In this document: positions 1-64,000 of the stretch, in pieces
How positions within the stretch are numbered: the first letter of the stretch is position 1
Layout of the letters: each line of letters starts with the position of its first letter
NCBI RefSeq assembly: GCF_000591055.1
Contig: NC_020388.1
Span: 2,418,001-2,482,000, forward strand
Length of the DNA: 64,000 nucleotides
Reading direction: 5' to 3'
Source of the DNA: Natronomonas moolapensis 8.8.11
GTDB lineage: Archaea > Halobacteriota > Halobacteria > Halobacteriales > Haloarculaceae
Translations under genes and position numbers: made by a program
Notes under the pieces: model-generated
The model's database searches: none
Seen by the model: only the letters and a program-made list of their open reading frames with translations
What the model was told of the DNA's origin: nothing

Positions 1-391
1 GAGCGATGTCGTGCAGCGTCAGCGCGCGGGCCACGTCCCCCTCCTCGAGGAGGTCCTCGACCTCGTCGTGCATCCGTCCCGTCCGGCGGGCGACGAGTGA
101 CTCGACGTTGTGGCTGAATGGGGTGTGGCCGACGTCGTGGAGGATCGCCGCCGCCCGGAGGCGCTCGGCGCGCGCGCCGGCGATCCCGAGCTCCGAGAGC
201 GCCGCGTCGGCGAGGTGATACACCCCAAGCGAGTGCTCGAAGCGCGTGTGGTTCGCGCTCGGGTAGACCAATCCGACGGTTCCGAGCTGTCTGATCCGCC
301 GGAGCCGCTGGAGGGCGGGCGTGTCCAAGAGGTCGGCCGCCACCCCCTCGACGCCGATGTGGTCGTGGACGCTGTCCTTGATCGTGACCAT
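1..391 (-). CDS. HD-domain phosphohydrolase (3' end cut by window edge)
   Basis: The reading frame starts at the ATG complementary to 389-391 and runs off the left end of the window, so only about 130 N-terminal residues are visible. The protein opens [16 protein letters not shown]. It contains [13 protein letters not shown] at about residue 49 and the metal-binding pair in [12 protein letters not shown] at about residue 84, which are typical of HD-superfamily hydrolases related to dNTPases. The substrate cannot be told from this fragment. It diverges from cofD across a 227-bp gap. Confidence 0.85.
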
Positions 392-447
392 CCGTCCGGT
401 CCTTCGGCGCGATCGGATAAAACCGTCGCGCCCGTCGGGGCGGCCCC

Positions 448-551
448 GCCGACGCCCCCGGCGTGTTTCCCGTCGCCTCACTGTTGCCCGATGAGCCGCC
501 GCACACCCCTCCGGGCTGCCGCCGACGCCCCCGGCGCGTTTCCCGTCGCCT
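448..551. repeat. Two 31-bp direct repeats in the HD/cofD intergenic region
   Basis: Copies at 448-478 and 521-551 differ at one base (t/c at 464/537). Each contains gacgcccccggcg followed by gtttcccgtcgcct. They lie upstream of the cofD start. I see no gene in them and no clear function. Confidence 0.8.
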
Positions 552-618
552 GAGCCTCGATGCGGCGACCGACGCGCCGGACGGTCAGATACAAACCCGT
601 CGGCCCGAAACCCGTAGT

Positions 619-1623
619 ATGGTTACGTTCCTCGCCGGCGGCACGGGAACGCCGAAGCTGCTCTCCGGGTCGGAGGCGGTGTTCGACCCCGCCGACACGC
701 CGGTCGTCTGCAACACCGGTGACGACGTCGAGCTCGGCGGCGTGGTGGTCTGTCCGGACGTCGATACGGTGCTCTTCTCAGAGGGCGGACTGCTCGACCG
801 CGAGACGTGGTGGGGCATCGACGGCGACAGCACCGAGACCCACGAGGCGATCCACGAGGTGGCCGAGGGCGCCGGCCTCGAGTCCGGGCCGCGGTATCTC
901 CCCGAGGCCGCCCAGACCGGGGGGCGCGACATCTCGCGGTTTCGGCGCTTTTCGGGGGTCGCGGAGTTCATGCAGTTGGGCGACTACGACCGGGCGGTCC
1001 ACGTCACCCGAACCGGCCTGCTGGACGAGGGGTACGGTCTCACATCGGTGACAGCTACCCTCGGCGACGCGCTAGACGTCGAACGCCCCGTGTTGCCGAT
1101 GAGCGACGACCCCGTCGCGACAATCGTCCACACCCCCGAGGGCGCGATGCACTTCCAGGAGTTTTGGGTCCACCGCCGGGCCGCCCCCGACGTCGACCGC
1201 GTCGAGTTCAGGGGTGCGGTCGACGCCGAACCGACCGACGCCGTCCTCGACGCGCTCGACTCGCCGGTCGTCGTCGGTCCGTCGAACCCGATCACGAGCC
1301 TCGGGCCGATGCTCGCGATGGACGCCTTCGAGGCGGCCCTGGCGTCGACGCCCGTCGTTGCGGTCTCGCCGTTCGTCGAGAGCGAGGTCTTCTCCGGGCC
1401 GGCCGGGACGCTGATGGCGGCCTCGGGGTACGAGCCCTCGACCGCGGGCGTCGCGGCAGCGTATCCCTTCGCCGACGCGTTCGTCCTCGACACCGACGAC
1501 GGGACGGCGCTCGATCGCCCGGTCGTCAGGACCGACACCGAACTCGGGACGCCGGCGGACGGCGAGCGCGTCTGTCGGGCGGTCCGCGAGGCGCTCGACC
1601 GCGCCGGCGCGGGGGGTGCGTGA
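619..1623 (+). CDS. cofD: 2-phospho-L-lactate transferase (F420 biosynthesis)
   Basis: CofD transfers an activated lactate-derived phosphodiester (LPPG or its analogue) to the flavin-like chromophore Fo, giving F420-0. The 334-residue product begins [17 protein letters not shown], the family's N-terminal nucleotide-like binding loop, and has the internal [12 protein letters not shown] and [13 protein letters not shown] segments typical of CofD. The ATG at 619 is preferred because upstream codons of the same frame do not resemble the family. The stop overlaps the next start (TGATG at 1621-1625), so the four genes from 619 to 3841 look like one transcript. Haloarchaea are known to contain F420. 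Confidence 0.93.
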
Positions 1624-2402
1624 TGTTCGAACCGCGGGTCGCCGCCGCCTCGCTGTCCGGGCAGGCGGACGCCGCGTGGGCGCGGACCGCCGAACCGTGG
1701 GTGGGCTGTGCGTTTCTGGGCGGGGTGGCACTCGACGGTCCGACCCGGGAGGCTGCCCGGCGGCTCCGCGACCGCGACCGCAGCGAGTTCCTCCCCGACT
1801 CGCCGACCGAGTTCGTCGACGACCAACTCGCAGCGCTTTCCGACGTCGGCCTTCGGCCGGCGTTCAACGTCCGGAGCGCTGCCCCCGGGCCGGTACGCGA
1901 GGCCGCCGCGGTCTGTGCCGACCGCGGCGCGATCCTCGAGGTGAACGCCCACTGCCGACAGGCCGAGATGTGCGCCGCGGGCGCGGGCGAGTCGCTGCTC
2001 CGGGACGGCGAGCGCCTCCGCGAGCAGGTCGCGGCCGCGGCGTCGGCGGGCGCGACAGTGAGCGTCAAACTCCGGACGGAAGTCGCCGGCGTCGACCTGC
2101 CGGCGCTCTCGTCGACGCTCGTCGACGCCGGCGCGGACGTCCTCCACGTCGACGCGATGGACACGGAATCCGTCGTTGCCGACGTCGTCGACGGCACGTC
2201 CGGGGCGTTCGTGATCGCCAACAACGGAGTCCGCGACGGCGAGACCGCCGTGGAATACCTCGAGTACGGCGCCGACGCCGTCTCGGTCGGTCGCCCCTCG
2301 GACGAGCCGGCGGTCCTCCGGCGGGTCCGCCGCGCCGTCGAGGGGTACTTCGAGCGGTCCGGCGGGGCCGGGCGGGGTGGGGAGGTGACGCCGGATGCGT
2401 GA
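1623..2402 (+). CDS. Archaeal Dus/PyrD-like TIM-barrel flavoenzyme
   Basis: This 259-residue protein resembles the archaeal nifR3/Dus-like TIM barrels, which are distant relatives of tRNA-dihydrouridine synthase and dihydroorotate dehydrogenase. VNAHCRQAEMC near residue 115 takes the place of the NxGCP catalytic-cysteine loop of Dus. VIANNGVRDGETAVEYLEYGADAVSVGRP near the C terminus is the usual FMN phosphate-binding half of the barrel, described here in parts: IANNGVRD and GADAVSVGRP. At about 260 residues it is shorter than bacterial Dus and lacks the C-terminal helical RNA-binding domain, so a tRNA substrate is not assured. Its start overlaps the cofD stop and its stop overlaps the next start. 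Confidence 0.75.
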   Translation: MFEPRVAAASLSGQADAAWARTAEPWVGCAFLGGVALDGPTREAARRLRDRDRSEFLPDSPTEFVDDQLAALSDVGLRPAFNVRSAAPGPVREAAAVCADRGAILEVNAHCRQAEMCAAGAGESLLRDGERLREQVAAAASAGATVSVKLRTEVAGVDLPALSSTLVDAGADVLHVDAMDTESVVADVVDGTSGAFVIANNGVRDGETAVEYLEYGADAVSVGRPSDEPAVLRRVRRAVEGYFERSGGAGRGGEVTPDA

Positions 2403-3228
2403 CCCCGCCGAGAACGGCCAACTCGCGCTCCTGTTGGAGGTGGCCGGCACGCCGAAGCCGGGCAACGTCGACCGCGAGCGCGACTACGGGGACCTCCGGT
2501 TCGAGCACTTCCTCGCCGGCGCGGTCGGCGCGCGCACCGGCCTGCGGGCGGCGGCCGACGGCGCCTCGATCGGCACGGCCTTCGAGTCGTCGATCGAGGG
2601 GATGAGCGGCCAGTCGGGCGGCAACACCCAGTTCGGCGCGCTGCTCGTGACGGTGCCGCTGGTCCGGGCCGCCGCCGACGGGCGGCTCACGCCGGACGGC
2701 GTGACGGAGACCGTCGAGGCGACGACCGTCGAGGACGCCTGTGCCTTCTACGAGGCGTTCGAGCACGTCGGCGTCGCGGTCGACGACCCCCCCGAGGGAC
2801 TCGACTCGCTCGACGTCCGGCGTGGGGCGGCGGCGACCGACGCGCTCCGGGAGCGTGGGGCGACGCTGTACGACGTGATGGCGCTCTCGGCGGACCGCGA
2901 CGGCGTCGCCGCCGAGTGGTGTTCGGGCTTCGAGCGGAGCTTCGAGGCCGCAGGATGGCTCCTCGACGACGAGGGGCCGATCCACCGCCGCGCCTCGCGG
3001 GCGTTTCTCCGGCTGTTGGCGGCGGAGCCAGACACCTTCGTCATCACGCGGAACGGCGAGACGGCCGCCGAGGAGGCGACGCGGCGCGCGCGGGCGGTCC
3101 TCGACGGCGAGGCCGACGCCGACGCGCTCGCCGAGGAGTTCGTCGCACGCGACATCAACCCCGGCACGACGGCCGACATCACCGCCGGGGCGCTGTTCGT
3201 CGCCCTCGAACGCGGACTGGAGGTGTAA
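2395..3228 (+). CDS. CitG-like triphosphoribosyl-dephospho-CoA synthase family protein
   Basis: The 277-residue protein belongs to the COG1767 (CitG/MdcB) family. In bacteria this family joins ATP and dephospho-CoA to make the citrate or malonate lyase prosthetic-group precursor. Family features are LLLEVAGTPKPGNVDR at residues 10-25, DLRFEHFLAG near 32, and GGNTQFGALL near 75. No citrate or malonate lyase gene is nearby. Its place between a Dus-like enzyme and DUF447 behind cofD argues for a different archaeal cofactor step. It overlaps the preceding gene by 8 bases. Family membership is firm, but the reaction is unknown. Confidence 0.82.
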   Translation: MRDPAENGQLALLLEVAGTPKPGNVDRERDYGDLRFEHFLAGAVGARTGLRAAADGASIGTAFESSIEGMSGQSGGNTQFGALLVTVPLVRAAADGRLTPDGVTETVEATTVEDACAFYEAFEHVGVAVDDPPEGLDSLDVRRGAAATDALRERGATLYDVMALSADRDGVAAEWCSGFERSFEAAGWLLDDEGPIHRRASRAFLRLLAAEPDTFVITRNGETAAEEATRRARAVLDGEADADALAEEFVARDINPGTTADITAGALFVALERGLEV

Positions 3229-3229
3229 G

Positions 3230-3841
3230 ATGAGAGCAAACGACGCGGACGGCAACTCGTCGGACGCGGCGTGGCCCGCCGACCTCCGCGGCGTCACCGA
3301 GTCGATCGTGACAACACTCGGGCCGAACGACCGCTGGAACGTCGCCGCGTTGGGGCTCTTCGCCGGCGACCCCGTGACGGCTCGGACCTGGGGCCGGACG
3401 CGGACGTGGCGCAACTTCACCGAGCGCGGCGGTGGCTACGTCCAGTTCTCCGCCGACCCGGTCGACTTCGTCGACGCGGCGTGTTCGATCCGTGAGGAAG
3501 ACGAACCGGTACTCGAAAGCGCCGACGCGTGGGCGAGGATCGGAGTCGAGTCGATCGACCGGGGGAGCGAGGGCGGCACCCAGTGGGTCGACTGGGAGCT
3601 GACGCCGGTCGAGTCGGCGCTCGAACGCGAGACCGTCCCGACCACGAACCGCGGCTACTACGCCGTCGTCGAGGCGACCGTCGCCGCCTCGCGGCTCGAG
3701 GTCCCCGGTTACGACTCCGATGCCCTCCGCGCCCGGATCGAGTACTTCGGCGACGTCGTCGAGCGCTGCGGCGGCCCCCGCGAGCGCGACGCCTTCGAGC
3801 GGTTTCTCGAACACACGGGACTCGACGTCGACCGACCGTAG
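3230..3841 (+). CDS. DUF447 family protein
   Basis: This 203-residue protein starts one base after the previous stop. It resembles DUF447 (COG2457), an archaeal family with an FMN-binding split-barrel-like N-terminal half. Visible segments include VTTLGPNDRWNVAALG near residue 28, ARTWGRTRTWRNF near 50, and the C-terminal RARIEYFGDVVERCGG. The reaction is unknown. I recall, without being able to check, that DUF447 and CitG-like proteins occur together in methanogens and methylotrophs that make methanopterin-type cofactors. Confidence 0.75.
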   Translation: MRANDADGNSSDAAWPADLRGVTESIVTTLGPNDRWNVAALGLFAGDPVTARTWGRTRTWRNFTERGGGYVQFSADPVDFVDAACSIREEDEPVLESADAWARIGVESIDRGSEGGTQWVDWELTPVESALERETVPTTNRGYYAVVEATVAASRLEVPGYDSDALRARIEYFGDVVERCGGPRERDAFERFLEHTGLDVDRP

Positions 3842-3905
3842 CGGCCGACCCGCCTTCGACCGTAGCGGCCGACCCGCCTTCGACCGTAGCGGCCGACCCG
3901 CCTTC
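3834..3905. repeat. 24-bp tandem repeat, three copies, after DUF447
   Basis: Three identical copies of a 24-bp unit beginning gaccgtagcggccgaccc run from the last codons of the DUF447 gene into the intergenic region. The first copy includes the stop codon. They probably arose by slippage or local duplication of the gene's 3' end. No function is evident. Confidence 0.9.
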
Positions 3906-3947
3906 GATCGTGACCCCGAGACCGGGTGGACCGAATCCACGCCCGGA

Positions 3948-3961
3948 TTAGATGACTCTAA
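3948..3961. promoter_or_regulatory. DtxR/SirR-type metalloregulator box before the metal importer
   Basis: TTAGATGACTCTAA is a perfect palindrome (TTAGA, 4-base spacer, TCTAA). It resembles the DtxR/IdeR half-site pair TTAGG...CCTAA that binds metal-dependent repressors. It sits just before an AT-rich TATA-like stretch (tattttagttttatagc, 3962-3978) and 52 bases before the substrate-binding protein start at 4014. A bound repressor would block this promoter. The regulator itself is not in the window. Confidence 0.6.
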
Positions 3962-4013
3962 TATTTTAGTTTTATAGCACAAACTTAATGTACAGTAATG
4001 TCTAAAAAGGGGT

Positions 4014-5039
4014 ATGTTACACCGAAACGGGCGCTCACCCCGCGTCTCGCGCCGGGGGTTCCTCGCGGCGGGCGCGGGCGCGGCGGTCGGTTCCGCCGGC
4101 TGTCTCGGCGGCGCCGGCGGAGTCGCGGCCCCCGATGGCGGTCCCGTCGCAGTCGCATCGTTTTTTACGTTCTACGATTTCGCGCGGCGGGTCGCCGAGG
4201 AGACGCCGATACGGGTCGAGAACCTCGTGCCGACCGGCCTCCACGGCCACGGCTGGGACCCGGATCCCTCGATCACCCGACGGATCGTCGACGCGGACGC
4301 CTTCGTCAACGTCGGGCCGGGGTTTCAGCCGTGGGCGGACCGCGCCCTCCGAACCGCCCGCGACGACGGCGCGGGGACGGTCTCGATCGACGTCCGCGAG
4401 GGGATCGACCTACTCGACCTCGCCGACACCGTCGGCGACGAGGAGGCGACCGAGGGAGGGAAGGATCCGCACTTCTGGCTCGATCCGGAGCTGGCCAAAC
4501 AGTCGGTCGACAACGTCGCCGAGGGGCTCGCCGAGCTCGCGCCCGACCACCGGGACGCACTCGAGGACAACGCCGAGAGGGTCGCCTCGGAGCTGGACGA
4601 CGTCGACGCCGAGTGGGCGGCCCTCTTCGAGAGCGCCGAACGCGACGTCGTCTTCCTCGCGGCGCACAACGCCTTCGAGTACGTCGGCCGGCGGTACGGA
4701 GCGACGATTCAGCCGCTCGTGACGAATCTCGCCGCGGAGGGCGACGTCCGGCCGGCGGACGTCCAGCGCGCCCAGGACACCATCGCCGAACACGACATCC
4801 GATACATCGGCGCGGCGGTGTTCGAGCCCCGCCGACCCGCCCGACAACTCCGCGAGGCGACGGGCGTCGAGGCGTACTACCCCGTCACGCCGTACGCCGG
4901 GATCACCGCACAGTGGGCCGACCGCGGGTGGGGGTACGTCGACATCGCGCGCAACATCAATATGCCGACGTTCGAGGCCGTCCTCGACGCCAGGGAACCG
5001 GACGCCGACTTCGACGCCGAGTGGCGGAACTTCGAGTGA
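4014..5039 (+). CDS. Zn/Mn ABC transporter substrate-binding lipoprotein
   Basis: The 341-residue protein is an extracellular metal-binding component of cluster A-I (ZnuA/TroA/PsaA). It begins with a twin-arginine lipobox signal (SRRGFLAAG, lipid Cys 30), so it is folded, exported and anchored. Metal-ligand regions include GLHGHGWDPDPS near residue 75, DPHFWLDPELAK near 157 and AHNAFEYVGRRYG near 220. The ATG at 4014 is used because it gives the Tat signal; a nearby ATG at 3998 is in another frame. It leads a three-gene importer operon. Whether the metal is zinc or manganese is not decided; the DtxR-type box upstream leans toward Mn/Fe control. Confidence 0.88.
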   Translation: MLHRNGRSPRVSRRGFLAAGAGAAVGSAGCLGGAGGVAAPDGGPVAVASFFTFYDFARRVAEETPIRVENLVPTGLHGHGWDPDPSITRRIVDADAFVNVGPGFQPWADRALRTARDDGAGTVSIDVREGIDLLDLADTVGDEEATEGGKDPHFWLDPELAKQSVDNVAEGLAELAPDHRDALEDNAERVASELDDVDAEWAALFESAERDVVFLAAHNAFEYVGRRYGATIQPLVTNLAAEGDVRPADVQRAQDTIAEHDIRYIGAAVFEPRRPARQLREATGVEAYYPVTPYAGITAQWADRGWGYVDIARNINMPTFEAVLDAREPDADFDAEWRNFE

Positions 5040-5078
5040 TCGTACTGTGAGCCACGCAGCTACCGACGCGAGGCTTCT

Positions 5079-5822
5079 ATGAGCCTCGTGGAACTCGACG
5101 GCGTCTCCTTCGGCTACACCGCGAGTCCCGTCGTCCGGGACGTCTCACTGGCGGTCGAATCGGGCGAGTACGTCGGCGTCGTCGGCCCGAACGGCTCCGG
5201 CAAGAGCACGCTGCTCCGGCTGGTTCTGGGGCTGCACGAGCCGGATTCGGGATCGGCACGGCTCTTCGACAGCCCCGCCGGCGCCTTCGCCGAGCGCGAC
5301 CGCGTCGGCTACGTCGCCCAGGACGTCACGGAGAACGCGACGAAGATGCCGATCACCGTCGCCGAGGTCGTCCTCATGGGGCGGTTCCCACACGCCGGGT
5401 TCGGCCGTATCGGCCCCGAGGACCGGGCGAAAGCCCGGGACGCGCTCGAGACTGTCGGGATCGACCACCTCGCCGACAGACGGATCTCGAAGCTCTCCGG
5501 CGGGCAGCGCCAGCGCGCCTACATCGCCCGCGCGCTCGCCGGGGAGGCCGACCTGCTCGTTCTCGACGAGCCGACCGTCGGCGTCGACGCCGAATCGGTC
5601 GACGCCTTCTTCGAGTTGCTCGACGGGTTCAACCGCGAGGGGATGACGGTCCTGCTCGTCGAACACGACATCGGGGCGGTACTCGACCACGCCGGGCGCG
5701 TGGTCTGTCTGAACCGCGAGGTGTACTTCGACGGCCCGCCCGCCGAGTTCGCCGACAGCGACGCCCTGGAGCGGGCCTACGGAACCACCGTCCGACGCGA
5801 CGGGGACGTGACCGTCGCATGA
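5079..5822 (+). CDS. Metal ABC transporter ATP-binding protein
   Basis: This 247-residue cytoplasmic ATPase powers the importer. It has Walker A GPNGSGKST near residue 37, the LSGGQRQR signature near 141, Walker B LLVLDEPT near 160 and the H-loop LLVEHD near 195. Its length and GRFPHAG stretch fit ZnuC/TroB-type subunits. It follows the lipoprotein gene after 39 bases, and its stop overlaps the permease start by ATGA. Confidence 0.9.
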   Translation: MSLVELDGVSFGYTASPVVRDVSLAVESGEYVGVVGPNGSGKSTLLRLVLGLHEPDSGSARLFDSPAGAFAERDRVGYVAQDVTENATKMPITVAEVVLMGRFPHAGFGRIGPEDRAKARDALETVGIDHLADRRISKLSGGQRQRAYIARALAGEADLLVLDEPTVGVDAESVDAFFELLDGFNREGMTVLLVEHDIGAVLDHAGRVVCLNREVYFDGPPAEFADSDALERAYGTTVRRDGDVTVA

Positions 5823-6799
5823 TCGGGACTCGCCTCGCGCCCGCCGTCGTCGGGCTTCCCTACGACGCGTCGGTGTGGCTGCTCGATCGCTGGAGCGACC
5901 TCCTGTTGGCCGTCGCCGACCGGACCGGCCTCGTGATGCTCGAGTACGGCTTCATGCACCGGGCGTTCCTCGTGGGGATGCTCATCGCGGTGATGGCCCC
6001 GCTGATCGGCACCTTCCTCGTCCACCGACAACTCGCGTTGATCGGGGACGCGCTGGCCCACACCGCCTTCGCCGGCGTCGCCGTCGGACTGTTCGTCAAC
6101 GCGACCCTCGGGACGGGAATCTCGCCGTACCTCACGGCCGTCGTCGTCGCCATGATCGCCGCGCTCGCGATCGAGTTGATTTCGGAGGTGACCGACGCCT
6201 ACAACGACGTCTCGATGGCGATCGTGCTCTCGACGGGCTTCGCGTTGGGGGCGGTACTCATCAGCCTCAACTCCGGCGGCCTCGCCGTCGGCGTCAACCA
6301 GTACCTCTTCGGGAACCTCTCGACGGTCACGAACGAGAACACGGTCCTCCTCGTTGGGCTGTTCTCGGTCATCACCCTCGTCGTCGGCGCGACGTACAAA
6401 CAGCTGCTCTACGTCACCTTCGACGAGACGGCCGCCCGGGTCGCCGGGATCGACGTCCGCTGGTACAACCGGGTCGTCGCGATGCTCACGGCGATGGTCG
6501 TCGTCGGCGCGATGCAGATCATGGGCGTGATCCTCGTCGCCGCGATGCTGGTCGTTCCGGTGGCCGGCGCGGCGCAACTCGCCCGGAGCTTCCGGGAGGC
6601 GCTGCTCGCGTCGGTCGTCCTGGCCGAACTCGCGGTACTGGTCGGCATCACGCTCTCGTTTTATTACGGGACGACCGCGGGCGGGACCATCGTCCTCGTC
6701 GCCGTCGGGATTTATATCGCCGCCGTCCTCGCCGGCAAACTCGGCGCGGACCGCGCCGTCGAGACCGGATCGACCCCCGAAGAGGGGTCGGTCGAGTGA
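5819..6799 (+). CDS. Metal ABC transporter permease
   Basis: The 326-residue protein is a multispanning ZnuB/TroC-type permease (ABC-3 family). It has several hydrophobic segments, such as VLLVGLFSVITLVVGA and VVVGAMQIMGVILVAAML. The family marker HRQLALIGDALAHTAFAGVAVG lies near residue 67 (seen as DALAHTAFAGVA). It overlaps the ATPase gene by 4 bases and closes the operon. The convergent urease operon ends 22 bases downstream. Confidence 0.9.
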   Translation: MIGTRLAPAVVGLPYDASVWLLDRWSDLLLAVADRTGLVMLEYGFMHRAFLVGMLIAVMAPLIGTFLVHRQLALIGDALAHTAFAGVAVGLFVNATLGTGISPYLTAVVVAMIAALAIELISEVTDAYNDVSMAIVLSTGFALGAVLISLNSGGLAVGVNQYLFGNLSTVTNENTVLLVGLFSVITLVVGATYKQLLYVTFDETAARVAGIDVRWYNRVVAMLTAMVVVGAMQIMGVILVAAMLVVPVAGAAQLARSFREALLASVVLAELAVLVGITLSFYYGTTAGGTIVLVAVGIYIAAVLAGKLGADRAVETGSTPEEGSVE

Positions 6800-6820
6800 C
6801 CGTTCTCAAAGACCCCGGCG

Positions 6821-7528
6821 TCAGCTCATGAACAGCCGCCGATCGGCGCGCTCGTGGGCCATCCCCATCGTCTCCGCCAGCGGCGCGAAGGAGGCGAGCG
6901 ACTCGATGTCGGCGTCGGCGTAGCGCTCGCAGACCGACTCGACGACGGCGAGCAGCCGACGCAACTGCGCTTGAACGTCGGTGTGGCCGAAGCGTCCGAG
7001 CCGCTGGGCCGCCCCGAGCAGCTCCGTCACGAACGAGTACGCGCCGACGAGACACGCCGTCCGTCGGTCGATCCCCGCCGACTCCGCGACGACGCCCAGA
7101 GCGACCGGGTAGCTACCGGGAGTCTCGCCGGAGTCGACCGCGTCGGCGTAGGCCGCGAGGACGCAGCCGTCAGGATCGAACAGCGCCGGATCCGTCTCGC
7201 CGAGCAACTCGAGCAGCTTGTGTCCGCCCTTGGTTGCGCTCGTTCGGAACTCGGCCGGCAGCGTCGCGGCGTGGAGGCGCTCGTCGGCCTCGAGGACCCC
7301 CGCCAGCGAGTCCGTCGCCGCGGCGGCGTGGGCGTTCGCCAGCGCGACCGTGTCGGCCGGGCCGACGATCCGCCGGAGATACCCCTCGATCAGGTCGCCG
7401 AGTTCGGCGGCCGCCTCGACGTGCCCCTCGTTGACGTACTGCTCGATCCCGTAAGAGGCGGTGTAGGTCCCGACCGGCAGAAACGAGTCCGCCAGCCGCA
7501 TCGCGGTGAGGAAAGAGGCGTCACTCAT
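6821..7528 (-). CDS. ureF: Urease accessory protein UreF
   Basis: UreF joins UreD and UreG in the pre-activation complex on apo-urease and gates nickel delivery. The 235-residue product begins MSDASFLTAMRLADSFLPVG, and LADSFLPVGTYTASYGIEQ is the family's hallmark N-terminal region. The ATG complementary to 7526-7528 gives this conserved start and overlaps the end of ureE by 8 bases. It is the last gene of the ureBCAGDEF operon. Confidence 0.92.
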   Translation of the reverse strand: MSDASFLTAMRLADSFLPVGTYTASYGIEQYVNEGHVEAAAELGDLIEGYLRRIVGPADTVALANAHAAAATDSLAGVLEADERLHAATLPAEFRTSATKGGHKLLELLGETDPALFDPDGCVLAAYADAVDSGETPGSYPVALGVVAESAGIDRRTACLVGAYSFVTELLGAAQRLGRFGHTDVQAQLRRLLAVVESVCERYADADIESLASFAPLAETMGMAHERADRRLFMS

Positions 7529-8243
7529 CGGCGTCGTGGTCCTCGTCGCCGTGCTGGGTGGCGTAGTCGTGGTCGTGGTCCGATCCGTCGCCGTGGTCGT
7601 GGTTGTGATCCGTCTCGCCTCCGTGGCTGTGATCCGTCTCGCCTCCGTGGCTGTGATCCGTCTCGCCTCCGTGGCTGTGATCCGTCTCGCCTCCGTGGCT
7701 GTGATCTGTCTCGCCTCCGTGGGCGTGCTCGTGTTCCCCGCCGGCCGACTCGCCCCCGTCGTCGACGAACAGTTCGGCCTCGACCTCCTCGTAGCGCGTC
7801 CGCGCCCCCTCGGGAACGTACGGCCCGAGCACGTCCTCGAGGATCCGCCGCTCGGCGTCGACGGGGACGTAGACCGCCCCGTCCTCGACCGCGACGTCCC
7901 AGTGTTGGTTGCCGACCCGGTGGCCGAACTCGGCCGCCGCCGCGAGCGTCGCCGCCGTCGGGGCCGGCAACTCGACGACGAACGCCTCCCGCGTCTCGAA
8001 GGCGACGACGGCCGCCGCGTCGTCGTCGACGAACAGCACGTCGCCCGAGCGGAGTTCCCCACCGTGGACGACGATCCCGAGGTCGGTCCCGGCGTCGGTT
8101 TCGACCCGGAGGCGGGACTTCTTGCGCTCGCCCGAGTCGATCCGGACGTACTCGAGGGTGTCGGCGTCCTCGTGAGCCGCGATCCGCGCCTCGAGGTCGG
8201 GGTCGTCGTGGCGGTTCCCGACGACGCCGTCGATCCGCCGCAT
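7521..8243 (-). CDS. ureE: Urease nickel metallochaperone UreE with His-rich tail
   Basis: UreE binds nickel and hands it to UreG. The 240-residue product has the normal two-domain core, including RKKSRLRVETDAGTDLGI near residue 36 and the conserved GHRVGNQHW near 110. A long C-terminal extension of about 75 residues follows, made of HGGETDHS repeats and a closing HDHDYATQHGDEDHD. Bacterial UreE proteins often end in a His cluster that stores Ni2+, but this tail is unusually long, repetitive and acidic. It overlaps ureD by ATGA at 8240-8245. Confidence 0.92.
   Translation of the reverse strand: MRRIDGVVGNRHDDPDLEARIAAHEDADTLEYVRIDSGERKKSRLRVETDAGTDLGIVVHGGELRSGDVLFVDDDAAAVVAFETREAFVVELPAPTAATLAAAAEFGHRVGNQHWDVAVEDGAVYVPVDAERRILEDVLGPYVPEGARTRYEEVEAELFVDDGGESAGGEHEHAHGGETDHSHGGETDHSHGGETDHSHGGETDHSHGGETDHNHDHGDGSDHDHDYATQHGDEDHDADE
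7605..7724. repeat. 24-bp tandem repeat coding the UreE HGGETDHS tail
   Basis: Five copies at 7605, 7629, 7653, 7677 and 7701 are near-perfect and each encodes eight residues on the minus strand. Because the unit is a multiple of three, copy-number change would alter the metal-binding tail without breaking the frame. Confidence 0.93.
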
Positions 8244-9142
8244 CAGTACCTCCTGTCGGCGGGCGCGCCGACGCCGAGAAGTGCCTGTCTGGTCTCGTCC
8301 CAGGCGGCCCACAGCGCGTCGACGACGTCCGCGCTTCGGTCCCCGAGAATGCGCACCGAGACGCCCGCGCCGTAAGCCAGCGCCGAGACGCCCGCCTGCG
8401 TGTCGGCCATCGGTTCGAGTCGGCCGTGGATCGAATCGGCCATCGCCCCGACCGACGCCGCGGGCGCGAGAACGTATAGCGTGCCGACGACGCCGAACTC
8501 GCCGACGGTCGCCGGGTCGCGGGGGTCCCGTTTGGCGGGCCGCAGGTCGACGGCGTCCGAGCAGACGAGTCGGTCATCACACCGCGCGTCGAGGCGGCTG
8601 TGGTAGTGATCGAAGCCGAACGGCTCCTGACCGGTTAGACCGTCGGGGACGAGCACGTCGGCAACGACGACCGACGCGGTCGGATCGAGATCGACCGACA
8701 GCGTCTGCAGACAGCGCGCGTCCTCGTTGACGATCGTCGGCCCCGGCAGGTACTCGAGGTGGGCCTCGGGACCGGCCCGGAGGGCACAATCGAGGTGGGC
8801 GTAGTTCGAGTGCATGCTGTGGACCTTCGTCGCGCTCTGCGTCGTCACGCGCGCGCGAGCTCGGTCTTTCGCGGTGACGTCGAGGCTGTGTCGATCCCCC
8901 TGTGCGACGCCGCCGGTCGGCTCCTGGAGACACAGCGTCGTCAGCCCCGGCGCGGGGTCGCTATCGAGGGTGCCGCTCAAGTGATACGGCACCTTCGCGT
9001 AATCGCGCAACAGCCTGGTCTCACCGCCCGGTTCCCGCGCGAGCGTTGCCTCGAAGACGCCGTCCTTGCCGGGACCGAAGGCGGGCGCCTGCGGGAGTCG
9101 CTCCTCGCCGTAGCGCTCGAAGGCGTCGGGAACGACGCTCAT
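8243..9142 (-). CDS. ureD: Urease accessory protein UreD (UreH)
   Basis: UreD is the scaffold that contacts apo-urease and carries nickel through a channel in the UreDFG complex. The 299-residue product contains [20 protein letters not shown] (family GG..GGD-type motif, near residue 71), [11 protein letters not shown] near 97 and [14 protein letters not shown] near 124, all typical of UreD. The start is the ATG complementary to 9140-9142, which overlaps the end of ureG by 4 bases. Confidence 0.92.
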
Positions 9143-9759
9143 GCGAACAGCACGCCGTCCTCGATGTGTTCGACGACGCCGTCGATCCCCTCCTCGGCCT
9201 TGCAGTCGGTGAACTGCGTCGGCCCCTCGCCGCGGACGGCCTCGGCGTCGCGAGCCATCACCTCGAGGTCGGCGTCGACGTGCGGCGCGAGGTCGGTCTT
9301 GTTGATCACGAGGAGGTCGGCCTGGGTCACTCCGGGACCGCGCTTTCGGGGGATGTCGTCGCCCTCCGCGACGCTGATCACGAACAGGAAGTAGTCGGCG
9401 AGTTCGGGGTTGAACGTCGCCGCGAGATTGTCGCCGCCGCTCTCGAGTAACACCACGTCGAGTTCGGGGTACGACTCGGTGAACTCGTCGACCGCCGCGA
9501 GGTTCATCGAGGGATCTTCCCGGATGCCGGTATGGGGACAGGCCCCGGTTTCGACGCCCGCCACCAGATCTGGCGGGATGAGCCCCTCGAAGGACTCTCT
9601 GAGCCGGTCGGCGTCCTCCTGTGTCATGATGTCGTTGGCGATGACGCCCACGTCGTAGCCCGCCTCCTCGAGCCGCGGGACGAGTCGCTTGACGAGTGCG
9701 GTCTTGCCCGAGCCGACGGGACCGCCCAGCCCGACCGTCGCGACGTCTCTGTGGCTCAT
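9139..9759 (-). CDS. ureG: Urease accessory GTPase UreG
   Basis: UreG is a SIMIBI GTPase that couples GTP hydrolysis to nickel insertion into urease. The 206-residue product shows the P-loop GGPVGSGKT at residues 12-20, the nickel-binding CPH motif at C74-H76 within [12 protein letters not shown], and [11 protein letters not shown] near 107. NKTD near 153 gives guanine specificity. It starts immediately after the ureA stop with no gap. Confidence 0.95.
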
Positions 9760-10089
9760 CTATTCCTCCAGTTGTTCGGGCGAGTCGGCCCGGATCGGGT
9801 CGTGGATCGTCACGAGCTTCGTCCCGTCGGGGAACATCGGCTCGACCTGTACCATCCCGACCATCTCGGGAACGCCGTCCATCACGTCTTCGCGTGTCAG
9901 AAGCGTCGTCGCCTCCCTGCGAATCTCGGCGACGGACATCCCCTCGCGGGCGCGCTCGCAGGCCCAATCGGAGATGTACGCCACCGTTTCGGGGTGGTTG
10001 AGTTGCACGCCGCGTTCCTTGCGGCGGCGGGCGAGTTCGGCCGCCATGAACACCGTCAGCCGCTCTTTTTCTTTGGGTGAGAGGTTCAT
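9760..10089 (-). CDS. ureA: Urease gamma subunit
   Basis: This 109-residue structural subunit opens [20 protein letters not shown], the standard UreA start, and contains [13 protein letters not shown] and [15 protein letters not shown]. It is close to the usual 100 residues with a short acidic C-terminal extension. It lies 21 bases after ureC, so the gene order here is B-C-A rather than the bacterial A-B-C. Confidence 0.95.
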
Positions 10090-10110
10090 ATGTATTGATT
10101 CCGTGTGTGT

Positions 10111-11823
10111 TTATAAATGATATCGCTGTGCAAGTGCTATCTCCTCGGCCGGCTCACAGGTCACGTGCTCGCCGTCGATCGATACCTCGAATGTCTGGGC
10201 GTCGATGTCGATGTCGTCGGGGCAGTAATCGTTGTGGACCATGTCGGCTTTCCGCACCGACCGCGTCCCCCGGACTGGCCGAACCGGCGCGTCGAGGCCG
10301 TACTCGTCGCCGACGCCGCGCTCGTAGGCGGCCTCGCTGACGAACGACACCGACAACGCGTTCTTGGCTTTCCCCGCGGCTCCGGCCCGGGGGCGCATCT
10401 CGACGGGCTCGCACGTCATGAGCGAGCCGTTGGCCTCGCCCATCTGGCTGTACACCGGGAAGCCGCCCTTGATGACGTACTTCGGCTTGATGCCGAAGAA
10501 CTCCGGTTCCCACAGCACGATGTCGGCCATCTTACCGGGCTCGAGCGAGCCGACGTACTCGTCGATCCCCGCGACCGTCGCGGGGTTGATGGTGTACTTG
10601 GCAACGTAGCGCTCGATCCGGTGGTTGTCCGCGTCGGTCCCTTCGTCTTCGGGCAGGGGGCCGCGCTGTTTCTTCATCTTATCGGCGGTCTGCCAGGTCC
10701 TCGCGATGACCTCCGCCATCCGGCCCATCGCCTGCGAATCGGAGGTCATCATGCTGATCGCGCCCCGGTCGTGGAGGACGTCCTCGGCGGCGAGGGTCTC
10801 CGCGCGGATCCTCGACTCGGCGAAAGCGACGTCTTCGGGGACGTCGGGGTTGAGGTGGTGACAGACCATCACCATGTCGAGGTGTTCGTCGAAGGTGTTC
10901 TCCGTGTAGGGCATCGAAGGGTTCGTCGACGACGGCAGCATGTGCTCGTGGCCGACCAACTCGAGGACGTCGGGGGCGTGCCCGCCGCCCGCACCCTCGA
11001 TGTGGAAGGTGTGGATCGCCCGCCCGTCGATGGCGTCGAAAGTCTTCTCGACGAAGCCGGACTCGTTGAGCGTGTCGGTGTGGATACACACCTGGACGTC
11101 CGTCTCCTCGGCGACGTCGAGGGCAGTGTCGATCACCGCGGGCGTCGACCCCCAGTCCTCGTGGAGTTTGAGCCCGCACGCGCCCGCCTCGATCTGCTCG
11201 TAGAGGGGGTCGGGCTGGCTCGAGTTGCCCTTCCCGTAGAAGCCGACGTTCATCGGCCACTCCTCGGCGGCCTGCAGGAACCGCTTGACGTTCTCGGGAC
11301 CGGGCGTACAGGTCGTCGCGCCGCCGCCGTAGCCGCCACCGAACATGGTCGTGATGCCGCTCGCGAGGGCGTGCTCGAACAGCCCCGTGCTGTTGAAGTG
11401 GACGTGGATGTCGAGCCCGCCCGGTGTGGCGATGAGGCCGTCGGCGGGCACGGCGTCGGTGCTCGCCCCGACGACGAGGTCGTCGTCGACGCCGTCCATC
11501 GTGTCGGGGTTGCCGGCCTTGCCGACGCCGGCGATCCGGCCGTTCCGGACGCCGATGTCGCCCTTTTCGATCCCGAGGATCGGGTCGATCACGACGGCGT
11601 TCGAGAACACCCAATCGAGCGCGCCTTCGGCCTGCGTGACGCCCGACTGCATCCCCATGCCGTCGCGCATCGTCTTGCCGCCGCCGAAGACCGCCTCGTC
11701 GCCGTAGGTGGTGTGGTCGCGTTCGATCTCCGCCAACAGCTCGGTGTCGCCGAGCCGGAGGCGGTCGCCCTCGGTCGCACCGAAGAGGTCCGTGTACTCG
11801 CTGCGGGGGAGCTCCCGCGTCAT
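10111..11823 (-). CDS. ureC: Urease alpha (catalytic) subunit
   Basis: The catalytic subunit hydrolyses urea to ammonia and carbamate at a dinuclear nickel centre. The 570-residue protein keeps every expected ligand: HVH at 140-142, the carbamylated lysine K219 in [11 protein letters not shown]221, H248 in [12 protein letters not shown]274 in [14 protein letters not shown], the flap histidine H322 in [12 protein letters not shown], and D362. The start is the ATG complementary to 11821-11823, overlapping ureB by ATGA. It should be an active enzyme. Confidence 0.97.
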
Positions 11824-12203
11824 CGCTCGACCCCCCGGTAGCCGGCCTCGGCGGCGCGTTCGAGCGCGCGCTCGCGGACGTCCTCGTCGTCGAGGTCGCC
11901 CCCGACGAGCCCGCCCATCCCGTGGACGATCCGGTCGCCGCCGATCGCGACCAACTCGACGTCGCGCTCGCTGCCCGGTTCGAACCGGATCGCGGTCCCC
12001 GCGGGGACGTTCAGCCGCATCCCGTAGGCCGCCTCCCGGTCGAACTCGAGTTCGGGGTTGGTCTCGAAGAAGTGAAAGTGCGAGCCGACCTGGACGGGCC
12101 GGTCGCCGGTGTTCTCGATGGTCACCGTCGCCGTCTCCCGTCCGGCGTTGATCTCGATCGGATCGTCGGCGGGGAGCAACTCGCCGGGGACACGGTCGCT
12201 CAC
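11820..12203 (-). CDS. ureB: Urease beta subunit
   Basis: The 127-residue beta subunit contains the family motifs [27 protein letters not shown] (in parts, [10 protein letters not shown] and [12 protein letters not shown]), [14 protein letters not shown] and [15 protein letters not shown]. It starts with GTG, set by a full Shine-Dalgarno sequence six bases upstream. As first gene of the operon, it is preceded by a TATA-like element. Confidence 0.95.
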
Positions 12204-12209
12204 AGCGAG

Positions 12210-12257
12210 TCACCTCCGGGGGGTCCGGCCCGCCCGCCGTCTTCGGCAGTATTTACG
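12210..12257 (-). promoter_or_regulatory. ureB Shine-Dalgarno site and TATA-like element
   Basis: On the minus strand GGAGGTGA (complement of 12210-12217) is a perfect match to the 16S rRNA 3' end and stands 6 bases before the GTG start of ureB. A TATA-like CGTAAATACT (complement of 12248-12257) lies about 50 bases before the start, which would give a leader of roughly 20 nt. Confidence 0.6.
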
Positions 12258-12273
12258 TGCATACCGTGTCGTC

Positions 12274-12432
12274 TCACTCCGCCGAGTCGGTCGTGAGGGT
12301 GCGGACGAACGCGCGAACGCGATCGCCGTACGTGGCGAGCCCGAGCCCTGCGAGGAAGGTGAGGAGGCTCGAGAGAACGACGAGCGTGAGGTTGGGGTGC
12401 TCCGCGCCGGTGTGCAGCGGTAATTCCAGCAT
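12274..12432 (-). CDS. Small membrane protein (52 aa) beside urease
   Basis: This short frame starts MLELPLHTGAEHPN and then has one strongly hydrophobic segment, LTLVVLSSLLTFLAGLGLA (residues 15-33), followed by TYGDRVRAFVRTLTTDSAE. It fits a single-pass membrane protein with a short acidic/basic tail. It lies 70 bases upstream of ureB on the same strand, between the divergent urease and urea-importer operons. I do not recognise a named family. The composition and codon pattern (GC-rich third positions) support a real gene. Confidence 0.6.
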   Translation of the reverse strand: MLELPLHTGAEHPNLTLVVLSSLLTFLAGLGLATYGDRVRAFVRTLTTDSAE

Positions 12433-12948
12433 ATCATGTCCAACGAGCGGGGGGTTACATAAGTTGTCCCTTCGCGCGAATCTTTCCTAGATACCGGTCG
12501 ATAGCACGGTCCGAGTGGACGCACGTAAAAAACACGCCGGCTCGCGTCGGAGGTGGGCCGGAACGTTCTCCTCCGGTTTCTCACCGGCGGCGGCGTTTCG
12601 ACCGTTCGACGACGGGTCACCCGGCGTTTGCGAACTACAGACGCCGCGGCGACGGAGACCTGCCGGACTCCGGCGACCAGCCAGTGCGTATGCGTACGAC
12701 AGGACGCGCCACTGACTACGAACTATCAAACGAGCGTACGAAATATAAGGACATTCATTGACACCCAAGTGTATGTGGTCGTATGATTTCTCCAACCATA
12801 TTGGGTAGTGTTTGCCGACAATATTTATATACTGGTGGCGTTTGACCACTTAACGTGAAAATGTCTGGATGTACGGACATATTTACGGAGGACCAGTGCC
12901 AGAATATAGACGTAGACGCTCGCCGAGTCGGCGCCGGAGGCGTTCGTC
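12433..12948. other. 516-bp divergent control region between ure and urt
   Basis: No convincing gene lies here. The distal half is AT-rich for this genome and contains a clear TATA box for the urt operon (atatttatatact, 12821-12833), with a predicted start site near 12850-12855. A short palindrome ACAC/GTGT with a 4-base spacer (acacccaagtgt, 12761-12772) lies upstream. A TATA-like acttatgtaac occurs on the minus strand near 12447-12457. Open frames of 60-120 residues here are poorly biased and overlap each other. Confidence 0.6.
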
Positions 12949-12956
12949 ATGCGTGA
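12861..12956 (+). CDS. Possible 31-aa leader ORF overlapping the urtA start
   Basis: An ATG lies about 30 bases after the urt TATA box, just where a leaderless transcript could begin. The frame reads MSGCTDIFTEDQCQNIDVD and ends in a TGA at 12954-12956, inside the first codons of urtA (ATG 12949). Translation of it could therefore affect urtA initiation. The peptide matches nothing I know, so this is tentative. Confidence 0.25.
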   Translation: MSGCTDIFTEDQCQNIDVDARRVGAGGVRHA

Positions 12957-14232
12957 GCGCGTCTCCCGTCGGAGCCTGCTCGCCTCGGGGGCGGCCGGCA
13001 TCGGGGCCGCCCTCGCGGGCTGTTCGGGCAACGGGGGCGGCAACGGCAACGGTAACGGCGGGAGTGGCGGTCCCACGGTCGGCATCCTCGAGGACCGCTC
13101 GGGGAACTTCCAGCTCAACGGGACTTCGAAGTGGCAGGCGACGCGACTCGCCATAGAGGAGATCAACGAGGACGGCGGCCTGCTCGGCGAGGAGATCGAG
13201 ATCGTCGATCCCGACCCACAGTCCGACAACTCCCGCTACCAGGAGCTCACGGAGCGGCTGATCCTGCAGGACCAGGTGGACGCGCTGTGGGCCGGTTACT
13301 CCTCGGCGACCCGGGAGGCGATCCGACCGATCATCAACGAGAACGAACAGCTGTACTTCTACACCACCCAGTACGAGGGCGGCGTCTGCGACAACACGAT
13401 CTTCCCGGTCGGGGCGACTGCCCGCCAGCAACTCGGGATCGTGACGCCGTACCTGGCCGAGGAGTTCGGCGACGACATCTACATCATCGCCGCCGACTAC
13501 AACTTCGGCCAGCTTTCGGGCGATTGGGTCAACGTCCTCGCACAGGAGAACGGCTACAACATCGTCGGCGAGGAGTACATTCCGCTCGACGAGACCGACT
13601 TCTCGTCGGTCATCAACCGGATTCAAAACGAGGACCCGGACTTCATCATGTCGATGCTCGTGGGCGCGAACCACGAGAACTTCTACGACCAGCGGGCGAC
13701 GAACAACATGGAGGACATCCCGATCGGGACGTCGACGACCCTGGCGCAGGGCCACGAGCACATCCGCTACGATCCCCCCGCGCTCACGAACGTCTACGCC
13801 GGCGTCAGCTACATGGAGGAGCTCGGCGACCTCCGGGAGGGCGAGAACTTCGTCGAGGACTTCTACGACCGATGGCCCGACGCGAACTACCTCAACCAGG
13901 AGGCCCAGAACAACTACTTCTCGGTGTACCTGTGGGCCGAGGCCGTCGAGGAGGCCGGCACGTTCGACCAACAGGAGGTCATCAGCGTCCTCGAGGAGGG
14001 CCGCGATATCAGCGCGCCCTCGGGCGAACTCACCCTCGACGGGGCGACCCACCACATGGAACACGAGATGCGCGTCGGGGTCTGCGACGAGAACCACGAG
14101 ATCTCCTTCACCAACAACGAGCGAATCGGCCCGAGCTTCCTCCGCAGCGAGGTCGAGGGCGGCGACGGCTGCGACCTCCGCGAGGAGGACAAGACAACCC
14201 AGTACGTCCCGGGCGACGTCTACGACTTGTAG
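12949..14232 (+). CDS. urtA: Urea ABC transporter substrate-binding protein
   Basis: The 427-residue protein is a periplasmic-binding-like receptor of the branched-chain amino acid/urea class. A Tat lipobox signal (SRRSLLASG, lipid Cys 25) is followed by a GN-rich linker. The UrtA family pattern VGILEDRSGNFQLNG, WAGYSSATREAIRP, FYTTQYEGGVCD and VGATARQQ is clear. YEGG.CD is characteristic of urea or short-chain amide binders (UrtA/FmdD). The operon faces away from urease, so urea is the likely ligand. Confidence 0.92.
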   Translation: MRERVSRRSLLASGAAGIGAALAGCSGNGGGNGNGNGGSGGPTVGILEDRSGNFQLNGTSKWQATRLAIEEINEDGGLLGEEIEIVDPDPQSDNSRYQELTERLILQDQVDALWAGYSSATREAIRPIINENEQLYFYTTQYEGGVCDNTIFPVGATARQQLGIVTPYLAEEFGDDIYIIAADYNFGQLSGDWVNVLAQENGYNIVGEEYIPLDETDFSSVINRIQNEDPDFIMSMLVGANHENFYDQRATNNMEDIPIGTSTTLAQGHEHIRYDPPALTNVYAGVSYMEELGDLREGENFVEDFYDRWPDANYLNQEAQNNYFSVYLWAEAVEEAGTFDQQEVISVLEEGRDISAPSGELTLDGATHHMEHEMRVGVCDENHEISFTNNERIGPSFLRSEVEGGDGCDLREEDKTTQYVPGDVYDL

Positions 14233-14240
14233 GAGCAACG

Positions 14241-14294
14241 ATGACACGACACACGCGGCTGCCACGACCGGACGGGGGTGACGACGCGCCGTGA
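14241..14294 (+). CDS. Possible 17-aa coupling ORF between urtA and urtB
   Basis: An ATG nine bases after the urtA stop opens the frame MTRHTRLPRPDGGDDAP. Its TGA (14292-14294) overlaps the GTG start of urtB (14291-14293) as GTGA. The stop codon of this short frame would bring ribosomes onto a weak GTG start. No homology is evident. Confidence 0.3.
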   Translation: MTRHTRLPRPDGGDDAP

Positions 14295-15235
14295 TCGACG
14301 CGACCGCCGCCGTGGTGTCGTCGGCCCACAGCGTCGCCCCGCTGACCGCCTCGAGCGCCGTTGCGCTGTTCTTCCAGTTCCTGAACAGCTTCGGCTTCAT
14401 CGTCCTCGCGACGGTGGGCCTCGCCATCATTTTCGGGATGATGGGCGTGATCAACCTCGCCCACGGCGAGTTCATCCTGATCGGCGTCTACGGGACCGCG
14501 CTGCCGTACCACGCCGGCGTCCCGCTGCCGGCCGCGATGGTCGCCGGCGTCCTCGTCACTACGGTGTTCGGCGTCCTGATCGAGCGGACGGTCGTCAGAC
14601 ACCTCTACGATCGACTGCTCGACTCGATGGTGGCGACGTGGGGGCTAGCGTTGGTCATCGCACAACTGCTGTTGATCGTCTTCGGATCCAGCCTCGACAG
14701 CATCTCCACGCCGATGGGGGCCGTCTCGTACGGGCCCTTTTCGTCGTCGATCTACCGGAGCGTCTTCCTGCCGGCGGTGGCGCTTTTGGTCCTCGCCGGC
14801 CTCTACGCGCTGTTCACCCGGACCGAGTTCGGGATCAAGGCGCGGGCCACCATCGAGGACCCCGAGACCGCCCGCGCGATGGGCATCGACACCGACCGGA
14901 TGTACGTGGCCACGTTCGCCATCGGCTCCGCGCTCGCGGGACTGACGGGCGCGCTGTACGCGCCGGCGCTCGGGTCGATCACCCCGAACCGCGGCGGGAC
15001 GTTCCTCGTCGAGGCGTTCGTCGCCGTCGTCGTCGGCGGGCCCTCTGTCATCGTCGGCACGCTGTCGGCCGCCGGCATCCTCAGCGTGTTCAATGCGACG
15101 GGGAGTTTCCTCTTCGGGACGTTCATCGGCCAGATGCTGCTGTTGCTCGTCGCCATCGTCGCGTTGCGCGTCCTCCCCGACGGGATCACGGGCTACGTCG
15201 AAAGCTGGCGGCAACGCCGGAGGGCGGGCGAATGA
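14291..15235 (+). CDS. urtB: Urea ABC transporter permease UrtB
   Basis: The 314-residue LivH-type permease has about eight hydrophobic segments. It contains the family signatures MMGVINLAHGEFILIG near residue 48 and GIKARATIEDPETARAMGID near 180. It starts with GTG and overlaps urtC by ATGA. It pairs with UrtC to form the membrane channel. Confidence 0.92.
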   Translation: MIDATAAVVSSAHSVAPLTASSAVALFFQFLNSFGFIVLATVGLAIIFGMMGVINLAHGEFILIGVYGTALPYHAGVPLPAAMVAGVLVTTVFGVLIERTVVRHLYDRLLDSMVATWGLALVIAQLLLIVFGSSLDSISTPMGAVSYGPFSSSIYRSVFLPAVALLVLAGLYALFTRTEFGIKARATIEDPETARAMGIDTDRMYVATFAIGSALAGLTGALYAPALGSITPNRGGTFLVEAFVAVVVGGPSVIVGTLSAAGILSVFNATGSFLFGTFIGQMLLLLVAIVALRVLPDGITGYVESWRQRRRAGE

Positions 15236-16356
15236 GCGAGCGCATCGACGCCGACTCGGGGTCGCTGCTCGACCGGATCCGGAGCGTCTTCGAGGGGCCG
15301 AACACCGTCGGCAACTCGATCCCGTTCTGGGTCGGCCTCCTCGTCGCCGTCGGGGCGCTGGCCGCGTACCCGCAGTTCGTCGGCGTCTACACCGTGATCC
15401 AGAGTTCGCGCTACTTCGCGCTCGCCTTTCTCGCGTTGAGCCTCTGTTTCATCTGGGGCTACGCGGGCGTGTTGAGCTTCGGGCAGGTCGCGTTCTTCGG
15501 GATCGCGGCCTACGCCTTCGGGATCATCGGCCTCAACTTCGGCTCGGCGACCGGCGTCATGGCCGGGCTCGTCGGCGCCGTCCTCGTCGGCACCGCCGCA
15601 GCGGCCGTCGTCGGCTACTTCATGTTCTACGGCGGGGTTCGCGACACCTACGTCACGATCATGACGCTGGTCATCGCGTTGGTGTTGAACACCTTCATGG
15701 CCCAGACGGCCGGCAGCGAGTGGGCCGTCGGCGAGGCCCAACTCGGCGGCTTCAACGGCATGGACATCCCGAGCCTCACGTTCGGGATCGGACAGAGCGG
15801 CCTTGTGCTCGAACGGGTGGCCTTCTATTATGCCCTGCTCGGTACGCTCGTCGTGACCTATCTGGGGCTCCGGGCGCTCGTCAACAGCGAGTTCGGCATG
15901 ACGATGGTCGCCGTCCGCGAGGACGAGGCCCGGACTGCGACCTTCGGCTACGACGTCCCGTTCGTGAAGCTGGTCGTGTTCACGATCGGCGGCGCGTTGG
16001 CCGCGGTCGGCGGCGTCTTCTACGCCAGTTGGGGCAACTACATCGACCCGAGCGTCTTCGGGATCGCCTTCGCCGCCCTGCCGGTCGTGTGGGTCAGCGT
16101 CGGCGGCCGCGAGTCGCTTCTCGGCGCGATCGGCGCGACGTTCGCCATCGAGCGCATGCGGACGGGGCTCTCTAGCGGGATCGGCCCCGTCGGCTCCGAG
16201 TGGGCGCTCGTGATCGTCGGCGGACTCCTGTTGGGCGTGATCCTGTTCATGCCCGCCGGCGTCGTCCCGACGCTCGAGAAACTCAAAGACCGGGCGCTCG
16301 CCCGGGGGCGCAAGCAGTCCGGCTCGACGACCACGACGGAGGAACCCGTAGAATGA
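15232..16356 (+). CDS. urtC: Urea ABC transporter permease UrtC
   Basis: The 374-residue LivM-type permease is hydrophobic, with GYAGVLSFGQVAFFGIAAYAFG near residue 76 (LSFGQ is the family mark). MTMVAVREDEARTATFGYD near 222 is the cytoplasmic coupling segment. VGGRESLLGAIGA follows near 288. The protein ends in a charged KDRALARGRKQS tail. It overlaps both urtB and urtD by 4 bases. Confidence 0.92.
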   Translation: MSERIDADSGSLLDRIRSVFEGPNTVGNSIPFWVGLLVAVGALAAYPQFVGVYTVIQSSRYFALAFLALSLCFIWGYAGVLSFGQVAFFGIAAYAFGIIGLNFGSATGVMAGLVGAVLVGTAAAAVVGYFMFYGGVRDTYVTIMTLVIALVLNTFMAQTAGSEWAVGEAQLGGFNGMDIPSLTFGIGQSGLVLERVAFYYALLGTLVVTYLGLRALVNSEFGMTMVAVREDEARTATFGYDVPFVKLVVFTIGGALAAVGGVFYASWGNYIDPSVFGIAFAALPVVWVSVGGRESLLGAIGATFAIERMRTGLSSGIGPVGSEWALVIVGGLLLGVILFMPAGVVPTLEKLKDRALARGRKQSGSTTTTEEPVE

Positions 16357-17126
16357 GCACGCCACAGGACATCAACGTCAAACAACAGCCCGCCGTCGCC
16401 GCGACCGGCGGGGGCACCGACACGCTACTCGCGACCGAACAGCTCACGAAGAACTTCGGCGGGCTCACCGCGGTCGACAGCGTCGACTTCTCGATCGACG
16501 AGGGGGAGATCCGGTGTCTCATCGGTCCCAACGGCGCGGGCAAGAGCACGCTGCTCGAGTTGATCACCGGCCAGCTCTCGCCGAGCGAGGGGTCGATCTA
16601 CTTCGACGGCCACGAGCTCACTGGCCTGCCGCCCCACGAGCGGATCGACACCGGGATCAGCGTCAAGTTCCAGTCGCCGCACGTCTACGAAAACCTCACA
16701 GTCGAGCAGAACCTCCAGGTACCGCTGCAGCGGACCGACCGAGACGCCGACGGCGTCATGGCCGAGACGCTGGATCGGATTTCGCTGGCGGAGAAGGCCA
16801 CCACGGGGGCCAGCGAGCTCTCGCACGGCGAGAAACAGCGTCTCGAGATCGGCATGGCAGTGACGCTCGATCCGACGCTCATGTTGCTCGACGAGCCGGT
16901 CGCCGGCATGTCCGTCGACGAGACGGCCGACGTCGCCGAGCTGATCGGATCGCTCCACGACGACGGCATGACGTTTCTGGTCGTCGAGCACGACATGGAG
17001 TTCGTCCGCCGGATCTCCGAGCGGGTCACCGTATTGAATCAGGGGTCGATCTTCAGACAGGGCCCGATCGAGGAGATCGAGACCGACGAGGACGTCCGCC
17101 GGATCTACCTGGGTGAGAACGCGTGA
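16353..17126 (+). CDS. urtD: Urea ABC transporter ATPase UrtD
   Basis: This 257-residue LivG-type ATPase has Walker A GPNGAGKST near residue 60, the signature ELSHGEKQRLEIG near 153 and Walker B LMLLDEPVAGM near 175. It also has the TFLVVEHDMEFVR H-loop. The SHGEKQ signature (H in place of G) is usual for UrtD/LivG. It ends in a GTGA overlap with urtE. Confidence 0.92.
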   Translation: MSTPQDINVKQQPAVAATGGGTDTLLATEQLTKNFGGLTAVDSVDFSIDEGEIRCLIGPNGAGKSTLLELITGQLSPSEGSIYFDGHELTGLPPHERIDTGISVKFQSPHVYENLTVEQNLQVPLQRTDRDADGVMAETLDRISLAEKATTGASELSHGEKQRLEIGMAVTLDPTLMLLDEPVAGMSVDETADVAELIGSLHDDGMTFLVVEHDMEFVRRISERVTVLNQGSIFRQGPIEEIETDEDVRRIYLGENA

Positions 17127-17821
17127 GCCTCGAGATTGAGGGGCTCAACGCCGGTTACGACGGGACGCCGATACTCAGAGATGTCGATTTCACTGTCGGG
17201 GATGGCGAGATCGTCGGGATCGTCGGCCGCAACGGTGTCGGGAAGACGACGCTGTTGAAGTCGATCATGGGGCTGCTCGAGCCCGAAAGCGGCGTCGTGC
17301 GGTTCGGCGGGGAGGACCTGACCGACGAACCGGCCGACGTCCGCGCCCGACGCGGCATCGGCTACGTCCCCCAGGGCCGGGACGTTTTCCCCGGGCTGAC
17401 CGTCGAGCAGAACCTCACGATCGGCGAGGGGATCGGCGACGGCGGGGCGACGCGCTACGAGCAGGTGTACGACTACTTCCCGATCCTAGAGGAGCGCGCC
17501 GACCAGGACGCCGGCACGATGAGCGGCGGCCAACAACAGATGCTCGCGATCGCGCGCGCGCTAGTCGGCGACCCCGACCTCCTGTTGGTCGACGAGCCCT
17601 CGGAGGGTGTCCAGCCCTCGATCGTCCAGTCGATCACCGAGGACCTCGAGGCGATCAACGACTCGTTCGGCACGACGATCCTCTTCGTCGAGCAGAATCT
17701 CTCGGTTATCCAAGGCCTCGCCGAGCGGTGCTACGCGATCGACCGCGGGACGATCGTCGACGAGATCACCGGCGACGCGGTCAGCGACCGCGGGCAACTC
17801 GAGGAGTACCTCGTGGTCTGA
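17123..17821 (+). CDS. urtE: Urea ABC transporter ATPase UrtE
   Basis: The 232-residue LivF-type ATPase begins at a GTG inside the urtD stop. It has GRNGVGKTTLLKSIMG near residue 37, GYVPQGRDVFPGLTVEQNL near 80, MSGGQQQMLAIARAL near 135 and LLLVDEPSEGVQPSI near 155. QGRDVFP..T..EN is typical of UrtE. It closes the urtABCDE operon. Confidence 0.93.
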   Translation: MSLEIEGLNAGYDGTPILRDVDFTVGDGEIVGIVGRNGVGKTTLLKSIMGLLEPESGVVRFGGEDLTDEPADVRARRGIGYVPQGRDVFPGLTVEQNLTIGEGIGDGGATRYEQVYDYFPILEERADQDAGTMSGGQQQMLAIARALVGDPDLLLVDEPSEGVQPSIVQSITEDLEAINDSFGTTILFVEQNLSVIQGLAERCYAIDRGTIVDEITGDAVSDRGQLEEYLVV

Positions 17822-17881
17822 GGCGGGCCGGAAGCCCTTTCGAACCTTTTTTAGGTGCCACAACGGTAGAGAGCGGTACTA

Positions 17882-18073
17882 ATGGCTATCAAACCCGCCT
17901 ACGTCAAAAAGACCGCGACGCTGCTCATGGAACGGTACCCGAAGGCCTTCGGCGACGACTTCGAGCACAACAAAGAGCTCGTCACCGAGTTGACGAACGT
18001 CGAGTCCAAGGGCGTCCGCAACCGGATCGCCGGCTACGTCACCCGCAAGATGGGCGTCCCCCAGAGCGCGTAG
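17882..18073 (+). CDS. rps17e: 30S ribosomal protein S17e
   Basis: The 63-residue protein [20 protein letters not shown] is a complete archaeal S17e, with [26 protein letters not shown] the conserved core (seen as [11 protein letters not shown] and [11 protein letters not shown]). A T-rich TATA-like stretch (ccttttttagg, 17845-17855) lies about 30 bases upstream, so the transcript probably has little or no leader. Confidence 0.95.
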
Positions 18074-18166
18074 GCGGCCGGCTTTTCCGACGATCGTTCG
18101 TTTTCCATCCGCGGGAGACAGCCGGCTTCCACAACCGTTTTCCTGCGGCTCGCCGTACGACCGCCA

Positions 18167-19201
18167 ATGTCCACCCGCGTAGGTGTCCTCGGCGCGACCG
18201 GCGCCGTCGGACAGCGACTTATCCAACTGCTTGCACCGCACCCGGACTTCGAGATCGCCGCGCTCACCGCCTCCGGGGCGAGCGCTGGCCGAACGTACCG
18301 CGACGCCGCCAAGTGGCGCGTCGACTCGCCGATCCCCGAGGGCGTCGCCGACGCGACAGTCGTCGAGACCGACCCCGAGGCGGTCCCCGACGACGTCGGG
18401 TTGCTCTTCTCGTCGCTGCCTTCGGGCGTCGGCGCGGCGGTCGAACCCGAGTTCGTCGAGGCGGGCTACGTCGTCTCCTCGAACTCCTCGAACGGCCGGA
18501 TGGACGACGACGTCCCATTGACAATCCCCGAGATCAACGCCGATCACCTCGGATTGATCGAGGTCCAACGCGACGAGCGCGGCTGGGACGGCGCGTTGAT
18601 CAAGAACCCCAACTGCTCGACGATCACCATGGTGCCGACGCTGGCGGCGCTCGATCGGTTTGGGCTCGATCGGGTCCACGTCTCGACGCTGCAGGCCGTC
18701 TCCGGGGCCGGCTACTCCGGAGTCACTTCGATGGAGATCATCGACAACGTCATCCCCCACATCGGCGGCGAGGCCGACAAGATGGAGACCGAATCGCGCA
18801 AGCTCCTCGGCTCCTTCGACGGGGCCGAGGTCAGCCTCCACGAGGCCGACGTCTCCGCGTCGTGTAACCGCGTCCCGACACTCGATGGCCACCTCGAGAA
18901 CGTCTGGGCCGACCTCGATGAGGATCCCGCACCCGAGGCCGTCGCCGAGGCCTTCGAGTCGTTCCCCGGAATCGACCTGCACTCCTCGCCGGAACAGCTC
19001 ATCGAGGTCTTCGAGGAGCCCGATCGCCCCCAGCCCCGCCTCGACCGAAACCTCGGTGGCGGGATGGCCGTCGCCGCGGGCGGGATCGAGACGACGAACC
19101 GCGGCGTCCAGTTCAACTGCCTGGCCCACAACACGATGCGCGGGGCGGCCGGCGCGAGCATTCTGAACGGCGAGTTGCTGCTCGAAGAGGGCTACTTCTA
19201 A
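18167..19201 (+). CDS. asd: Aspartate-semialdehyde dehydrogenase
   Basis: Asd reduces aspartyl phosphate to aspartate semialdehyde for lysine, threonine and methionine synthesis. The 344-residue protein has the NADP-binding GVLGATGAVGQR at residues 6-17 and SSNSSNGRMDDDVPL near 104. The catalytic cysteine is C150 in KNPNCSTITM, and the AVSGAGYSG substrate loop follows near 182. Its archaeal/yeast-type architecture is intact. Confidence 0.95.
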   Translation: MSTRVGVLGATGAVGQRLIQLLAPHPDFEIAALTASGASAGRTYRDAAKWRVDSPIPEGVADATVVETDPEAVPDDVGLLFSSLPSGVGAAVEPEFVEAGYVVSSNSSNGRMDDDVPLTIPEINADHLGLIEVQRDERGWDGALIKNPNCSTITMVPTLAALDRFGLDRVHVSTLQAVSGAGYSGVTSMEIIDNVIPHIGGEADKMETESRKLLGSFDGAEVSLHEADVSASCNRVPTLDGHLENVWADLDEDPAPEAVAEAFESFPGIDLHSSPEQLIEVFEEPDRPQPRLDRNLGGGMAVAAGGIETTNRGVQFNCLAHNTMRGAAGASILNGELLLEEGYF

Positions 19202-19216
19202 GCCCCGGCGCGCCGG

Positions 19217-19684
19217 ATGCATCCCAGACGAGCGTTTCTCGCCGGCGTCGCGGTCGCGGTCGCCGGGTGCGCCGATCCCGGCAGGTCGGGTCGGGACGCC
19301 GAACCGGACGATGACACCGAGCCGGACGACGACGCCGAGCCGGACGACGACGCCGAGCCGGAGGACGTCACCCCCGAGACGGGGCGCGGACGCGACACCG
19401 ACGACGCCTCGGGCTATCACCTCCGGGCATCGCCCGTCGGCGCCCCCGACCGCGAGCCGGTCCTCTCGAGCGCCGACGACGCGATCGCCCGGATCGAGTC
19501 GCTCGTCGATCTGCTGGCGGAGACGGCCGACACCCTCGAAACTACGTACGCCCCGCTGTCGCCGAGCGAAGCCGAGGCCTTCGAGACGGTGACGGCCGAC
19601 GTCGAGCGATACTACGCGGGCAACCCCCCCGGCTACTACATCGATCACAGAGGGCTCGTCGTCTCGGTCGCACGCAGCGGGTAG
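19217..19684 (+). CDS. Predicted lipoprotein with acidic repeats
   Basis: The 155-residue product begins MHPRRAFLAGVAVAVAGC, a twin-arginine-like signal with lipobox Cys 18. A low-complexity stretch of three to four EPDDDA-type repeats (about residues 28-50) follows, then a small C-terminal domain containing ARIESLVDLLAETADTLE and GYYIDHRGLVVSVARSG. I do not recognise a family. It lies 15 bases after asd and may share its transcript. Confidence 0.7.
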   Translation: MHPRRAFLAGVAVAVAGCADPGRSGRDAEPDDDTEPDDDAEPDDDAEPEDVTPETGRGRDTDDASGYHLRASPVGAPDREPVLSSADDAIARIESLVDLLAETADTLETTYAPLSPSEAEAFETVTADVERYYAGNPPGYYIDHRGLVVSVARSG

Positions 19685-19752
19685 GGTCCCCGGAACCGAC
19701 GCGGACACCAGGACGCTCAAACACTAAACCCACCGGCGAGTACCCCGGACGT

Positions 19753-19827
19753 ATGCCCCCGCGATATCCACCCGAATCGGGCAAACGCGCCGACAGTCCC
19801 ACCGCGAACGCCGGAGGATCGACCTGA
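19753..19827 (+). CDS. Possible 24-aa ORF coupled to the cyclase
   Basis: The short frame MPPRYPPESGKRADSPTANA ends in TGA at 19825-19827, overlapping the cyclase ATG at 19827 (TGATG). The cyclase also has its own GGAGGA site at 19812-19817 within this frame, so coupling is possible but not required. No homology is evident. Confidence 0.25.
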   Translation: MPPRYPPESGKRADSPTANAGGST

Positions 19828-20489
19828 TGTACCGCGACCTCTCACAGCCCATCGAGACCGGGATGCAACGGTTCCCCGGCGACCCCGAGGTGTCGGTCGA
19901 GCCGGTCGCCACCGCCGACTCGGAGGGCTACCGCGTCTCGGCGATCGACTGTGGGACCCACACCGGCACCCACGTCGACGCGCCGAGCCACGTCGGTCTC
20001 GAGGGAGCGATCGACGGCTTCGACGTCGGGCGGTTCGTCGTCAACGCGCGGGTCGTCGACTGCACCGGGCTCGACCCCCGCGAGCCGATCGAACCGTCGG
20101 CGCTCCCCGACGACGACGGCGGCGAGATGGTCCTCGTTCGGACGGGGTGGGACGACCACTGGGGGAGCCCGCGCTATCTCGATCACCCCTACTTGACCGC
20201 CGGGGCGGCCGACCGCTGTGTCGCCGCCGGGTGGTCGGTCGGTCTCGATACGCTGAGCCCCGACCCGACGCCGAGCGAGAACGCCGCCCCCGGGGAGCCC
20301 GAGGGCGTCCCGGCCCACCGTCGGCTCCTCGGGAACGGCCGGTTCGTCGTCGAAAACCTACGAAACCTCGGAGGTCTCGGGCGCTGTCGGCTGTTCGCCG
20401 TCCCGCTTCCGATCGCCGAGGGGGACGGCTCGCCGGTCCGGGCGTTCGCCCGCGAGCGCCCCCAGGAAGCCGACGCCCAGCCCCGGTAG
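19827..20489 (+). CDS. Cyclase / kynurenine formamidase family hydrolase
   Basis: The 220-residue protein belongs to the COG1878 metal-dependent cyclase/arylformamidase family. The zinc-ligand motif HTGTHVDAPSH is at about residues 46-56, and the opening MYRDLSQPIETGMQRFPGDP is typical. VLVRTGWDDHWG and the C-terminal PLPIAEGDGSPVRAFA complete the fold. The substrate is not known. GGAGGA ten bases upstream supports the start. A MAP-like partner for tryptophan breakdown is not in the window. Confidence 0.82.
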   Translation: MYRDLSQPIETGMQRFPGDPEVSVEPVATADSEGYRVSAIDCGTHTGTHVDAPSHVGLEGAIDGFDVGRFVVNARVVDCTGLDPREPIEPSALPDDDGGEMVLVRTGWDDHWGSPRYLDHPYLTAGAADRCVAAGWSVGLDTLSPDPTPSENAAPGEPEGVPAHRRLLGNGRFVVENLRNLGGLGRCRLFAVPLPIAEGDGSPVRAFARERPQEADAQPR

Positions 20490-20514
20490 GTCGACCTGCC
20501 GTTGCTCTCCTCGG

Positions 20515-21195
20515 TCAGTAGATCAACTCGTCGCTGTTGTCGACCATGTACAGCGTCCGGGCCGCGATGTTGACGGCGTGGTCGCCGACCCGCTCGAGAT
20601 CTCGGACCGTGAGCAACAGCCGCGAGACCTCCGTCATGAGCGCCTCGATCTCCGCGTCGGAGGAGTCGTCGTCGATCTCGGTCTCGATGAGGTCCCGCAC
20701 GACGGTGCCCGAGGCCCGTTCGCAGCGCTCGTCGACCCCGTCGTCGCGCCCGTCGATGTCGAAGCAGGCTTCGACGTCCTCCTCGGCGTAGGCCGCCATC
20801 GCGTCCTCGACCATCTCGACGACCTCGCGCCCGATCCCCTGGACGTCGACGTCGGGGTACATATCACGGGAGGCCTGCAGCGTGTAGTCGCCGAGATTGG
20901 TCGCGAGGTCCGCGACGCGCTCCAAGTCGGTGATGATCTTGAACGAGGCGGCGATGAAACGGAGATCGCCCGCGACGGGCTGTTGGAGCGCGAACAGGTC
21001 GATACACTCCTGCTCCAACTCGAGATACAAGCCGTTGATCTCGTGGTCGCCCTCGATGACCTCCCGGGCCAGCGCCTCTTCTTTGGTCTCTAAGGCCCGA
21101 AGTCCCGTTCGCACCCGGTCGAGAACGATCTCGCTCATGTAGAGGACGTTATCGCGGAGCTCCGTCAACTGCTGTTGGAATCCCTTCCGTGCCAT
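20515..21195 (-). CDS. phoU: Phosphate signalling protein PhoU
   Basis: PhoU links the Pst transporter to control of the phosphate response. The 226-residue protein starts MARKGFQQQLTELRDNVLYM. It has the duplicated three-helix bundle with family motifs VIEGDHEINGLYLELEQECI near residue 47 (seen as GDHEINGLYLE), IITDLERVADLATNLGDY near 88, and DLERVGDHAVNIAARTLYM near the C terminus. It lies downstream of pstB on the same strand, 249 bases away, across a repeat region. Confidence 0.9.
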   Translation of the reverse strand: MARKGFQQQLTELRDNVLYMSEIVLDRVRTGLRALETKEEALAREVIEGDHEINGLYLELEQECIDLFALQQPVAGDLRFIAASFKIITDLERVADLATNLGDYTLQASRDMYPDVDVQGIGREVVEMVEDAMAAYAEEDVEACFDIDGRDDGVDERCERASGTVVRDLIETEIDDDSSDAEIEALMTEVSRLLLTVRDLERVGDHAVNIAARTLYMVDNSDELIY

Positions 21196-21284
21196 TGGCT
21201 CCGGTTGTGCCCTCTCCGGTATGTTTTTTCCGGGGCGTCCGACGCGCGTCGTCCGCGGTTCTCCCGTGTATACGCCTGCTCGTC

Positions 21285-21448
21285 GTCTTCGAGGGTTTGC
21301 TACGCTCACCCTCGCTACCTCACGGCTCACCATGCTCGCCGTTCGGTCTTTCCGAGGACTCCCTTCGGTCGTCCTCGCTGCTCGCGTGTCGTCGCTTCGC
21401 TCCTCCCGCTCGCTGTCTTCGAGGGTTCGCTACGCTCACCCTCGCTAT
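21285..21448. repeat. Pair of 34-bp hairpin repeats between pstB and phoU
   Basis: Copies beginning gtcttcgagggtt at 21285-21318 and 21415-21448 are nearly identical, and the second runs into the 3' end of pstB. Each contains gagggt ... accctc, which can form a 6-bp stem with an 11-base loop. Such structures after a gene could slow transcription or protect the 3' end of the pstB message. Between the copies the DNA is rich in tcgct/cgctc blocks with no convincing gene. Confidence 0.7.
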
Positions 21449-22296
21449 CCGAATTTCCCAGTAATATAGTTCTCGACCCGTTCGCTGTCGGGGTTCTCGA
21501 AGATCGAGTCGGTGTCGTCGAGCTCGACGAGTTCGCCGCCGGTGAGGAAGACGGCGGTCCGGTCGGAGATGCGGGCCGCCTGTTGCATGTTGTGGGTGAC
21601 GATCACGACGGTGTACTCCTCGGCGAGGTCGTCGATGAGGTCCTCGATCTTCGAGGTGGCGATGGGATCGAGCGCCGAGGCGGGTTCGTCCATCAGGATG
21701 ACCTCGGGGTCGGGAGCGATGGCGCGGGCGATACAGAGCCGCTGTTGTTGGCCGCCGGAGAGGTCGAGTCCGGACTCGTCGAGTTGGTCTTTGACTTCGT
21801 CCCACAGCGCGGCGCTTTTTAATGACTCTTCGACGCGGGCGTCGACGTCGCCGTCGAAGCCCTGGATCTCGAGCCCGTAGGCGACGTTCTCGCGGATCGA
21901 CTTCGGGAACGGGTTCGGCTTCTGAAACACCATCCCGACCTTCCGGCGCAACGCCACCGGGTCCACGTCGTCGTCGTAAACGTTCTTGCCGTACAGTCGG
22001 AGTTCGCCCTCGACCCGACAGGTGTCGATGAGGTCGTTCATGCGGTTGATACACCGCAGGAACGTCGACTTGCCACACCCGGAGGGCCCGATCAGTGCGG
22101 TCACCATCCCCTCCGGAATCTCCATCGTGATGTCCGAGAGCGCCTGCGTCTCGCCGTAGTGGACGCTTACGTTTCGGGTATCGATGACCGTCCGCCCCGT
22201 CCCGCTGCGCGTCGTCGTGGTCTCGCGTCCGACCGCGGGGGCGTCGGTGAGCGATTCGGCGTCGGCCGTCGGGTCGGCGGGGTCTTCGAAGCTCAT
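21445..22296 (-). CDS. pstB: Phosphate ABC transporter ATPase PstB
   Basis: The 283-residue ATPase drives high-affinity phosphate uptake. After a 40-residue polar extension it has [20 protein letters not shown] near residue 89, [20 protein letters not shown] near 140 (both PstB hallmarks, given in part), [14 protein letters not shown] near 200, and [13 protein letters not shown]. There is no pstS, pstC or pstA upstream: the gene starts the transcript and the next gene is divergent. The Pst channel must therefore be encoded elsewhere. Confidence 0.93.
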
Positions 22297-22647
22297 TGGT
22301 TGGATGCGTCGTCGGGCGTGTTCGAGCGCCGCCCGGTCGTTTGCACGCGGTCCCGGGGGCGCTACGACGGACCCGGGAGTTCGTCCCCGGACCGTTCGGG
22401 GAGACGCCCCGAGTCCGCGATGTCGTCTCCAACCCACTTCCGTAGACGTAAGTACCCGACTGATAGTCTTATATAGAATTATATAGATATACGTTCTACG
22501 GCGGTCACGGCGGCGCGTCCGGACACCGATCGAACGCGCTCCGACCCTCGCTGTCGGCTGATGCGCCCCCGACGCGCGTGTGTCCCGCTCCTTGGGCCTA
22601 TCTATATATCTCGACAGCCATTTATGATACTGTCCGATAGTGTACGT
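22297..22647. other. 351-bp divergent region between pstB and the AbrB-PhoU gene
   Basis: No gene is visible. The region holds two AT-rich islands: 22458-22492 (ttatatag repeats) and 22598-22612 (ctatatatc, a good TATA box about 40 bases before the start at 22648). If the first island serves pstB on the minus strand, its mRNA would have an unusually long leader of about 150 nt. Confidence 0.55.
22469..22488. promoter_or_regulatory. Tandem 10-bp TATA-like repeat in the pstB control region
   Basis: ttatatagaa at 22469-22478 is followed directly by ttatatagat at 22479-22488. The period equals one helical turn, so two protein molecules could bind on the same face. It may be the pstB promoter plus a phosphate-response element. 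Confidence 0.5.
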
Positions 22648-23643
22648 ATGGAGACGCGCAAGGTTCAGGTAACGGGCGGTTCGACGTACACCGTCTCGCT
22701 CCCCAAGGAGTGGGCGACTGAGAACGGAATCGGCGGCGGGAGCGTCGTCGAGTTCCACCCCGAGGGGGACACGCTGCTTTTGACCCCACAGCGCGACGAG
22801 GAGAAGGTCGAGGGGACGCTCGACATCACCGGGCTGGAGGGCGAAGAGCTGATGCGCGCGGTCGTGACGATGTACGTCAGCGGGTTCGACATCGTCACGC
22901 TGGAGACCGCACAGGTGACGGCCGCCCAGCGCCGGACGATCCGGGACGCGACTCAGGGACTCGTCGGCCTCGAGGTGATCGGCGAGACGTCCGAGCGGGT
23001 CCGGCTGCAGGACCTCCTCGACTCCTCGGAGCTGTCGATGCACAACGCGATCACGCGGATGCGGCTCGTCTCGACAACGATGCTCGCCGACGCCGTGGCG
23101 GCGCTCGTCGAGGACGACGACGAGCTGGCGGCCGACGTCGTCCAGCGCGACGACGACGTTGACCGGCTGTGGTCGATGGTTTCGCGGGTCTTCCGATCCG
23201 TGCTCAGGGATCCCTCCGCGGCCGCGGCGATCGGCCTCGATCGGGAGACGGCCTTCGATTATCACTCCAGCGCCCGTCAACTCGAACGCGTTGCCGACCA
23301 CGCGGCGAAGATCGCAACCCACGCACGGACCCTCGGGGAACCGCCCGCGGACGCCGCCGAGGCGCTCGAGGCCCTCCTGGCGGAGGCGACCGACATCGTC
23401 GAGATGGGGATGGACGCACTCTTAGAAGACGACCCCGAGCGCGCGACCGAACTCGCCAACGACGCCCGCCAGCGAGTCGTCCGGATCGACGAACTCGCGC
23501 GGGCGGCCGACGACACGATCCGCGAGCTGGAGCCACAGCAAGCACAGCTACTCGGGTTGGTCGTCGACTCGCTGTCCAGAAGCGCCGACTACGGCGGCAA
23601 CGTCGCCGAGACGGCCCTGCAAAACGCCGCCCCGAAGCCGTAG
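22648..23643 (+). CDS. AbrB/SpoVT-type and PhoU-domain phosphate regulator
   Basis: The 331-residue protein begins [23 protein letters not shown], a swapped-hairpin AbrB DNA-binding domain (residues 1-50). Two PhoU-like helical repeats follow (about 110-325), with [32 protein letters not shown] near 212 and [15 protein letters not shown] at the end. The family is typical of haloarchaea and thought to regulate phosphate genes. It faces pstB across a shared control region, which supports that role. A TATA box lies about 40 bases upstream. Confidence 0.85.
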
Positions 23644-23655
23644 CGACCGTCCGGT

Positions 23656-23979
23656 CTACCGGAGCAACTCCTCGGCGAGCGTGTCGGGGCCGAGCAGTTC
23701 CGGATCGACGATGTGGTCGGCCTGCCCCCGGACGAACTCCGGGGCAGACTCGCGGGCGTAGATGACTGTCCGGAGGTCCGGGTTGCGCTCCAGCGCGACC
23801 GTCACAGACGTCGCCAACCCCGCGTCGGTCACGACGAGCGCGTCCGCGCGCTCTATGCCGGCGGCCTCCAGGGCCGACCGGTTCGCGGTTCCCTCGGCGT
23901 ACCGTACCGTCCCGCCCTGGGCTTCGAGGGCGGCGCCGATCTCCTCGGGATCGCCGCCGGCGACGATCACCTCACTCAT
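23656..23979 (-). CDS. Small Rossmann-like protein (TrkA-N-like, pyrG/guaAb neighbour)
   Basis: The 107-residue protein [20 protein letters not shown] has a short nucleotide-binding-like beta-alpha-beta opening and alternating strands and helices ([33 protein letters not shown]), like half of an RCK/TrkA-N domain. The usual GxGxxG is replaced by AGGDPEE, so NAD binding is doubtful. It overlaps the end of guaAb by 8 bases. Similar small proteins occur beside pyrG in haloarchaea and are sometimes mislabelled CTP synthetase. Function unknown. Confidence 0.65.
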
Positions 23980-24889
23980 ATTCGATCGTCGCCGGGGGCT
24001 TGTGCGTCACATCGTAGACGACACGGGAGACGGTCTCGTTCTCGCCCGTGATGCGCGATTGGATGCGCTGTAGCGTCGCCCAATCGACCTCTTGGGCGCG
24101 GGCGGTCATCCCGTCGCGGGACTCGACGGAGCGTACGGCGACGACCCACCCGTGGACGCGGTTGTCGCCCTTGACGCCGGTTGCCTTCCCGAGCACCGCC
24201 GCGAGCGCCTGCCAGGGATCGTGGTCCTCTAGTTCCTCCTCGACGACGTGGTTGGCCTCGCGGGCGACCGCGAGTTTCTCTTCGGTCACCTCGCCGAGGA
24301 CCCGGACGGCGAGGCCCGGCCCGGGAAACGGCATCCGCTCGGAGACGACCGCCTCGAGGCCGAGTTCGCGGGCGACCTCGCGGACCTCGTCCTTGTAGAG
24401 ATCCCGCATCGGCTCGACGATCCCCTCGAAGTCGACGACCTCGGGGAGCCCGCCGACGTTGTGGTGGGACTTGATCGTCCCCTCGCTCTCGATCCGGTCG
24501 GGGTAGATCGTCCCCTGGACGAGGAATCGGGCGTCGACCTCGCGAGCCACCGTCTCGAACTCCCGGATGAACCCCTCCCCGATGGCGTGGCGTTTCGCCT
24601 CGGGATCGGTGATCCCCGACAGCGCCTCGAGAAAGCGCTCGCGGGCGTCGACGATCCGGAGGCTCTCCATGTACGAGAACGTCTCTTCGATCTCCTCGGT
24701 CTCGCCTTTCCGCATCAGCCCGGTGTCGACGTAGACGGGCGTGAGCTGGTCGCCGACGGCCTCGTAGGCCAACGCCGCGGCCGTCGAGGAGTCGACGCCG
24801 CCCGACAGCGCGATCACGGCGTTGTCGTCGCCGATCGCGTCGCCGATCTCCGCGACCTTCTCGTCGATGAACGACTCGGGGTCGACCAT
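23972..24889 (-). CDS. guaAb: GMP synthase, ATP-pyrophosphatase subunit (GuaAB type)
   Basis: This subunit adenylates XMP and receives ammonia from a separate glutaminase subunit to make GMP. The 305-residue protein has the PP-loop [15 protein letters not shown] near residue 28, [14 protein letters not shown] near 132, HHNVGGLPE near 155 and [16 protein letters not shown] near 198. The glutaminase half (guaAa) is not in the window. Its start overlaps the pyrG stop. Confidence 0.93.
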
Positions 24890-26535
24890 CAGGCCGTCAC
24901 CTCCTCGGGGTCCGTCTCGTCCGTTTCGACGATCGTCTCGACGAGGCGAACGAACGGCGGCGAGGCCCGCCCGGGTCGCGATCGGAACTCGGGGTGGAAC
25001 TGCGTCCCGAAAAAGAACGGATGCTCGGGGAGTTCGAGGATCTCCATTCGGTTGCCCGCCCGCCCGGAAAAGGCCAGTCCCGCGGCCTCGAGGTCCTCGA
25101 TGTACTCGGGGTTGACCTCATAGCGGTGGCGGTGGCGCTCCGTACAGGCAGTGTCGTCGTAGACGTCGTACGCGAGCGTACCGGGCTCGATCTCGGTCTC
25201 GTGAGCACCTAGCCGCATCGTCCCGCCCATGTCCTCGATCTCGTACTGTTCGGGCAGGATGTCGATGACCGGATGCGGCGTCGACTCGACCATCTCCGCC
25301 GAGTGGGCGTCTTCGAAGCCACAGACGTTGCGGGCGAACTCGACGACGGCCATCTGAAAGCCGAGACAGAGCCCGAGGAAGGGAACGTCGTTCTCGCGGG
25401 CGTAGCGGGCGGCCTCGATCTTGCCGCCCATCCCGCGGGCGCCGAACCCGCCGGGGACGATAATCCCGTCGGCCCCGGCGAGGCGGTCCGCGTGGGCGTC
25501 GTCCATCTCGTCGGCGTCGACCCAGAGGACGTCGATGTCGGTTTCGGTCTCGAAGCCGGCGTGCTTCAGCGATTCGTGGATCGAGAGGTAGGCGTCCTCA
25601 AGGGCGTACTTGCCGACCAGGGCGATCTCGGCCTCGTCGGTCGCCTCCCGCGTGACGATGTCGCGCCACTCGTTGTGGCGTTCGGGCTCGGGGACCGCCT
25701 CCGACTCGAGGCCGAGTTCGGACATGATATACTCGTCGAGACCTTCGTCTTGGATCATCAGCGGGACGTGATAGATGTCCTCGACGTCGGGGTTCGAAAA
25801 GACCGCGTCGACGGGGACGTCACAAAAAAGCGCGATCTTCTCCTTCGTCTCGGGGTCGAGCCGATCGTCACAGCGCCCGACGAGGACGTCCGGCTGGAGG
25901 CCGATCGAGCGGAGTTCCTTGACAGAGTGTTGGGTCGGTTTCGTCTTCTGCTCGCCGTTCTTCGAGTAGGGAACCAGCGTGACGTGCGTAAAGAGGATGT
26001 CGCCGTCGTCCTCCTCGTGGGCGAACTGCCGCAGCGCCTCGAGGTAGGGCATCCCCTCGATGTCGCCCACCGTGCCGCCGACCTCGATGAGACAGACGTC
26101 GTGGCCCTCCGCGGCCTCCCTGATCCGGCGTTTGATGTCGTCGGTGATGTGCGGGATGATCTGGACGGTGTCGCCGAGGTAATCGCCCGCGCGCTCCTTT
26201 TCGATGACGTGGCGGTAGGTCTTGCCCGTCGTGACGTTGTGGTCGAACGTCATGTCGATATCGAGAAAACGCTCGTAGTTACCGAGGTCGAGGTCGACCT
26301 CGCCGCCGTCTTTCAGCACGTACACCTCGCCGTGCTGGTAGGGGTTCATCGTCCCGGCGTCGACGTTGAGATACGGGTCGATCTTCACCGCCGTCACGTC
26401 GAACCCGGCGTTCTCGAGCAGCCGGCCGGTACTCGCCGCCGTGATGCCCTTGCCGAGGCCGGACATCACGCCGCCGGTGACGAATACGAATTTGTTTCCC
26501 AGTGTGGGGTCGTAATCAGTAAGCTCCGTCGGCAT
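24889..26535 (-). CDS. pyrG: CTP synthase
   Basis: CTP synthase aminates UTP using glutamine. The 548-residue protein has the synthetase domain ([19 protein letters not shown] near residue 15, [16 protein letters not shown] near 48) and a C-terminal class I glutaminase. The latter shows [11 protein letters not shown] near 356, nucleophile Cys in FLGLCLGFQ near 385, and [13 protein letters not shown] near the end. The start [17 protein letters not shown] is used; a longer frame upstream is not conserved in character. It heads the pyrG-guaAb-small protein operon. Confidence 0.95.
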
Positions 26536-26597
26536 ACTGACGGTGCGCGAGCGTCGAACAAAACGATTTCGAACGACCGTGCCGTACCCTCCGGCAG

Positions 26598-26840
26598 TCA
26601 CGCGGCGTTCGGCGTGCGACACGTCCACAACAGCAAGCCGACCGAACGGTCCGACTCGTCGGTCGGCTTCAACTTACCCCTAAACGGGTTGGCTTTCGCC
26701 TCGCTACCGCTATCGGCCGACGGAAACAGACCCTCGAGCGTCACGCTGACTCCGTCGCTGTCGGACCCGAAGCGGCGGGGGGTTCCCCTCTCGGTCCCGT
26801 CCTGCGCCGGGACCGCACACCTCGGTTGATAGTAATTCAC
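26598..26840 (-). CDS. Possible 80-aa ORF upstream of pyrG
   Basis: The frame opens with GTG ([18 protein letters not shown]) and ends RTPNAA. Third codon positions are mostly G or C, as in neighbouring genes, but the protein is not notably acidic and I recognise no family. It lies between the trkA start and pyrG on the pyrG strand. The hairpin at 26635-26669 lies within it, which argues for a structured non-coding leader instead. Confidence 0.3.
26635..26669. other. Inverted repeat, 11-bp arms, in pyrG/trkA region
   Basis: aagccgaccga (26635-26645) and tcggtcggctt (26659-26669) are perfect complements separated by 13 bases. This could form a stable RNA stem in the pyrG leader (about 100-135 nt before the start) or act as a protein-binding site. 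Confidence 0.7.
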
Positions 26841-26866
26841 TTCAACCTCCGTCGAGTCATGGAGGT

Positions 26867-28204
26867 ATGCGAACCGTCATCGTCGGGGCCGGGGAGGTCG
26901 GCACCTCGATCGCGAGGAGCCTCGCGCCGGCCCACGACGTCGTCGTCATCGACGTCGATGCCGACCGGGCCGAACAGTTGAAATACGAACTCGACGTCAT
27001 GACGCTTTCGGGCGACGGCACGTCGCTGTCGGTGCTGCGGGCGGCCGACGTCGCCTCGACGGACCTGTTCATCGCCAGCACCGACGACGACCGGACGAAC
27101 CTCGTGGCCGCCGAGACCGCCAAGACGCTCGCGGATCCGTTCACCATCGCCCGCACGAAAAGCGTCGAGTACCTCCGCACCTGGGAGCTGACGCGGGCGG
27201 CCTTCGGCGTCGACTTCATGGTGTGTTCGGACCTGTTGAGCGCCGAGAACGTCGTCCGCGTGGTCGGACTCCCCTCGGCGGTCGACGTCGACCCCTTCGC
27301 CGAGGGGCTCGTCCAGATGGCGGAGTTCGAGATCGACGCCCACAGCCCCGTCGCCGGACAGACCGTCGCCGAGGCCGACCGCTTCGAGTCGCTGACGTTC
27401 GCGGGGCTCTTTCGTGGCGACGAACTCTTTCTCCCGCGGGGGGATACCACCATCGAGGCCGGCGACCGGGCAGTCGTCATCGGCAGCCCCGGGAGCGTCC
27501 AGGCGTTCGCGAGCGACGTCGCCCCGGAGTCGACCCCGGGCGACGCCGACGAGATCGTCATCATCGGCGGCAGCCAGATCGGCTACCAGACCGCCCGCCT
27601 GCTCGAGGAACGCTCGCTGTCGCCGCGGCTCATAGAGCAGGACCACGACCGGGCCAGAGAACTCGCGGAGATGCTGCCGAACACGGTCGTGATGGAACAC
27701 GACGCGACCGACACGGAGTTTCTGGCCCGCGAGCACGTCGACGAGGCCGACATCGTCGTGGCGGCGCTGGACAGCGACGAACGGAACCTCCTGGTGTCGG
27801 TACTCGCCAAGCGCCTCGGGACCGACCGCGTCGTCGCGATCGTCGACAACGGCGAGTACGTGACGCTGTTCGAGGAGATCGGCATCGACGTGGCGATCAA
27901 CCCCCGGCAGGTGACCGCCGAGGAGATCACCCGCTTCACCCACAGCGGGATCGCGGAGAACATCGCGGTACTCGAGGGCGATCAGGCCGAAGTGCTGGAG
28001 CTCAAACTGACCGACGCGAGCGAACTCGTCGACCGCCCGATCAGCGAGGTCGCATCCGGCCTAGAGGCCGACGTCGTCTTCGGCGCGATCACCAGAGGCG
28101 GGACGCTGATCACTCCCCGCGGCGACACAGAGCTGTGTGCCGGCGACCACATCGTCGTCTTCGTCGAGACCGCCTTCGTCGAGAAACTGACGGCGATGGC
28201 GTAG
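26867..28204 (+). CDS. trkA: Trk potassium uptake regulatory protein TrkA
   Basis: TrkA is the cytoplasmic gating ring of Trk potassium channels and senses NAD(H). The 445-residue protein has two RCK_N domains (VIVGAGEVGTSIARSLA at residue 4 and IVIIGGSQIGYQTARLLEE near 230) and two RCK_C domains (about 145-215 and 360-440). The first GxGxxG is intact. The second reads GGSQIG, as in many TrkA. It starts eight bases after a GGAGG-like site. Its natural channel partner gene directly downstream is destroyed. Confidence 0.92.
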   Translation: MRTVIVGAGEVGTSIARSLAPAHDVVVIDVDADRAEQLKYELDVMTLSGDGTSLSVLRAADVASTDLFIASTDDDRTNLVAAETAKTLADPFTIARTKSVEYLRTWELTRAAFGVDFMVCSDLLSAENVVRVVGLPSAVDVDPFAEGLVQMAEFEIDAHSPVAGQTVAEADRFESLTFAGLFRGDELFLPRGDTTIEAGDRAVVIGSPGSVQAFASDVAPESTPGDADEIVIIGGSQIGYQTARLLEERSLSPRLIEQDHDRARELAEMLPNTVVMEHDATDTEFLAREHVDEADIVVAALDSDERNLLVSVLAKRLGTDRVVAIVDNGEYVTLFEEIGIDVAINPRQVTAEEITRFTHSGIAENIAVLEGDQAEVLELKLTDASELVDRPISEVASGLEADVVFGAITRGGTLITPRGDTELCAGDHIVVFVETAFVEKLTAMA

Positions 28205-28769
28205 ATGCTCCGGGTCCGGGTCCGGGTCGACTGGCGGGCGAGTTTCGACCTGACCGGGCGGGTGTTTTGGTATCTGGCCGTCCCGCTCGCGTTCGCGCTT
28301 TCGCTCGCGGTGTGGTACGGCGAGTCGGTCGTCCCGTTTCTTGCGGCCATCCTCCTCACGCTGGCGGTCGGGGGCGCGCTCCGGCGGCTTCCGGGCGATC
28401 CGGGCACCCTCGGCCCGCGTGAGGCGTTTCTCGCGGTGGCGGCGATCTGGTTTCTCGTCGCCGCCGTCGGGGCGGTGCCCTTCGCGGTCAGCGGCGCGGG
28501 GGTGTTCTCTCACCGCGTCAACGCGATGTCCGAGTCGATGAGCGGGCTGGCGACGACGCTACGGTCGTTCTCTGCCCGCGGCCGCGCGATCGTGATGTGG
28601 TGATGGCTCATCCAGTAGCTGGGCAGGCTCGGCATCCTCGTCCTCGCGACGGCGATCCTCTCGGAGCCCGGTGTCGGTGGCGCACAGCCGATGGAGACTG
28701 ATGTGGATCGGCCGGATCGAGATCATCCTCGTGTTGGTGCTCTTTACCGTCGACTTCTGGCGGTCGTGA
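28205..28769 (+). pseudogene. trkH: Decayed Trk potassium channel subunit TrkH
   Basis: The frame after trkA encodes a normal-looking TrkH N terminus (FDLTGRVFWYLAVPLAFALS, then VNAMSESMSGLATT for the usual FESMSGFTTTGA). It hits TGA at 28601 and TAG at 28616. Reading through gives LGRLGILVLATAILSEPGVG and GAQPM, the next TrkH block. After a frame change, 28701-28769 encodes MWIGRIEIILVLVLFTVDFW and a stop, which is the extreme C terminus of TrkH. About 300-350 residues between these blocks are missing. Stops, a small deletion, a frameshift and the large deletion show that no channel can be made. Confidence 0.88.
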
Positions 28770-28812
28770 CAGGGTCGGGGGATCCGAGACGAGTCGACGT
28801 GCCGCCGGATCG

Positions 28813-30624
28813 CTACCGGCTGAACAGCCGCCGGAGGAGTCCCCATCCGGCAGGCCGCTCGGTTATTGCGACCGAACAGTCGAGTTCATCGACGACGTCG
28901 AGGTGCAAGGAGTCGGTGACGAGCCGCGAGAGCACGCCCCGCTCGGTCGCGCCGATCAACGCGAGCGAGTGGTCGGCGGAGGCCCGGGCGATCGCGCCCT
29001 CGATGTCGCCGGCGTCGTCGACGAGCAACTCGGCCCCCTCGAGGTCGTTCTCCTCGGCCCACGAGCGGAGAAACGCCGTCCCGGCCGCCCGCTCGGCCGG
29101 CGAGTCGACGACATGCAGCAACGACACCTCGGCCCCGACGCCGGCCCGCAGGGCGTTCGCGACCTCGGCGCTCAGCGTGGCGTTCGTTCGGCCGTCCGTC
29201 GCGACGAGGACGCGCGACAGATCCAGCCCGCGGTCCTTGAGCACGAGGAAGTCACACGGCGGTTCGCGCTTGAGCTGGTCGATCGAACGCTGTGGTTTAT
29301 CGCGCGCCCACGGCCGGCCGTCGTCCCACCCGAGCACCACGAGGTCGGCCGCCATCGACCGCGCCTCGTCGAACATCTCGGTGAACGACCGGTGGGAGAC
29401 GACCGTCGAGGAGCTGTATCGCACGTCGTAGTCGTCCGCCGTCGCCTCGATGTCACGCAGGAGCGCCTTCGACTCGCCCGTGATCCGGTCGACCTGTCCG
29501 GGGTCGTACCGTCGGAGCATCCGGTCGGACGTCTCGATCAAGTGGACGACGTGGACGTTCGCGTCCGCCCGCTGTTCGGCGAGCGCACAGGCCAACTCGA
29601 CGAGAGGAGCCTCCGTCCGGGGGTTCGCGATCGGGACCATCACCCGGTAGGCGTCCGCCGCCGCGTCGTCGGGACGCTCCCCCGTGTCCAAAAGTGGGAC
29701 GTATGAGCGCCCGGCCAGGCCGCCGAACGCCGACTCCTGGAGCGATAGCCGGCGCTCGATCCCGCCGAAGCGCGCCTCCTCGAGACGCTCTTCGGTGGTC
29801 TGGAAGTAGTTGACGAGGGTGACGAGGACGACACCGCCGACGGTGTTGCCGAGGAGGACGGGGAAGACGAAGCCGACGAGGCCGGACAAAAGGGCTGCCT
29901 CGCCGAGGAAGACGAGATACATGAGTTCGGTAAAGGAGACGACGACGTGAAACAGGTCCGCAAGCGGGATCAACAGAAAGGCGATGTAGACTAAGAAGAA
30001 CCGCGAGACCGTATCGCGGGCGGCGAAGTCGAGCCAGACGACGCCGGCGACAATCAACCCCGCGAACCCGGCCTTGAAAAACAGATCAAAAAAGCCCGTC
30101 TCGACGCCCTTCCGCGAGATGTCGACGGCAACAGCGGCCGTCTCAGGCGAAAACACGCCCGTCCGCGCCAGGATCAACGCCCCGAAGAGCCCCCCGGCGA
30201 AGTTCCCGGCGAGGACGATCCCCCACTGCCGCATCATGGCGGGGAGACTCGCCAGCCGCTCCAAGACGAGCGCGACTGGCGGAACCGTGTTCTCGGTGTA
30301 GAGTTGATAGCCGCCAAGGATGATGTATATGAACCCGATCGGGTACAGGAGCGCGCTCGACAGGGGCGCGCCGTCGGTCTTGGCGGTCATCGACGAGTAG
30401 ATCAAGAAGGTGAGCGTGATCGCGAAGCCGCCCGCCAGCGCGCTGAAAAACAGCTCACGGGTCTCCGTGGTGACCTCCTCGTCGGCGGCGGCGATGATGC
30501 GCTGGAACACCTCGTCGGTCCCGAAGCGATCGCGGATGACCTCCCCGACGGCGGGCGCGCCGCTTCTGGATCGTTCGACCGCATCCCGCACGGAGGTGTC
30601 CTCGTCCGGCTCCCGGTCGTTCAT
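28813..30624 (-). CDS. FNT-family channel fused to two universal stress protein domains
   Basis: The 603-residue protein has a formate/nitrite transporter (FNT) membrane domain at about residues 35-285. It shows GGYQLYTENTVPP near 104 (the SLF-type loop position), HVVVSFTELMY near 226 and the loop LGNTVGGVVLV near 258. Two USP-like domains follow (about 326-470 and 475-590); the second contains VLVATDGRTNATL. The first has VVLGWDDGRPW instead of a clean ATP-binding G-loop. The fusion suggests channel activity tied to a stress or nucleotide signal. The start at the ATG complementary to 30622-30624 avoids an uncharged upstream extension. Confidence 0.85.
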   Translation of the reverse strand: MNDREPDEDTSVRDAVERSRSGAPAVGEVIRDRFGTDEVFQRIIAAADEEVTTETRELFFSALAGGFAITLTFLIYSSMTAKTDGAPLSSALLYPIGFIYIILGGYQLYTENTVPPVALVLERLASLPAMMRQWGIVLAGNFAGGLFGALILARTGVFSPETAAVAVDISRKGVETGFFDLFFKAGFAGLIVAGVVWLDFAARDTVSRFFLVYIAFLLIPLADLFHVVVSFTELMYLVFLGEAALLSGLVGFVFPVLLGNTVGGVVLVTLVNYFQTTEERLEEARFGGIERRLSLQESAFGGLAGRSYVPLLDTGERPDDAAADAYRVMVPIANPRTEAPLVELACALAEQRADANVHVVHLIETSDRMLRRYDPGQVDRITGESKALLRDIEATADDYDVRYSSSTVVSHRSFTEMFDEARSMAADLVVLGWDDGRPWARDKPQRSIDQLKREPPCDFLVLKDRGLDLSRVLVATDGRTNATLSAEVANALRAGVGAEVSLLHVVDSPAERAAGTAFLRSWAEENDLEGAELLVDDAGDIEGAIARASADHSLALIGATERGVLSRLVTDSLHLDVVDELDCSVAITERPAGWGLLRRLFSR

Positions 30625-30729
30625 TGGTTCCGGTACCGCCGCCCCCGGACTAATCAGTTTATGTACGCGGTTGCTCCCGCGTCCGGGGTGTCCGCCGGCT
30701 GGGTGTCCTCGATCGGGGGCGTCAGTGGT

Positions 30730-30750
30730 ACATACCGGTAACCGGTATGT
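30730..30750. promoter_or_regulatory. Perfect 21-bp palindrome between FNT-USP and TFB genes
   Basis: Arms ACATACCGGT (30730-30739) and ACCGGTATGT (30741-30750) are exact reverse complements about a single A. The site is 106 bases before the FNT-USP start on one side and 78 before the TFB start on the other, and about 40-60 bases upstream of the TFB TATA-like sequence (atttttaaaac, 30791-30801). It is very likely a dimer-binding operator; the regulator is unknown. Confidence 0.75.
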
Positions 30751-30827
30751 CGCGTTCCGCGTCCGCCCCGGACCGGGGCCGCTCGCGGCCATTTTTAAAA
30801 CCCGATCCGGACGAAGGTCCACATGTG

Positions 30828-31691
30828 ATGAGCACGACGACACGACAGGCGTGCCCCGAATGCGACGGCCCGCTCCGGAGCACAGGGACGGAGACTATCT
30901 GTACGGAGTGTGGCCTCGTCGTCGCCGAGGACGAACTGGATCGCGGCCCCGAGTGGCGCTCGTTCGACGACGACGAGACGAACCCCGAGCGCTGTGGGGC
31001 GCCGCTGACGCGCTCGCGTCACGACCGTGGGCTCTCGACCGAGATCGGGCGCTCGACCCGGCTCAAAGGCCGCAAACGGCGGCAGGTGGCCCGGATGCGG
31101 AAGCATCACAAGCGGGCCCGGATCCCCTCGAAGCGTGCCAGAAACCGGATCCACGGGTTCACCGAGATCCGGCGGCTGGTCGGGCAGTTGGAGCTGCCGG
31201 AGGACCTGCGCGATCGCTCGTGTGTCCGCTTCGAGTCGGCGCAGAAGGCCGATCTCCTCCAGGGGCGCTGCATCGAGGGGTTCGCCGCCGCGTCGGTGTA
31301 TGCGACCTGTCGGACGGCGTCGGTCTCGCGGACGCTCGAGGAGATCGTCGCCGTCGCGAGCGCCGACGCGGACGAACTCAAGGTCGCCTACGGGGCGTTG
31401 AACCGAGCGCTCGATCTCCCGACGGGTCCGATCGACCCCGCCGAGTACCTCGCCCGGTTCGCGTCGAAACTCGACGTCCCGACCGACGTCGAGCGGGCGG
31501 CCCGGCGGTTGGCGAGGGAGGCCCACGAATCCGGACTCGCGACGGGGCGAAACCCGAGCGGCGTCGCGGCGGCGTGTCTGTACACCGCCGCTCGACGGGA
31601 CGGCCACGACCTCACCCAGCGCGAGGCCAGCGACGTCGCCGGCGTGTCGGCGGTGACCGTCCGGAACACCTACCAGGATCTACGCGAGTAA
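30828..31691 (+). CDS. tfb: Transcription initiation factor TFB
   Basis: TFB binds TBP-TATA complexes and recruits RNA polymerase. The 287-residue protein has a zinc ribbon (C9, C12, C25, C28 in CPEC and CTEC), the B-reader region GPEWRSFDDDETN near 45, and two cyclin-like repeats (about 95-185 and 190-285). The second repeat ends REASDVAGVSAVTVRNTYQD with its helix-turn-helix. Haloarchaea carry many TFB paralogues used for different conditions. TFB repeats are complete but the linker is rich in K/R (RKRRQVARMRKHHKRAR), which is usual. Confidence 0.93.
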   Translation: MSTTTRQACPECDGPLRSTGTETICTECGLVVAEDELDRGPEWRSFDDDETNPERCGAPLTRSRHDRGLSTEIGRSTRLKGRKRRQVARMRKHHKRARIPSKRARNRIHGFTEIRRLVGQLELPEDLRDRSCVRFESAQKADLLQGRCIEGFAAASVYATCRTASVSRTLEEIVAVASADADELKVAYGALNRALDLPTGPIDPAEYLARFASKLDVPTDVERAARRLAREAHESGLATGRNPSGVAAACLYTAARRDGHDLTQREASDVAGVSAVTVRNTYQDLRE

Positions 31692-31743
31692 GCGACGCCG
31701 GGCTCTCGGGACGGTCTGTGGCGTCGGCGGGGTCGTATCGAGC

Positions 31744-32391
31744 TCACCCGAAATTCTCGGACTTCGCTCCGTCGGGGTCGCCCCCAGCCGCGGCGATGGC
31801 CGCCTCGGCGTCGGCAAGGAAGTCGCCGAAGCCGTACACGAACACCGCCTCGCCATCCACCCCGGAGAGGACGTCGCCGACGGCGTCGGTGAGAGCCGTC
31901 CCGTCGGCAAGGACGAACACGTCCGCGCCGGACGTCGCGAGCGCGGCGAGGCGATCCTCGTGGAGGGGGTGTTCGTCCCGGTAGACGACGGCCGCTTCGC
32001 CGCCGTCTGCGAGCGCGCGTTCGGCGATGGCGACGGCGGGGCCGACGCCGGGACCGCCAGCGAGGACGACGACCCGCGGCTCGTCCTCGTAGTAGTTGTC
32101 GCCGAAGGGGCCGGTGACGGTGATCGAATCGCCCGGCACGACCGAGACGAGGTACTCGCTGAAGGCGCCACCCTCCTCGGGATCGTATCCGATCGTGAGT
32201 TCGAACGTCTCGTCCGTGTCCGGGGAGGAGACGGTGTAAAACCGGCCGACCGACTCGCCGTCGATCTCCGTTTCGAGTTTGATGAACTGCCCGGGGCGGG
32301 TCTCGAACCCCTCGGGCGTCGTTGCTTCGATGGCGACGGCGTCGGGGCCGACATCGCGAACGGCGACGACGGTCGTCTCGGTTGGGTCCAT
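31744..32391 (-). CDS. FAD/NAD(P)-binding oxidoreductase (FNR-like)
   Basis: The 215-residue protein is a compact ferredoxin-NADP reductase-type flavoprotein. RFYTVSSPDTDE near residue 45 matches the RxYS/T FAD motif, GPFGDNYYEDEPR near 88 follows, and VVLAGGPGVGPAVAIAE near 103 is the NAD(P)-binding GGxGxxP loop. The end VFVYGFGDFLADAEAAIAA takes the CGP..M position but without Cys. It diverges from korA, so it may pass electrons between ferredoxin and NAD(P), though it lacks an iron-sulfur domain of its own. Confidence 0.82.
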   Translation of the reverse strand: MDPTETTVVAVRDVGPDAVAIEATTPEGFETRPGQFIKLETEIDGESVGRFYTVSSPDTDETFELTIGYDPEEGGAFSEYLVSVVPGDSITVTGPFGDNYYEDEPRVVVLAGGPGVGPAVAIAERALADGGEAAVVYRDEHPLHEDRLAALATSGADVFVLADGTALTDAVGDVLSGVDGEAVFVYGFGDFLADAEAAIAAAGGDPDGAKSENFG

Positions 32392-32557
32392 ACCGTAAAT
32401 ATACCCAGCCGGCCGCAAGGCGCTTTCGGAGCCAGCCGGCGGCTCCGGGACCGATACGCCCACGAGCAGTCTTTTTCCGTCGTCTCGTGGCCGAATCACG
32501 CCCGGGACGGCGGTATTCAGAAGGCTTAACGTGCACGGTGTTGAAGCCCGACGTAGT

Positions 32558-34321
32558 ATGCCAACGGACCTGAACTGGGCTGTCGGCGGGGAAGCCGGCG
32601 ACGGGATCGACTCGACTGGGAAGATCTTCGCCCAGGCGCTCTCGCGGGCAGGGCGTCACGTCTTTACTTCCAAGGATTTCGCATCGCGAATCCGCGGCGG
32701 ATACACCGCGTACAAAGTACGGACGTCGGTCGACCGCGTCGAGAGCGTCGTCGACAGGCTCGACATCCTGATCGCGCTCACCGAGCGGACCGTCGAGGAG
32801 AACCTCGACGAGTTACACGGCGACTCGATCGTCATCTACGACGGCGAGCGCTCGATGATGTCCGACTTCGAGGCCCCGGGAGAGACGACGGGACTCGACG
32901 TCCCGCTGAAGCGGCTCGCGGAGGACGCCGGCGGGGCGATCATGCGCAACATCGTCGCATTGGGTGCCGCCTGCGCCGTCTCGGGGTTCGACATCGAGTA
33001 TCTCGATGAGTCCCTCGAGAAGCGCTTCGGCGGCAAGGGCGAAGCGATCGTCGAAAACAACAAGAAGGCGGCCCGCGTCGGCGCGGAGTACGTCGATGAG
33101 GAGTACGACATCTCGACGCCGTACGACCTCGAGACGACCGACAACGACTACGTCCTCCTGAACGGCGACGAGGCGATCGGGATGGGCGCGTTGGTCGCCG
33201 GCTGTCGGTTCTATGCCGGCTACCCGATCACGCCCGCGACGGACGTGATGGAGTACCTGAAGGGCCGCATCGAGGACTACGGCGGAATCGTCGTCCAGGC
33301 GGAAGACGAACTCTCCGCTATCAACATGGCGTTGGGCGGAGCCCGTGCCGGCGCGCGGTCGATGACCGCGACGTCGGGACCGGGCATCGACCTGATGACG
33401 GAGACGTTCGGGCTCGTCGCGACCTCCGAGACGCCGCTCGTCATCTGTAACGTCATGCGCTCGGGTCCCTCGACGGGGATGCCGACCAAACAGGAGCAAG
33501 GCGATCTCAACGGGATGCTCTACGGCGGCCACGGCGAGATCCCGCGGTTCGTCCTCGCGCCGACGAACATCGCCGAGTGTTTCCACAAGGCGATCGAGGC
33601 GTTCAACCTCGCAGAAAAGTACCAGACGCCGGTGTATCTGACCGGCGACCTCTCGCTTGCGGTCACCGAACAGACGTTCGAGCCCGAGGAGTTCGACATG
33701 GACGCCGTCGAGGTCGACCGCGGCAAAGTCGTCGACGAGGGAACGATAGAGGAGTGGCAAAACGAAAAAGGACAGTTCAAACCCCACGCGGTCACCGACG
33801 ACGGGGTCAGCCCCCGCTCGTTCCCCGGCACGGACGGCGGCGCGCACATGTCGACCGGCCTCGAACACGACGAGTTGGGCCGACGGACAGAGGACACCGA
33901 GATGCGGATCGAGCAGGTCGACAAGCGCGAGCGGAAGGTCGAAACCGCACAAAAAGAGGAGGACTGGAGCCCCCGGGAGTTCGGCGACGCCGACGCCGAC
34001 ACGCTCGTGGTCTCGTGGGGCTCGAACGAGGGCGCAATACGGGAGGCGATGACGATCCTCGCCGAGGACGACATCGACGTGCGGTTCATTTCGGTGCCGT
34101 ACGTCTTCCCGCGACCCGACCTCACGGAGGCGGTCGAGACGGCGGAGAAGACGGTCGTCGTCGAGTGTAACGCGACCGGGCAGTTCGCCGACCTCGTCGA
34201 GCACGACACGCTTTCGAGGGTACAGCGTATCAACAAGTACAACGGCGTCCGTTTCAAGGCGGACGAGCTCGCCGAGGAGGTCAAAGCCGCCCTCGGCGAA
34301 CCGACGGAGGTGGAGGCCTGA
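32558..34321 (+). CDS. korA: 2-oxoacid:ferredoxin oxidoreductase alpha subunit (gamma-alpha fusion)
   Basis: KorAB oxidatively decarboxylates 2-oxoglutarate (or another 2-oxoacid) with CoA and reduces ferredoxin. The 587-residue alpha subunit carries the gamma domain at its N terminus (AVGGEAGDGIDSTGKIFAQA at about 9-28). The alpha domain starts near residue 195, with GCRFYAGYPITPATDVMEYL near 217 (GYPITPAT is the signature) and TSGPGIDLM near 274. The haloarchaeal length and form are normal. Substrate choice (2-oxoglutarate over pyruvate) rests on resemblance to haloarchaeal Kor. Confidence 0.9.
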   Translation: MPTDLNWAVGGEAGDGIDSTGKIFAQALSRAGRHVFTSKDFASRIRGGYTAYKVRTSVDRVESVVDRLDILIALTERTVEENLDELHGDSIVIYDGERSMMSDFEAPGETTGLDVPLKRLAEDAGGAIMRNIVALGAACAVSGFDIEYLDESLEKRFGGKGEAIVENNKKAARVGAEYVDEEYDISTPYDLETTDNDYVLLNGDEAIGMGALVAGCRFYAGYPITPATDVMEYLKGRIEDYGGIVVQAEDELSAINMALGGARAGARSMTATSGPGIDLMTETFGLVATSETPLVICNVMRSGPSTGMPTKQEQGDLNGMLYGGHGEIPRFVLAPTNIAECFHKAIEAFNLAEKYQTPVYLTGDLSLAVTEQTFEPEEFDMDAVEVDRGKVVDEGTIEEWQNEKGQFKPHAVTDDGVSPRSFPGTDGGAHMSTGLEHDELGRRTEDTEMRIEQVDKRERKVETAQKEEDWSPREFGDADADTLVVSWGSNEGAIREAMTILAEDDIDVRFISVPYVFPRPDLTEAVETAEKTVVVECNATGQFADLVEHDTLSRVQRINKYNGVRFKADELAEEVKAALGEPTEVEA

Positions 34322-34323
34322 CA

Positions 34324-35193
34324 ATGAGTTCCAACGTTCGATTCACCGAGTTCAAATCCGACAAGCAACCGACGTGGTGTCCCGGCTGCGGTGATTTCGG
34401 GACGATGAACGGCATGATGAAAGCGCTGGCCGAGACCGGCAACGATCCCGACAACACGTTCGTGGTCGCCGGCATCGGCTGCTCGGGGAAGATCGGCACC
34501 TACATGCACAGCTACGCGCTGCACGGTGTTCACGGTCGCGCCCTGCCCGTCGGGACCGGCGTGAAAATCGCCAACCCCGACCTCGAGGTGATGGTCGCCG
34601 GCGGCGACGGCGACGGCTACTCCATCGGCGCCGGCCACTTCGTCCACGCGGTCCGGCGCAACGTCGACATGACATACGTCGTCATGGACAACCGCATCTA
34701 CGGGCTGACCAAAGGGCAGTTCTCCCCGACCTCTCGGGAGGATTTCGAGACCTCGACCTCCCCGGACGGGACGAACCAACAGCCGGTCAACCCCCTCGCA
34801 CTCGCGCTCGCATCGGGCGGCACCTTCATCGCCCAGTCGTTTTCGTCGGACTCCCAGCGCCACGCCGAGATCGTCCAGGAGGCCATCGAACACGACGGCT
34901 TCGGCTTCGTGAACGTCTACTCGCCGTGCGTGACGTTCAACGACGTCGACACCTACGATTACTTCCGGGATGCGATCGTCGACGTCGGCGACGACGACTT
35001 CGATCACGACCGCACCGACTACGACGACGCCAAGGATCTCATTCTCGACCGCGACAAGGAGTACCAGGGCGTCATCTACCAAAACGAGAGTTCGGTCGGC
35101 TACGAGACACGCGAGGGCGTCGAAGAACCCATGACTGACATCCCCGACGGCGCCCCCGAGGACGCGATGGACCTCGTCCGCGAGTTCTACTGA
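34324..35193 (+). CDS. korB: 2-oxoacid:ferredoxin oxidoreductase beta subunit
   Basis: The 289-residue subunit binds thiamine diphosphate and one 4Fe-4S cluster. TWCPGCGDFG (C19, C22) and GIGCSGKIG (C53) give three cluster ligands, with a fourth Cys in YSPCVTF near 200. GGDGDGYSIGAGHFVHAVR near 95 and VVMDNRIYGLTKGQ near 119 form the TPP site. It starts two bases after korA. Confidence 0.93.
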   Translation: MSSNVRFTEFKSDKQPTWCPGCGDFGTMNGMMKALAETGNDPDNTFVVAGIGCSGKIGTYMHSYALHGVHGRALPVGTGVKIANPDLEVMVAGGDGDGYSIGAGHFVHAVRRNVDMTYVVMDNRIYGLTKGQFSPTSREDFETSTSPDGTNQQPVNPLALALASGGTFIAQSFSSDSQRHAEIVQEAIEHDGFGFVNVYSPCVTFNDVDTYDYFRDAIVDVGDDDFDHDRTDYDDAKDLILDRDKEYQGVIYQNESSVGYETREGVEEPMTDIPDGAPEDAMDLVREFY

Positions 35194-35197
35194 CGAA

Positions 35198-35216
35198 GCC
35201 GCGAAAACGGTTTTTT
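35198..35216 (+). terminator. Oligo-T terminator after korAB
   Basis: gccgcgaaaacggtttttt after the korB stop combines a small ccg/cgg stem with six Ts, the usual archaeal termination signal. Confidence 0.5.
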
Positions 35217-35238
35217 CTCCCCCGCCCGAGGGACCGAC

Positions 35239-35817
35239 ATGACGCTCGAACTCGATCCGGAGTCGACCGCGGTCGTCGTCGTCGATATGCAAAACGGCTT
35301 TTGTCATCCCGAGGGCTCGCTGTACGCGCCGGGGAGCGAGGCGGCGATCGACCCCTGCGCCGAGGTGGTCGCCGAGGCCCGCAAGGCCGGCGCCGCGGTC
35401 GTCTTCACCCGCGACGTCCACCCGCCCGAGCAGTTCGAGGGCAACCACTACTACGACGAGTTCGACCGGTGGGGCGAACACGTCCTCGAAGGCTCGTGGG
35501 AGGCCGAACTCGTTTCGGAGCTCTCCCCCGAAGACGGGGATCTGGTCGTGGTCAAACACACCTACGACGCCTTTCACCAAACGGAACTGGAGGGGTATCT
35601 CCGGAGTCACGGCATCGACGACCTCGTGTTCTGTGGAACGCTCGCGAACGTCTGTGTGCTCCACACCGCCGGATCGGCGGGGCTGCGAGATTACCGTCCG
35701 ATCCTCCTCGAGGACGCCATCGGAGCAATCGAGGACGACCACCGCGAGTACGCTCTCGAACACGCCGAGTGGCTCTTCGGCGAGGTCCACCCGCGCTCGG
35801 CGGTCGAGTTCGCGTAG
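35239..35817 (+). CDS. pncA: Nicotinamidase / isochorismatase family hydrolase
   Basis: The 192-residue protein has the Asp-Lys-Cys triad of nicotinamidase: D16 in VVVDMQNGF, K106 in VVVKHTYDAFHQTEL and C139 in CGTLANVCVLHTA. The metal-site region FTRDVHPPEQ follows D16 as in PncA. Nicotinamide deamidation for NAD salvage is the best guess; other small amidases of the family cannot be excluded. Confidence 0.8.
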   Translation: MTLELDPESTAVVVVDMQNGFCHPEGSLYAPGSEAAIDPCAEVVAEARKAGAAVVFTRDVHPPEQFEGNHYYDEFDRWGEHVLEGSWEAELVSELSPEDGDLVVVKHTYDAFHQTELEGYLRSHGIDDLVFCGTLANVCVLHTAGSAGLRDYRPILLEDAIGAIEDDHREYALEHAEWLFGEVHPRSAVEFA

Positions 35818-35873
35818 CCGGCCCGGTCGCCTGCTTTCCCCGTATTTAAGTCCGGTCGCCAAGAACCGTGGGT

Positions 35874-37178
35874 ATGGACGAGAGAACGTATACAGCCGAC
35901 GCCGAACCGGGCCAGACGGCGACCGTCGCCGGGTGGGTCCACGAGATACGCGACCTGGGCGGGATCGCCTTCCTCATTCTGCGCGACACGAGCGGTCGGA
36001 TCCAGATCAAACTCGAGAAGGACGAGATGGACGACGAGCTGGTCGAGACGGGACTCGACCTCTCGCGGGAATCCGTCGTCACGGTGACCGGCGACGTGAA
36101 GGAGGAGCCGCGCGCGCCGACAGACGTCGAGGTCGTCCCCGAGTCGATCGAGGTGCTGTCCGCAGCCGACACCGAACTCCCGCTGGACCCGACCGAGAAG
36201 GTCGACGCGGAGCTGTCGACGCGGCTCGACAACCGGACGCTCGATCTCCGCCGCGAGGCGGGACAGGCCGTCTTCGAGATCAGAAGCGAAGTGCTGCGGG
36301 CCGCCCGCGAGGCGTTCCGCGCGGCCGACGCCACGGAAATCAACACCCCGAAGATCGTGGCGACCGGGACGGAGGGCGGCACCGAGCTGTTCCCGATCAC
36401 CTACTTCGGGCAGGAGGCGTTCATGAACCAGAGCCCACAGCTGTTCAAACAGCTCGTCGCGGGCTCGAACGTCGAGCGTGTCTTCGAGATCGGCCCGATC
36501 TTCCGGGCCGAAGAACACAACACGCCGCGACATCTCAACGAGGCGACCTCGATCGACTTCGAGGGCGCGTTCTGTGACCACCACGACGCGATGGACGTCT
36601 GCGAGGACGTCGTCGCCGCAGCCTACGAAGCCGTCGCGGAGAACTGCGAGGCCCAACTCGAAGCGCTCGGGATCGCCGAGGAGTTCACCGTCCCCGAGAC
36701 CCCGTTCCCGCGGCTCAGCTACGAGGAGGCCATAGAGCGGATCAACGCGACCGGCGAACTCGACGAACAGCTCGTGTGGGGCGACGACCTGCCGACAGAG
36801 GGCGAGCGGGCACTCGGTGACGACGTCGGCGGCCACTACTTCATTACTGACTGGCCCGCCGAAATCAAGCCCTTTTATATTATGGACCACGACGACGACG
36901 AGACGCTCTCGACGGGCTTCGACATGATGCACCCCCGGATGGAGCTCGTCTCGGGCGGCCAGCGCGAGCACCGCCGCGAGCAGCTCATCGAGGGCTTCGA
37001 GGCCCAGGGACTCGACCCGGAGGCCTTCGAGTACTACACGAAGGTGTTCAAATACGGGATGCCGCCCCATGCCGGCTGGGGGCTCGGTGGCGAACGACTC
37101 GTCATGACGATGCTCGATCTGGACAACATCCGGGAGGCGGTGTTGTTCCCGCGAGACAGACAGCGATTGAGCCCGTAG
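35874..37178 (+). CDS. aspS: Aspartyl-tRNA synthetase
   Basis: The 434-residue archaeal-type AspRS has an N-terminal OB-fold ([20 protein letters not shown] near residue 18). The class II core follows, with motif 2 [20 protein letters not shown] near 205 and motif 3 [20 protein letters not shown] near 403. A TATA-like cgtatttaag (35841-35850) about 28 bases upstream implies a leaderless message starting at the ATG at 35874. A GTG in frame at 35868 is less likely. The last codons belong to the tandem repeat that follows. Whether it also charges tRNA-Asn is not decided here. Confidence 0.94.
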
Positions 37179-37348
37179 GGGAAATCGCTGTCTGGCGAGC
37201 GGGGGCTCGTCAGAGCTTGCTCTGACGGTGTTCCCGCGAGACTGCCAACGTCTGAGCCGTAGGCGAAATCGCTGTCTGGCGAGCGGGGGCTCGTCAGAGC
37301 TTGCTCTGACGGCGTTCCCGCGAGACTGCCAACGTCTGAGTCCGTAGC
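37146..37348. repeat. 84-bp tandem repeat at and after the aspS 3' end, with hairpins
   Basis: Two units (37181-37264 and 37265-37348) are almost identical. The final 35 bases of aspS (37146-37180) match the end of the unit, so the array is 2.4 copies. Each unit contains a perfect 9-bp stem, cgtcagagc / gctctgacg, around a 2-base loop (37208-37227 and 37292-37311). The array looks like a locally amplified 3' segment and may work as a terminator or 3' stabiliser. Confidence 0.88.
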
Positions 37349-37402
37349 GCGCGAGGGGATGCTATACGAACGTTGATGTGTGTCACTGTCGCAACGAATC
37401 CT

Positions 37403-37639
37403 ATGGACGAGACAGATCCCGACGAGCGATCCCAGGAGTTGAAGCGACTCCTCCGGGTGGAACTCGACGACCGAGAGGATATCGCGGACTACGAAATCAC
37501 GCACACGGACGACCCCGGCGTCCACCTGATCACGGAGGAGGCGGACGGGACGAGTCACTACCACGTCACGCTCGAACGCCACCCCGAAGGGAGCACAAAG
37601 ACGCGCTGGAACTACTTGGGATCGGATCGGGACGACTAG
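37403..37639 (+). CDS. Small acidic hypothetical protein (78 aa)
   Basis: The protein MDETDPDERSQELKRLLRVE is acidic, with EDIADYEITHTDDPGVHLITE and SHYHVTLERHPEG suggesting a small beta-rich fold. A TATA-like gctatacga (37360-37368) lies about 40 bases upstream. An alternative ATG at 37376 would add nine residues. No family recognised. Confidence 0.6.
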   Translation: MDETDPDERSQELKRLLRVELDDREDIADYEITHTDDPGVHLITEEADGTSHYHVTLERHPEGSTKTRWNYLGSDRDD

Positions 37640-37959
37640 GTGCGTCCGGGGAAAACCGCGTCGAGCGGCGCGGTCTTCCCGACTGGCCCCTGAATCGGCG
37701 AGTGTCGTCGTTGCTAACGGTTGCCGGTCGCTCGAGCGCCGTTGCTCGGTTCGCGGGGGCTTCGTGCTACGGTAACCGAAACGAGATCGATCTGTAGCGG
37801 TCGCGTCTGCGGCTTTGTCTCGACGGTTAGTGGCCCGCCGAAGGACAACAGTCGAAGTTTCGTATAGCGGCATACGATACATTTCGGGTGCACCGGGGCG
37901 GTTCCGATCGGTTCGGGGAAGCCGAAGGGCGTTTCAACCGCGGTGACCCACACACCACT

Positions 37960-39033
37960 ATGACAGAGACGATTCGGCTGGCGACCCGAGGGTCCGATCT
38001 CGCCCTGCGGCAGGCCCGGCGGGTCGCCGAGACCCTCGGAAGCCGCCGCCGGGACGTGGAGTTGGTCGAAGTCGAGACGACCGGCGACGCCGTCCGCGAC
38101 GAGTTGATCCATCGCCTCGGAAAGACGGGCGCCTTCGTCAGGAGCCTCGACGAGAAGGTCCTCGACGGCGGCGTCGACGCCGCCGTCCACTCGATGAAGG
38201 ACATGCCGACCGAGTTTCCCTCCGAACTCGTCGTCGCGGGCGTCCCCGAGCGCGCCGCCCCGGGCGACGTCCTCGTGACGCCCGGAGGAGTCGATCTCTC
38301 CGGCCTCCCGGACGGTGCGACGGTCGGAACGTCCAGCCTCCGGCGGAAGGCCCAATTGCTCGCCGGACGCCCCGATCTGGACGTCCAGCCGCTCCGCGGC
38401 AACGTCGACACGCGGGTCGAGAAGCTCCTCGCGCCGGGGGTTCAAGCCGAGTGGGACCGGCGGCTCGAGGCCGACGAGCGCGACGACGACGAGGAGGGCC
38501 TCTCGTACGAACGCCCGCCCGAGGCGTGGCGCGAGGCGCTCGCGGACGTCGAAAGACGCGCGATAGAGCGATCGGTCGAAACCGAGTTCGACGCCATCGT
38601 CCTCGCCGAGGCCGGGTTAGAGCGGATCGGGCTGCTCGATACGGTCGAGTACAGTCGGCTGTCGGCCCCGTTCGTCTCCGCGCCGGGCCAGGGTGCGCTG
38701 GCCGTGACGGCGCGCAACGGCGGCGTGGCGTCGACGATCCGGGCGGAACTCGATCACCCGCGAACCCGGGTCGAAACCACCGTCGAGCGGACGATACTCG
38801 GGACGCTCGGCGGCGGTTGTGTCGCCCCGATCGGGATCTACGCGGTCGTGCAAGGCGAGCACGTCCAGACGCGGGTCCGAGTGCTCGCACAGGACGGCAC
38901 CGAGGAGATCGATGCGAGCCGGGACCTACCCGCCGAACACCACCCGGAAGCGGCCCGCGAGTTCGCCGAGGAGTTGGCCGAACAGGGCGCGAAGGACCTC
39001 ATCGCCCGCGCGCGCAGCGAGGGTGGGGTATGA
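37960..39033 (+). CDS. hemC: Hydroxymethylbilane synthase (porphobilinogen deaminase)
   Basis: HemC joins four porphobilinogens into hydroxymethylbilane. The 357-residue protein shows IRLATRGSDLALRQA near residue 5, AVHSMKDMPTE near 78, VGTSSLRRKAQL near 122 and the dipyrromethane-cofactor cysteine C287 in GGGCVAPIG. It carries an acidic insertion around ERDDDEEGLSYERPPEA (about 175-190), not found in bacterial HemC. It overlaps the next gene by ATGA. Confidence 0.95.
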   Translation: MTETIRLATRGSDLALRQARRVAETLGSRRRDVELVEVETTGDAVRDELIHRLGKTGAFVRSLDEKVLDGGVDAAVHSMKDMPTEFPSELVVAGVPERAAPGDVLVTPGGVDLSGLPDGATVGTSSLRRKAQLLAGRPDLDVQPLRGNVDTRVEKLLAPGVQAEWDRRLEADERDDDEEGLSYERPPEAWREALADVERRAIERSVETEFDAIVLAEAGLERIGLLDTVEYSRLSAPFVSAPGQGALAVTARNGGVASTIRAELDHPRTRVETTVERTILGTLGGGCVAPIGIYAVVQGEHVQTRVRVLAQDGTEEIDASRDLPAEHHPEAAREFAEELAEQGAKDLIARARSEGGV

Positions 39034-39803
39034 CCGGGACGGTGTACCTCGTCGGCAGCGGGCCGGGCGATCCGGAGCTGTTGACGGTGAAGGCGAGGCG
39101 GCTCATCGAGGCGGCCGACGTCGTCCTCCACGACAAGCTTCCCGGCCCGGAGATCCTCGAGTCGATCCCGGAATCGAAACGCGAGGACGTCGGCAAGCGC
39201 GCCGGCGGGGAGTGGACGCCACAGGAGTACACGAACCGGCGGCTCGTCGAACTCGCCGAGGACGACAACGACGTGGTCCGTCTCAAGGGCGGTGACCCCT
39301 TCGTCTTCGGGCGGGGCGGCGAGGAGGCCCAACACCTCGCCGAAAACGGCATCGACTTCGAGTACGTCCCCGGCGTGACGAGCGCGATCGCCGGTCCCGG
39401 CGTCGCCGGAATCCCGGTCACCCATCGCGATTACGCCTCCTCGGTGTCGTTCGTCACGGGTCACGAGGACCCGACGAAAGACGAATCCGCGATCGACTGG
39501 GAGGCGTTGGCGGCGGCCGGCGGTACCATCGTCGTGTTGATGGGGGTCGGGAAGTTGCCGATGTATGCCGAAACCCTGCGCTCGGCCGGGATGGACCCCG
39601 AAACGCCGGTCGCGCTCGTCGAGCGGGCGACGTGGCCCGGCCAGCGCGTCGCCACGGGGACCCTTAAGACGATCGTCGGAGTGCGCGACGAACGGGGGAT
39701 CGAACCACCCGCGATCACCGTGATCGGCGACGTCGCGGCCACGAGAGGCGACGTCGCGGCGTTTTTGCGGGGAAGGGCCGAGCCGGAGGGAGCGGACGAA
39801 TGA
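39030..39803 (+). CDS. cobA: Uroporphyrinogen-III C-methyltransferase
   Basis: The enzyme adds two methyl groups from S-adenosylmethionine to make precorrin-2, the branch toward sirohaem, cobalamin and the alternative haem route. The 257-residue protein has VYLVGSGPGDPELLTVKA at residues 5-22, VVRLKGGDPFVFGRGGEE near 83 and PGVTSAIAGPG near 113, all SUMT motifs. The stop overlaps a 22-codon frame that links to hemD. Confidence 0.94.
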   Translation: MTGTVYLVGSGPGDPELLTVKARRLIEAADVVLHDKLPGPEILESIPESKREDVGKRAGGEWTPQEYTNRRLVELAEDDNDVVRLKGGDPFVFGRGGEEAQHLAENGIDFEYVPGVTSAIAGPGVAGIPVTHRDYASSVSFVTGHEDPTKDESAIDWEALAAAGGTIVVLMGVGKLPMYAETLRSAGMDPETPVALVERATWPGQRVATGTLKTIVGVRDERGIEPPAITVIGDVAATRGDVAAFLRGRAEPEGADE

Positions 39804-39868
39804 ACCGCATGTCGCGATATCAAATCGGTTCGGCGACGGGGATCGAAGCGATCGGGGCTCAGCGATGA
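39800..39868 (+). CDS. 22-aa ORF linked by ATGA overlaps to cobA and hemD
   Basis: This frame (MNRMSRYQIGSATGIEAIG...) starts in an ATGA overlap with the cobA stop and ends in an ATGA overlap with the hemD start. It thus fills the whole 61-base gap between them in a third reading frame. The arrangement is what translational coupling along an operon would need. The peptide shows no homology that I recognise and may matter only as a ribosome path. Confidence 0.45.
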   Translation: MNRMSRYQIGSATGIEAIGAQR

Positions 39869-40581
39869 GCCGCATCGCCTTCTTTCGGCCCGACGACGAG
39901 CGCGCCGCCTCGGCCGCGTCGTTCGTGCGCGAACTCGGGTACGAGCCGCTCTCGGACCCGATGCTGGCGGTCGAACCGACCGGGGAGACGCCGCGGTCGG
40001 ACGCCGACTACACGGTCTTCACGAGCAAGACCGGTGCGGAACTCGTCGCCGACGCCGGCTGGCGGGCGGGCGGGGCAGTCGTCGCCATCGGGACGCCGAC
40101 CGCGGGGGCGCTCGAGGCGACCGGGTACGCGGTCGATCGACTCCCCGGGGAGTTTTCTTCTTCTGGGCTCGTCGACGAACTCGCCCCCGATGCCCCGGGA
40201 GCGACTGTCGAGGTCGCCCGCTCGGATCACGGCTCGGCGGTCCTCCTCGAGGGATTGAACGACGCCGGCGCGTACGTCCACGAGACGGTGCTGTACCGGC
40301 TGGTGCGCCCGGAGGGGGCCGGGCGGTCGGCCGAAGCCGCCGCGCGCGGCGAGTTGGCGGGTGCGTGTTTTACCTCCTCGTTGACACTCGAGCACTTCCT
40401 GGCGGCCGCCGCGGAGCGTGGTGTCCGGGGCGCGGCGATCGAGGGGCTGAACGACGCGATAGTGGGCGCCATCGGCGAACCGACCGAGGCGACCGCCGAG
40501 TCGGCCGGCGTCGCCGTCGACGTCGTCCCCGAGACGGCGACGTTCGAGGCGCTGGCCGAGGCCGTCACGGAGCGGCTGTAG
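39865..40581 (+). CDS. hemD: Uroporphyrinogen-III synthase
   Basis: HemD closes and inverts ring D of hydroxymethylbilane. The family is poorly conserved. The 238-residue protein has the expected two-domain pattern: MSRIAFFRPDDERAASAASF at the start, DYTVFTSKTGAELVADAG near 49, the domain-swap VVAIGTPTAGALEATGY near 72, and GACFTSSLTLEHFLAAAAE near 167. Its place after hemC and cobA supports the call. Confidence 0.88.
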   Translation: MSRIAFFRPDDERAASAASFVRELGYEPLSDPMLAVEPTGETPRSDADYTVFTSKTGAELVADAGWRAGGAVVAIGTPTAGALEATGYAVDRLPGEFSSSGLVDELAPDAPGATVEVARSDHGSAVLLEGLNDAGAYVHETVLYRLVRPEGAGRSAEAAARGELAGACFTSSLTLEHFLAAAAERGVRGAAIEGLNDAIVGAIGEPTEATAESAGVAVDVVPETATFEALAEAVTERL

Positions 40582-40662
40582 CGGGCACAACAGAGAAGGG
40601 CGAAACGGGGGGCGGCAACGCGGACAGGAGGGCTTTTCCCCGGCGCGGACCGACCCGCGTGT

Positions 40663-41688
40663 ATGGACGCGCCGCTTTGGACGGACGAACACGCCCCGGA
40701 GCGCTCGGAACTTCCCCAATCGACGGTTCGGGAGCACCTACAGCGCGTGGCCGCCGAGCCGATGAACCTCGTCGTGTTCGGTCCCCGCGGCGCCGGCAAG
40801 ACGGCTGCGGTCCGGGCGCTCGCTCGCGAGACCCACACGGACCCGGACAACGACTTCGTCGTCATCAACGTCGCGGACTTCTTCGACCGGACAAAAAAGG
40901 AGATCCGGAACGACGAGCGCTTCGAGGGCTTCCTAGAGGGGCGTTCGAGCCTCTCGAAGCGGGATATGATCGGCCACGTGCTGAAAGAGCAGGCCGCCTA
41001 CCAGCCGGTGTCGGGGGAGTTCCGGACGATTCTCCTCGACAACGCCGAGGCGATCCGCGAGGACTTCCAACAGGCGCTGCGGCGGGTGATGGAAAAGCAC
41101 TACGAGGCGACACAGTTCGTCATCGCTACCCGCCAGCCCTCGAAGCTCATCCCGCCGATCGAGTCGCGGTGTTTCCCGATTCCGGTTCGGGCGCCGACCC
41201 ACGCCGAGACCGTCGAGGTGCTCGAACGGATCGTCACCCGCGAGGGCGTCGAGTACGACGCCGACGGCCTCGAGTACGTCGCGGGCTACGGCGACGGGAA
41301 CCTCCGGACGGCGATCCTGGGCGCGCAGACCGCCGCCGAGGAGGAGGGCGCGGTGACGATGGAAGCCGCCTACGAGGCGCTGGGCGACGTCGGGCTCCGC
41401 GAAGAACTCGAGTCGATCCTCGCGGCCGCCGACGGGGGGGCCTTCGAGGACGCCAGAGGCGACCTCGACGACCTGTTGTACGAGGCGGGCTACGAGGGCG
41501 GGGAGATACTCGAGGCGCTGCTCGAGGCCGCCCGGAGCCGGTACAGCGGCGACGAACTGGCGTCGATCCACGCGCTCGCGGGCGAGGTCGAGTTCGGGAT
41601 GGCCGACGGGACGTCCGATCGCGTCCACCTGTCGCGGCTGCTCGCGGAGCTGGGCCGCGTAGAGGAGGGGCCGCCGCAGCGGCGATAG
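40663..41688 (+). CDS. rfcC: Replication factor C small subunit paralogue
   Basis: RFC loads the PCNA clamp onto primed DNA. The 341-residue AAA+ protein has Walker A GPRGAGKT at residues 40-47, a changed Walker B (RTILLDNAEAI rather than DEAD), and a sensor-1-like FVIATRQPSKLIPPI. The SRC motif is present in IESRCFPIPV near 167. The weakened Walker B suggests a non-catalytic or helper subunit, as in the second small subunit of haloarchaea and some methanogens. It ends four bases from the convergent trmG10. Confidence 0.83.
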   Translation: MDAPLWTDEHAPERSELPQSTVREHLQRVAAEPMNLVVFGPRGAGKTAAVRALARETHTDPDNDFVVINVADFFDRTKKEIRNDERFEGFLEGRSSLSKRDMIGHVLKEQAAYQPVSGEFRTILLDNAEAIREDFQQALRRVMEKHYEATQFVIATRQPSKLIPPIESRCFPIPVRAPTHAETVEVLERIVTREGVEYDADGLEYVAGYGDGNLRTAILGAQTAAEEEGAVTMEAAYEALGDVGLREELESILAAADGGAFEDARGDLDDLLYEAGYEGGEILEALLEAARSRYSGDELASIHALAGEVEFGMADGTSDRVHLSRLLAELGRVEEGPPQRR

Positions 41689-41691
41689 CGA

Positions 41692-42648
41692 CTACGTCAG
41701 GACGTGGACGTAGCGGGTCAGGGAGGCGTGGACCCGACGGTCGAACCGATCCGCGACACTCCAGCCGGCCGCCTCGGCGGCGTCGCTCCAGACCCGATCG
41801 CCAACCAGCACCGCCCGCGGGGCGACCCGGCGGAGCTCCGAGAGCGTCCCGCCGACGAGCGCCGAAAGGGAGCCGCCCGCGACCTTCGATTGGCGGCCGT
41901 AGGGGGCGTCCAGCACCGCGCCGTCGACGCTGTCGTCGGCGAGGGGCAACCGGGTGGCGTCGCCGCGGAGGACCGATCCCTCCCCGAGGTAGGCCGCGAG
42001 GTTGCGTTCGGTCCCCCGGACCATCTTCGCCTGGGCGTCGACGCCGACGACGCTCGCGCCCGCGAGGCCGGCCTCGACGAGGATGCCGCCGGTGCCGCAC
42101 ATCGGGTCGAGGATCCGGGCTCCGGGCGCGGCACCGGCGATGTTCGCGAGCGCGCGGGCGTCCATCGGCGCCATGCTCCCCGGCTGGAAGAAGGGCTTTT
42201 TCGTCGGCTTCCGGGCGGCAAACTCCCGTTCGGGTTCGGTTTCGAGCCACCCGAGCGCCGCCAGCCCCGACGAGAACAGCGCCAGAAGGGTGTGATCGGG
42301 GGTCTCGAGGTCGACGTCGAAGCCCCGGTCGACGAGACGACTCCCGAGGCGGCGCTCTACGGCCTGGGTGTCAATCCCCGCGAGCCCCCGGACGTCGCGC
42401 GCCCTGACGGCGATCGAACCGGCCCGGTCGCGGCCGGCGGTTCGGGCGAGCGCGCTCGCCGCCTCGACGTCGGGAGCGCAGGTCCCGACCAGCCGGCAGA
42501 TCCGGCGGGTGTAGGCGAGGGCCTCGGGGGCCTCGACCCCGCGAGCGGTGGCGATCCCCGGCGCGACGAGGTCGACGGCCGAACAGCGGCTCTCGGCCTC
42601 CCGGACCGCGAAGGCGTCGTCCTCGCCGGCCAACTCCAGCAGGTACAC
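41692..42648 (-). CDS. trmG10: tRNA (guanine-10-N2)-dimethyltransferase
   Basis: The 318-residue protein combines an N-terminal THUMP-like RNA-binding part (about 45-155) with a C-terminal methylase. ARILDPMCGTGGILVEAGLAG near 198 is the SAM loop, VVGVDAQAKMVRGTERNL follows, and VLDAPYGRQS near 264 is the N-methyltransferase motif (DAPY for DPPY). This layout and length fit archaeal Trm-G10. Confidence 0.9.
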   Translation of the reverse strand: MYLLELAGEDDAFAVREAESRCSAVDLVAPGIATARGVEAPEALAYTRRICRLVGTCAPDVEAASALARTAGRDRAGSIAVRARDVRGLAGIDTQAVERRLGSRLVDRGFDVDLETPDHTLLALFSSGLAALGWLETEPEREFAARKPTKKPFFQPGSMAPMDARALANIAGAAPGARILDPMCGTGGILVEAGLAGASVVGVDAQAKMVRGTERNLAAYLGEGSVLRGDATRLPLADDSVDGAVLDAPYGRQSKVAGGSLSALVGGTLSELRRVAPRAVLVGDRVWSDAAEAAGWSVADRFDRRVHASLTRYVHVLT

Positions 42649-42707
42649 GCCCGGAGGTGGCCGCCCGCGGGAAATAAACGGCCCGATCGGGTCCGGTCGG
42701 GGTCGTC

Positions 42708-42784
42708 GGAGCGTCCAGTCAGATCAGCCGGAGCGTCCGGTCGGGTTCGCCGGAGCGTCCAGTCAGATCAGCCGGAGCGTCCGG
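42708..42784. repeat. 22-bp tandem repeat upstream of trmG10
   Basis: Units begin ggagcgtcc at 42708, 42730, 42752 and (partial) 42774. Units 1 and 3 are identical, while unit 2 differs in the second half (ggtcgggttcgcc for agtcagatcagcc), so the order may reflect a 44-bp higher unit. Confidence 0.88.
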
Positions 42785-42998
42785 GACCGATTCGACGCGG
42801 TATATATATGCACCGGAGCGGCCGCGACTGAGATATTTATAAATGAATGGCGTCGCTGATCGCATCCCCTCCCACGGTGCGGTGGCGCGCGCTCGGAGCC
42901 GTGGCCGAGCGGCGGGCGGCGAGCGACGCGAGCCGCCCCGCCCGAGGGCCGGCGCGAACCCACGTGCGAGGGCTTCGCGAACGGAGTGAGCGACGGCT

Positions 42999-43018
42999 CG
43001 ATAGAGCTCGCTCTATCG
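42999..43018. other. Perfect 9-bp stem hairpin
   Basis: cgatagagc and gctctatcg pair exactly around a tc loop. Its layout (9-bp stem, 2-base loop, core agagc/gctct) is the same as in the hairpins after aspS at 37208 and 37292, so they may be one dispersed family. Confidence 0.75.
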
Positions 43019-43190
43019 GCGGACGACCGGCGGGCCCCGAGACGAACGGAGTGAGTCGAAGGGTCGCCGGGAGTCGGTTGGGGAGGCGTGTGGCTGTCGG
43101 AGACGGCCGGAGGACCCACGATTCGACCGAGGGACGCACGAGCGCGGTCGGGGGTTTATAAATTCGATTTCGAGTAATTATAAAACAGGT

Positions 43191-43307
43191 TCCGTGGATA
43201 TATGAACCAGATCCGAGTTTATACCTCAACTCCGTTTTTATATCTCAGCTCCGTTTTTATAACCCAACTCTGTTTTTATATACTATGTACGGGTGTTTAT
43301 ATACCCG
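43191..43307. repeat. 19-bp-period array of TATA-box-like units
   Basis: Units start at 43212, 43231, 43250, 43269 and 43288, exactly 19 bases apart, with a looser unit at 43191. The consensus is tccgtttttatawcycaac; the TATA core is kept in every unit while the flanks drift. It lies in a sharply AT-rich island. The genes on both sides point away or lie hundreds of bases off, and the nearest downstream plus-strand gene is beyond 44.2 kb. Confidence 0.85.
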
Positions 43308-43490
43308 ATCGATCAAAAGAGGGGCGAACCCACGAAGACGACCCTCGGCGGCGAACCGCGGGACGGACCGTCCACCCGAGACGACGCGCTATAGTAACCA
43401 TCGCAAGCGATTACACATCGATCGCACTGCCATCGTGCGATCGAGTGTGCAGTGTCTTCCGATCGCTACTATACCCGACCGAGCCACGAC

Positions 43491-43631
43491 TCACCCGCGC
43501 TGGCGATCGTAGAGCGTGACGTAGTGGTCGCTGTATCGAGCCTCGTGTTCTTTCGCGCGCTCGTGGGCGGTCACGCAGTCGTCGAGCCGTCGCTCGAGGC
43601 CGCAGTCGTTGCACTCGATCTTGCATGGCAT
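43491..43631 (-). CDS. Small zinc-finger protein (46 aa)
   Basis: The protein MPCKIECNDCGLERRLDDCV has cysteines spaced C-x3-C-x2-C plus a fourth Cys, then a His-rich helix AHERAKEHEARYSDH, like a C2H2-type mini zinc finger. Small proteins of this sort are common in haloarchaea and often bind nucleic acid or partners. A TATA-like element on the minus strand (tttattatcg, complement of 43650-43660) lies about 25 bases upstream, so the message is probably leaderless. Confidence 0.7.
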   Translation of the reverse strand: MPCKIECNDCGLERRLDDCVTAHERAKEHEARYSDHYVTLYDRQRG

Positions 43632-43732
43632 GTGTCGGCGTATGTCACGGACGATAATAAATGTCGGCGGGGCCGCGAGCTTCCATATATAAAAGCGCCG
43701 AGCCGGCAAAACGCGGCCGGTTCCGCGAGCGC

Positions 43733-44122
43733 CTACGCGTCGTAGGCGTGGGCCTCGAGCGTCGTCAACTCGACGGTGTCGAGGACGGCCTCGTTCGTCG
43801 CCTCGAGGACGACGGACGGAACGGTCGTCTCCGGGAGCCGCTGTTCGCGCGTCGCGTCGAGGGCTTCGATCCAGCGGCCCAAACAGAGACACCACCGATC
43901 GCCCGGTTCGAGCCCGGGGAACTGCAGCTCCGGCCGCGGGGTCGTCAGGTCGTTGCCGCGCGCCTTGCTGAACGCCAGGAAGTCCTCGGTCATCACCGCA
44001 CAGAGCTCGTGGCGGCCGCGGTCGCCGGGGTGGGTGCCACAGCAGCCGTCGCGCTCGAACCCGGTAGTCGGGTCGGTGCTACAGGGTTCGAGGGGGTCGC
44101 CGAGGACGTTGGTATCGGGCAT
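43733..44122 (-). CDS. DUF2237 family protein
   Basis: The 129-residue protein MPDTNVLGDPLEPCSTDPTT matches DUF2237, a small conserved family of unknown function with invariant Cys residues. DGCCGTHPGDRGRHELCAVMT near residue 26 (seen as GCCGTHPGD), EFLAF-type TEDFLAFSKARGNDL, and RWCLCLGRWIEAL near 76 are the family core. The C-terminal HAYDA is its usual ending region. Confidence 0.85.
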   Translation of the reverse strand: MPDTNVLGDPLEPCSTDPTTGFERDGCCGTHPGDRGRHELCAVMTEDFLAFSKARGNDLTTPRPELQFPGLEPGDRWCLCLGRWIEALDATREQRLPETTVPSVVLEATNEAVLDTVELTTLEAHAYDA

Positions 44123-44239
44123 ACGAGTCGAAGGCGTCGAAGGAACAAAAAGGCCGCCCCGAGGGACGTCGCGGGCGGGAACGGCGTGGTCTGGGGTCCG
44201 AGTGCCGACCTCGTGACGTAGTGTATTGAAACGAACACA

Positions 44240-44250
44240 CAATATTAAGT
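44240..44250 (+). promoter_or_regulatory. TATA box of the TusA-SQR-DUF1641 operon
   Basis: caatattaagt centres about 30 bases before the ATG at 44277, predicting a leaderless transcript for the sulfur module. Confidence 0.55.
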
Positions 44251-44276
44251 CGGTCGGATACGAACGATTGTGGACG

Positions 44277-44522
44277 ATGACACCACAGACAGAACTCGGA
44301 GCCGACGTGACAGTCGACTCGCGGGGGGCTGGCTGTCCCGGCCCGTTGATGGGTCTCGTCGGGGAGGTCCACAACGCAGAACAGGGGGCCGTCGTGCGGT
44401 TGTTGAGCGACAACGAGCGATCGCTCGGCGACGTCCCCGGGTGGGCCGAGGAGGCCGGCAACGACCTCGCCGGCGTCGTTGATGGGAAAAAACACCACGG
44501 ATTTTATTTGGAGAAAGTATGA
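44277..44522 (+). CDS. TusA/SirA-like sulfur carrier protein
   Basis: TusA-type proteins carry persulfide sulfur on a conserved cysteine. The 81-residue protein has C20 in SRGAGCPGPLMGLVG, matching the family's CPGP motif and first helix, and ends HHGFYLEKV. It overlaps the following reductase by ATGA. The pair suggests that reduced sulfur is passed to or from a quinone-linked flavoprotein. Confidence 0.85.
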   Translation: MTPQTELGADVTVDSRGAGCPGPLMGLVGEVHNAEQGAVVRLLSDNERSLGDVPGWAEEAGNDLAGVVDGKKHHGFYLEKV

Positions 44523-45664
44523 GCGAACACGTCGTCATTCTCGGCGGCGGCACCGGCGGTTCGGTGCTGGCCAACGACCTCGCGGAGCGGCTCGAACCGG
44601 AACTGGAGGCCGACGAGGTCCGGGTGACGATGCTCAACGACGGGCCCGATCACGTCTACAAGCCAGTGTGGCTCTACGTCCCCTTCGGGTTGCGCGAACC
44701 CGAAGACGGCCGCCGGCCGCTCGCCGACCTCGTCGACGACCGGGTCGACGTCCGGGAGGCGCGCGTGACCGAAATCGACACCGACGCGGAGGCGTTGAGG
44801 TGTCGGGACAGCCACCGCCCGGTCGAGTACGACCACCTCGTGATCGCGACGGGGTCGACGCTCGCGCCCGGGGAGGTCCCCGGCCTCGAGGCGGGCGGGC
44901 ACAACTACTACAGCGAATCGGGCGCGGAAGCGCTCCGCGATGCGCTTTTGTCATTCGAGTCGGGGCATCTGGTTCTCTCGGTCGTGGGATCGCCGCACAT
45001 GTGCCCGGCCGCGCCGCTGGAGTTCGCGTTCATGGCCGACGATTGGTTCCGGACACGCGGGCTTCGGGAGGACGTCGACATCACCTACACCTATCCGGTC
45101 GGGCGCACCCACGGCAACCCACACATCGCCGAGTGGGCCACACCGCTGTTCGAGGAGCGCGGAATCGGCGTCGAGACGTCGTTCAACGCCGAGTCGGTGG
45201 ACCCGGAAGCGGGGACGATCACCTCGATGGAGGGGACCGAGTTGGAGTACGACCTCCTCGTGTCGATCCCGCCGCACCGCGGCGTCGACGTCGTCGCCGA
45301 GACCGACCTCGGCGAGCGAGGCTGGGTCGACGTCGACAAACACACCCTCGAAGCCGAGGCGGCCGAGGACGTCTACGCCCTCGGCGACGCGGCCACGACC
45401 GGCGTGCCGAAGGCCGGCAGCGTCGCCCACTACCAGGCGGGCGTCCTCGCACAGCGGCTCGCCAGCCGGATCCGGGGGCGCCCCGCGACGGCGACGTACG
45501 ACGGCAAGACGCTGTGTTTCATCGAGACCGGGATGGACGCGGCGTCGTTCGTCGAGTTCGACTACGAGACCCCGCCGTCGCCCGCGCCGCCCTCGGAGAA
45601 GCTCCACTGGTCGAAGCTGGCGTACAACGAGTCCTACTGGCTGACCGCACGGGGGCTGCTCTGA
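44519..45664 (+). CDS. Sulfide:quinone oxidoreductase-like flavoprotein
   Basis: The 381-residue FAD enzyme begins VVILGGGTGGSVLANDLAE (dinucleotide fold) and has LVIATGSTLAPGEVPG near residue 107. EDVYALGDAATTGVPKAGS near 285 is the second FAD segment. Cysteines C162 in SPHMCPAAPLE and C333 in TLCFIETGMD lie where SQR proteins keep their redox pair. A membrane-facing C terminus (YNESYWLTARGLL) fits peripheral membrane attachment. Sulfide oxidation is likely but other sulfur substrates are possible. Confidence 0.82.
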   Translation: MSEHVVILGGGTGGSVLANDLAERLEPELEADEVRVTMLNDGPDHVYKPVWLYVPFGLREPEDGRRPLADLVDDRVDVREARVTEIDTDAEALRCRDSHRPVEYDHLVIATGSTLAPGEVPGLEAGGHNYYSESGAEALRDALLSFESGHLVLSVVGSPHMCPAAPLEFAFMADDWFRTRGLREDVDITYTYPVGRTHGNPHIAEWATPLFEERGIGVETSFNAESVDPEAGTITSMEGTELEYDLLVSIPPHRGVDVVAETDLGERGWVDVDKHTLEAEAAEDVYALGDAATTGVPKAGSVAHYQAGVLAQRLASRIRGRPATATYDGKTLCFIETGMDAASFVEFDYETPPSPAPPSEKLHWSKLAYNESYWLTARGLL

Positions 45665-45665
45665 G

Positions 45666-46349
45666 ATGGCCGAGAACGAGACGGCGGGCGACCCCGCCGA
45701 CGTCGAGGCTACCGACGCGACGGCGGATCGGGAAACGGACGCGACGGCGGCCCTCGAGGCGGCGATCGAGGAAAACCCCGAGGCCGTCGCCGAGTTCGTC
45801 CGCCGGCTGGACGCGGTCAACGAGTTGCTCGACGTGCTCTCCCTCGGCGAGGACGCGCTGACAGACGAGATGATCCGGGAGGTCGCCGGGACGACCGCGA
45901 CGCTCGCCGAATCCGCCGACGGGCTCGCGACAGAGGGGACGGTCGGGCTGGCCGAAACCGTCGGCGAGAACGGCGCGGAACTCGAGGCCGCCCTCGAGTC
46001 GGTACTCGAGCTTCAGCGGACCGGCGTCCTCGACGAACTCGTCGAACTCGGCGGCGTCGCGTCGCTTCTGAGTTCGGCGCTCGACGACGAGATGGTCGCC
46101 TCGCTGGCGTCGACGGGGTCGTCGCTGGGCGAGATCGCCGACACCGCGGCCGAGGCGGACGCCCGCGACGGGATCGAGACGACGCTGGAGGGCCTCGCCG
46201 CGGCCGAGTCGGAGCCGCCCGAGCGGGTCGGCCCGGTCGGGGTGGTTCGGGCCGCGCGGGACCCGGAGGTCCAGTACGGCCTCGGCTACGTCCTCGCGAT
46301 CGCCCGCGCGATCGGTCGCTCGCGGTCGACGGATGACGGGCCGCCGTAG
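45666..46349 (+). CDS. DUF1641 family protein
   Basis: The 227-residue acidic, helical protein has an N-terminal Asp/Glu/Thr-rich region and a DUF1641 core (FVRRLDAVNELLDVLSLGED near residue 40, RTGVLDELVELGGVASLLSS near 120). It ends VQYGLGYVLAIARAIGRS. DUF1641 proteins travel with formate dehydrogenase and SQR genes, so a complex-assembly or membrane-tether role is plausible. It begins one base after the SQR stop. Confidence 0.8.
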   Translation: MAENETAGDPADVEATDATADRETDATAALEAAIEENPEAVAEFVRRLDAVNELLDVLSLGEDALTDEMIREVAGTTATLAESADGLATEGTVGLAETVGENGAELEAALESVLELQRTGVLDELVELGGVASLLSSALDDEMVASLASTGSSLGEIADTAAEADARDGIETTLEGLAAAESEPPERVGPVGVVRAARDPEVQYGLGYVLAIARAIGRSRSTDDGPP

Positions 46350-46496
46350 GCTCGCTCGAAGCCGGCGTGCCGGTGGCGGTCGGAGGTCCTGGAGGTGGAC
46401 CGACGGAACGGCCGGAACGCCGGGGATCCCCGGCCGCCGGCGTCCAGACATACTTATCATCCCATGCGCCCATAGTGGCCGATAGCCAGTGATCCG

Positions 46497-49400
46497 ATGA
46501 CCGACGCCAGCGAGTCGATACGGGTGCTCCACGTCGACGACGAGCCGGGGTTCGCCGCCGTCGCCGCCGATTGCCTCCAGCGCGAGTCCGGGCGGCTGGC
46601 CGTCGAGACCGCAGAGGGGACCGACGAGGGAATCACGCACCTGCGCGATCACCGGGTCGACTGCATCGTCTCGGATTACGACATGCCCGGCGAGGACGGC
46701 ATCGAGTTCCTCGAGCGAGTCCGGGGGGTCGATCCCGATCTCCCGTTCGTTCTCTTTACCGGCAAGGGCAGCGAGGAGATCGCCAGCGACGCCATCTCGG
46801 CCGGGGTGACCGAGTACCTCCAGAAGGAGACCGGAACCGGCCAGTACGCCGTCCTCGCGAACCGGATCGAAAACGCCGTCGAGCAGTACCGAACGAAACA
46901 CGAGATCGAGGCCAGTCAAAAACGGCTCTCGCTTTTCATCGAGCAGTCGCCGCTCGGGGTGTTGGAGTACAACGAGGACTTCGAGATCGTCCGCCTGAAC
47001 GAGCGCGGCGAGGAGATCCTCGGCTACGCTGAGGCGGAACTCCAGGGGCACACGTGGCAAAAGCTCGTCACCGAGGACAGCCACGAGGACGTCGCGGCGA
47101 TCGCCGACGAGCTCGCCAACGCCGAAGGGGGGTATCACAGCGTCGACGAGAACGTCCGCAAGGACGGCGAAACGATCGTGTGTGAGTGGCACAACCGCGT
47201 CGTCACCGACGACGACGGCGAGGTCGTCGCGGTCTTCTCGCAGTTTCAGGACGTCACCGACCGCCGGAACCGCGAGGAACGGCTCCGGCGGACGACCGCC
47301 CGCCTCGAGGCGCTGTTCGAGAACTCCCCGGACGGGATCAACGTCCACGACGCCGAGGGGACGATCGTCGACGTGAACCCACAGCTGTGCGAGCAGACGG
47401 GCTACGGCGAGTCGGAGCTGGTCGGCATGAAGGTCTGGGACGTCGACGCGAGGGCCGACCCCGAGGGGGCCACCGGGGTCTGGGCGGGGATGTCAGTCGG
47501 CGACCGCCACGAGACCGAGACGCGATACCGCCGGGCCGACGGAACGACGTTCCCGGTCGAAGTGCACGTCAGACGGCTCAGCATCGACGGCGAGGAGCGC
47601 TTCGTCGCGATCAGCCGCGACATCACCGAGCGCCGGCAGCGCGAGGCCGAGCGCGAACGGGTCGAGACGAGTCGCCGGGAGATACACCGCATCACGGCGT
47701 CGGCCGACGTCGACGCCGACGCGAGGATCGAGCGGCTACTCGACGTCGGCCGTGACACCCTCGGCGTGGCGAACGCCCACGTCGCGGAGGTCGACTGCGA
47801 CGCGAACCGCCACGAGGTCACGGTGGCGTCGGGGTCGGGGCTTGCCGAGGCCGGAGCCGAGCGCGCGCTCTCGGAGACGTTCTGTGCGGCGACAGTCGAG
47901 ACCGAGGGCGTACTCGATGTCTCAGCGACGGAACTACCGGACGACAGCGACCACAGGAGTGGTCTCGAGCAGTGGGGGATCGGCTACTACGTCGGCGCGA
48001 AACTCGTCGTCGACGGCGAACTCTTCGGGACGGTGTGTTTCGTCGACCGCGACCCCCACGAGCGGTCGCTGACGGAGGACGAACGGGCGCTCGTCGAGCT
48101 CCTCGCCCAGTGTGTGAGCCACGTCATCGAGCGCGCGGCCGACCGCCGGGAGCGGGACGCGATCCTCGATCGGGTGACCGACGCGGTGGTGGCGGTCGAC
48201 GACGGGTGGTACGTTCAGTACGCCAACGAGCGCGGCTGGGCGTTCCTCCGGGGGGCCGGCGACGCGGGCGAGGAGGCCGGCGGCGGGGCGGAGCACGGCA
48301 ACGGGACCGGCGACGAGGTTCGTGGCGTCTGTCTCTGGGAGGCGCTGCCGGAAGCCGCCGGAACGGGCTTTCGGGCGGCGTGTCTCGACGCCATGTCCGA
48401 ACAGCGCCCGGCCTCGTTTCGGGGGTACTACCCGCCCAGGGAGCGCTGGCTCGACGTCCGGGCGTACCCCTCCGAGACGGGCGTATCGGTGTACATCCGA
48501 GACGAGACGACCGAGCGCCGACGCGAAGAGCAGATCGTCGAGCGCCAGCGGACCATCCGGGAGATTTACGAGGCGATCTCCGACGCCGACACACCGTTCG
48601 AACGGACGGTCGAGCATCTGATCGACATCGGCCGCCGCGTCGTCGGCACGGAGTACGGCTCGCTCTCGCGGGTCGAGGGCGAGGAGTACATTTTCGAGGT
48701 CGTCAGGGGTGGGAACGAGGACGGACACGAAGACGAGGACGGGAACGAGGACGGACACGAAGACGAGGACGGGAACGAGGACGGACACGAAGACGAGGAC
48801 GGGAACGAGGACGGACACGAAGACGAGGACGGGAACGGAGACGGACACGAAGACGAGGACGGGAACGAGGACGGGGACGGGGGCATAGAACCCGGCGGGG
48901 TCGTCGACCTCGGCGCGACGAACTGCGAGCGGACGGTTCGGAACCGACGCTCGGTCGTGTTGGCCGACATCGCCGCGGACGCGCCCGAACTCACCGACCG
49001 GGCCGGCTACACGGAGTGGGGCGTCTCCTGTTATATCGGGACGCCGGTCATCGTCGAGGACTCGGTGTACGGCACGTTCTGTTTTTACGACACCGAGCGG
49101 CGCGAGGAGCCGTTCTCGGAGTGGGAGGTCGCGGTCGTCGACCTGATGGGCAAGTGGATCGGGTACGAACTCCGCCGCCGGCGCACCGAGACCCGCCTCC
49201 GCCGACAGAACGAACGCCTCGAGGAGTTCGCGAGCGTCGTCAGCCACGACCTCCGGAACCCCCTGGGCGTGGCCGCGGGCAACCTCGAGTTGGCTCGCGA
49301 GGAGTGCAACAGCGACCGCCTCGACGCGGTCGGCGACGCGATCGACCGCATGGAGACGCTGATCGAGAACCTGCTCGCGCTCGCTCGGGAGGGCGAGGCG

Positions 49401-49946
49401 GTCTCCGAGCGCGAGCCCGTCGACCTCGCGGCAGCCGCGAGGCGACACTGGAAGCGCGTCGAGACGGCGGACGCGAGACTGGTCGTCGACGTCGACCGTC
49501 GGGTCGGGGCCGACCCGAGCCGACTGGCACAGCTCTTCGAGAACCTCTTTCGGAACGCGGTCGAGCACGGTGGCCCCGAGGTGACGGTCCGGATCGGCGA
49601 CCTCGACGGGGGGTTCTTCGTCGCCGACGACGGTCCCGGTGTCCCCGAGGCCGACCGCAAGCGCGTCTTCGAGGCGGGCTACTCCGACGCCGACGGGACC
49701 GGGTTCGGGCTGGCGATCGTCGAGAGGATCGTCGCCGCCCACGGCTGGGCGGTCAGCGTCGGCGTGTCCGAGACCGGCGGGGCGCGCTTCGAAATCACGG
49801 GGATCGACGAAGCCGTGACTGCGGACGGGGGCGCGGAGAGGGAGACCGACGCGGGCGCCGACGCGGAGGGGGGTTCGGACACGGAGCTGGATTCGAGCAG
49901 CGACGCGGGGGCGGACGACGACCCGAACGCCGGATCCACCCTGTGA
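46497..49946 (+). CDS. Hybrid sensor histidine kinase (REC-PAS-PAS-GAF-PAS-GAF-HisKA-HATPase)
   Basis: This 1149-residue cytoplasmic kinase starts with a receiver domain (phospho-acceptor D60 in VSDYDMPGEDG). PAS domains lie at about 140-265 and 280-395, a GAF at 395-555, a third PAS at 555-685 and a second GAF at 690-895. HisKA carries H917 in VVSHDLRNPLGV, and the ATPase has NLFRNAVEHGG near 1016, DDGPGVP at 1044-1050 and GTGFGLAIVERI near 1065. No membrane segment is seen, so it senses internal signals. The second GAF holds a repeat-made acidic insertion, and the C terminus is a 40-residue Asp/Glu/Gly tail. Confidence 0.9.
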   Translation: MTDASESIRVLHVDDEPGFAAVAADCLQRESGRLAVETAEGTDEGITHLRDHRVDCIVSDYDMPGEDGIEFLERVRGVDPDLPFVLFTGKGSEEIASDAISAGVTEYLQKETGTGQYAVLANRIENAVEQYRTKHEIEASQKRLSLFIEQSPLGVLEYNEDFEIVRLNERGEEILGYAEAELQGHTWQKLVTEDSHEDVAAIADELANAEGGYHSVDENVRKDGETIVCEWHNRVVTDDDGEVVAVFSQFQDVTDRRNREERLRRTTARLEALFENSPDGINVHDAEGTIVDVNPQLCEQTGYGESELVGMKVWDVDARADPEGATGVWAGMSVGDRHETETRYRRADGTTFPVEVHVRRLSIDGEERFVAISRDITERRQREAERERVETSRREIHRITASADVDADARIERLLDVGRDTLGVANAHVAEVDCDANRHEVTVASGSGLAEAGAERALSETFCAATVETEGVLDVSATELPDDSDHRSGLEQWGIGYYVGAKLVVDGELFGTVCFVDRDPHERSLTEDERALVELLAQCVSHVIERAADRRERDAILDRVTDAVVAVDDGWYVQYANERGWAFLRGAGDAGEEAGGGAEHGNGTGDEVRGVCLWEALPEAAGTGFRAACLDAMSEQRPASFRGYYPPRERWLDVRAYPSETGVSVYIRDETTERRREEQIVERQRTIREIYEAISDADTPFERTVEHLIDIGRRVVGTEYGSLSRVEGEEYIFEVVRGGNEDGHEDEDGNEDGHEDEDGNEDGHEDEDGNEDGHEDEDGNGDGHEDEDGNEDGDGGIEPGGVVDLGATNCERTVRNRRSVVLADIAADAPELTDRAGYTEWGVSCYIGTPVIVEDSVYGTFCFYDTERREEPFSEWEVAVVDLMGKWIGYELRRRRTETRLRRQNERLEEFASVVSHDLRNPLGVAAGNLELAREECNSDRLDAVGDAIDRMETLIENLLALAREGEAVSEREPVDLAAAARRHWKRVETADARLVVDVDRRVGADPSRLAQLFENLFRNAVEHGGPEVTVRIGDLDGGFFVADDGPGVPEADRKRVFEAGYSDADGTGFGLAIVERIVAAHGWAVSVGVSETGGARFEITGIDEAVTADGGAERETDAGADAEGGSDTELDSSSDAGADDDPNAGSTL
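48711..48875. repeat. 30-bp in-frame tandem repeat inside a GAF domain
   Basis: Five units (48711, 48741, 48771, 48801, 48831) and half a sixth each encode GNEDGHEDED, giving about 55 extra acidic residues from residue 739 on. They fall between the strands EYIFEVVRGG and GGVVDLGATNCERTV of the GAF fold, in what should be a surface loop. The units are almost identical, so the array is young or kept uniform by conversion. Confidence 0.93.
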
Positions 49947-50007
49947 GACGGCGTCCCGGCGCGGCCGAACCCGAGGCTTCTTTCGGGCGAGTCGCGTACC
50001 CGCGGCC

Positions 50008-50520
50008 ATGACGGTATCCGTTCGCGAGGCGACGGCGGCGGACGTCGAGGCGATCCGCGCGGTCGCGGAGGACGCGTGGTACGCCGCGTTGGGCGGCGCG
50101 CTCGACCCCGCCGAGATCGCGGGCGCGCTCGAGACGTACTACGACCCCGAGGTCGTGACCGCGGGGATCGAAAGCGACGCCATCGCCTTCTACGTCGCGT
50201 CGGTCGACGGCGCGGTCTGCGGCTTCACGAGCGCCGAGCGGACGTGGGCCGACGAAGTCGAACTCCACACGATCTACGTCCATCCCGACCGGTGGGGCGA
50301 GGGGATCGGTTCGGCGCTCCTCGATCGGGCCGAGACGTGGGCCAGAGGGGAGGGCGTCGACCGGGTCGCCTGCGGCGTCCTCGCCGGCAACGCCGTCGGG
50401 ATCGGCTTCCTCGAGGCGGTCGGCTTCGAGCGGGGGCGGGCGACCGAGGCCGAGATCGTCGGGACGACGTACGAGGAGTACGAGTACGAGTACAATCTGC
50501 GGGCGGAGGCGGAGGCGTAG
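50008..50520 (+). CDS. GNAT-family N-acetyltransferase
   Basis: The 170-residue protein has the GNAT fold: TVSVREATAADVEAIRAVAE at the start, LHTIYVHPDRWGEGIGSALL near residue 90 containing the acetyl-CoA loop (RWGEGIG for Q/RxxGxG/A), and GFLEAVGFERGRA near 131. RimI-like N-terminal or small-molecule acetylation is possible. The C terminus ends in a repetitive EEYEYEYNLRAEAEA. Confidence 0.85.
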   Translation: MTVSVREATAADVEAIRAVAEDAWYAALGGALDPAEIAGALETYYDPEVVTAGIESDAIAFYVASVDGAVCGFTSAERTWADEVELHTIYVHPDRWGEGIGSALLDRAETWARGEGVDRVACGVLAGNAVGIGFLEAVGFERGRATEAEIVGTTYEEYEYEYNLRAEAEA

Positions 50521-50567
50521 GCTGCCGTCTGCCGAAGGCATTAGCCGCCGCCGGACGAACGTATCGT

Positions 50568-51953
50568 ATGCAGCTATTCTGGCACCGCCGAGATCCGAGA
50601 ACACGCGACAACGCCGGGCTCGCGGCCGCCGCGCGGTCGGGGACGGTCGTTCCGGTGTTCGTGTACGACAGCGGCCTCCTGAAGACGATGGGGGCCAGAC
50701 AGCGGGCGCTGTACCTCCGGCACGTCAAGGCGCTCGAAGGTCGCTACCGCGAACTCGACAGCGACCTCATCGTCCGGGCGGGCGACCCCGAGGAGGTCCT
50801 CGTCGACCTCGCGACGGAGTACGACGCCGACACCGTTTTTTATAATACGCACTACCGCGCGGCGCGGCGGAACCGACAGCGGGCCGTCGAGGACGCGCTC
50901 GCGGCCGCCGGCGTCGGGACCGACGCGCGGACGGACCTCGTGTTGGTCGGCCCCGAGAAATTAGAGCGGTCCTACCCGAACCACAGCCAGTTCCACGACG
51001 ACTGGGAGGCGATGCCCAAGCGGGGACCGTACGCCGAACCCGACGCCGACGCCCTCGCGGCGGTCAGCGACGGGACGACCGTTCCGGAGCCCGAGGTCGA
51101 CGTCGAGTTGCCCGCGGTCGGCTACCGCGGCGCCCGCGATCGCCTCGATACGTTCGTCGATCACGGGATCACCTCGTACAACGACACCCGGGACGACCTG
51201 CGGGCGGCTGTCGAGGAGCCGACCCACGCCGTCTCGCGGCTGTCGCCGTACCTCGCGACCGGGGCGATCGGGATCCGCGAGGTGTGGGCGACCGCCAGCG
51301 ACGTCTACGACGCCGTCCACGGCGGGGAGCGCCGGAACGTCGACAAGTACAGATACGAGCTGTCCTGGCGCGAGCAGATGTATCACCTGCTGTACTACAA
51401 CCCGGACCTCGCGGTGTCGAACTACACGTCGTTCCCGAACGAGATCGAGTGGCGCGACGACGACGCGGCCTTCGAGGCGTGGACCCGCGGCGAGACCGGC
51501 TACCCGCTCGTCGACGCCGGCATGCGGCAACTGAACCGGGAGGGGTACGTCCACAACCGCCCGCGGCAGGTCGTGGCGAGCTTTCTGACGAAACACCTCC
51601 TGATCGACTGGCGCCGCGGCGCGCGGTACTTCACGAAACAGCTGCTCGATCACGACTACGCCTCGAACCACGGCGGGTGGCAGTGGATCGCCTCCACCGG
51701 CACCGACTCCGTCGACGTGCGGATCTTCGACCCCGTGAGTCAGGCGAGCAAGTACGACGAGGGGGCGACGTACATCCGCGAGTACGTGCCGGAACTCGAG
51801 GGCGTGCCGACGGAGACGGTGATCGAGTGGCCGACGCTTTCCCGGGAGGAACGGGCCTCGTTGGCCCCCGAGTACGCCCACCCGATCGTCGACCGCAACG
51901 AGGGGTACGAGCGGGCACAGCGGGTCTTCGAGCGTGCGCTCGGAAAGCGGTGA
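50568..51953 (+). CDS. phr: Deoxyribodipyrimidine photolyase / cryptochrome family protein
   Basis: The 461-residue protein has an N-terminal antenna-binding domain beginning MQLFWHRRDPRTRDNAGLAA and a C-terminal FAD domain. Motifs include SRLSPYLATGAIGIREVW near residue 223, LSWREQMYHLLYYNPDL near 263 and GETGYPLVDAGMRQLNREGY near 305 (part), then GGWQWIASTGTD near 365. These match class I CPD photolyases. RRDPR replaces the usual RRDLR in the first strand turn. The light-driven repair of UV dimers suits a surface-brine organism. Confidence 0.9.
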   Translation: MQLFWHRRDPRTRDNAGLAAAARSGTVVPVFVYDSGLLKTMGARQRALYLRHVKALEGRYRELDSDLIVRAGDPEEVLVDLATEYDADTVFYNTHYRAARRNRQRAVEDALAAAGVGTDARTDLVLVGPEKLERSYPNHSQFHDDWEAMPKRGPYAEPDADALAAVSDGTTVPEPEVDVELPAVGYRGARDRLDTFVDHGITSYNDTRDDLRAAVEEPTHAVSRLSPYLATGAIGIREVWATASDVYDAVHGGERRNVDKYRYELSWREQMYHLLYYNPDLAVSNYTSFPNEIEWRDDDAAFEAWTRGETGYPLVDAGMRQLNREGYVHNRPRQVVASFLTKHLLIDWRRGARYFTKQLLDHDYASNHGGWQWIASTGTDSVDVRIFDPVSQASKYDEGATYIREYVPELEGVPTETVIEWPTLSREERASLAPEYAHPIVDRNEGYERAQRVFERALGKR

Positions 51954-52282
51954 ACCACGTACCGGACGACGCCGTCGACGCGATCGACGCCTTCGGCGAG
52001 GGAATCCTCTACGGGGCGCCGCCGCCGGTCAGCGAGCGCCTCCGGTCGGACCTCCGGCTCCGGATTGCGGCCCCCGACGGCGGCCGGAGCGCGCCGTGTC
52101 GGTTCGAGACCGAGCACGCACGGGCGCCGGAAACGCTCCGGGAACGCGGGTCGTTCGTCCGGACGATCGTCGACGGGATCGACGACCGACTGGCGGCGTG
52201 GGGGATCCAGACGCCCGAGACCTATCGGCACGCGGCGACCGTCGACGGCACACATCGCTACGAGGGGACGCTCGAGTGGTAG
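51950..52282 (+). CDS. Hypothetical protein (110 aa) overlapping the photolyase gene
   Basis: The frame begins with a GTG whose TG belongs to the photolyase TGA (GTGA overlap), so it is probably translated from the same mRNA. The product MNHVPDDAVDAIDAFGEGI is small, with SERLRSDLRLRIAAPDG and a C-terminal ATVDGTHRYEGTLEW. No family is recognised. Confidence 0.6.
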   Translation: MNHVPDDAVDAIDAFGEGILYGAPPPVSERLRSDLRLRIAAPDGGRSAPCRFETEHARAPETLRERGSFVRTIVDGIDDRLAAWGIQTPETYRHAATVDGTHRYEGTLEW

Positions 52283-52328
52283 CGGCGTCGAAGCGTATGC
52301 TTAAAAGTGCGGATCACGAAACGGGCGT

Positions 52329-52892
52329 ATGAAACACGTCACGGTTCCGAACGACCGGATCGGCGTCCTGATCGGAGAGGGGGGTGAGACGATGCGCGAC
52401 ATCGAAGCGCGCGCGGAGGTCCGCCTCGATATCGACTCCGAGACGGGGTCGGTCCGCGTCGAGTCCGTGGGCGACCCGATCGTCGGGCTGAACGGTCCCG
52501 ACATCGTGAAGGCGATCGGTCGCGGGTTCGCCCCCGAGGACGCCTTCCGGCTGCTCGAGGACGACATGCAGATGTTCGAGCTGGTCGACATCGAGGCCGC
52601 CACGCGGAACAAAAAGGACCTCCGCCGCAAGAAGGGCCGGCTCATCGGCGAGGACGGCCGGACCCGCGAGTTGATGGCCGAACTCAGCGGCGCGGACGTC
52701 GTCGTTTACGGGACGACCCTCGGGATCATCGGCTCGCCCGAGCAGGTCGACGCGGTCCGCAGCGCCGCCGAGATGATCCTCGACGGCGCGCCCCACGGCG
52801 CGGTGTACGCCTTCCTCGAGCGCCGCCACAACGAGATGCGCTCGAACGACATCGAGTACCACGAGTTCGCCGACGGCTCGCGGTCGGTGTAG
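52329..52892 (+). CDS. KH-domain ribosome-biogenesis protein (Dim2/Pno1-like)
   Basis: The 187-residue protein has two KH domains. The first has IGVLIGEGGETMRDIEARAE near residue 11 and the second GRLIGEDGRTRELMAELSGA near 99, both with a GxxG loop. The order and length match archaeal Dim2, which binds the 3' end of 16S rRNA and contacts aIF2-alpha. The C-terminal AVYAFLERRHNEMR is also typical. Confidence 0.88.
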   Translation: MKHVTVPNDRIGVLIGEGGETMRDIEARAEVRLDIDSETGSVRVESVGDPIVGLNGPDIVKAIGRGFAPEDAFRLLEDDMQMFELVDIEAATRNKKDLRRKKGRLIGEDGRTRELMAELSGADVVVYGTTLGIIGSPEQVDAVRSAAEMILDGAPHGAVYAFLERRHNEMRSNDIEYHEFADGSRSV

Positions 52893-52948
52893 CGACGGCC
52901 GACCGAAACCGTCGGAGGGCGCGCCGAACCCCCGAACCGCAGAAAGGC

Positions 52949-53038
52949 TATATATAAATCCTTCGTGCGGAGAGTTCACACGGCCATCGTCGGCCCGTCC
53001 GGCGGTTTTTCTCCCCCAGTTCAGAAAGATTTATATAG
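52949..53038 (+). promoter_or_regulatory. Two TATA boxes before the thermosome gene
   Basis: ctatatataaatcc (52949-52962) and atttatatag (53029-53038) are both strong TATA sequences. The second lies 27-36 bases before the ATG at 53065 and should give a leaderless message. The first would start about 85 bases earlier. Between them is ggcggttttt (53001-53010), a possible weak terminator that could limit read-through from the upstream start. Confidence 0.55.
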
Positions 53039-53064
53039 AACCGTAGACAATCATTCGGACGACT

Positions 53065-54747
53065 ATGAGCCAACAGATGGGCAACCAGCCGATGATCGTC
53101 CTCTCCGAGGAGAGCCAGCGCACCTCCGGGCAGGACGCCCAGTCGATGAACATCACGGCCGGGAAAGCGGTCGCCGAGTCCGTACGCACGACGCTCGGCC
53201 CGAAGGGGATGGACAAGATGCTCGTCGACTCGACGGGCAACGTCGTCGTCACGAACGACGGCGTCACCATCCTCGGCGAGATGGACATCGAACACCCCGC
53301 GGCGAACATGATCGTCGAGGTCGCCGAGACCCAAGAAGAAGAGGTCGGCGACGGGACGACCTCGAGCGTCGTCGTGGCCGGCGAACTCCTCTCGCAGGCC
53401 GAGGACCTCCTCGAACAGGACATCCACGCGACGGTGCTCGCACAGGGGTACCGTCAGGCCGCCGCCGAGGCCAAGGAGATCCTGGACGACATCGCCGTCG
53501 ACGTCGATTCGGAGGACACCGAGATCCTCGAGTCCATCGCCTCGACGGCGATGACCGGCAAGGGTGCGGAGAACTCCAAGGACCTGTTGTCCCGGCTCGT
53601 CGTCGATTCGGTGCTCGCGGTCGCCGACGACGACGGCGTCGATACGGACAACATCAAAGTCGAGAAGGTCGTCGGCGGGGCCGTCGACGAGTCCGAACTC
53701 GTCGAGGGCGTCCTCGTCGGCAAGGAGCGCGTCCACGACAACATGCCCGCCCTCGTCGAGGACGCCGACATCGCGTTGCTCGACACGGCCATCGAGGTCA
53801 AAGAGACCGAGATCGACGCCGAGGTCAACGTCACCGACCCCGACCAACTCGAGCAGTTCCTCGAGCAGGAAGAAAAACAGCTCCGCGAGATGGTCGACCA
53901 GCTCGAAGCGGTCGGCGCGGACGTCGTCTTCTGTCAGAAGGGCATCGACGACATGGCCCAACACTACCTCGCCCAGGAGGGCATCCTCGCCGTCCGGCGC
54001 GCCAAGAAGTCCGATATGAAGGCGCTGGCGCGCTCGACCGGCGGCCGCGTCGTCTCCAACATCGACGACATCACCGCCGAGGACCTCGGCTTCGCCGGCT
54101 CCGTCACGCAAAAACCCATCGCGGGCGACGAGAAGATCTTCGTCGAGGACGTCGAGGAGGCCAAAGCAGTCACGCTCATCCTCCGCGGCGGCACCGAACA
54201 CGTCGTCGACGAGATCGAACGCGCCGTCGAGGACAGCCTCGGCGTCGTGCGCACGACCCTAGATGAGGGCCAGGTCCTCCCCGGTGGCGGCGCCCCCGAG
54301 ATCGCCCTGGCGCTCGGCCTGCGTGACTTCGCGGACTCCGTCGAGGGCCGCGAACAGCTCGCCATCGAGGCCTTCGCGGACGCGGTCGACGTGATCCCGC
54401 GGACGCTCGCCGAGAACGCCGGTCTCGACCCCATCGACTCGCTGGTCGAACTCCGCAGCCGGCAATCCGACGACAGCACCGCCGGTCTCGACGCCTACAC
54501 CGGCGACGTCATCGACATGGAGGAGGAGGGCGTCGTCGAGCCGCTCCGCGTGAAGACTCAGGCCATCGAGTCCGCCACCGAGGCGGCCGTGATGATCCTC
54601 CGCATCGACGATGTCATCGCCGCGGGCGACCTCAAGGGCGGCTCCAGCGATGACGACGACGACGACGCGCCCGGCGGCCCCGGCGGCCCCGGCGGCATGG
54701 GCGGCGGCATGGGCGGCATGGGCGGCGGCATGGGCGGGATGATGTAA
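53065..54747 (+). CDS. thsA: Thermosome (group II chaperonin) subunit
   Basis: The thermosome is an ATP-driven ring chaperonin. The 560-residue subunit has the ATP-site motifs [16 protein letters not shown] near residue 43, [12 protein letters not shown] near 64, [17 protein letters not shown] near 92 and [12 protein letters not shown] near 408. It ends in a long acidic-to-GGM tail ([12 protein letters not shown] then GGMGG repeats), as in haloarchaeal CCT1-type subunits. Strong double TATA elements fit heat-inducible, high expression. Confidence 0.95.
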
Positions 54748-54949
54748 GCCCTGTTCGGCACGCACCCACGGCCCACCCGAACCGTCCGATCGAGCGACTT
54801 TTTATACTGTCCCGTAGTGGCCACTCAGAGGTAGAACGCGAGCGTGCGAACAACACGACGTGCACCGCGGCGACGGCGGTGGCGATGCTGACGATATCGC
54901 GACGCGACGGATACGTATCCGGTCGGCTACCGGGACGGTCGTCGGGGGC

Positions 54950-56071
54950 TCACCGCACGGCAGCCGTCGCCTCGCGCATGATCTCGAGGGCCTCCTTCAG
55001 CGTCTCCACGTCGGTCGCATAGGAGATGCGGGCGTGGCCCGCCCCGCCCTCGCCGAAGGCCGCGCCGGGGACGACGACGACGCCGCGGTCGATCGCCTCG
55101 TCGACCCAGCCCTCGGGGACGCGCGGCATCGCGTAGAAGGCCCCCTTCGGCGTCGGCACCTCGAGGCCCATCCCCTCGAGGCCGTCCACAACGACGTCGC
55201 GGCGCGCCTCGAAGGCCGCCCGCATCTCGTCGACGCGGCCCTGCGGCCCCGACAGCGCCGCCTCGGCGGCGTACTGGGCGGGCGCGGACGCACAGGCCTG
55301 GACGTACTGGTGGACCCGGAGCATCCGTTCGATGCGCTCCTCGGTCGCGGTCACCCACCCGAGCCGCCAGCCGGTCATCGAGTAAGCCTTCGAGCAGGCG
55401 TTGACGACGGCGACGTTGCCCGAATCGGTGAAGTCGGCGGGCGAGTGGTGCTCGCCGTCGAAGACGAACGGCTCGTACACCTCGTCGGAGAGACACAGCA
55501 CGTCGTGTCGGTCGGCGATCCGGGCGAACTCGCGCATGTCGGCCTCGCTTTGGACCGCACCCGTGGGGTTGGCGGGGCTGTTGACGACGAACAGCGCCGT
55601 GTCGTCGGTGATCGCGTCCTCGACGGCCTCGGGGGCCATCGTGAGGTCCTCGCGCAACTCGACCGGCGTCGGCTCGCCGCCGGCCAGATGCGTCAGCGCC
55701 TCGTAGGAGACGAAGCCGGGGTCGGGATAGATGACCTCCTGGCCCGAATCGACGTGGGCCTCGATGGCGATGTGGAGCGCCTCGCTGCCGCCCGCCGTCG
55801 CGATGACGTCGCCGGGATCGACCGAAAACCTGTTGTCGCGGTCGTGTTTCGCGGCGATGGCCTCGCGCAACGATTCGGTGCCCTTGTTCGAGGTATAGGC
55901 GTCCGTCCGCCCGGACTCGATGGCCTCGGTGGCCGCCTCGCGGGCGTGTTCGGGCGTGGGGAAGTCGGGTTGGCCCAACCCGAGGTTGATCGCGTCCTCG
56001 CCGGCCGCCTCGAACACCTCCCGGATGCCGCTAATCGAGATCCGCTCGACGCGGGATGCAAACCGACTCAT
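54950..56071 (-). CDS. Class I/II pyridoxal-phosphate aminotransferase
   Basis: The 373-residue enzyme begins MSRFASRVERISISGIREVF and has GLGQPDFPTPEH near residue 31, ATAGGSEALHIAIEA near 91 and SPANPTGAVQ near 165. The PLP lysine is K228 in CSKAYSMTGWRLGW. It resembles aspartate/aromatic-type aminotransferases common in archaea; the amino donor is not settled. An upstream ATG at 56098 adds nine residues and is less likely. The 202 bases after the thermosome, to its stop, hold only a TATA-like ctttttatactg (54798-54809). Confidence 0.88.
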   Translation of the reverse strand: MSRFASRVERISISGIREVFEAAGEDAINLGLGQPDFPTPEHAREAATEAIESGRTDAYTSNKGTESLREAIAAKHDRDNRFSVDPGDVIATAGGSEALHIAIEAHVDSGQEVIYPDPGFVSYEALTHLAGGEPTPVELREDLTMAPEAVEDAITDDTALFVVNSPANPTGAVQSEADMREFARIADRHDVLCLSDEVYEPFVFDGEHHSPADFTDSGNVAVVNACSKAYSMTGWRLGWVTATEERIERMLRVHQYVQACASAPAQYAAEAALSGPQGRVDEMRAAFEARRDVVVDGLEGMGLEVPTPKGAFYAMPRVPEGWVDEAIDRGVVVVPGAAFGEGGAGHARISYATDVETLKEALEIMREATAAVR

Positions 56072-56397
56072 ACCCGTGGTAGCGTTCGGGACGGCCATAG
56101 TTCTGCCGTGTCCCGGACGGCGATCCATCTCCACGATCCAAGACGACAATCCATCTCCACGATCCAAGACGACAATCCATCTCCACGATCCGGAAGGCGC
56201 CGTCCGGTGGGCCATCCGAATCCGATATAGCGGCAGTATTTTCTTTTAAGCCGGACGAATAGCCAGGGCGTACGAGAGCGTTTCGGCCGCTCGAAACCGC
56301 TGGAAACGGTCGAATCGAAGATATGTTACCGTCAGATATCGGATCCAGCGCTACCGCTACCTCTCCGGGGATACGTCGGGAACGCCTACAGCGTATA
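56072..56397. other. 326-bp divergent region between aminotransferase and NitT/Tau importer
   Basis: The region contains an imperfect inverted repeat (cgttcgggacggc at 56083-56095 against gccgtgtcccggacg at 56105-56119), the 26-bp repeat array at 56121-56194 and a TATA-like ttttcttttaagcc (56238-56251). The latter is about 150 bases before the importer start. No gene is seen. Confidence 0.5.
56121..56194. repeat. 26-bp tandem repeat, 2.8 copies
   Basis: Units start at 56121, 56147 and 56173 and share atccatctccacgatcc. Copies are nearly identical. On the minus strand the array lies about 50 bases before the aminotransferase start and may be part of its leader. Confidence 0.9.
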
Positions 56398-57408
56398 ATG
56401 ACAGGGTTCAGTTGTTCTCGGCGCGGATATCTCGGTGCGGTCGGGTCGGCGGTGGCGGTCGGCGGCGCCGGCTGTCTCGGCGGTGGCGGCTCCCTGGAGG
56501 AACTCACCGTCGCGTATATGCCGATCTACCCCGACCTACAGTACTTCGTGATGGAGGGCGAGGGCTACCTCTCGGAGATCGACGCGGAAGTCGACGCGCG
56601 GGAGTTCACCGACGGGCCGGCAATCGTCCAGGCCTACGGCGGCGGCGACGTCGACGTCGCGATGTTCGGCATCGTGCCCGCGATGATCGTCATCGACCGC
56701 GGCCTCCCGGCGCAGGTGACGGCGGCGAACATCGTCGAGCCGATGGGGATCATGGCCGACGAGGAACTGCAGGCGCTGTGGGCTGACCACGGGGCCGACG
56801 CCTTCGACGTCTGGGCCGAGGAACGCGGCCGGCGCTTCCGGTTCGGGACGTTCCCGCAGGGGTCGGTCCCGGACGTGTTGCTCCGCTACTGGCTACAGAA
56901 CGAAGGGGTCGACCCCGAGTCGGCAGTCGAGATCGTCGAGATCAACGGCGCGAACGCCGTCTGGCAGGCGATCGCGAGCGGCGAGATCGACGGCACCTCG
57001 ATCATGGAGCCGGTGCCGACGATCGCCGCCGAGGAGGGCTCGAACGTGTCGATGTTCCGCACCGCCGGTGAGATCATGCCGGGGCAACCGGCCGCGGTGA
57101 CACTCATGAGCGACGCGGTCCGGGAGTCGCCGCTGGCGGCGCAGTTCCTCGAGCAGCACGTCCGGGCGACGGCGTTCATCGCCGATAACGCCGAGGAGAC
57201 GGCCGCACACGTCGAGTCGGGCATCGGAATGCCCGCCGATCGCGCCCGGCGCGCACTGGAGTCCCCGCTGTCGAACTTCGTCACCGACCCGCGGGCCATC
57301 GAGAGTGGGACCGAGGTGTTCGCCGAGTTCGCCAACGACAACGGCCAGATCGAACAGGAGCTGACGACCGAGGAGGTCTTCGATTACGATGTCTACGACA
57401 ACCTGTAA
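56398..57408 (+). CDS. NitT/Tau-type ABC transporter substrate-binding lipoprotein
   Basis: The 336-residue receptor has a twin-arginine lipobox signal (CSRRGYLGAVG, lipid Cys 26) and the NMT1/ThiY-like fold, with LTVAYMPIYPDLQYFVMEG near residue 38, ARE-type EFTDGPAIVQAYGGGDVDVA near 73 and FGTFPQGSVPDVLLRYWLQ near 148. This class carries nitrate, sulfonates, taurine or pyrimidine thiamin precursors, and I cannot choose. The ATG at 56398 puts the RR close to the N terminus; one at 56323 would add 25 residues. Confidence 0.83.
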   Translation: MTGFSCSRRGYLGAVGSAVAVGGAGCLGGGGSLEELTVAYMPIYPDLQYFVMEGEGYLSEIDAEVDAREFTDGPAIVQAYGGGDVDVAMFGIVPAMIVIDRGLPAQVTAANIVEPMGIMADEELQALWADHGADAFDVWAEERGRRFRFGTFPQGSVPDVLLRYWLQNEGVDPESAVEIVEINGANAVWQAIASGEIDGTSIMEPVPTIAAEEGSNVSMFRTAGEIMPGQPAAVTLMSDAVRESPLAAQFLEQHVRATAFIADNAEETAAHVESGIGMPADRARRALESPLSNFVTDPRAIESGTEVFAEFANDNGQIEQELTTEEVFDYDVYDNL

Positions 57409-57450
57409 CCGATCCCGCCCGGCGTCAGGGCGCGGGGGAGTGTGAGCACG

Positions 57451-58254
57451 ATGGCGACCAAAACCGACGTCGACGACGGAGTCGGCGGGTACGTCGACGG
57501 CTCGATCGCGGCGATCGATCCACGCCGGGCCGTCCTCGGCTTCGCCGGCATCGCCGGCTTTCTCGCGCTGTGGTGGGCGGCCTCGCTGGTCCAACCCTCG
57601 TACGTGTTGCCCTCGCCGGCCGCCGTCGGCGAGACGTTTTACGCCGAGGCCGCCAGCGGCGAGATGGCGACCGCGATCGGCCACAGCGTCCGCCACTGGA
57701 TTCCGGGCGCGGTGGTCGGCACCGTCCTCGGCGTCGCGGCCGGCGTCGGCCTGGCGTGGAGTTCGCTCGCCGACGACGTCTCCGCGCCGGTCGTCCGAAC
57801 GCTGCGGCCGGTGCCGCCGCTCGCGCTCATCGGCTTCGCGATCGCGTGGTTCGGCATCAACCACGCCGGGGCCGCGTTCATCATCGCCGTCGGGGCCTTC
57901 TGGATCAACTTCTACGCCGCCTACGGCGGCGTCGAGGGCGTCTCGGAGGACTTACTCGACGTCGCCCGCAGCCTCGGCGTCGAGGGCGACCTCGAGTTGT
58001 TGCGGTCGGTCGTCGTCCCCGCGGCCTCCCCCGAGATCCTGACGGGGGTCCGGACGGGGATCGGGCGGTGTTGGATGCTCGTCGTCGCCTCGGAGATATT
58101 CGGCGTGCCCGGCATCGGGCGGCGCATTCTGCGGGCGTCGAACAACCTCCAGGTCGATCTCGTGATCGCGTACATCCTCGTGTTGAGCCTCATGTTCTTG
58201 CTCGTCGACGTAGCGTTCAGAGCGGCCCAACGGAGGGTGCTCGCGTGGCGATGA
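57451..58254 (+). CDS. NitT/Tau-type ABC transporter permease
   Basis: The 267-residue permease has about six membrane segments. The coupling loop reads EGVSEDLLDVARSLGVEGDL near residue 160, and VPAASPEILTGVRTGIGRCWM follows, typical of SsuC/TauC-type proteins. A GTG at 57442 is an alternative start, but the gggggag site at 57433-57439 is better spaced for the ATG at 57451. It overlaps the ATPase gene by ATGA. Confidence 0.87.
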   Translation: MATKTDVDDGVGGYVDGSIAAIDPRRAVLGFAGIAGFLALWWAASLVQPSYVLPSPAAVGETFYAEAASGEMATAIGHSVRHWIPGAVVGTVLGVAAGVGLAWSSLADDVSAPVVRTLRPVPPLALIGFAIAWFGINHAGAAFIIAVGAFWINFYAAYGGVEGVSEDLLDVARSLGVEGDLELLRSVVVPAASPEILTGVRTGIGRCWMLVVASEIFGVPGIGRRILRASNNLQVDLVIAYILVLSLMFLLVDVAFRAAQRRVLAWR

Positions 58255-59075
58255 ACGACGAGCGCGGGGGCGAGGGCCGACCCGTCGGGGGCGCCGCCCG
58301 CGTCCGGGTCGCCGACGTCGCCAAGCACTACGAGGGCACCGACGGCCCGATCCGGGCGCTCGAGGGCGTCTCCTTCGACGCCTCCGACGGCGAGTTCGTC
58401 TGTCTCGTCGGTCCCTCCGGCTGCGGGAAGACGACGCTGTTTCGGATCATCGCCGGCCTCGAATCCGCGACGGCGGGGGAGGTCTTTTTGAACGACGAGC
58501 GGGTCGAGGGTCCCACGCCGGACATGGGTGTCGTCTTCCAGGAGTACCACCTCTTCCCGTGGCGGACCGTCCGCGGCAACGTCGGATTCGGTCTCGAGAA
58601 GGGCGGCCTCGACGGGGAGGGCAGCCTCGGCGACGAGGAGCGCCGACAGCGCGTCGACCGCCTCGTCGAGTTGGTCGGCCTCGAGGGGTTCGGCGACAGC
58701 TACCCAAAGGAGCTCTCCGGCGGGATGAAACAGCGCGTCGCCATCGCGCGGGCGCTGGCGGTCGACCCCGACCTGCTGCTCATGGACGAGCCCTTCGGCG
58801 CCGTCGACGCCCAGACGCGGGAGATGCTCCAGTCGGAACTGCTCGACATCTGGCGTGAGACGGGCAAGACCGTCCTGTTCGTCACCCACGACGTCGAGGA
58901 GGCCGTGAAACTCGCCGACCGGATCGTCGTGATGGCCAAAGAGCCTGGGCGAGTCCGGGAAACGATCGACGTGGACCTCCCCCGGCCGCGGGCGCGCTCG
59001 GACGCCGCGTTCGGGCGCTACTACGAGCGCGTGCTGGGGCTCATCCGCGGGGAGCGGGCCGCGCCCGATATATAA
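58251..59075 (+). CDS. NitT/Tau-type ABC transporter ATP-binding protein
   Basis: The 274-residue ATPase has VGPSGCGKTTLFRIIAGLES near residue 52, Q-loop VVFQEYHLFPWRTVRGNV near 94 (YHLFPW is a mark of the SsuB/TauB group), LSGGMKQRVAIARAL near 158 and LLLMDEPFGAVD near 178. VTHDVEEAVKLADRIVVM is the H-loop region. It completes the importer operon. Confidence 0.9.
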   Translation: MNDERGGEGRPVGGAARVRVADVAKHYEGTDGPIRALEGVSFDASDGEFVCLVGPSGCGKTTLFRIIAGLESATAGEVFLNDERVEGPTPDMGVVFQEYHLFPWRTVRGNVGFGLEKGGLDGEGSLGDEERRQRVDRLVELVGLEGFGDSYPKELSGGMKQRVAIARALAVDPDLLLMDEPFGAVDAQTREMLQSELLDIWRETGKTVLFVTHDVEEAVKLADRIVVMAKEPGRVRETIDVDLPRPRARSDAAFGRYYERVLGLIRGERAAPDI

Positions 59076-59078
59076 GGC

Positions 59079-59240
59079 TCACTCGCTTTCTCGGGCCTCG
59101 CGGAGCTCCTCGATGTGGCGTTCGAGCCTGCGAAGCGTCGCGTCGGCGTCCGCGTAGCCCGCCTCGTACTCGCCGTAGGCGTCGTCGGCCTTCCGCAGGA
59201 AGCGATCGATGGCGTCGGCGGCGTCTGCGTCGTCGGTCAT
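59079..59240 (-). CDS. Small acidic helical protein (53 aa)
   Basis: The protein MTDDADAADAIDRFLRKADD continues AYGEYEAGYADADATLRRLE and ends IEELREARESE, so it should be almost fully helical and may form a coiled coil. It converges with the ABC ATPase, three bases apart. No family recognised. The start lies just before the duplicated promoter-like repeat at 59262. Confidence 0.55.
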   Translation of the reverse strand: MTDDADAADAIDRFLRKADDAYGEYEAGYADADATLRRLERHIEELREARESE

Positions 59241-59261
59241 GTGGGGTGTTCGGCCGGTCGA

Positions 59262-59311
59262 ATAAAAGGCGGACGGTGTAGGGCGCGCGTCGGTATAAAA
59301 GGCGGACGGTG
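59262..59311. repeat. Duplicated 18-bp element containing a TATA-like core
   Basis: ataaaaggcggacggtgt occurs at 59262-59279 and 59294-59311, separated by 14 bases. It lies between the divergent 53-aa gene and the large surface-protein gene. The ataaaag core may serve as a plus-strand TATA box, so this could be a doubled promoter. Confidence 0.7.
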
Positions 59312-59386
59312 TGGTCCGGCGCGAGGCCCGTTTCGGCCGCCGAAACAGGTCGCGACTTGATAATCGGAGCGCGTGATTCATCGGTA

Positions 59387-62263
59387 ATGGCAGCGTCTCC
59401 CGCCCGCTCTCCGCTCCGCGCGCGCCGGTTCGGGGCGGTCTGTCTGTGCGTCGCCCTCGCGGTACTGGTCGGCGTCGGGCTGGCCGGCGGGACCGCCGCG
59501 GCGCAAAGCGAGGCGACGATAGAGGACGTGACGGTCGCCCCCGACGAGAGTCTCGCGGGCGTCAGCGATACTCACACCGTGACCGTCGAGACGGCGAACG
59601 CGTCTCAAGCGAACGCGAGGGTCGAACTCGACCTCACGGGGTGGTCCGCCGAGCAAACGAAGTCAGTCGACGTCGCGACCGGAGTGGCGACGGCGGGGCC
59701 GACGAACGACAGCGTCCGGGTGAAACCGAAAAGCGAGACGGTCGTCGTCGACGTCAGGGTCGCGCACCCGACGGCGGCGGGCGAGGTGCCGATCGAAGCG
59801 GCGTTGATAAAAAAGTCGGGCGAACGCATCGCCTCGGAGACGGCGACGGTCGACGTCCAGTCGATCGGCTTCGATCCGTCGCTCGGCAGCAGCGAGATCG
59901 ACGCCTACGGCGCCGAGGACGACCACACGACCGGGCTGTCGGGGCTCGGGTCCGCTGCGCCCGGCAGAAACGTGACGATCTCGTCGCCTGATCTGACCGA
60001 CGACGAACTGTTCGAGATGCTCGATGGCGACGAACAGAGCTCCGTCGAGCGCAGAGGCGACGAGATCAGGGTCGCACCCCCGGGGCAGGGTCCGGGTATC
60101 GAGCTGTCAGCTCGGGACTTCGACGCGGCGACGTATCGCTTCGACCTCTCGCCGGTCGGGTCCGAGGTCGAGACGCGGCTGGAACTCGAGGTCGTCGACC
60201 CCGAAATCGACGGCTCCTTCGGGACCGACCGCCACGAGGTGGCGGCCGGGGACATGGTCACTGTCGACGTCGAACTCGAGAACGCCGAGGGCGCCTATCT
60301 GCTCGTGGGTGCCGACCACAAACAGCGGGAGGGGCGGCCGACGAACTATTTCGACATCCTCTACGTGGAGGGGGCGGACAACGTGACGATCAACACGCGG
60401 TTGCTCGGGACCGACGCCGGCACCGACGAGATCTATCAGGCCGACGGCACCGTCGAGAGCTATCTCAACGGCGATGCCGACGGGAACACCCGGCTCTCGG
60501 AAGTCCGCTTCAGGGGCGAGGACGGCCGCCGAAACTGGGAGAGCCTGACGGCCTTCCGCGCGGAGATGGGGATGTCCGCACAGCCGTGGCCGATCCAGCC
60601 CGAGCGCTACCGGTTCGTCCTCGGGGCCGACGGCACTGTCGAGTTGCGCGAGGACGGCATCGCCGACTTCGCGCACCCGATCGCCCGCTCGAACCTCCAG
60701 TTGACCGATCCGGGCGTCGAGTCGATCGAGACGTACGTCGCGCCGCGGGGGGCGGCCAACGAGCCCAACAGTCCGAGTGGTCCCGACTCGCTGGAAGGAC
60801 TCCTCGAACGCACGACCCAGCGGGAGACGGTCGCCAAGGAGGACCGCCTCGTCGTCGAAGTGAACGCGACCGGGATCTACGGGGCCTTACACTACCTCGC
60901 CGACGGGGGCGTCGCCGGGTTCGGCGGGGGCGTCCACCCCGAGGACGCACAGAAACTGCTGGACAAACACGAGGGGGTGATCCTCGAGGCGCTCCAGACC
61001 GACATGGACGAGAACGAGCCTCGGACCGAACTCGACCTCGGGAGGGCGACCGACGGCGAGGCGTACCTGTTGCCCGATATCGACGAGAACAACGAGCGCG
61101 TGGTCGACGGCCGGTTCTATCTCGTCGTCGACACGCGCGATGCGGGCGCCTTCGATGGGACGTTCAGCGACGGCGAGAGCGACGACTTCGAGTTCGAGTA
61201 CGGCTACGAGTCCCCGCCCGAGGAGCGCTATCGCTTCGGCAACGACGCCCTCTCGGCGACCCGCCCCCCGGCGTTCGACCCGGAGTCAGAGCCGACAGAG
61301 GACGGCACCGAACACTACCCGTACCTGAACCGGGCCGAGACCGGCACGACGGAGACGGTCCCGTTCACCGTCGCGGAGTCGTACGCCGAGTACGATCAGA
61401 CGACCACGGAGGGCGCGGTCGCGCTGTCGAACGGGACGAACGTCACGCTGACCGGCGAGACGAACGTCGCGCCCGCCTCGGAGTTCTACATCCAGATCGT
61501 CGCCGACGACCGCTCGAACCCGACGCGGATCACCATCGACGACGTCAACGTCACCGAGTCCGGTGCCTTCGAGGCCACGCGGGACCTCTCTGCGCTCCGG
61601 GTGGGCGAGGGCGTCGAGGTGGAGTTCTACGCCGAGGACCGCATCGTCGACAAGCGCGCGGGCGTCGTGAGCGGCGACCGCGGGACGCCGAGTCGCTTCG
61701 TGATACGCGAGGCGCCCGAGCGGGTCGAACTCGACCCCGGCGAGCGGGCGACGGTCGAGGCGGTGATCGAGAACACCGGGGCAGCGACGGAATCGAAACC
61801 GATCGACCTCCGTGTCGGCGATGCCGACGTCGACTCGATCCAGCGGACGCTCGCGGGCGGGGCGAACCGCTCGGTCGGACTCGAGGCCGGGACGCTCGAG
61901 GCGGGGACGTACCCCTACGTCCTCTCGACGCCCGACGACGAGGCGGTCGGCCGGCTGGTCGTCGGAAACGAGACGGACGGGGGCGCAAGCGAGAGCGAGG
62001 AAGGCAACGAGAGCGACGGCGGGGGAAGCGGGAGAGACGAGGGGAGCGAGGACGGCGGAGGCGGGGAGACGAACGACAGCGACGACGGCAGTGGCGCCGA
62101 GAGCACGGACGAAAGCGACGGGGACGACGGCGGCGACGATCCGGGGTTCCCGAGCGAGGTCGTCGGCCTGCTCGGGGCGTTCGCCGGCGCGGTCGGCACC
62201 GAACACGCTGTCGGCGGCGCGGCGGTCGTCGGCGCGGCGCACGTGCTCGGCTACTGGGCGTAG
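59387..62263 (+). CDS. Large secreted surface protein (BGTF-like domain)
   Basis: The 958-residue protein has a Sec signal peptide (hydrophobic AVCLCVALAVLVGVGLAGG, cleavage after TAAAQ). Beta-rich repeats of the sort seen in haloarchaeal S-layer/BGTF surface proteins follow: TIEDVTVAPDESLAGVSD, then DVELENAEGAYLLVGADHKQ near residue 300, and VNATGIYGALHYLADG near 490. There are many N-glycosylation sequons (NVT, NRS, NES). A Ser/Asp/Glu/Gly/Asn linker (about 865-915) precedes a C-terminal hydrophobic segment, PGFPSEVVGLLGAFAGA and onward. PGF is the start of the archaeosortase PGF-CTERM signal, but the end lacks the usual basic cluster. The start ATG at 59387 gives the best signal peptide. 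Confidence 0.8.
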   Translation: MAASPARSPLRARRFGAVCLCVALAVLVGVGLAGGTAAAQSEATIEDVTVAPDESLAGVSDTHTVTVETANASQANARVELDLTGWSAEQTKSVDVATGVATAGPTNDSVRVKPKSETVVVDVRVAHPTAAGEVPIEAALIKKSGERIASETATVDVQSIGFDPSLGSSEIDAYGAEDDHTTGLSGLGSAAPGRNVTISSPDLTDDELFEMLDGDEQSSVERRGDEIRVAPPGQGPGIELSARDFDAATYRFDLSPVGSEVETRLELEVVDPEIDGSFGTDRHEVAAGDMVTVDVELENAEGAYLLVGADHKQREGRPTNYFDILYVEGADNVTINTRLLGTDAGTDEIYQADGTVESYLNGDADGNTRLSEVRFRGEDGRRNWESLTAFRAEMGMSAQPWPIQPERYRFVLGADGTVELREDGIADFAHPIARSNLQLTDPGVESIETYVAPRGAANEPNSPSGPDSLEGLLERTTQRETVAKEDRLVVEVNATGIYGALHYLADGGVAGFGGGVHPEDAQKLLDKHEGVILEALQTDMDENEPRTELDLGRATDGEAYLLPDIDENNERVVDGRFYLVVDTRDAGAFDGTFSDGESDDFEFEYGYESPPEERYRFGNDALSATRPPAFDPESEPTEDGTEHYPYLNRAETGTTETVPFTVAESYAEYDQTTTEGAVALSNGTNVTLTGETNVAPASEFYIQIVADDRSNPTRITIDDVNVTESGAFEATRDLSALRVGEGVEVEFYAEDRIVDKRAGVVSGDRGTPSRFVIREAPERVELDPGERATVEAVIENTGAATESKPIDLRVGDADVDSIQRTLAGGANRSVGLEAGTLEAGTYPYVLSTPDDEAVGRLVVGNETDGGASESEEGNESDGGGSGRDEGSEDGGGGETNDSDDGSGAESTDESDGDDGGDDPGFPSEVVGLLGAFAGAVGTEHAVGGAAVVGAAHVLGYWA

Positions 62264-62324
62264 CGAGCGACGGGGCGCTGTCGGCCTTCACAAAACGTAT
62301 CCGGCGCTGTCCCCCACCGTCCGT

Positions 62325-62828
62325 ATGGACGAACACGGCCGCCGCCGATTCCTCAAGACCGCGAGCGTCGGGATGACAGCAGCGATCGCCGGGTGTGGCT
62401 CCGCCGAGGACGCCCCCGCCCAATCGAGCACGGAGGATCAGGTGACGGTCACTGTCGTGCTTAATCCCGACAGGGATGCTCTTCAAATGCGCCGACAGGA
62501 GCTCGTAGAGGAAGTGGAGGCGGGCAACGTGACACAGAGTGAGGCTGCCGAACAGTTCTCTGAGGAGAGGTCAGAGCTGTTAGCCGAGACAGCAACTAAC
62601 GCTCAAGAGAGTCTCGAATCCGGCGGTGCCGAGATCGAAGACGTCGATGAAGAGGCGCTTGTCATGCGGGCTACTGGCAACCCGGCGACGCTCGTTAGCG
62701 TACTTACAGAGGACTATATTTCGGCGATTTCGGAAGCGAGCGATTACGACGAATTTTCCGAGACACCCGAGGGCGGGGACGCCAACGCGACGGACACCGG
62801 GGCCGTCGAGGACGGAGCAGGCGAATAA
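62325..62828 (+). CDS. Predicted lipoprotein (167 aa), Tat exported
   Basis: The protein starts MDEHGRRRFLKTASVGMTAA and has lipobox Cys 24 (IAGC). The rest is acidic and helical: RRQELVEEVEAGNVTQSEAA near residue 58, then SERSELLAETATNAQESLES, ending EGGDANATDTGAVEDGAGE. No known domain is seen. Base composition toward the 3' half is slightly more AT-rich than in neighbours. Confidence 0.65.
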   Translation: MDEHGRRRFLKTASVGMTAAIAGCGSAEDAPAQSSTEDQVTVTVVLNPDRDALQMRRQELVEEVEAGNVTQSEAAEQFSEERSELLAETATNAQESLESGGAEIEDVDEEALVMRATGNPATLVSVLTEDYISAISEASDYDEFSETPEGGDANATDTGAVEDGAGE

Positions 62829-62886
62829 GAAGCCCCAGTCACCCTCGGAGGGACGAACGGCCGATCGAACGCAACGAGCGCCGTGT

Positions 62887-63336
62887 TCACGGCGCGGCGG
62901 CGGCCGTGTCGTCGGCGTTCGGGTCGAACGTGAGGTTGATAACGAGTTCGTCGAACCAGACGACTGGACGCTTACACTGGCCGTCTTCCTCGAAGAAAAT
63001 GATGCCCAACTGGGCGAGCCGGCTGAGTTCCTCGTGGACGTTCTTTACGTCCCGGTCGACGACCCGCGCAGTCTCGTTGATGCTGGCTGGACCTTCTTGA
63101 CGGATGGCTTCGATGAGATCGAGGACGCGCGGCGTCAACGTCGCCATTAGGTCGTCATAGCTAGGGAACGAGAGTGTCGGCGTGGAATCCACCGCGTCGC
63201 CCCGTTCGAGCGCTTCGATCCCGTCGGTGACGTCGTCGTGAAACTCGTCGGAGGACTTCACGGTCACGACGAGGGTCGATTCGGCCCGAAGCTGTTCGCG
63301 CTCCATCGGGTGCAGCGGCGGCGTGGTATCGTTCAT
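62887..63336 (-). CDS. HVO_A0114-like winged-helix DNA-binding protein (likely antitoxin/regulator)
   Basis: The 149-residue protein carries a winged helix: LMATLTPRVLDLIEAIRQEG near residue 63, then PASINETARVVDRDVKNVHEE and LAQLGIIFFEEDGQCKRPVVW. This matches the HVO_A0114 family found in haloarchaea, usually beside a TumE-type protein. It lies 24 bases after the tumE-like gene on the same strand and probably represses the shared promoter and neutralises the partner. A GTG at 63345 is an alternative start. Confidence 0.78.
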   Translation of the reverse strand: MNDTTPPLHPMEREQLRAESTLVVTVKSSDEFHDDVTDGIEALERGDAVDSTPTLSFPSYDDLMATLTPRVLDLIEAIRQEGPASINETARVVDRDVKNVHEELSRLAQLGIIFFEEDGQCKRPVVWFDELVINLTFDPNADDTAAAAP

Positions 63337-63360
63337 GAGTATCACCGTGGTGTGACGGCC

Positions 63361-63705
63361 TCACTCGACCTCGAGTTCGGACTTTGGGGCCTCGCTCCAG
63401 AACCGTGCCCAGAGTTCGACCATCCCGGGGAATTCGATGATGTCGGGGCCGGAGCCCGGTGCGACGTGCCGTTCGTGTCCTTTGGTATCTTCATGAGAGT
63501 TATCGTAGCGACGAATCGTCCCGTCCTCGAGCGTGCGGGGCGGGTCCGGCTCCGTCGCACCGTAGTGGAATTTGTAGGCCCACCCAGACGGGTACGCGTC
63601 GTGATCGGTACGCATGGTGAACACGCGGATGACGGTCCCGTCGGGGTACGTCCGTCCCTCGCTCACGCCATCGAGGTCGTCGTCAGTCAGCGAGGCTATC
63701 CTCAC
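63361..63705 (-). CDS. TumE-family toxin-like protein
   Basis: The 114-residue protein begins with GTG (MRIASLTDDDLDGVSEGRTY). It has the TumE/DUF6516-like core: DGTVIRVFTMRTDHDAYPSG, WAYKFHYGATE, and TIRRYDNSHEDTKGHERHV. These proteins pair with an HTH partner in toxin-antitoxin-like modules; the mode of action is not well known. The operator covers its leaderless promoter. Confidence 0.78.
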   Translation of the reverse strand: MRIASLTDDDLDGVSEGRTYPDGTVIRVFTMRTDHDAYPSGWAYKFHYGATEPDPPRTLEDGTIRRYDNSHEDTKGHERHVAPGSGPDIIEFPGMVELWARFWSEAPKSELEVE

Positions 63706-63706
63706 T

Positions 63707-63742
63707 TATTGGTGCGTGGACCAATATAATGAGTCTATTGGT
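63707..63742 (-). promoter_or_regulatory. Palindromic operator at the tumE promoter
   Basis: tattggt (63707-63713) and accaata (63720-63726) form a perfect 7-bp inverted repeat with a 6-base spacer, starting two bases before the tumE GTG. A second tattggt lies at 63736-63742. On the minus strand attatattgg (complement of 63721-63730) is the TATA box, so a repressor bound here would cover it. The AT content of this short region is high for the genome. Confidence 0.7.
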
Positions 63743-63778
63743 CAGAAGGACAATCGACAAACCCGTCTGCCCTGATCC

Positions 63779-64000
63779 TCACCCGAGGTCGAACTCGAGT
63801 CGATCGCCCGCCTCGACGCCGTGTCGCGTCGTCCACTCGTAGTTCACCTCGAGGACGTACTGTCCCCGACCGGGATACGCCTGGTCGTTGCCGACCTCGT
63901 CGGGACCGGGGGCGGGCGCGTGATGGATTTTAGTGATCGTGCCCGCCGAGTCCGCGTAGACGATGTCGATCCCGAAGTCCATCCGCCGCATCACGAACGT
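63779..64000 (-). CDS. DUF192 family protein (5' end cut by window edge)
   Basis: Only the C-terminal 73 residues are seen. MRRMDFGIDIVYADSAGTIT, KIHHAPAPGPDE and YVLEVNYEWTTRHGVEAGDRL match the DUF192 core (pattern: fp.dvvflD..G.v......p, then VLE...G...g...Gd). The frame continues past the window end, so its start is not visible. These proteins are small, often exported and of unknown function. Confidence 0.8.
   Translation of the reverse strand, partial: TFVMRRMDFGIDIVYADSAGTITKIHHAPAPGPDEVGNDQAYPGRGQYVLEVNYEWTTRHGVEAGDRLEFDLG

Follow-up and report, generated by a model that had tools for sequence, protein, structure and literature searches.

The Natronomonas moolapensis genome consists of a single contig of 2,912,573 bases, and the window that we analyzed is the 64,000 nucleotide stretch between bases 2,418,001 and 2,482,000. 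The GC content is 64% in a 464-kb sample, and the genome-wide statistics described herein are based on pattern searches together with this sample. Gene calls made in the present analysis placed an RNA methyltransferase gene (TIGR01177-like, with a UPF0020 domain) on the minus strand at window positions 41692..42648, followed by a gap containing an array of TATA cores, a second minus strand gene (43491..43631) and then a DUF2237 gene. The second gene encodes a 46-aa protein with paired CxxC-type cysteines that matched no family. The array sits past the 3′ end of the CxxC gene and about 0.5 kb from the start-codon end of the methyltransferase gene.

The gap surrounding the array is rich in repeats. 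A GC-rich tandem repeat with a 22/44-bp period occupies positions 42691-42784, and a GC-rich dispersed element (GGTGGCGCGCGCTCG ... GGGAGGCGTG) is found at 42877-43100. The latter has about five relatives in the N. moolapensis genome and one adjoining a TATA array in the congener G004; its copies often carry a TATA-like box approximately 20-40 bp ahead of their start and differ in the tandem repeats at their ends. This element might be a non-coding RNA or a mobile repeat. On the other side of the array is an 85-bp element (43387-43477) with inverted ends and a strong predicted hairpin (z = -5.5). One of its 24 genomic copies is the one that lies 84 bp from the array, and related sequences occur at unannotated sites on haloarchaeal plasmids. 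The element resembles the small mobile repeats (SMR-A) of Haloquadratum walsbyi (PMC3119063).

Inspection of the array (43157..43303, with no strand assigned) revealed eight TATA cores starting at 43157, 43179, 43199, 43220, 43239, 43258, 43277 and 43298. The successive spacings are 22, 20, 21, 19, 19, 19 and 21 bp (mean, 20.1 bp), and autocorrelation of the region peaked at lags of 19 and 38. Shuffling of either the array region or the whole intergenic gap with preservation of dinucleotides did not yield, in 5,000 trials, a single sequence with eight cores at 18-23 bp or with four cores at exactly 19 bp. Similarly, triple TATA sequences at exact 19-bp steps were observed twice in the 64-kb window, whereas the expected number was 0.00. 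From the core positions, the shuffles and the pattern count we conclude that the array is genuine and well beyond chance. A previous sequence-only reading of this DNA described five to six TATA boxes with an exact 19-bp period between 43191 and 43307. Six cores do lie within that interval, but the two additional cores upstream (43179 and 43157) bring the total to eight, and the exact period holds for the four middle cores while spacings elsewhere are 20-22 bp.

The middle of the array (43208..43281, plus strand), to which the exact 19-bp period is confined, consists of tandem copies of a 19-bp unit with the consensus TTTATAACTCAACTCCGTT. These copies were detected by Tandem Repeats Finder (43218-43280, period 19), as direct-repeat family D2, and by flank identity, which was 67-89% between neighboring middle units. 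Thus the head-to-tail copying that characterizes a minisatellite was seen in four of the eight units, which are tandem copies of one another, and was absent from the other four, whose spacers differ. The earlier proposal that the array is a scar of slippage gains support for the middle units, which were made by slippage or a similar duplication process. Constant cores with drifting flanks had also been proposed. Between duplicated neighbors the TTTATA cores differed at 0 of 18 positions and the flanks at 13 of 39 (Fisher p = 0.005, a value inflated by the fact that the array had been chosen for its cores), whereas the outer units do not contain the middle spacer at all.

Relatives of N. moolapensis, including Natronomonas sp. 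CBA1123, were retrieved by means of the methyltransferase gene. The distance between the methyltransferase and DUF2237 genes is about 0.2 kb in the closest syntenic relative (G019), compared with 1.1 kb in N. moolapensis, and this shorter gap contains neither an array nor a CxxC gene. The array is absent from the matching locus of every relative examined, and none of them has a TATA cluster at its methyltransferase, DUF2237 or CxxC-gene locus.

A genome-wide search placed the window array in a larger class, of which it is the longest example detected. Pairs of TTTATA sequences occurred 54 times in the N. moolapensis genome, as compared with 9 occurrences of the reversed pattern, and 37 times versus 9 in G004; no excess over the control was apparent in seven other congeners. 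Triples of TTTATA were concentrated in the N. moolapensis genome when 79 relatives were searched. As plain TATA triples lacking the wider core were barely more frequent than the ATAT control (107 versus 90), the signal resides in TTTATA. The second-longest array (genome positions 1241217-1241361) is flanked by the eIF1A gene on one side and a zinc-finger gene on the other; further sets are located at 1256126, 1384162, 1674471, 1997848 and 1094080. Some sets are simple tandem repeats; the one at 1176869 has a 33-bp unit and the one at 2645129 a 32-bp unit. No conserved array was found beside eIF1A in the best five matching relatives, and conservation at orthologous places was not found among the relatives examined. 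A wider and nearly palindromic motif, RTTTATAWAC, was derived separately from the N. moolapensis genome and from G004, and C was found at position -1 in 0 of 105 class cores. Two cores of the window array match this motif exactly, one on the minus strand (ATTTATAAAC, 43154..43163) and one on the plus strand (GTTTATATAC, 43295..43304), while the majority are imperfect matches.

A central feature of the class is the distance between its cores. When loci with GC-rich spacers were considered in N. moolapensis, 22 of 25 independent loci had spacings of 19-23 or 30-34 bp, which correspond to two or three helical turns, and coherence at 10.5 bp was significant under an assumption of uniform spacing (p = 4e-5). 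These spacing windows were drawn on the N. moolapensis genome and tested on one other genome only, that of G004, in which 13 of 16 loci fell inside them (p = 2e-4). We also compared the flanks of both cores within each pair as a check for duplication. Neither side gave a duplication signal in 31 of 60 pairs, and the spacing of 29 of these 31 was within the windows. In an unbiased sample all seven TTTATA pairs, which include units of the window array, had such spacings, compared with 26% of random hexamer pairs. Because phased spacing persisted with unrelated spacers, duplication alone is not a sufficient explanation. The spacings of the middle units of the array are themselves duplicates and hence do not constitute independent evidence of phasing; moreover, the agreement of three 19-bp steps in a row with 10.5 bp per turn is only a loose one. 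These data identify a class of TATA-like sites whose spacing is held to whole helical turns while the spacer sequences are free to vary. The sequence-only reading had also suggested selection on the cores, and constraint is indeed plausible given that TTTATA pairs with unrelated spacers stand two or three turns apart in two genomes.

Whole-turn spacing with free spacers is usually caused by several protein copies bound to one face of the DNA. Since such phasing commonly has this origin, as in the operators of Ss-LrpB, a putative protein can be proposed by analogy for the sites described here. Our preferred model, in which we place about half of our confidence, is that the window array and the class are same-face binding sites for a putative cooperative DNA-binding protein, and that the sites were extended at this locus by tandem duplication. 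The DNA would be bent or wrapped by several copies of a single protein lined up along one helical face, and the longer array would have arisen when a 19-bp unit was locally duplicated in tandem beside cores about two turns apart. We infer protein binding, its cooperativity and its effect from the phasing of the sites. Candidate binding proteins include TBP itself, and a caveat to the model is that RTTTATAWAC overlaps an ordinary TATA box.

The operators of Ss-LrpB, an Lrp family protein of Sulfolobus solfataricus, contain regularly spaced palindromic sites that each bind one protein dimer, including a pair with a 20-bp centre-to-centre distance, and the DNA is wrapped through cooperative binding (PMC4046817). 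The class resembles these operators in that several regularly spaced palindromic sites are present in archaeal DNA, and the near-palindromic RTTTATAWAC at two or three turns agrees with the Lrp-type arrangement, in which a palindromic site recurs along the same face of the helix. In contrast, the 15-bp Ss-LrpB motif (TTGCAAAATTTGCAA) is unrelated to RTTTATAWAC, and we do not claim Lrp family membership because the Lrp consensus (PMC4046817) differs from the class motif. The best-known Ss-LrpB sites are also found at a few promoters, whereas the N. moolapensis sites are spread across intergenic regions of all kinds. A more specific version of our model, which we offer with distinctly less confidence, is that N. 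moolapensis and G004 have a putative undescribed DNA-binding protein, possibly architectural and TBP-like, that would occupy RTTTATAWAC sites two or three turns apart and thereby shape the DNA between genes, including convergent ones.

The main competing explanation is that the array is a neutral minisatellite, a functionless AT-rich stretch copied repeatedly by replication slippage or recombination within an intergenic region that is rich in repeats and has expanded recently. The middle units, as near-identical head-to-tail copies like those of an ordinary intergenic minisatellite, are well accounted for in this way, and the 22/44-bp and dispersed repeats in the same gap, the relatives without an array and the TTTATA sets that are plain tandem repeats are consistent with it. 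However, this explanation accounts poorly for the class. The outer units and most phased loci have a common core and spacing but not a common spacer, half of the TTTATA pairs are without a duplication signal and yet almost all of these have two- or three-turn spacing, and slippage provides no cause for either the whole-turn preference or the sparing of the cores. For these reasons we consider a purely neutral origin unlikely, although it is the strongest of the alternatives.

A haloarchaeal promoter contains a TATA element (TTWT) about 26-30 bp ahead of the start. An A-rich BRE (CGAAA) is located immediately upstream of this element (PMC4983044). If TBP and TFB bound each core as a TATA box, the array would give several transcription starts or titrate these factors. 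As would be predicted for promoter elements, the frequency of TTTATA in the N. moolapensis genome peaks about 30 bp ahead of start codons, and three middle units scored 9.1-10.3, at about the 90th percentile of genes, with a promoter matrix that was built here and is dominated by the AT core. In addition, a repeat with several TATA boxes drives transcription in halovirus HF2 (PMC8707807). However, A was present at positions -5 to -3 in 43-56% of gene promoters as opposed to 7-21% of class cores, and hence the class cores are without the haloarchaeal BRE. The phased pairs had no preferred orientation toward the gene that they might serve (18 aligned with the next gene and 20 opposed), only 3 of the 18 aligned pairs stood 27-30 bp from that gene, and 11 of 38 loci lay between convergent genes, a modest excess over the 16% of gaps that are convergent. 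At the window locus itself, rightward transcripts would be antisense into the CxxC gene, and leftward transcripts would begin 0.5 kb from the methyltransferase gene, the only gene that the array could serve. The absence of a BRE, the lack of an orientation preference and the frequent convergent placement make a stack of promoters improbable, and the multi-start transcription envisaged in the earlier reading is not favored.

We consider it very unlikely that small mobile elements, of which the neighboring 85-bp element is an example, left the array behind as a remnant or use it as a target. The proximity of that element and its behavior in G019, where one element end is repeated in two places, are consistent with such an origin, but the 18-bp unit in G019 (TTGCGATGGCTACTATAG) and the 19-bp unit in the window differ in sequence, the array occurs at one genomic location, other matches being limited to single cores, and for most phased pairs no neighboring copy of the element was found. 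The single location also led us to reject the possibility that the array is a copy of a dispersed element. The amplification in G019, in which head-to-tail copies of one end of the 85-bp element follow each other every 18 bp (L220 867-977 and L221 777-851), constitutes a second type of TATA-containing array.

Slightly less probable still is a cluster of terminators in which T-rich cores downstream of genes halt RNA polymerase. The moderate over-representation of convergent gaps is in its favor, but the array would be A-rich as read from the CxxC gene, its RNA folded no better than shuffled sequences (z = -0.8), and termination has no use for helical phasing. A conserved RNA was rejected on the basis of this folding result and because no Rfam family was found at the array, and a tRNA promoter region was rejected because the window has no tRNA. 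A viral origin was rejected because phage records contained no similar DNA; viral contigs with motif pairs were uninformative, as they came overwhelmingly from AT-rich genomes (top GC content, 57%).

TATA-bearing repeats are already known in haloarchaeal DNA. Promoters T-17064 and T-17022 of halovirus HF2 are embedded in regularly spaced TATA-containing repeats (PMC8707807), and thus the previous statement that the array has no described counterpart was too strong. Both systems have regularly spaced direct repeats with several TATA boxes; however, the HF2 repeats are 12 bp long and spaced by 14-15 bp (1.5 turns), as opposed to 19-22 bp in the window array. The HF2 repeats are viral and conserved in related viruses, and their transcription starts have been mapped (PMC8707807), whereas the window array is chromosomal and not conserved and its class is without BRE-like flanks. 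In a limited literature search, no published account was found of chromosomal TATA-like sites forming a class with spacings of two and three turns. Occupancy of these sites would provide a sequence handle on a new haloarchaeal regulator or architectural protein, and would make it testable whether TATA-like sites distant from gene starts organize DNA rather than initiate transcription. It would also imply that TATA-box prediction in such genomes picks up many sites that are not promoters.

Two further features of the window were observed. A long ORF resembling a sensor kinase (46497-49946) contains a 30-bp tandem repeat (48711-48874) that encodes an acidic repeat of the GNEDGHEDED type. In addition, the Rfam 5′ ureB sRNA family matched positions 11372-11669 with 42.1 bits, relative to a cut-off of 40, and in a haloarchaeon this match is probably a ureB-like coding sequence rather than an RNA.
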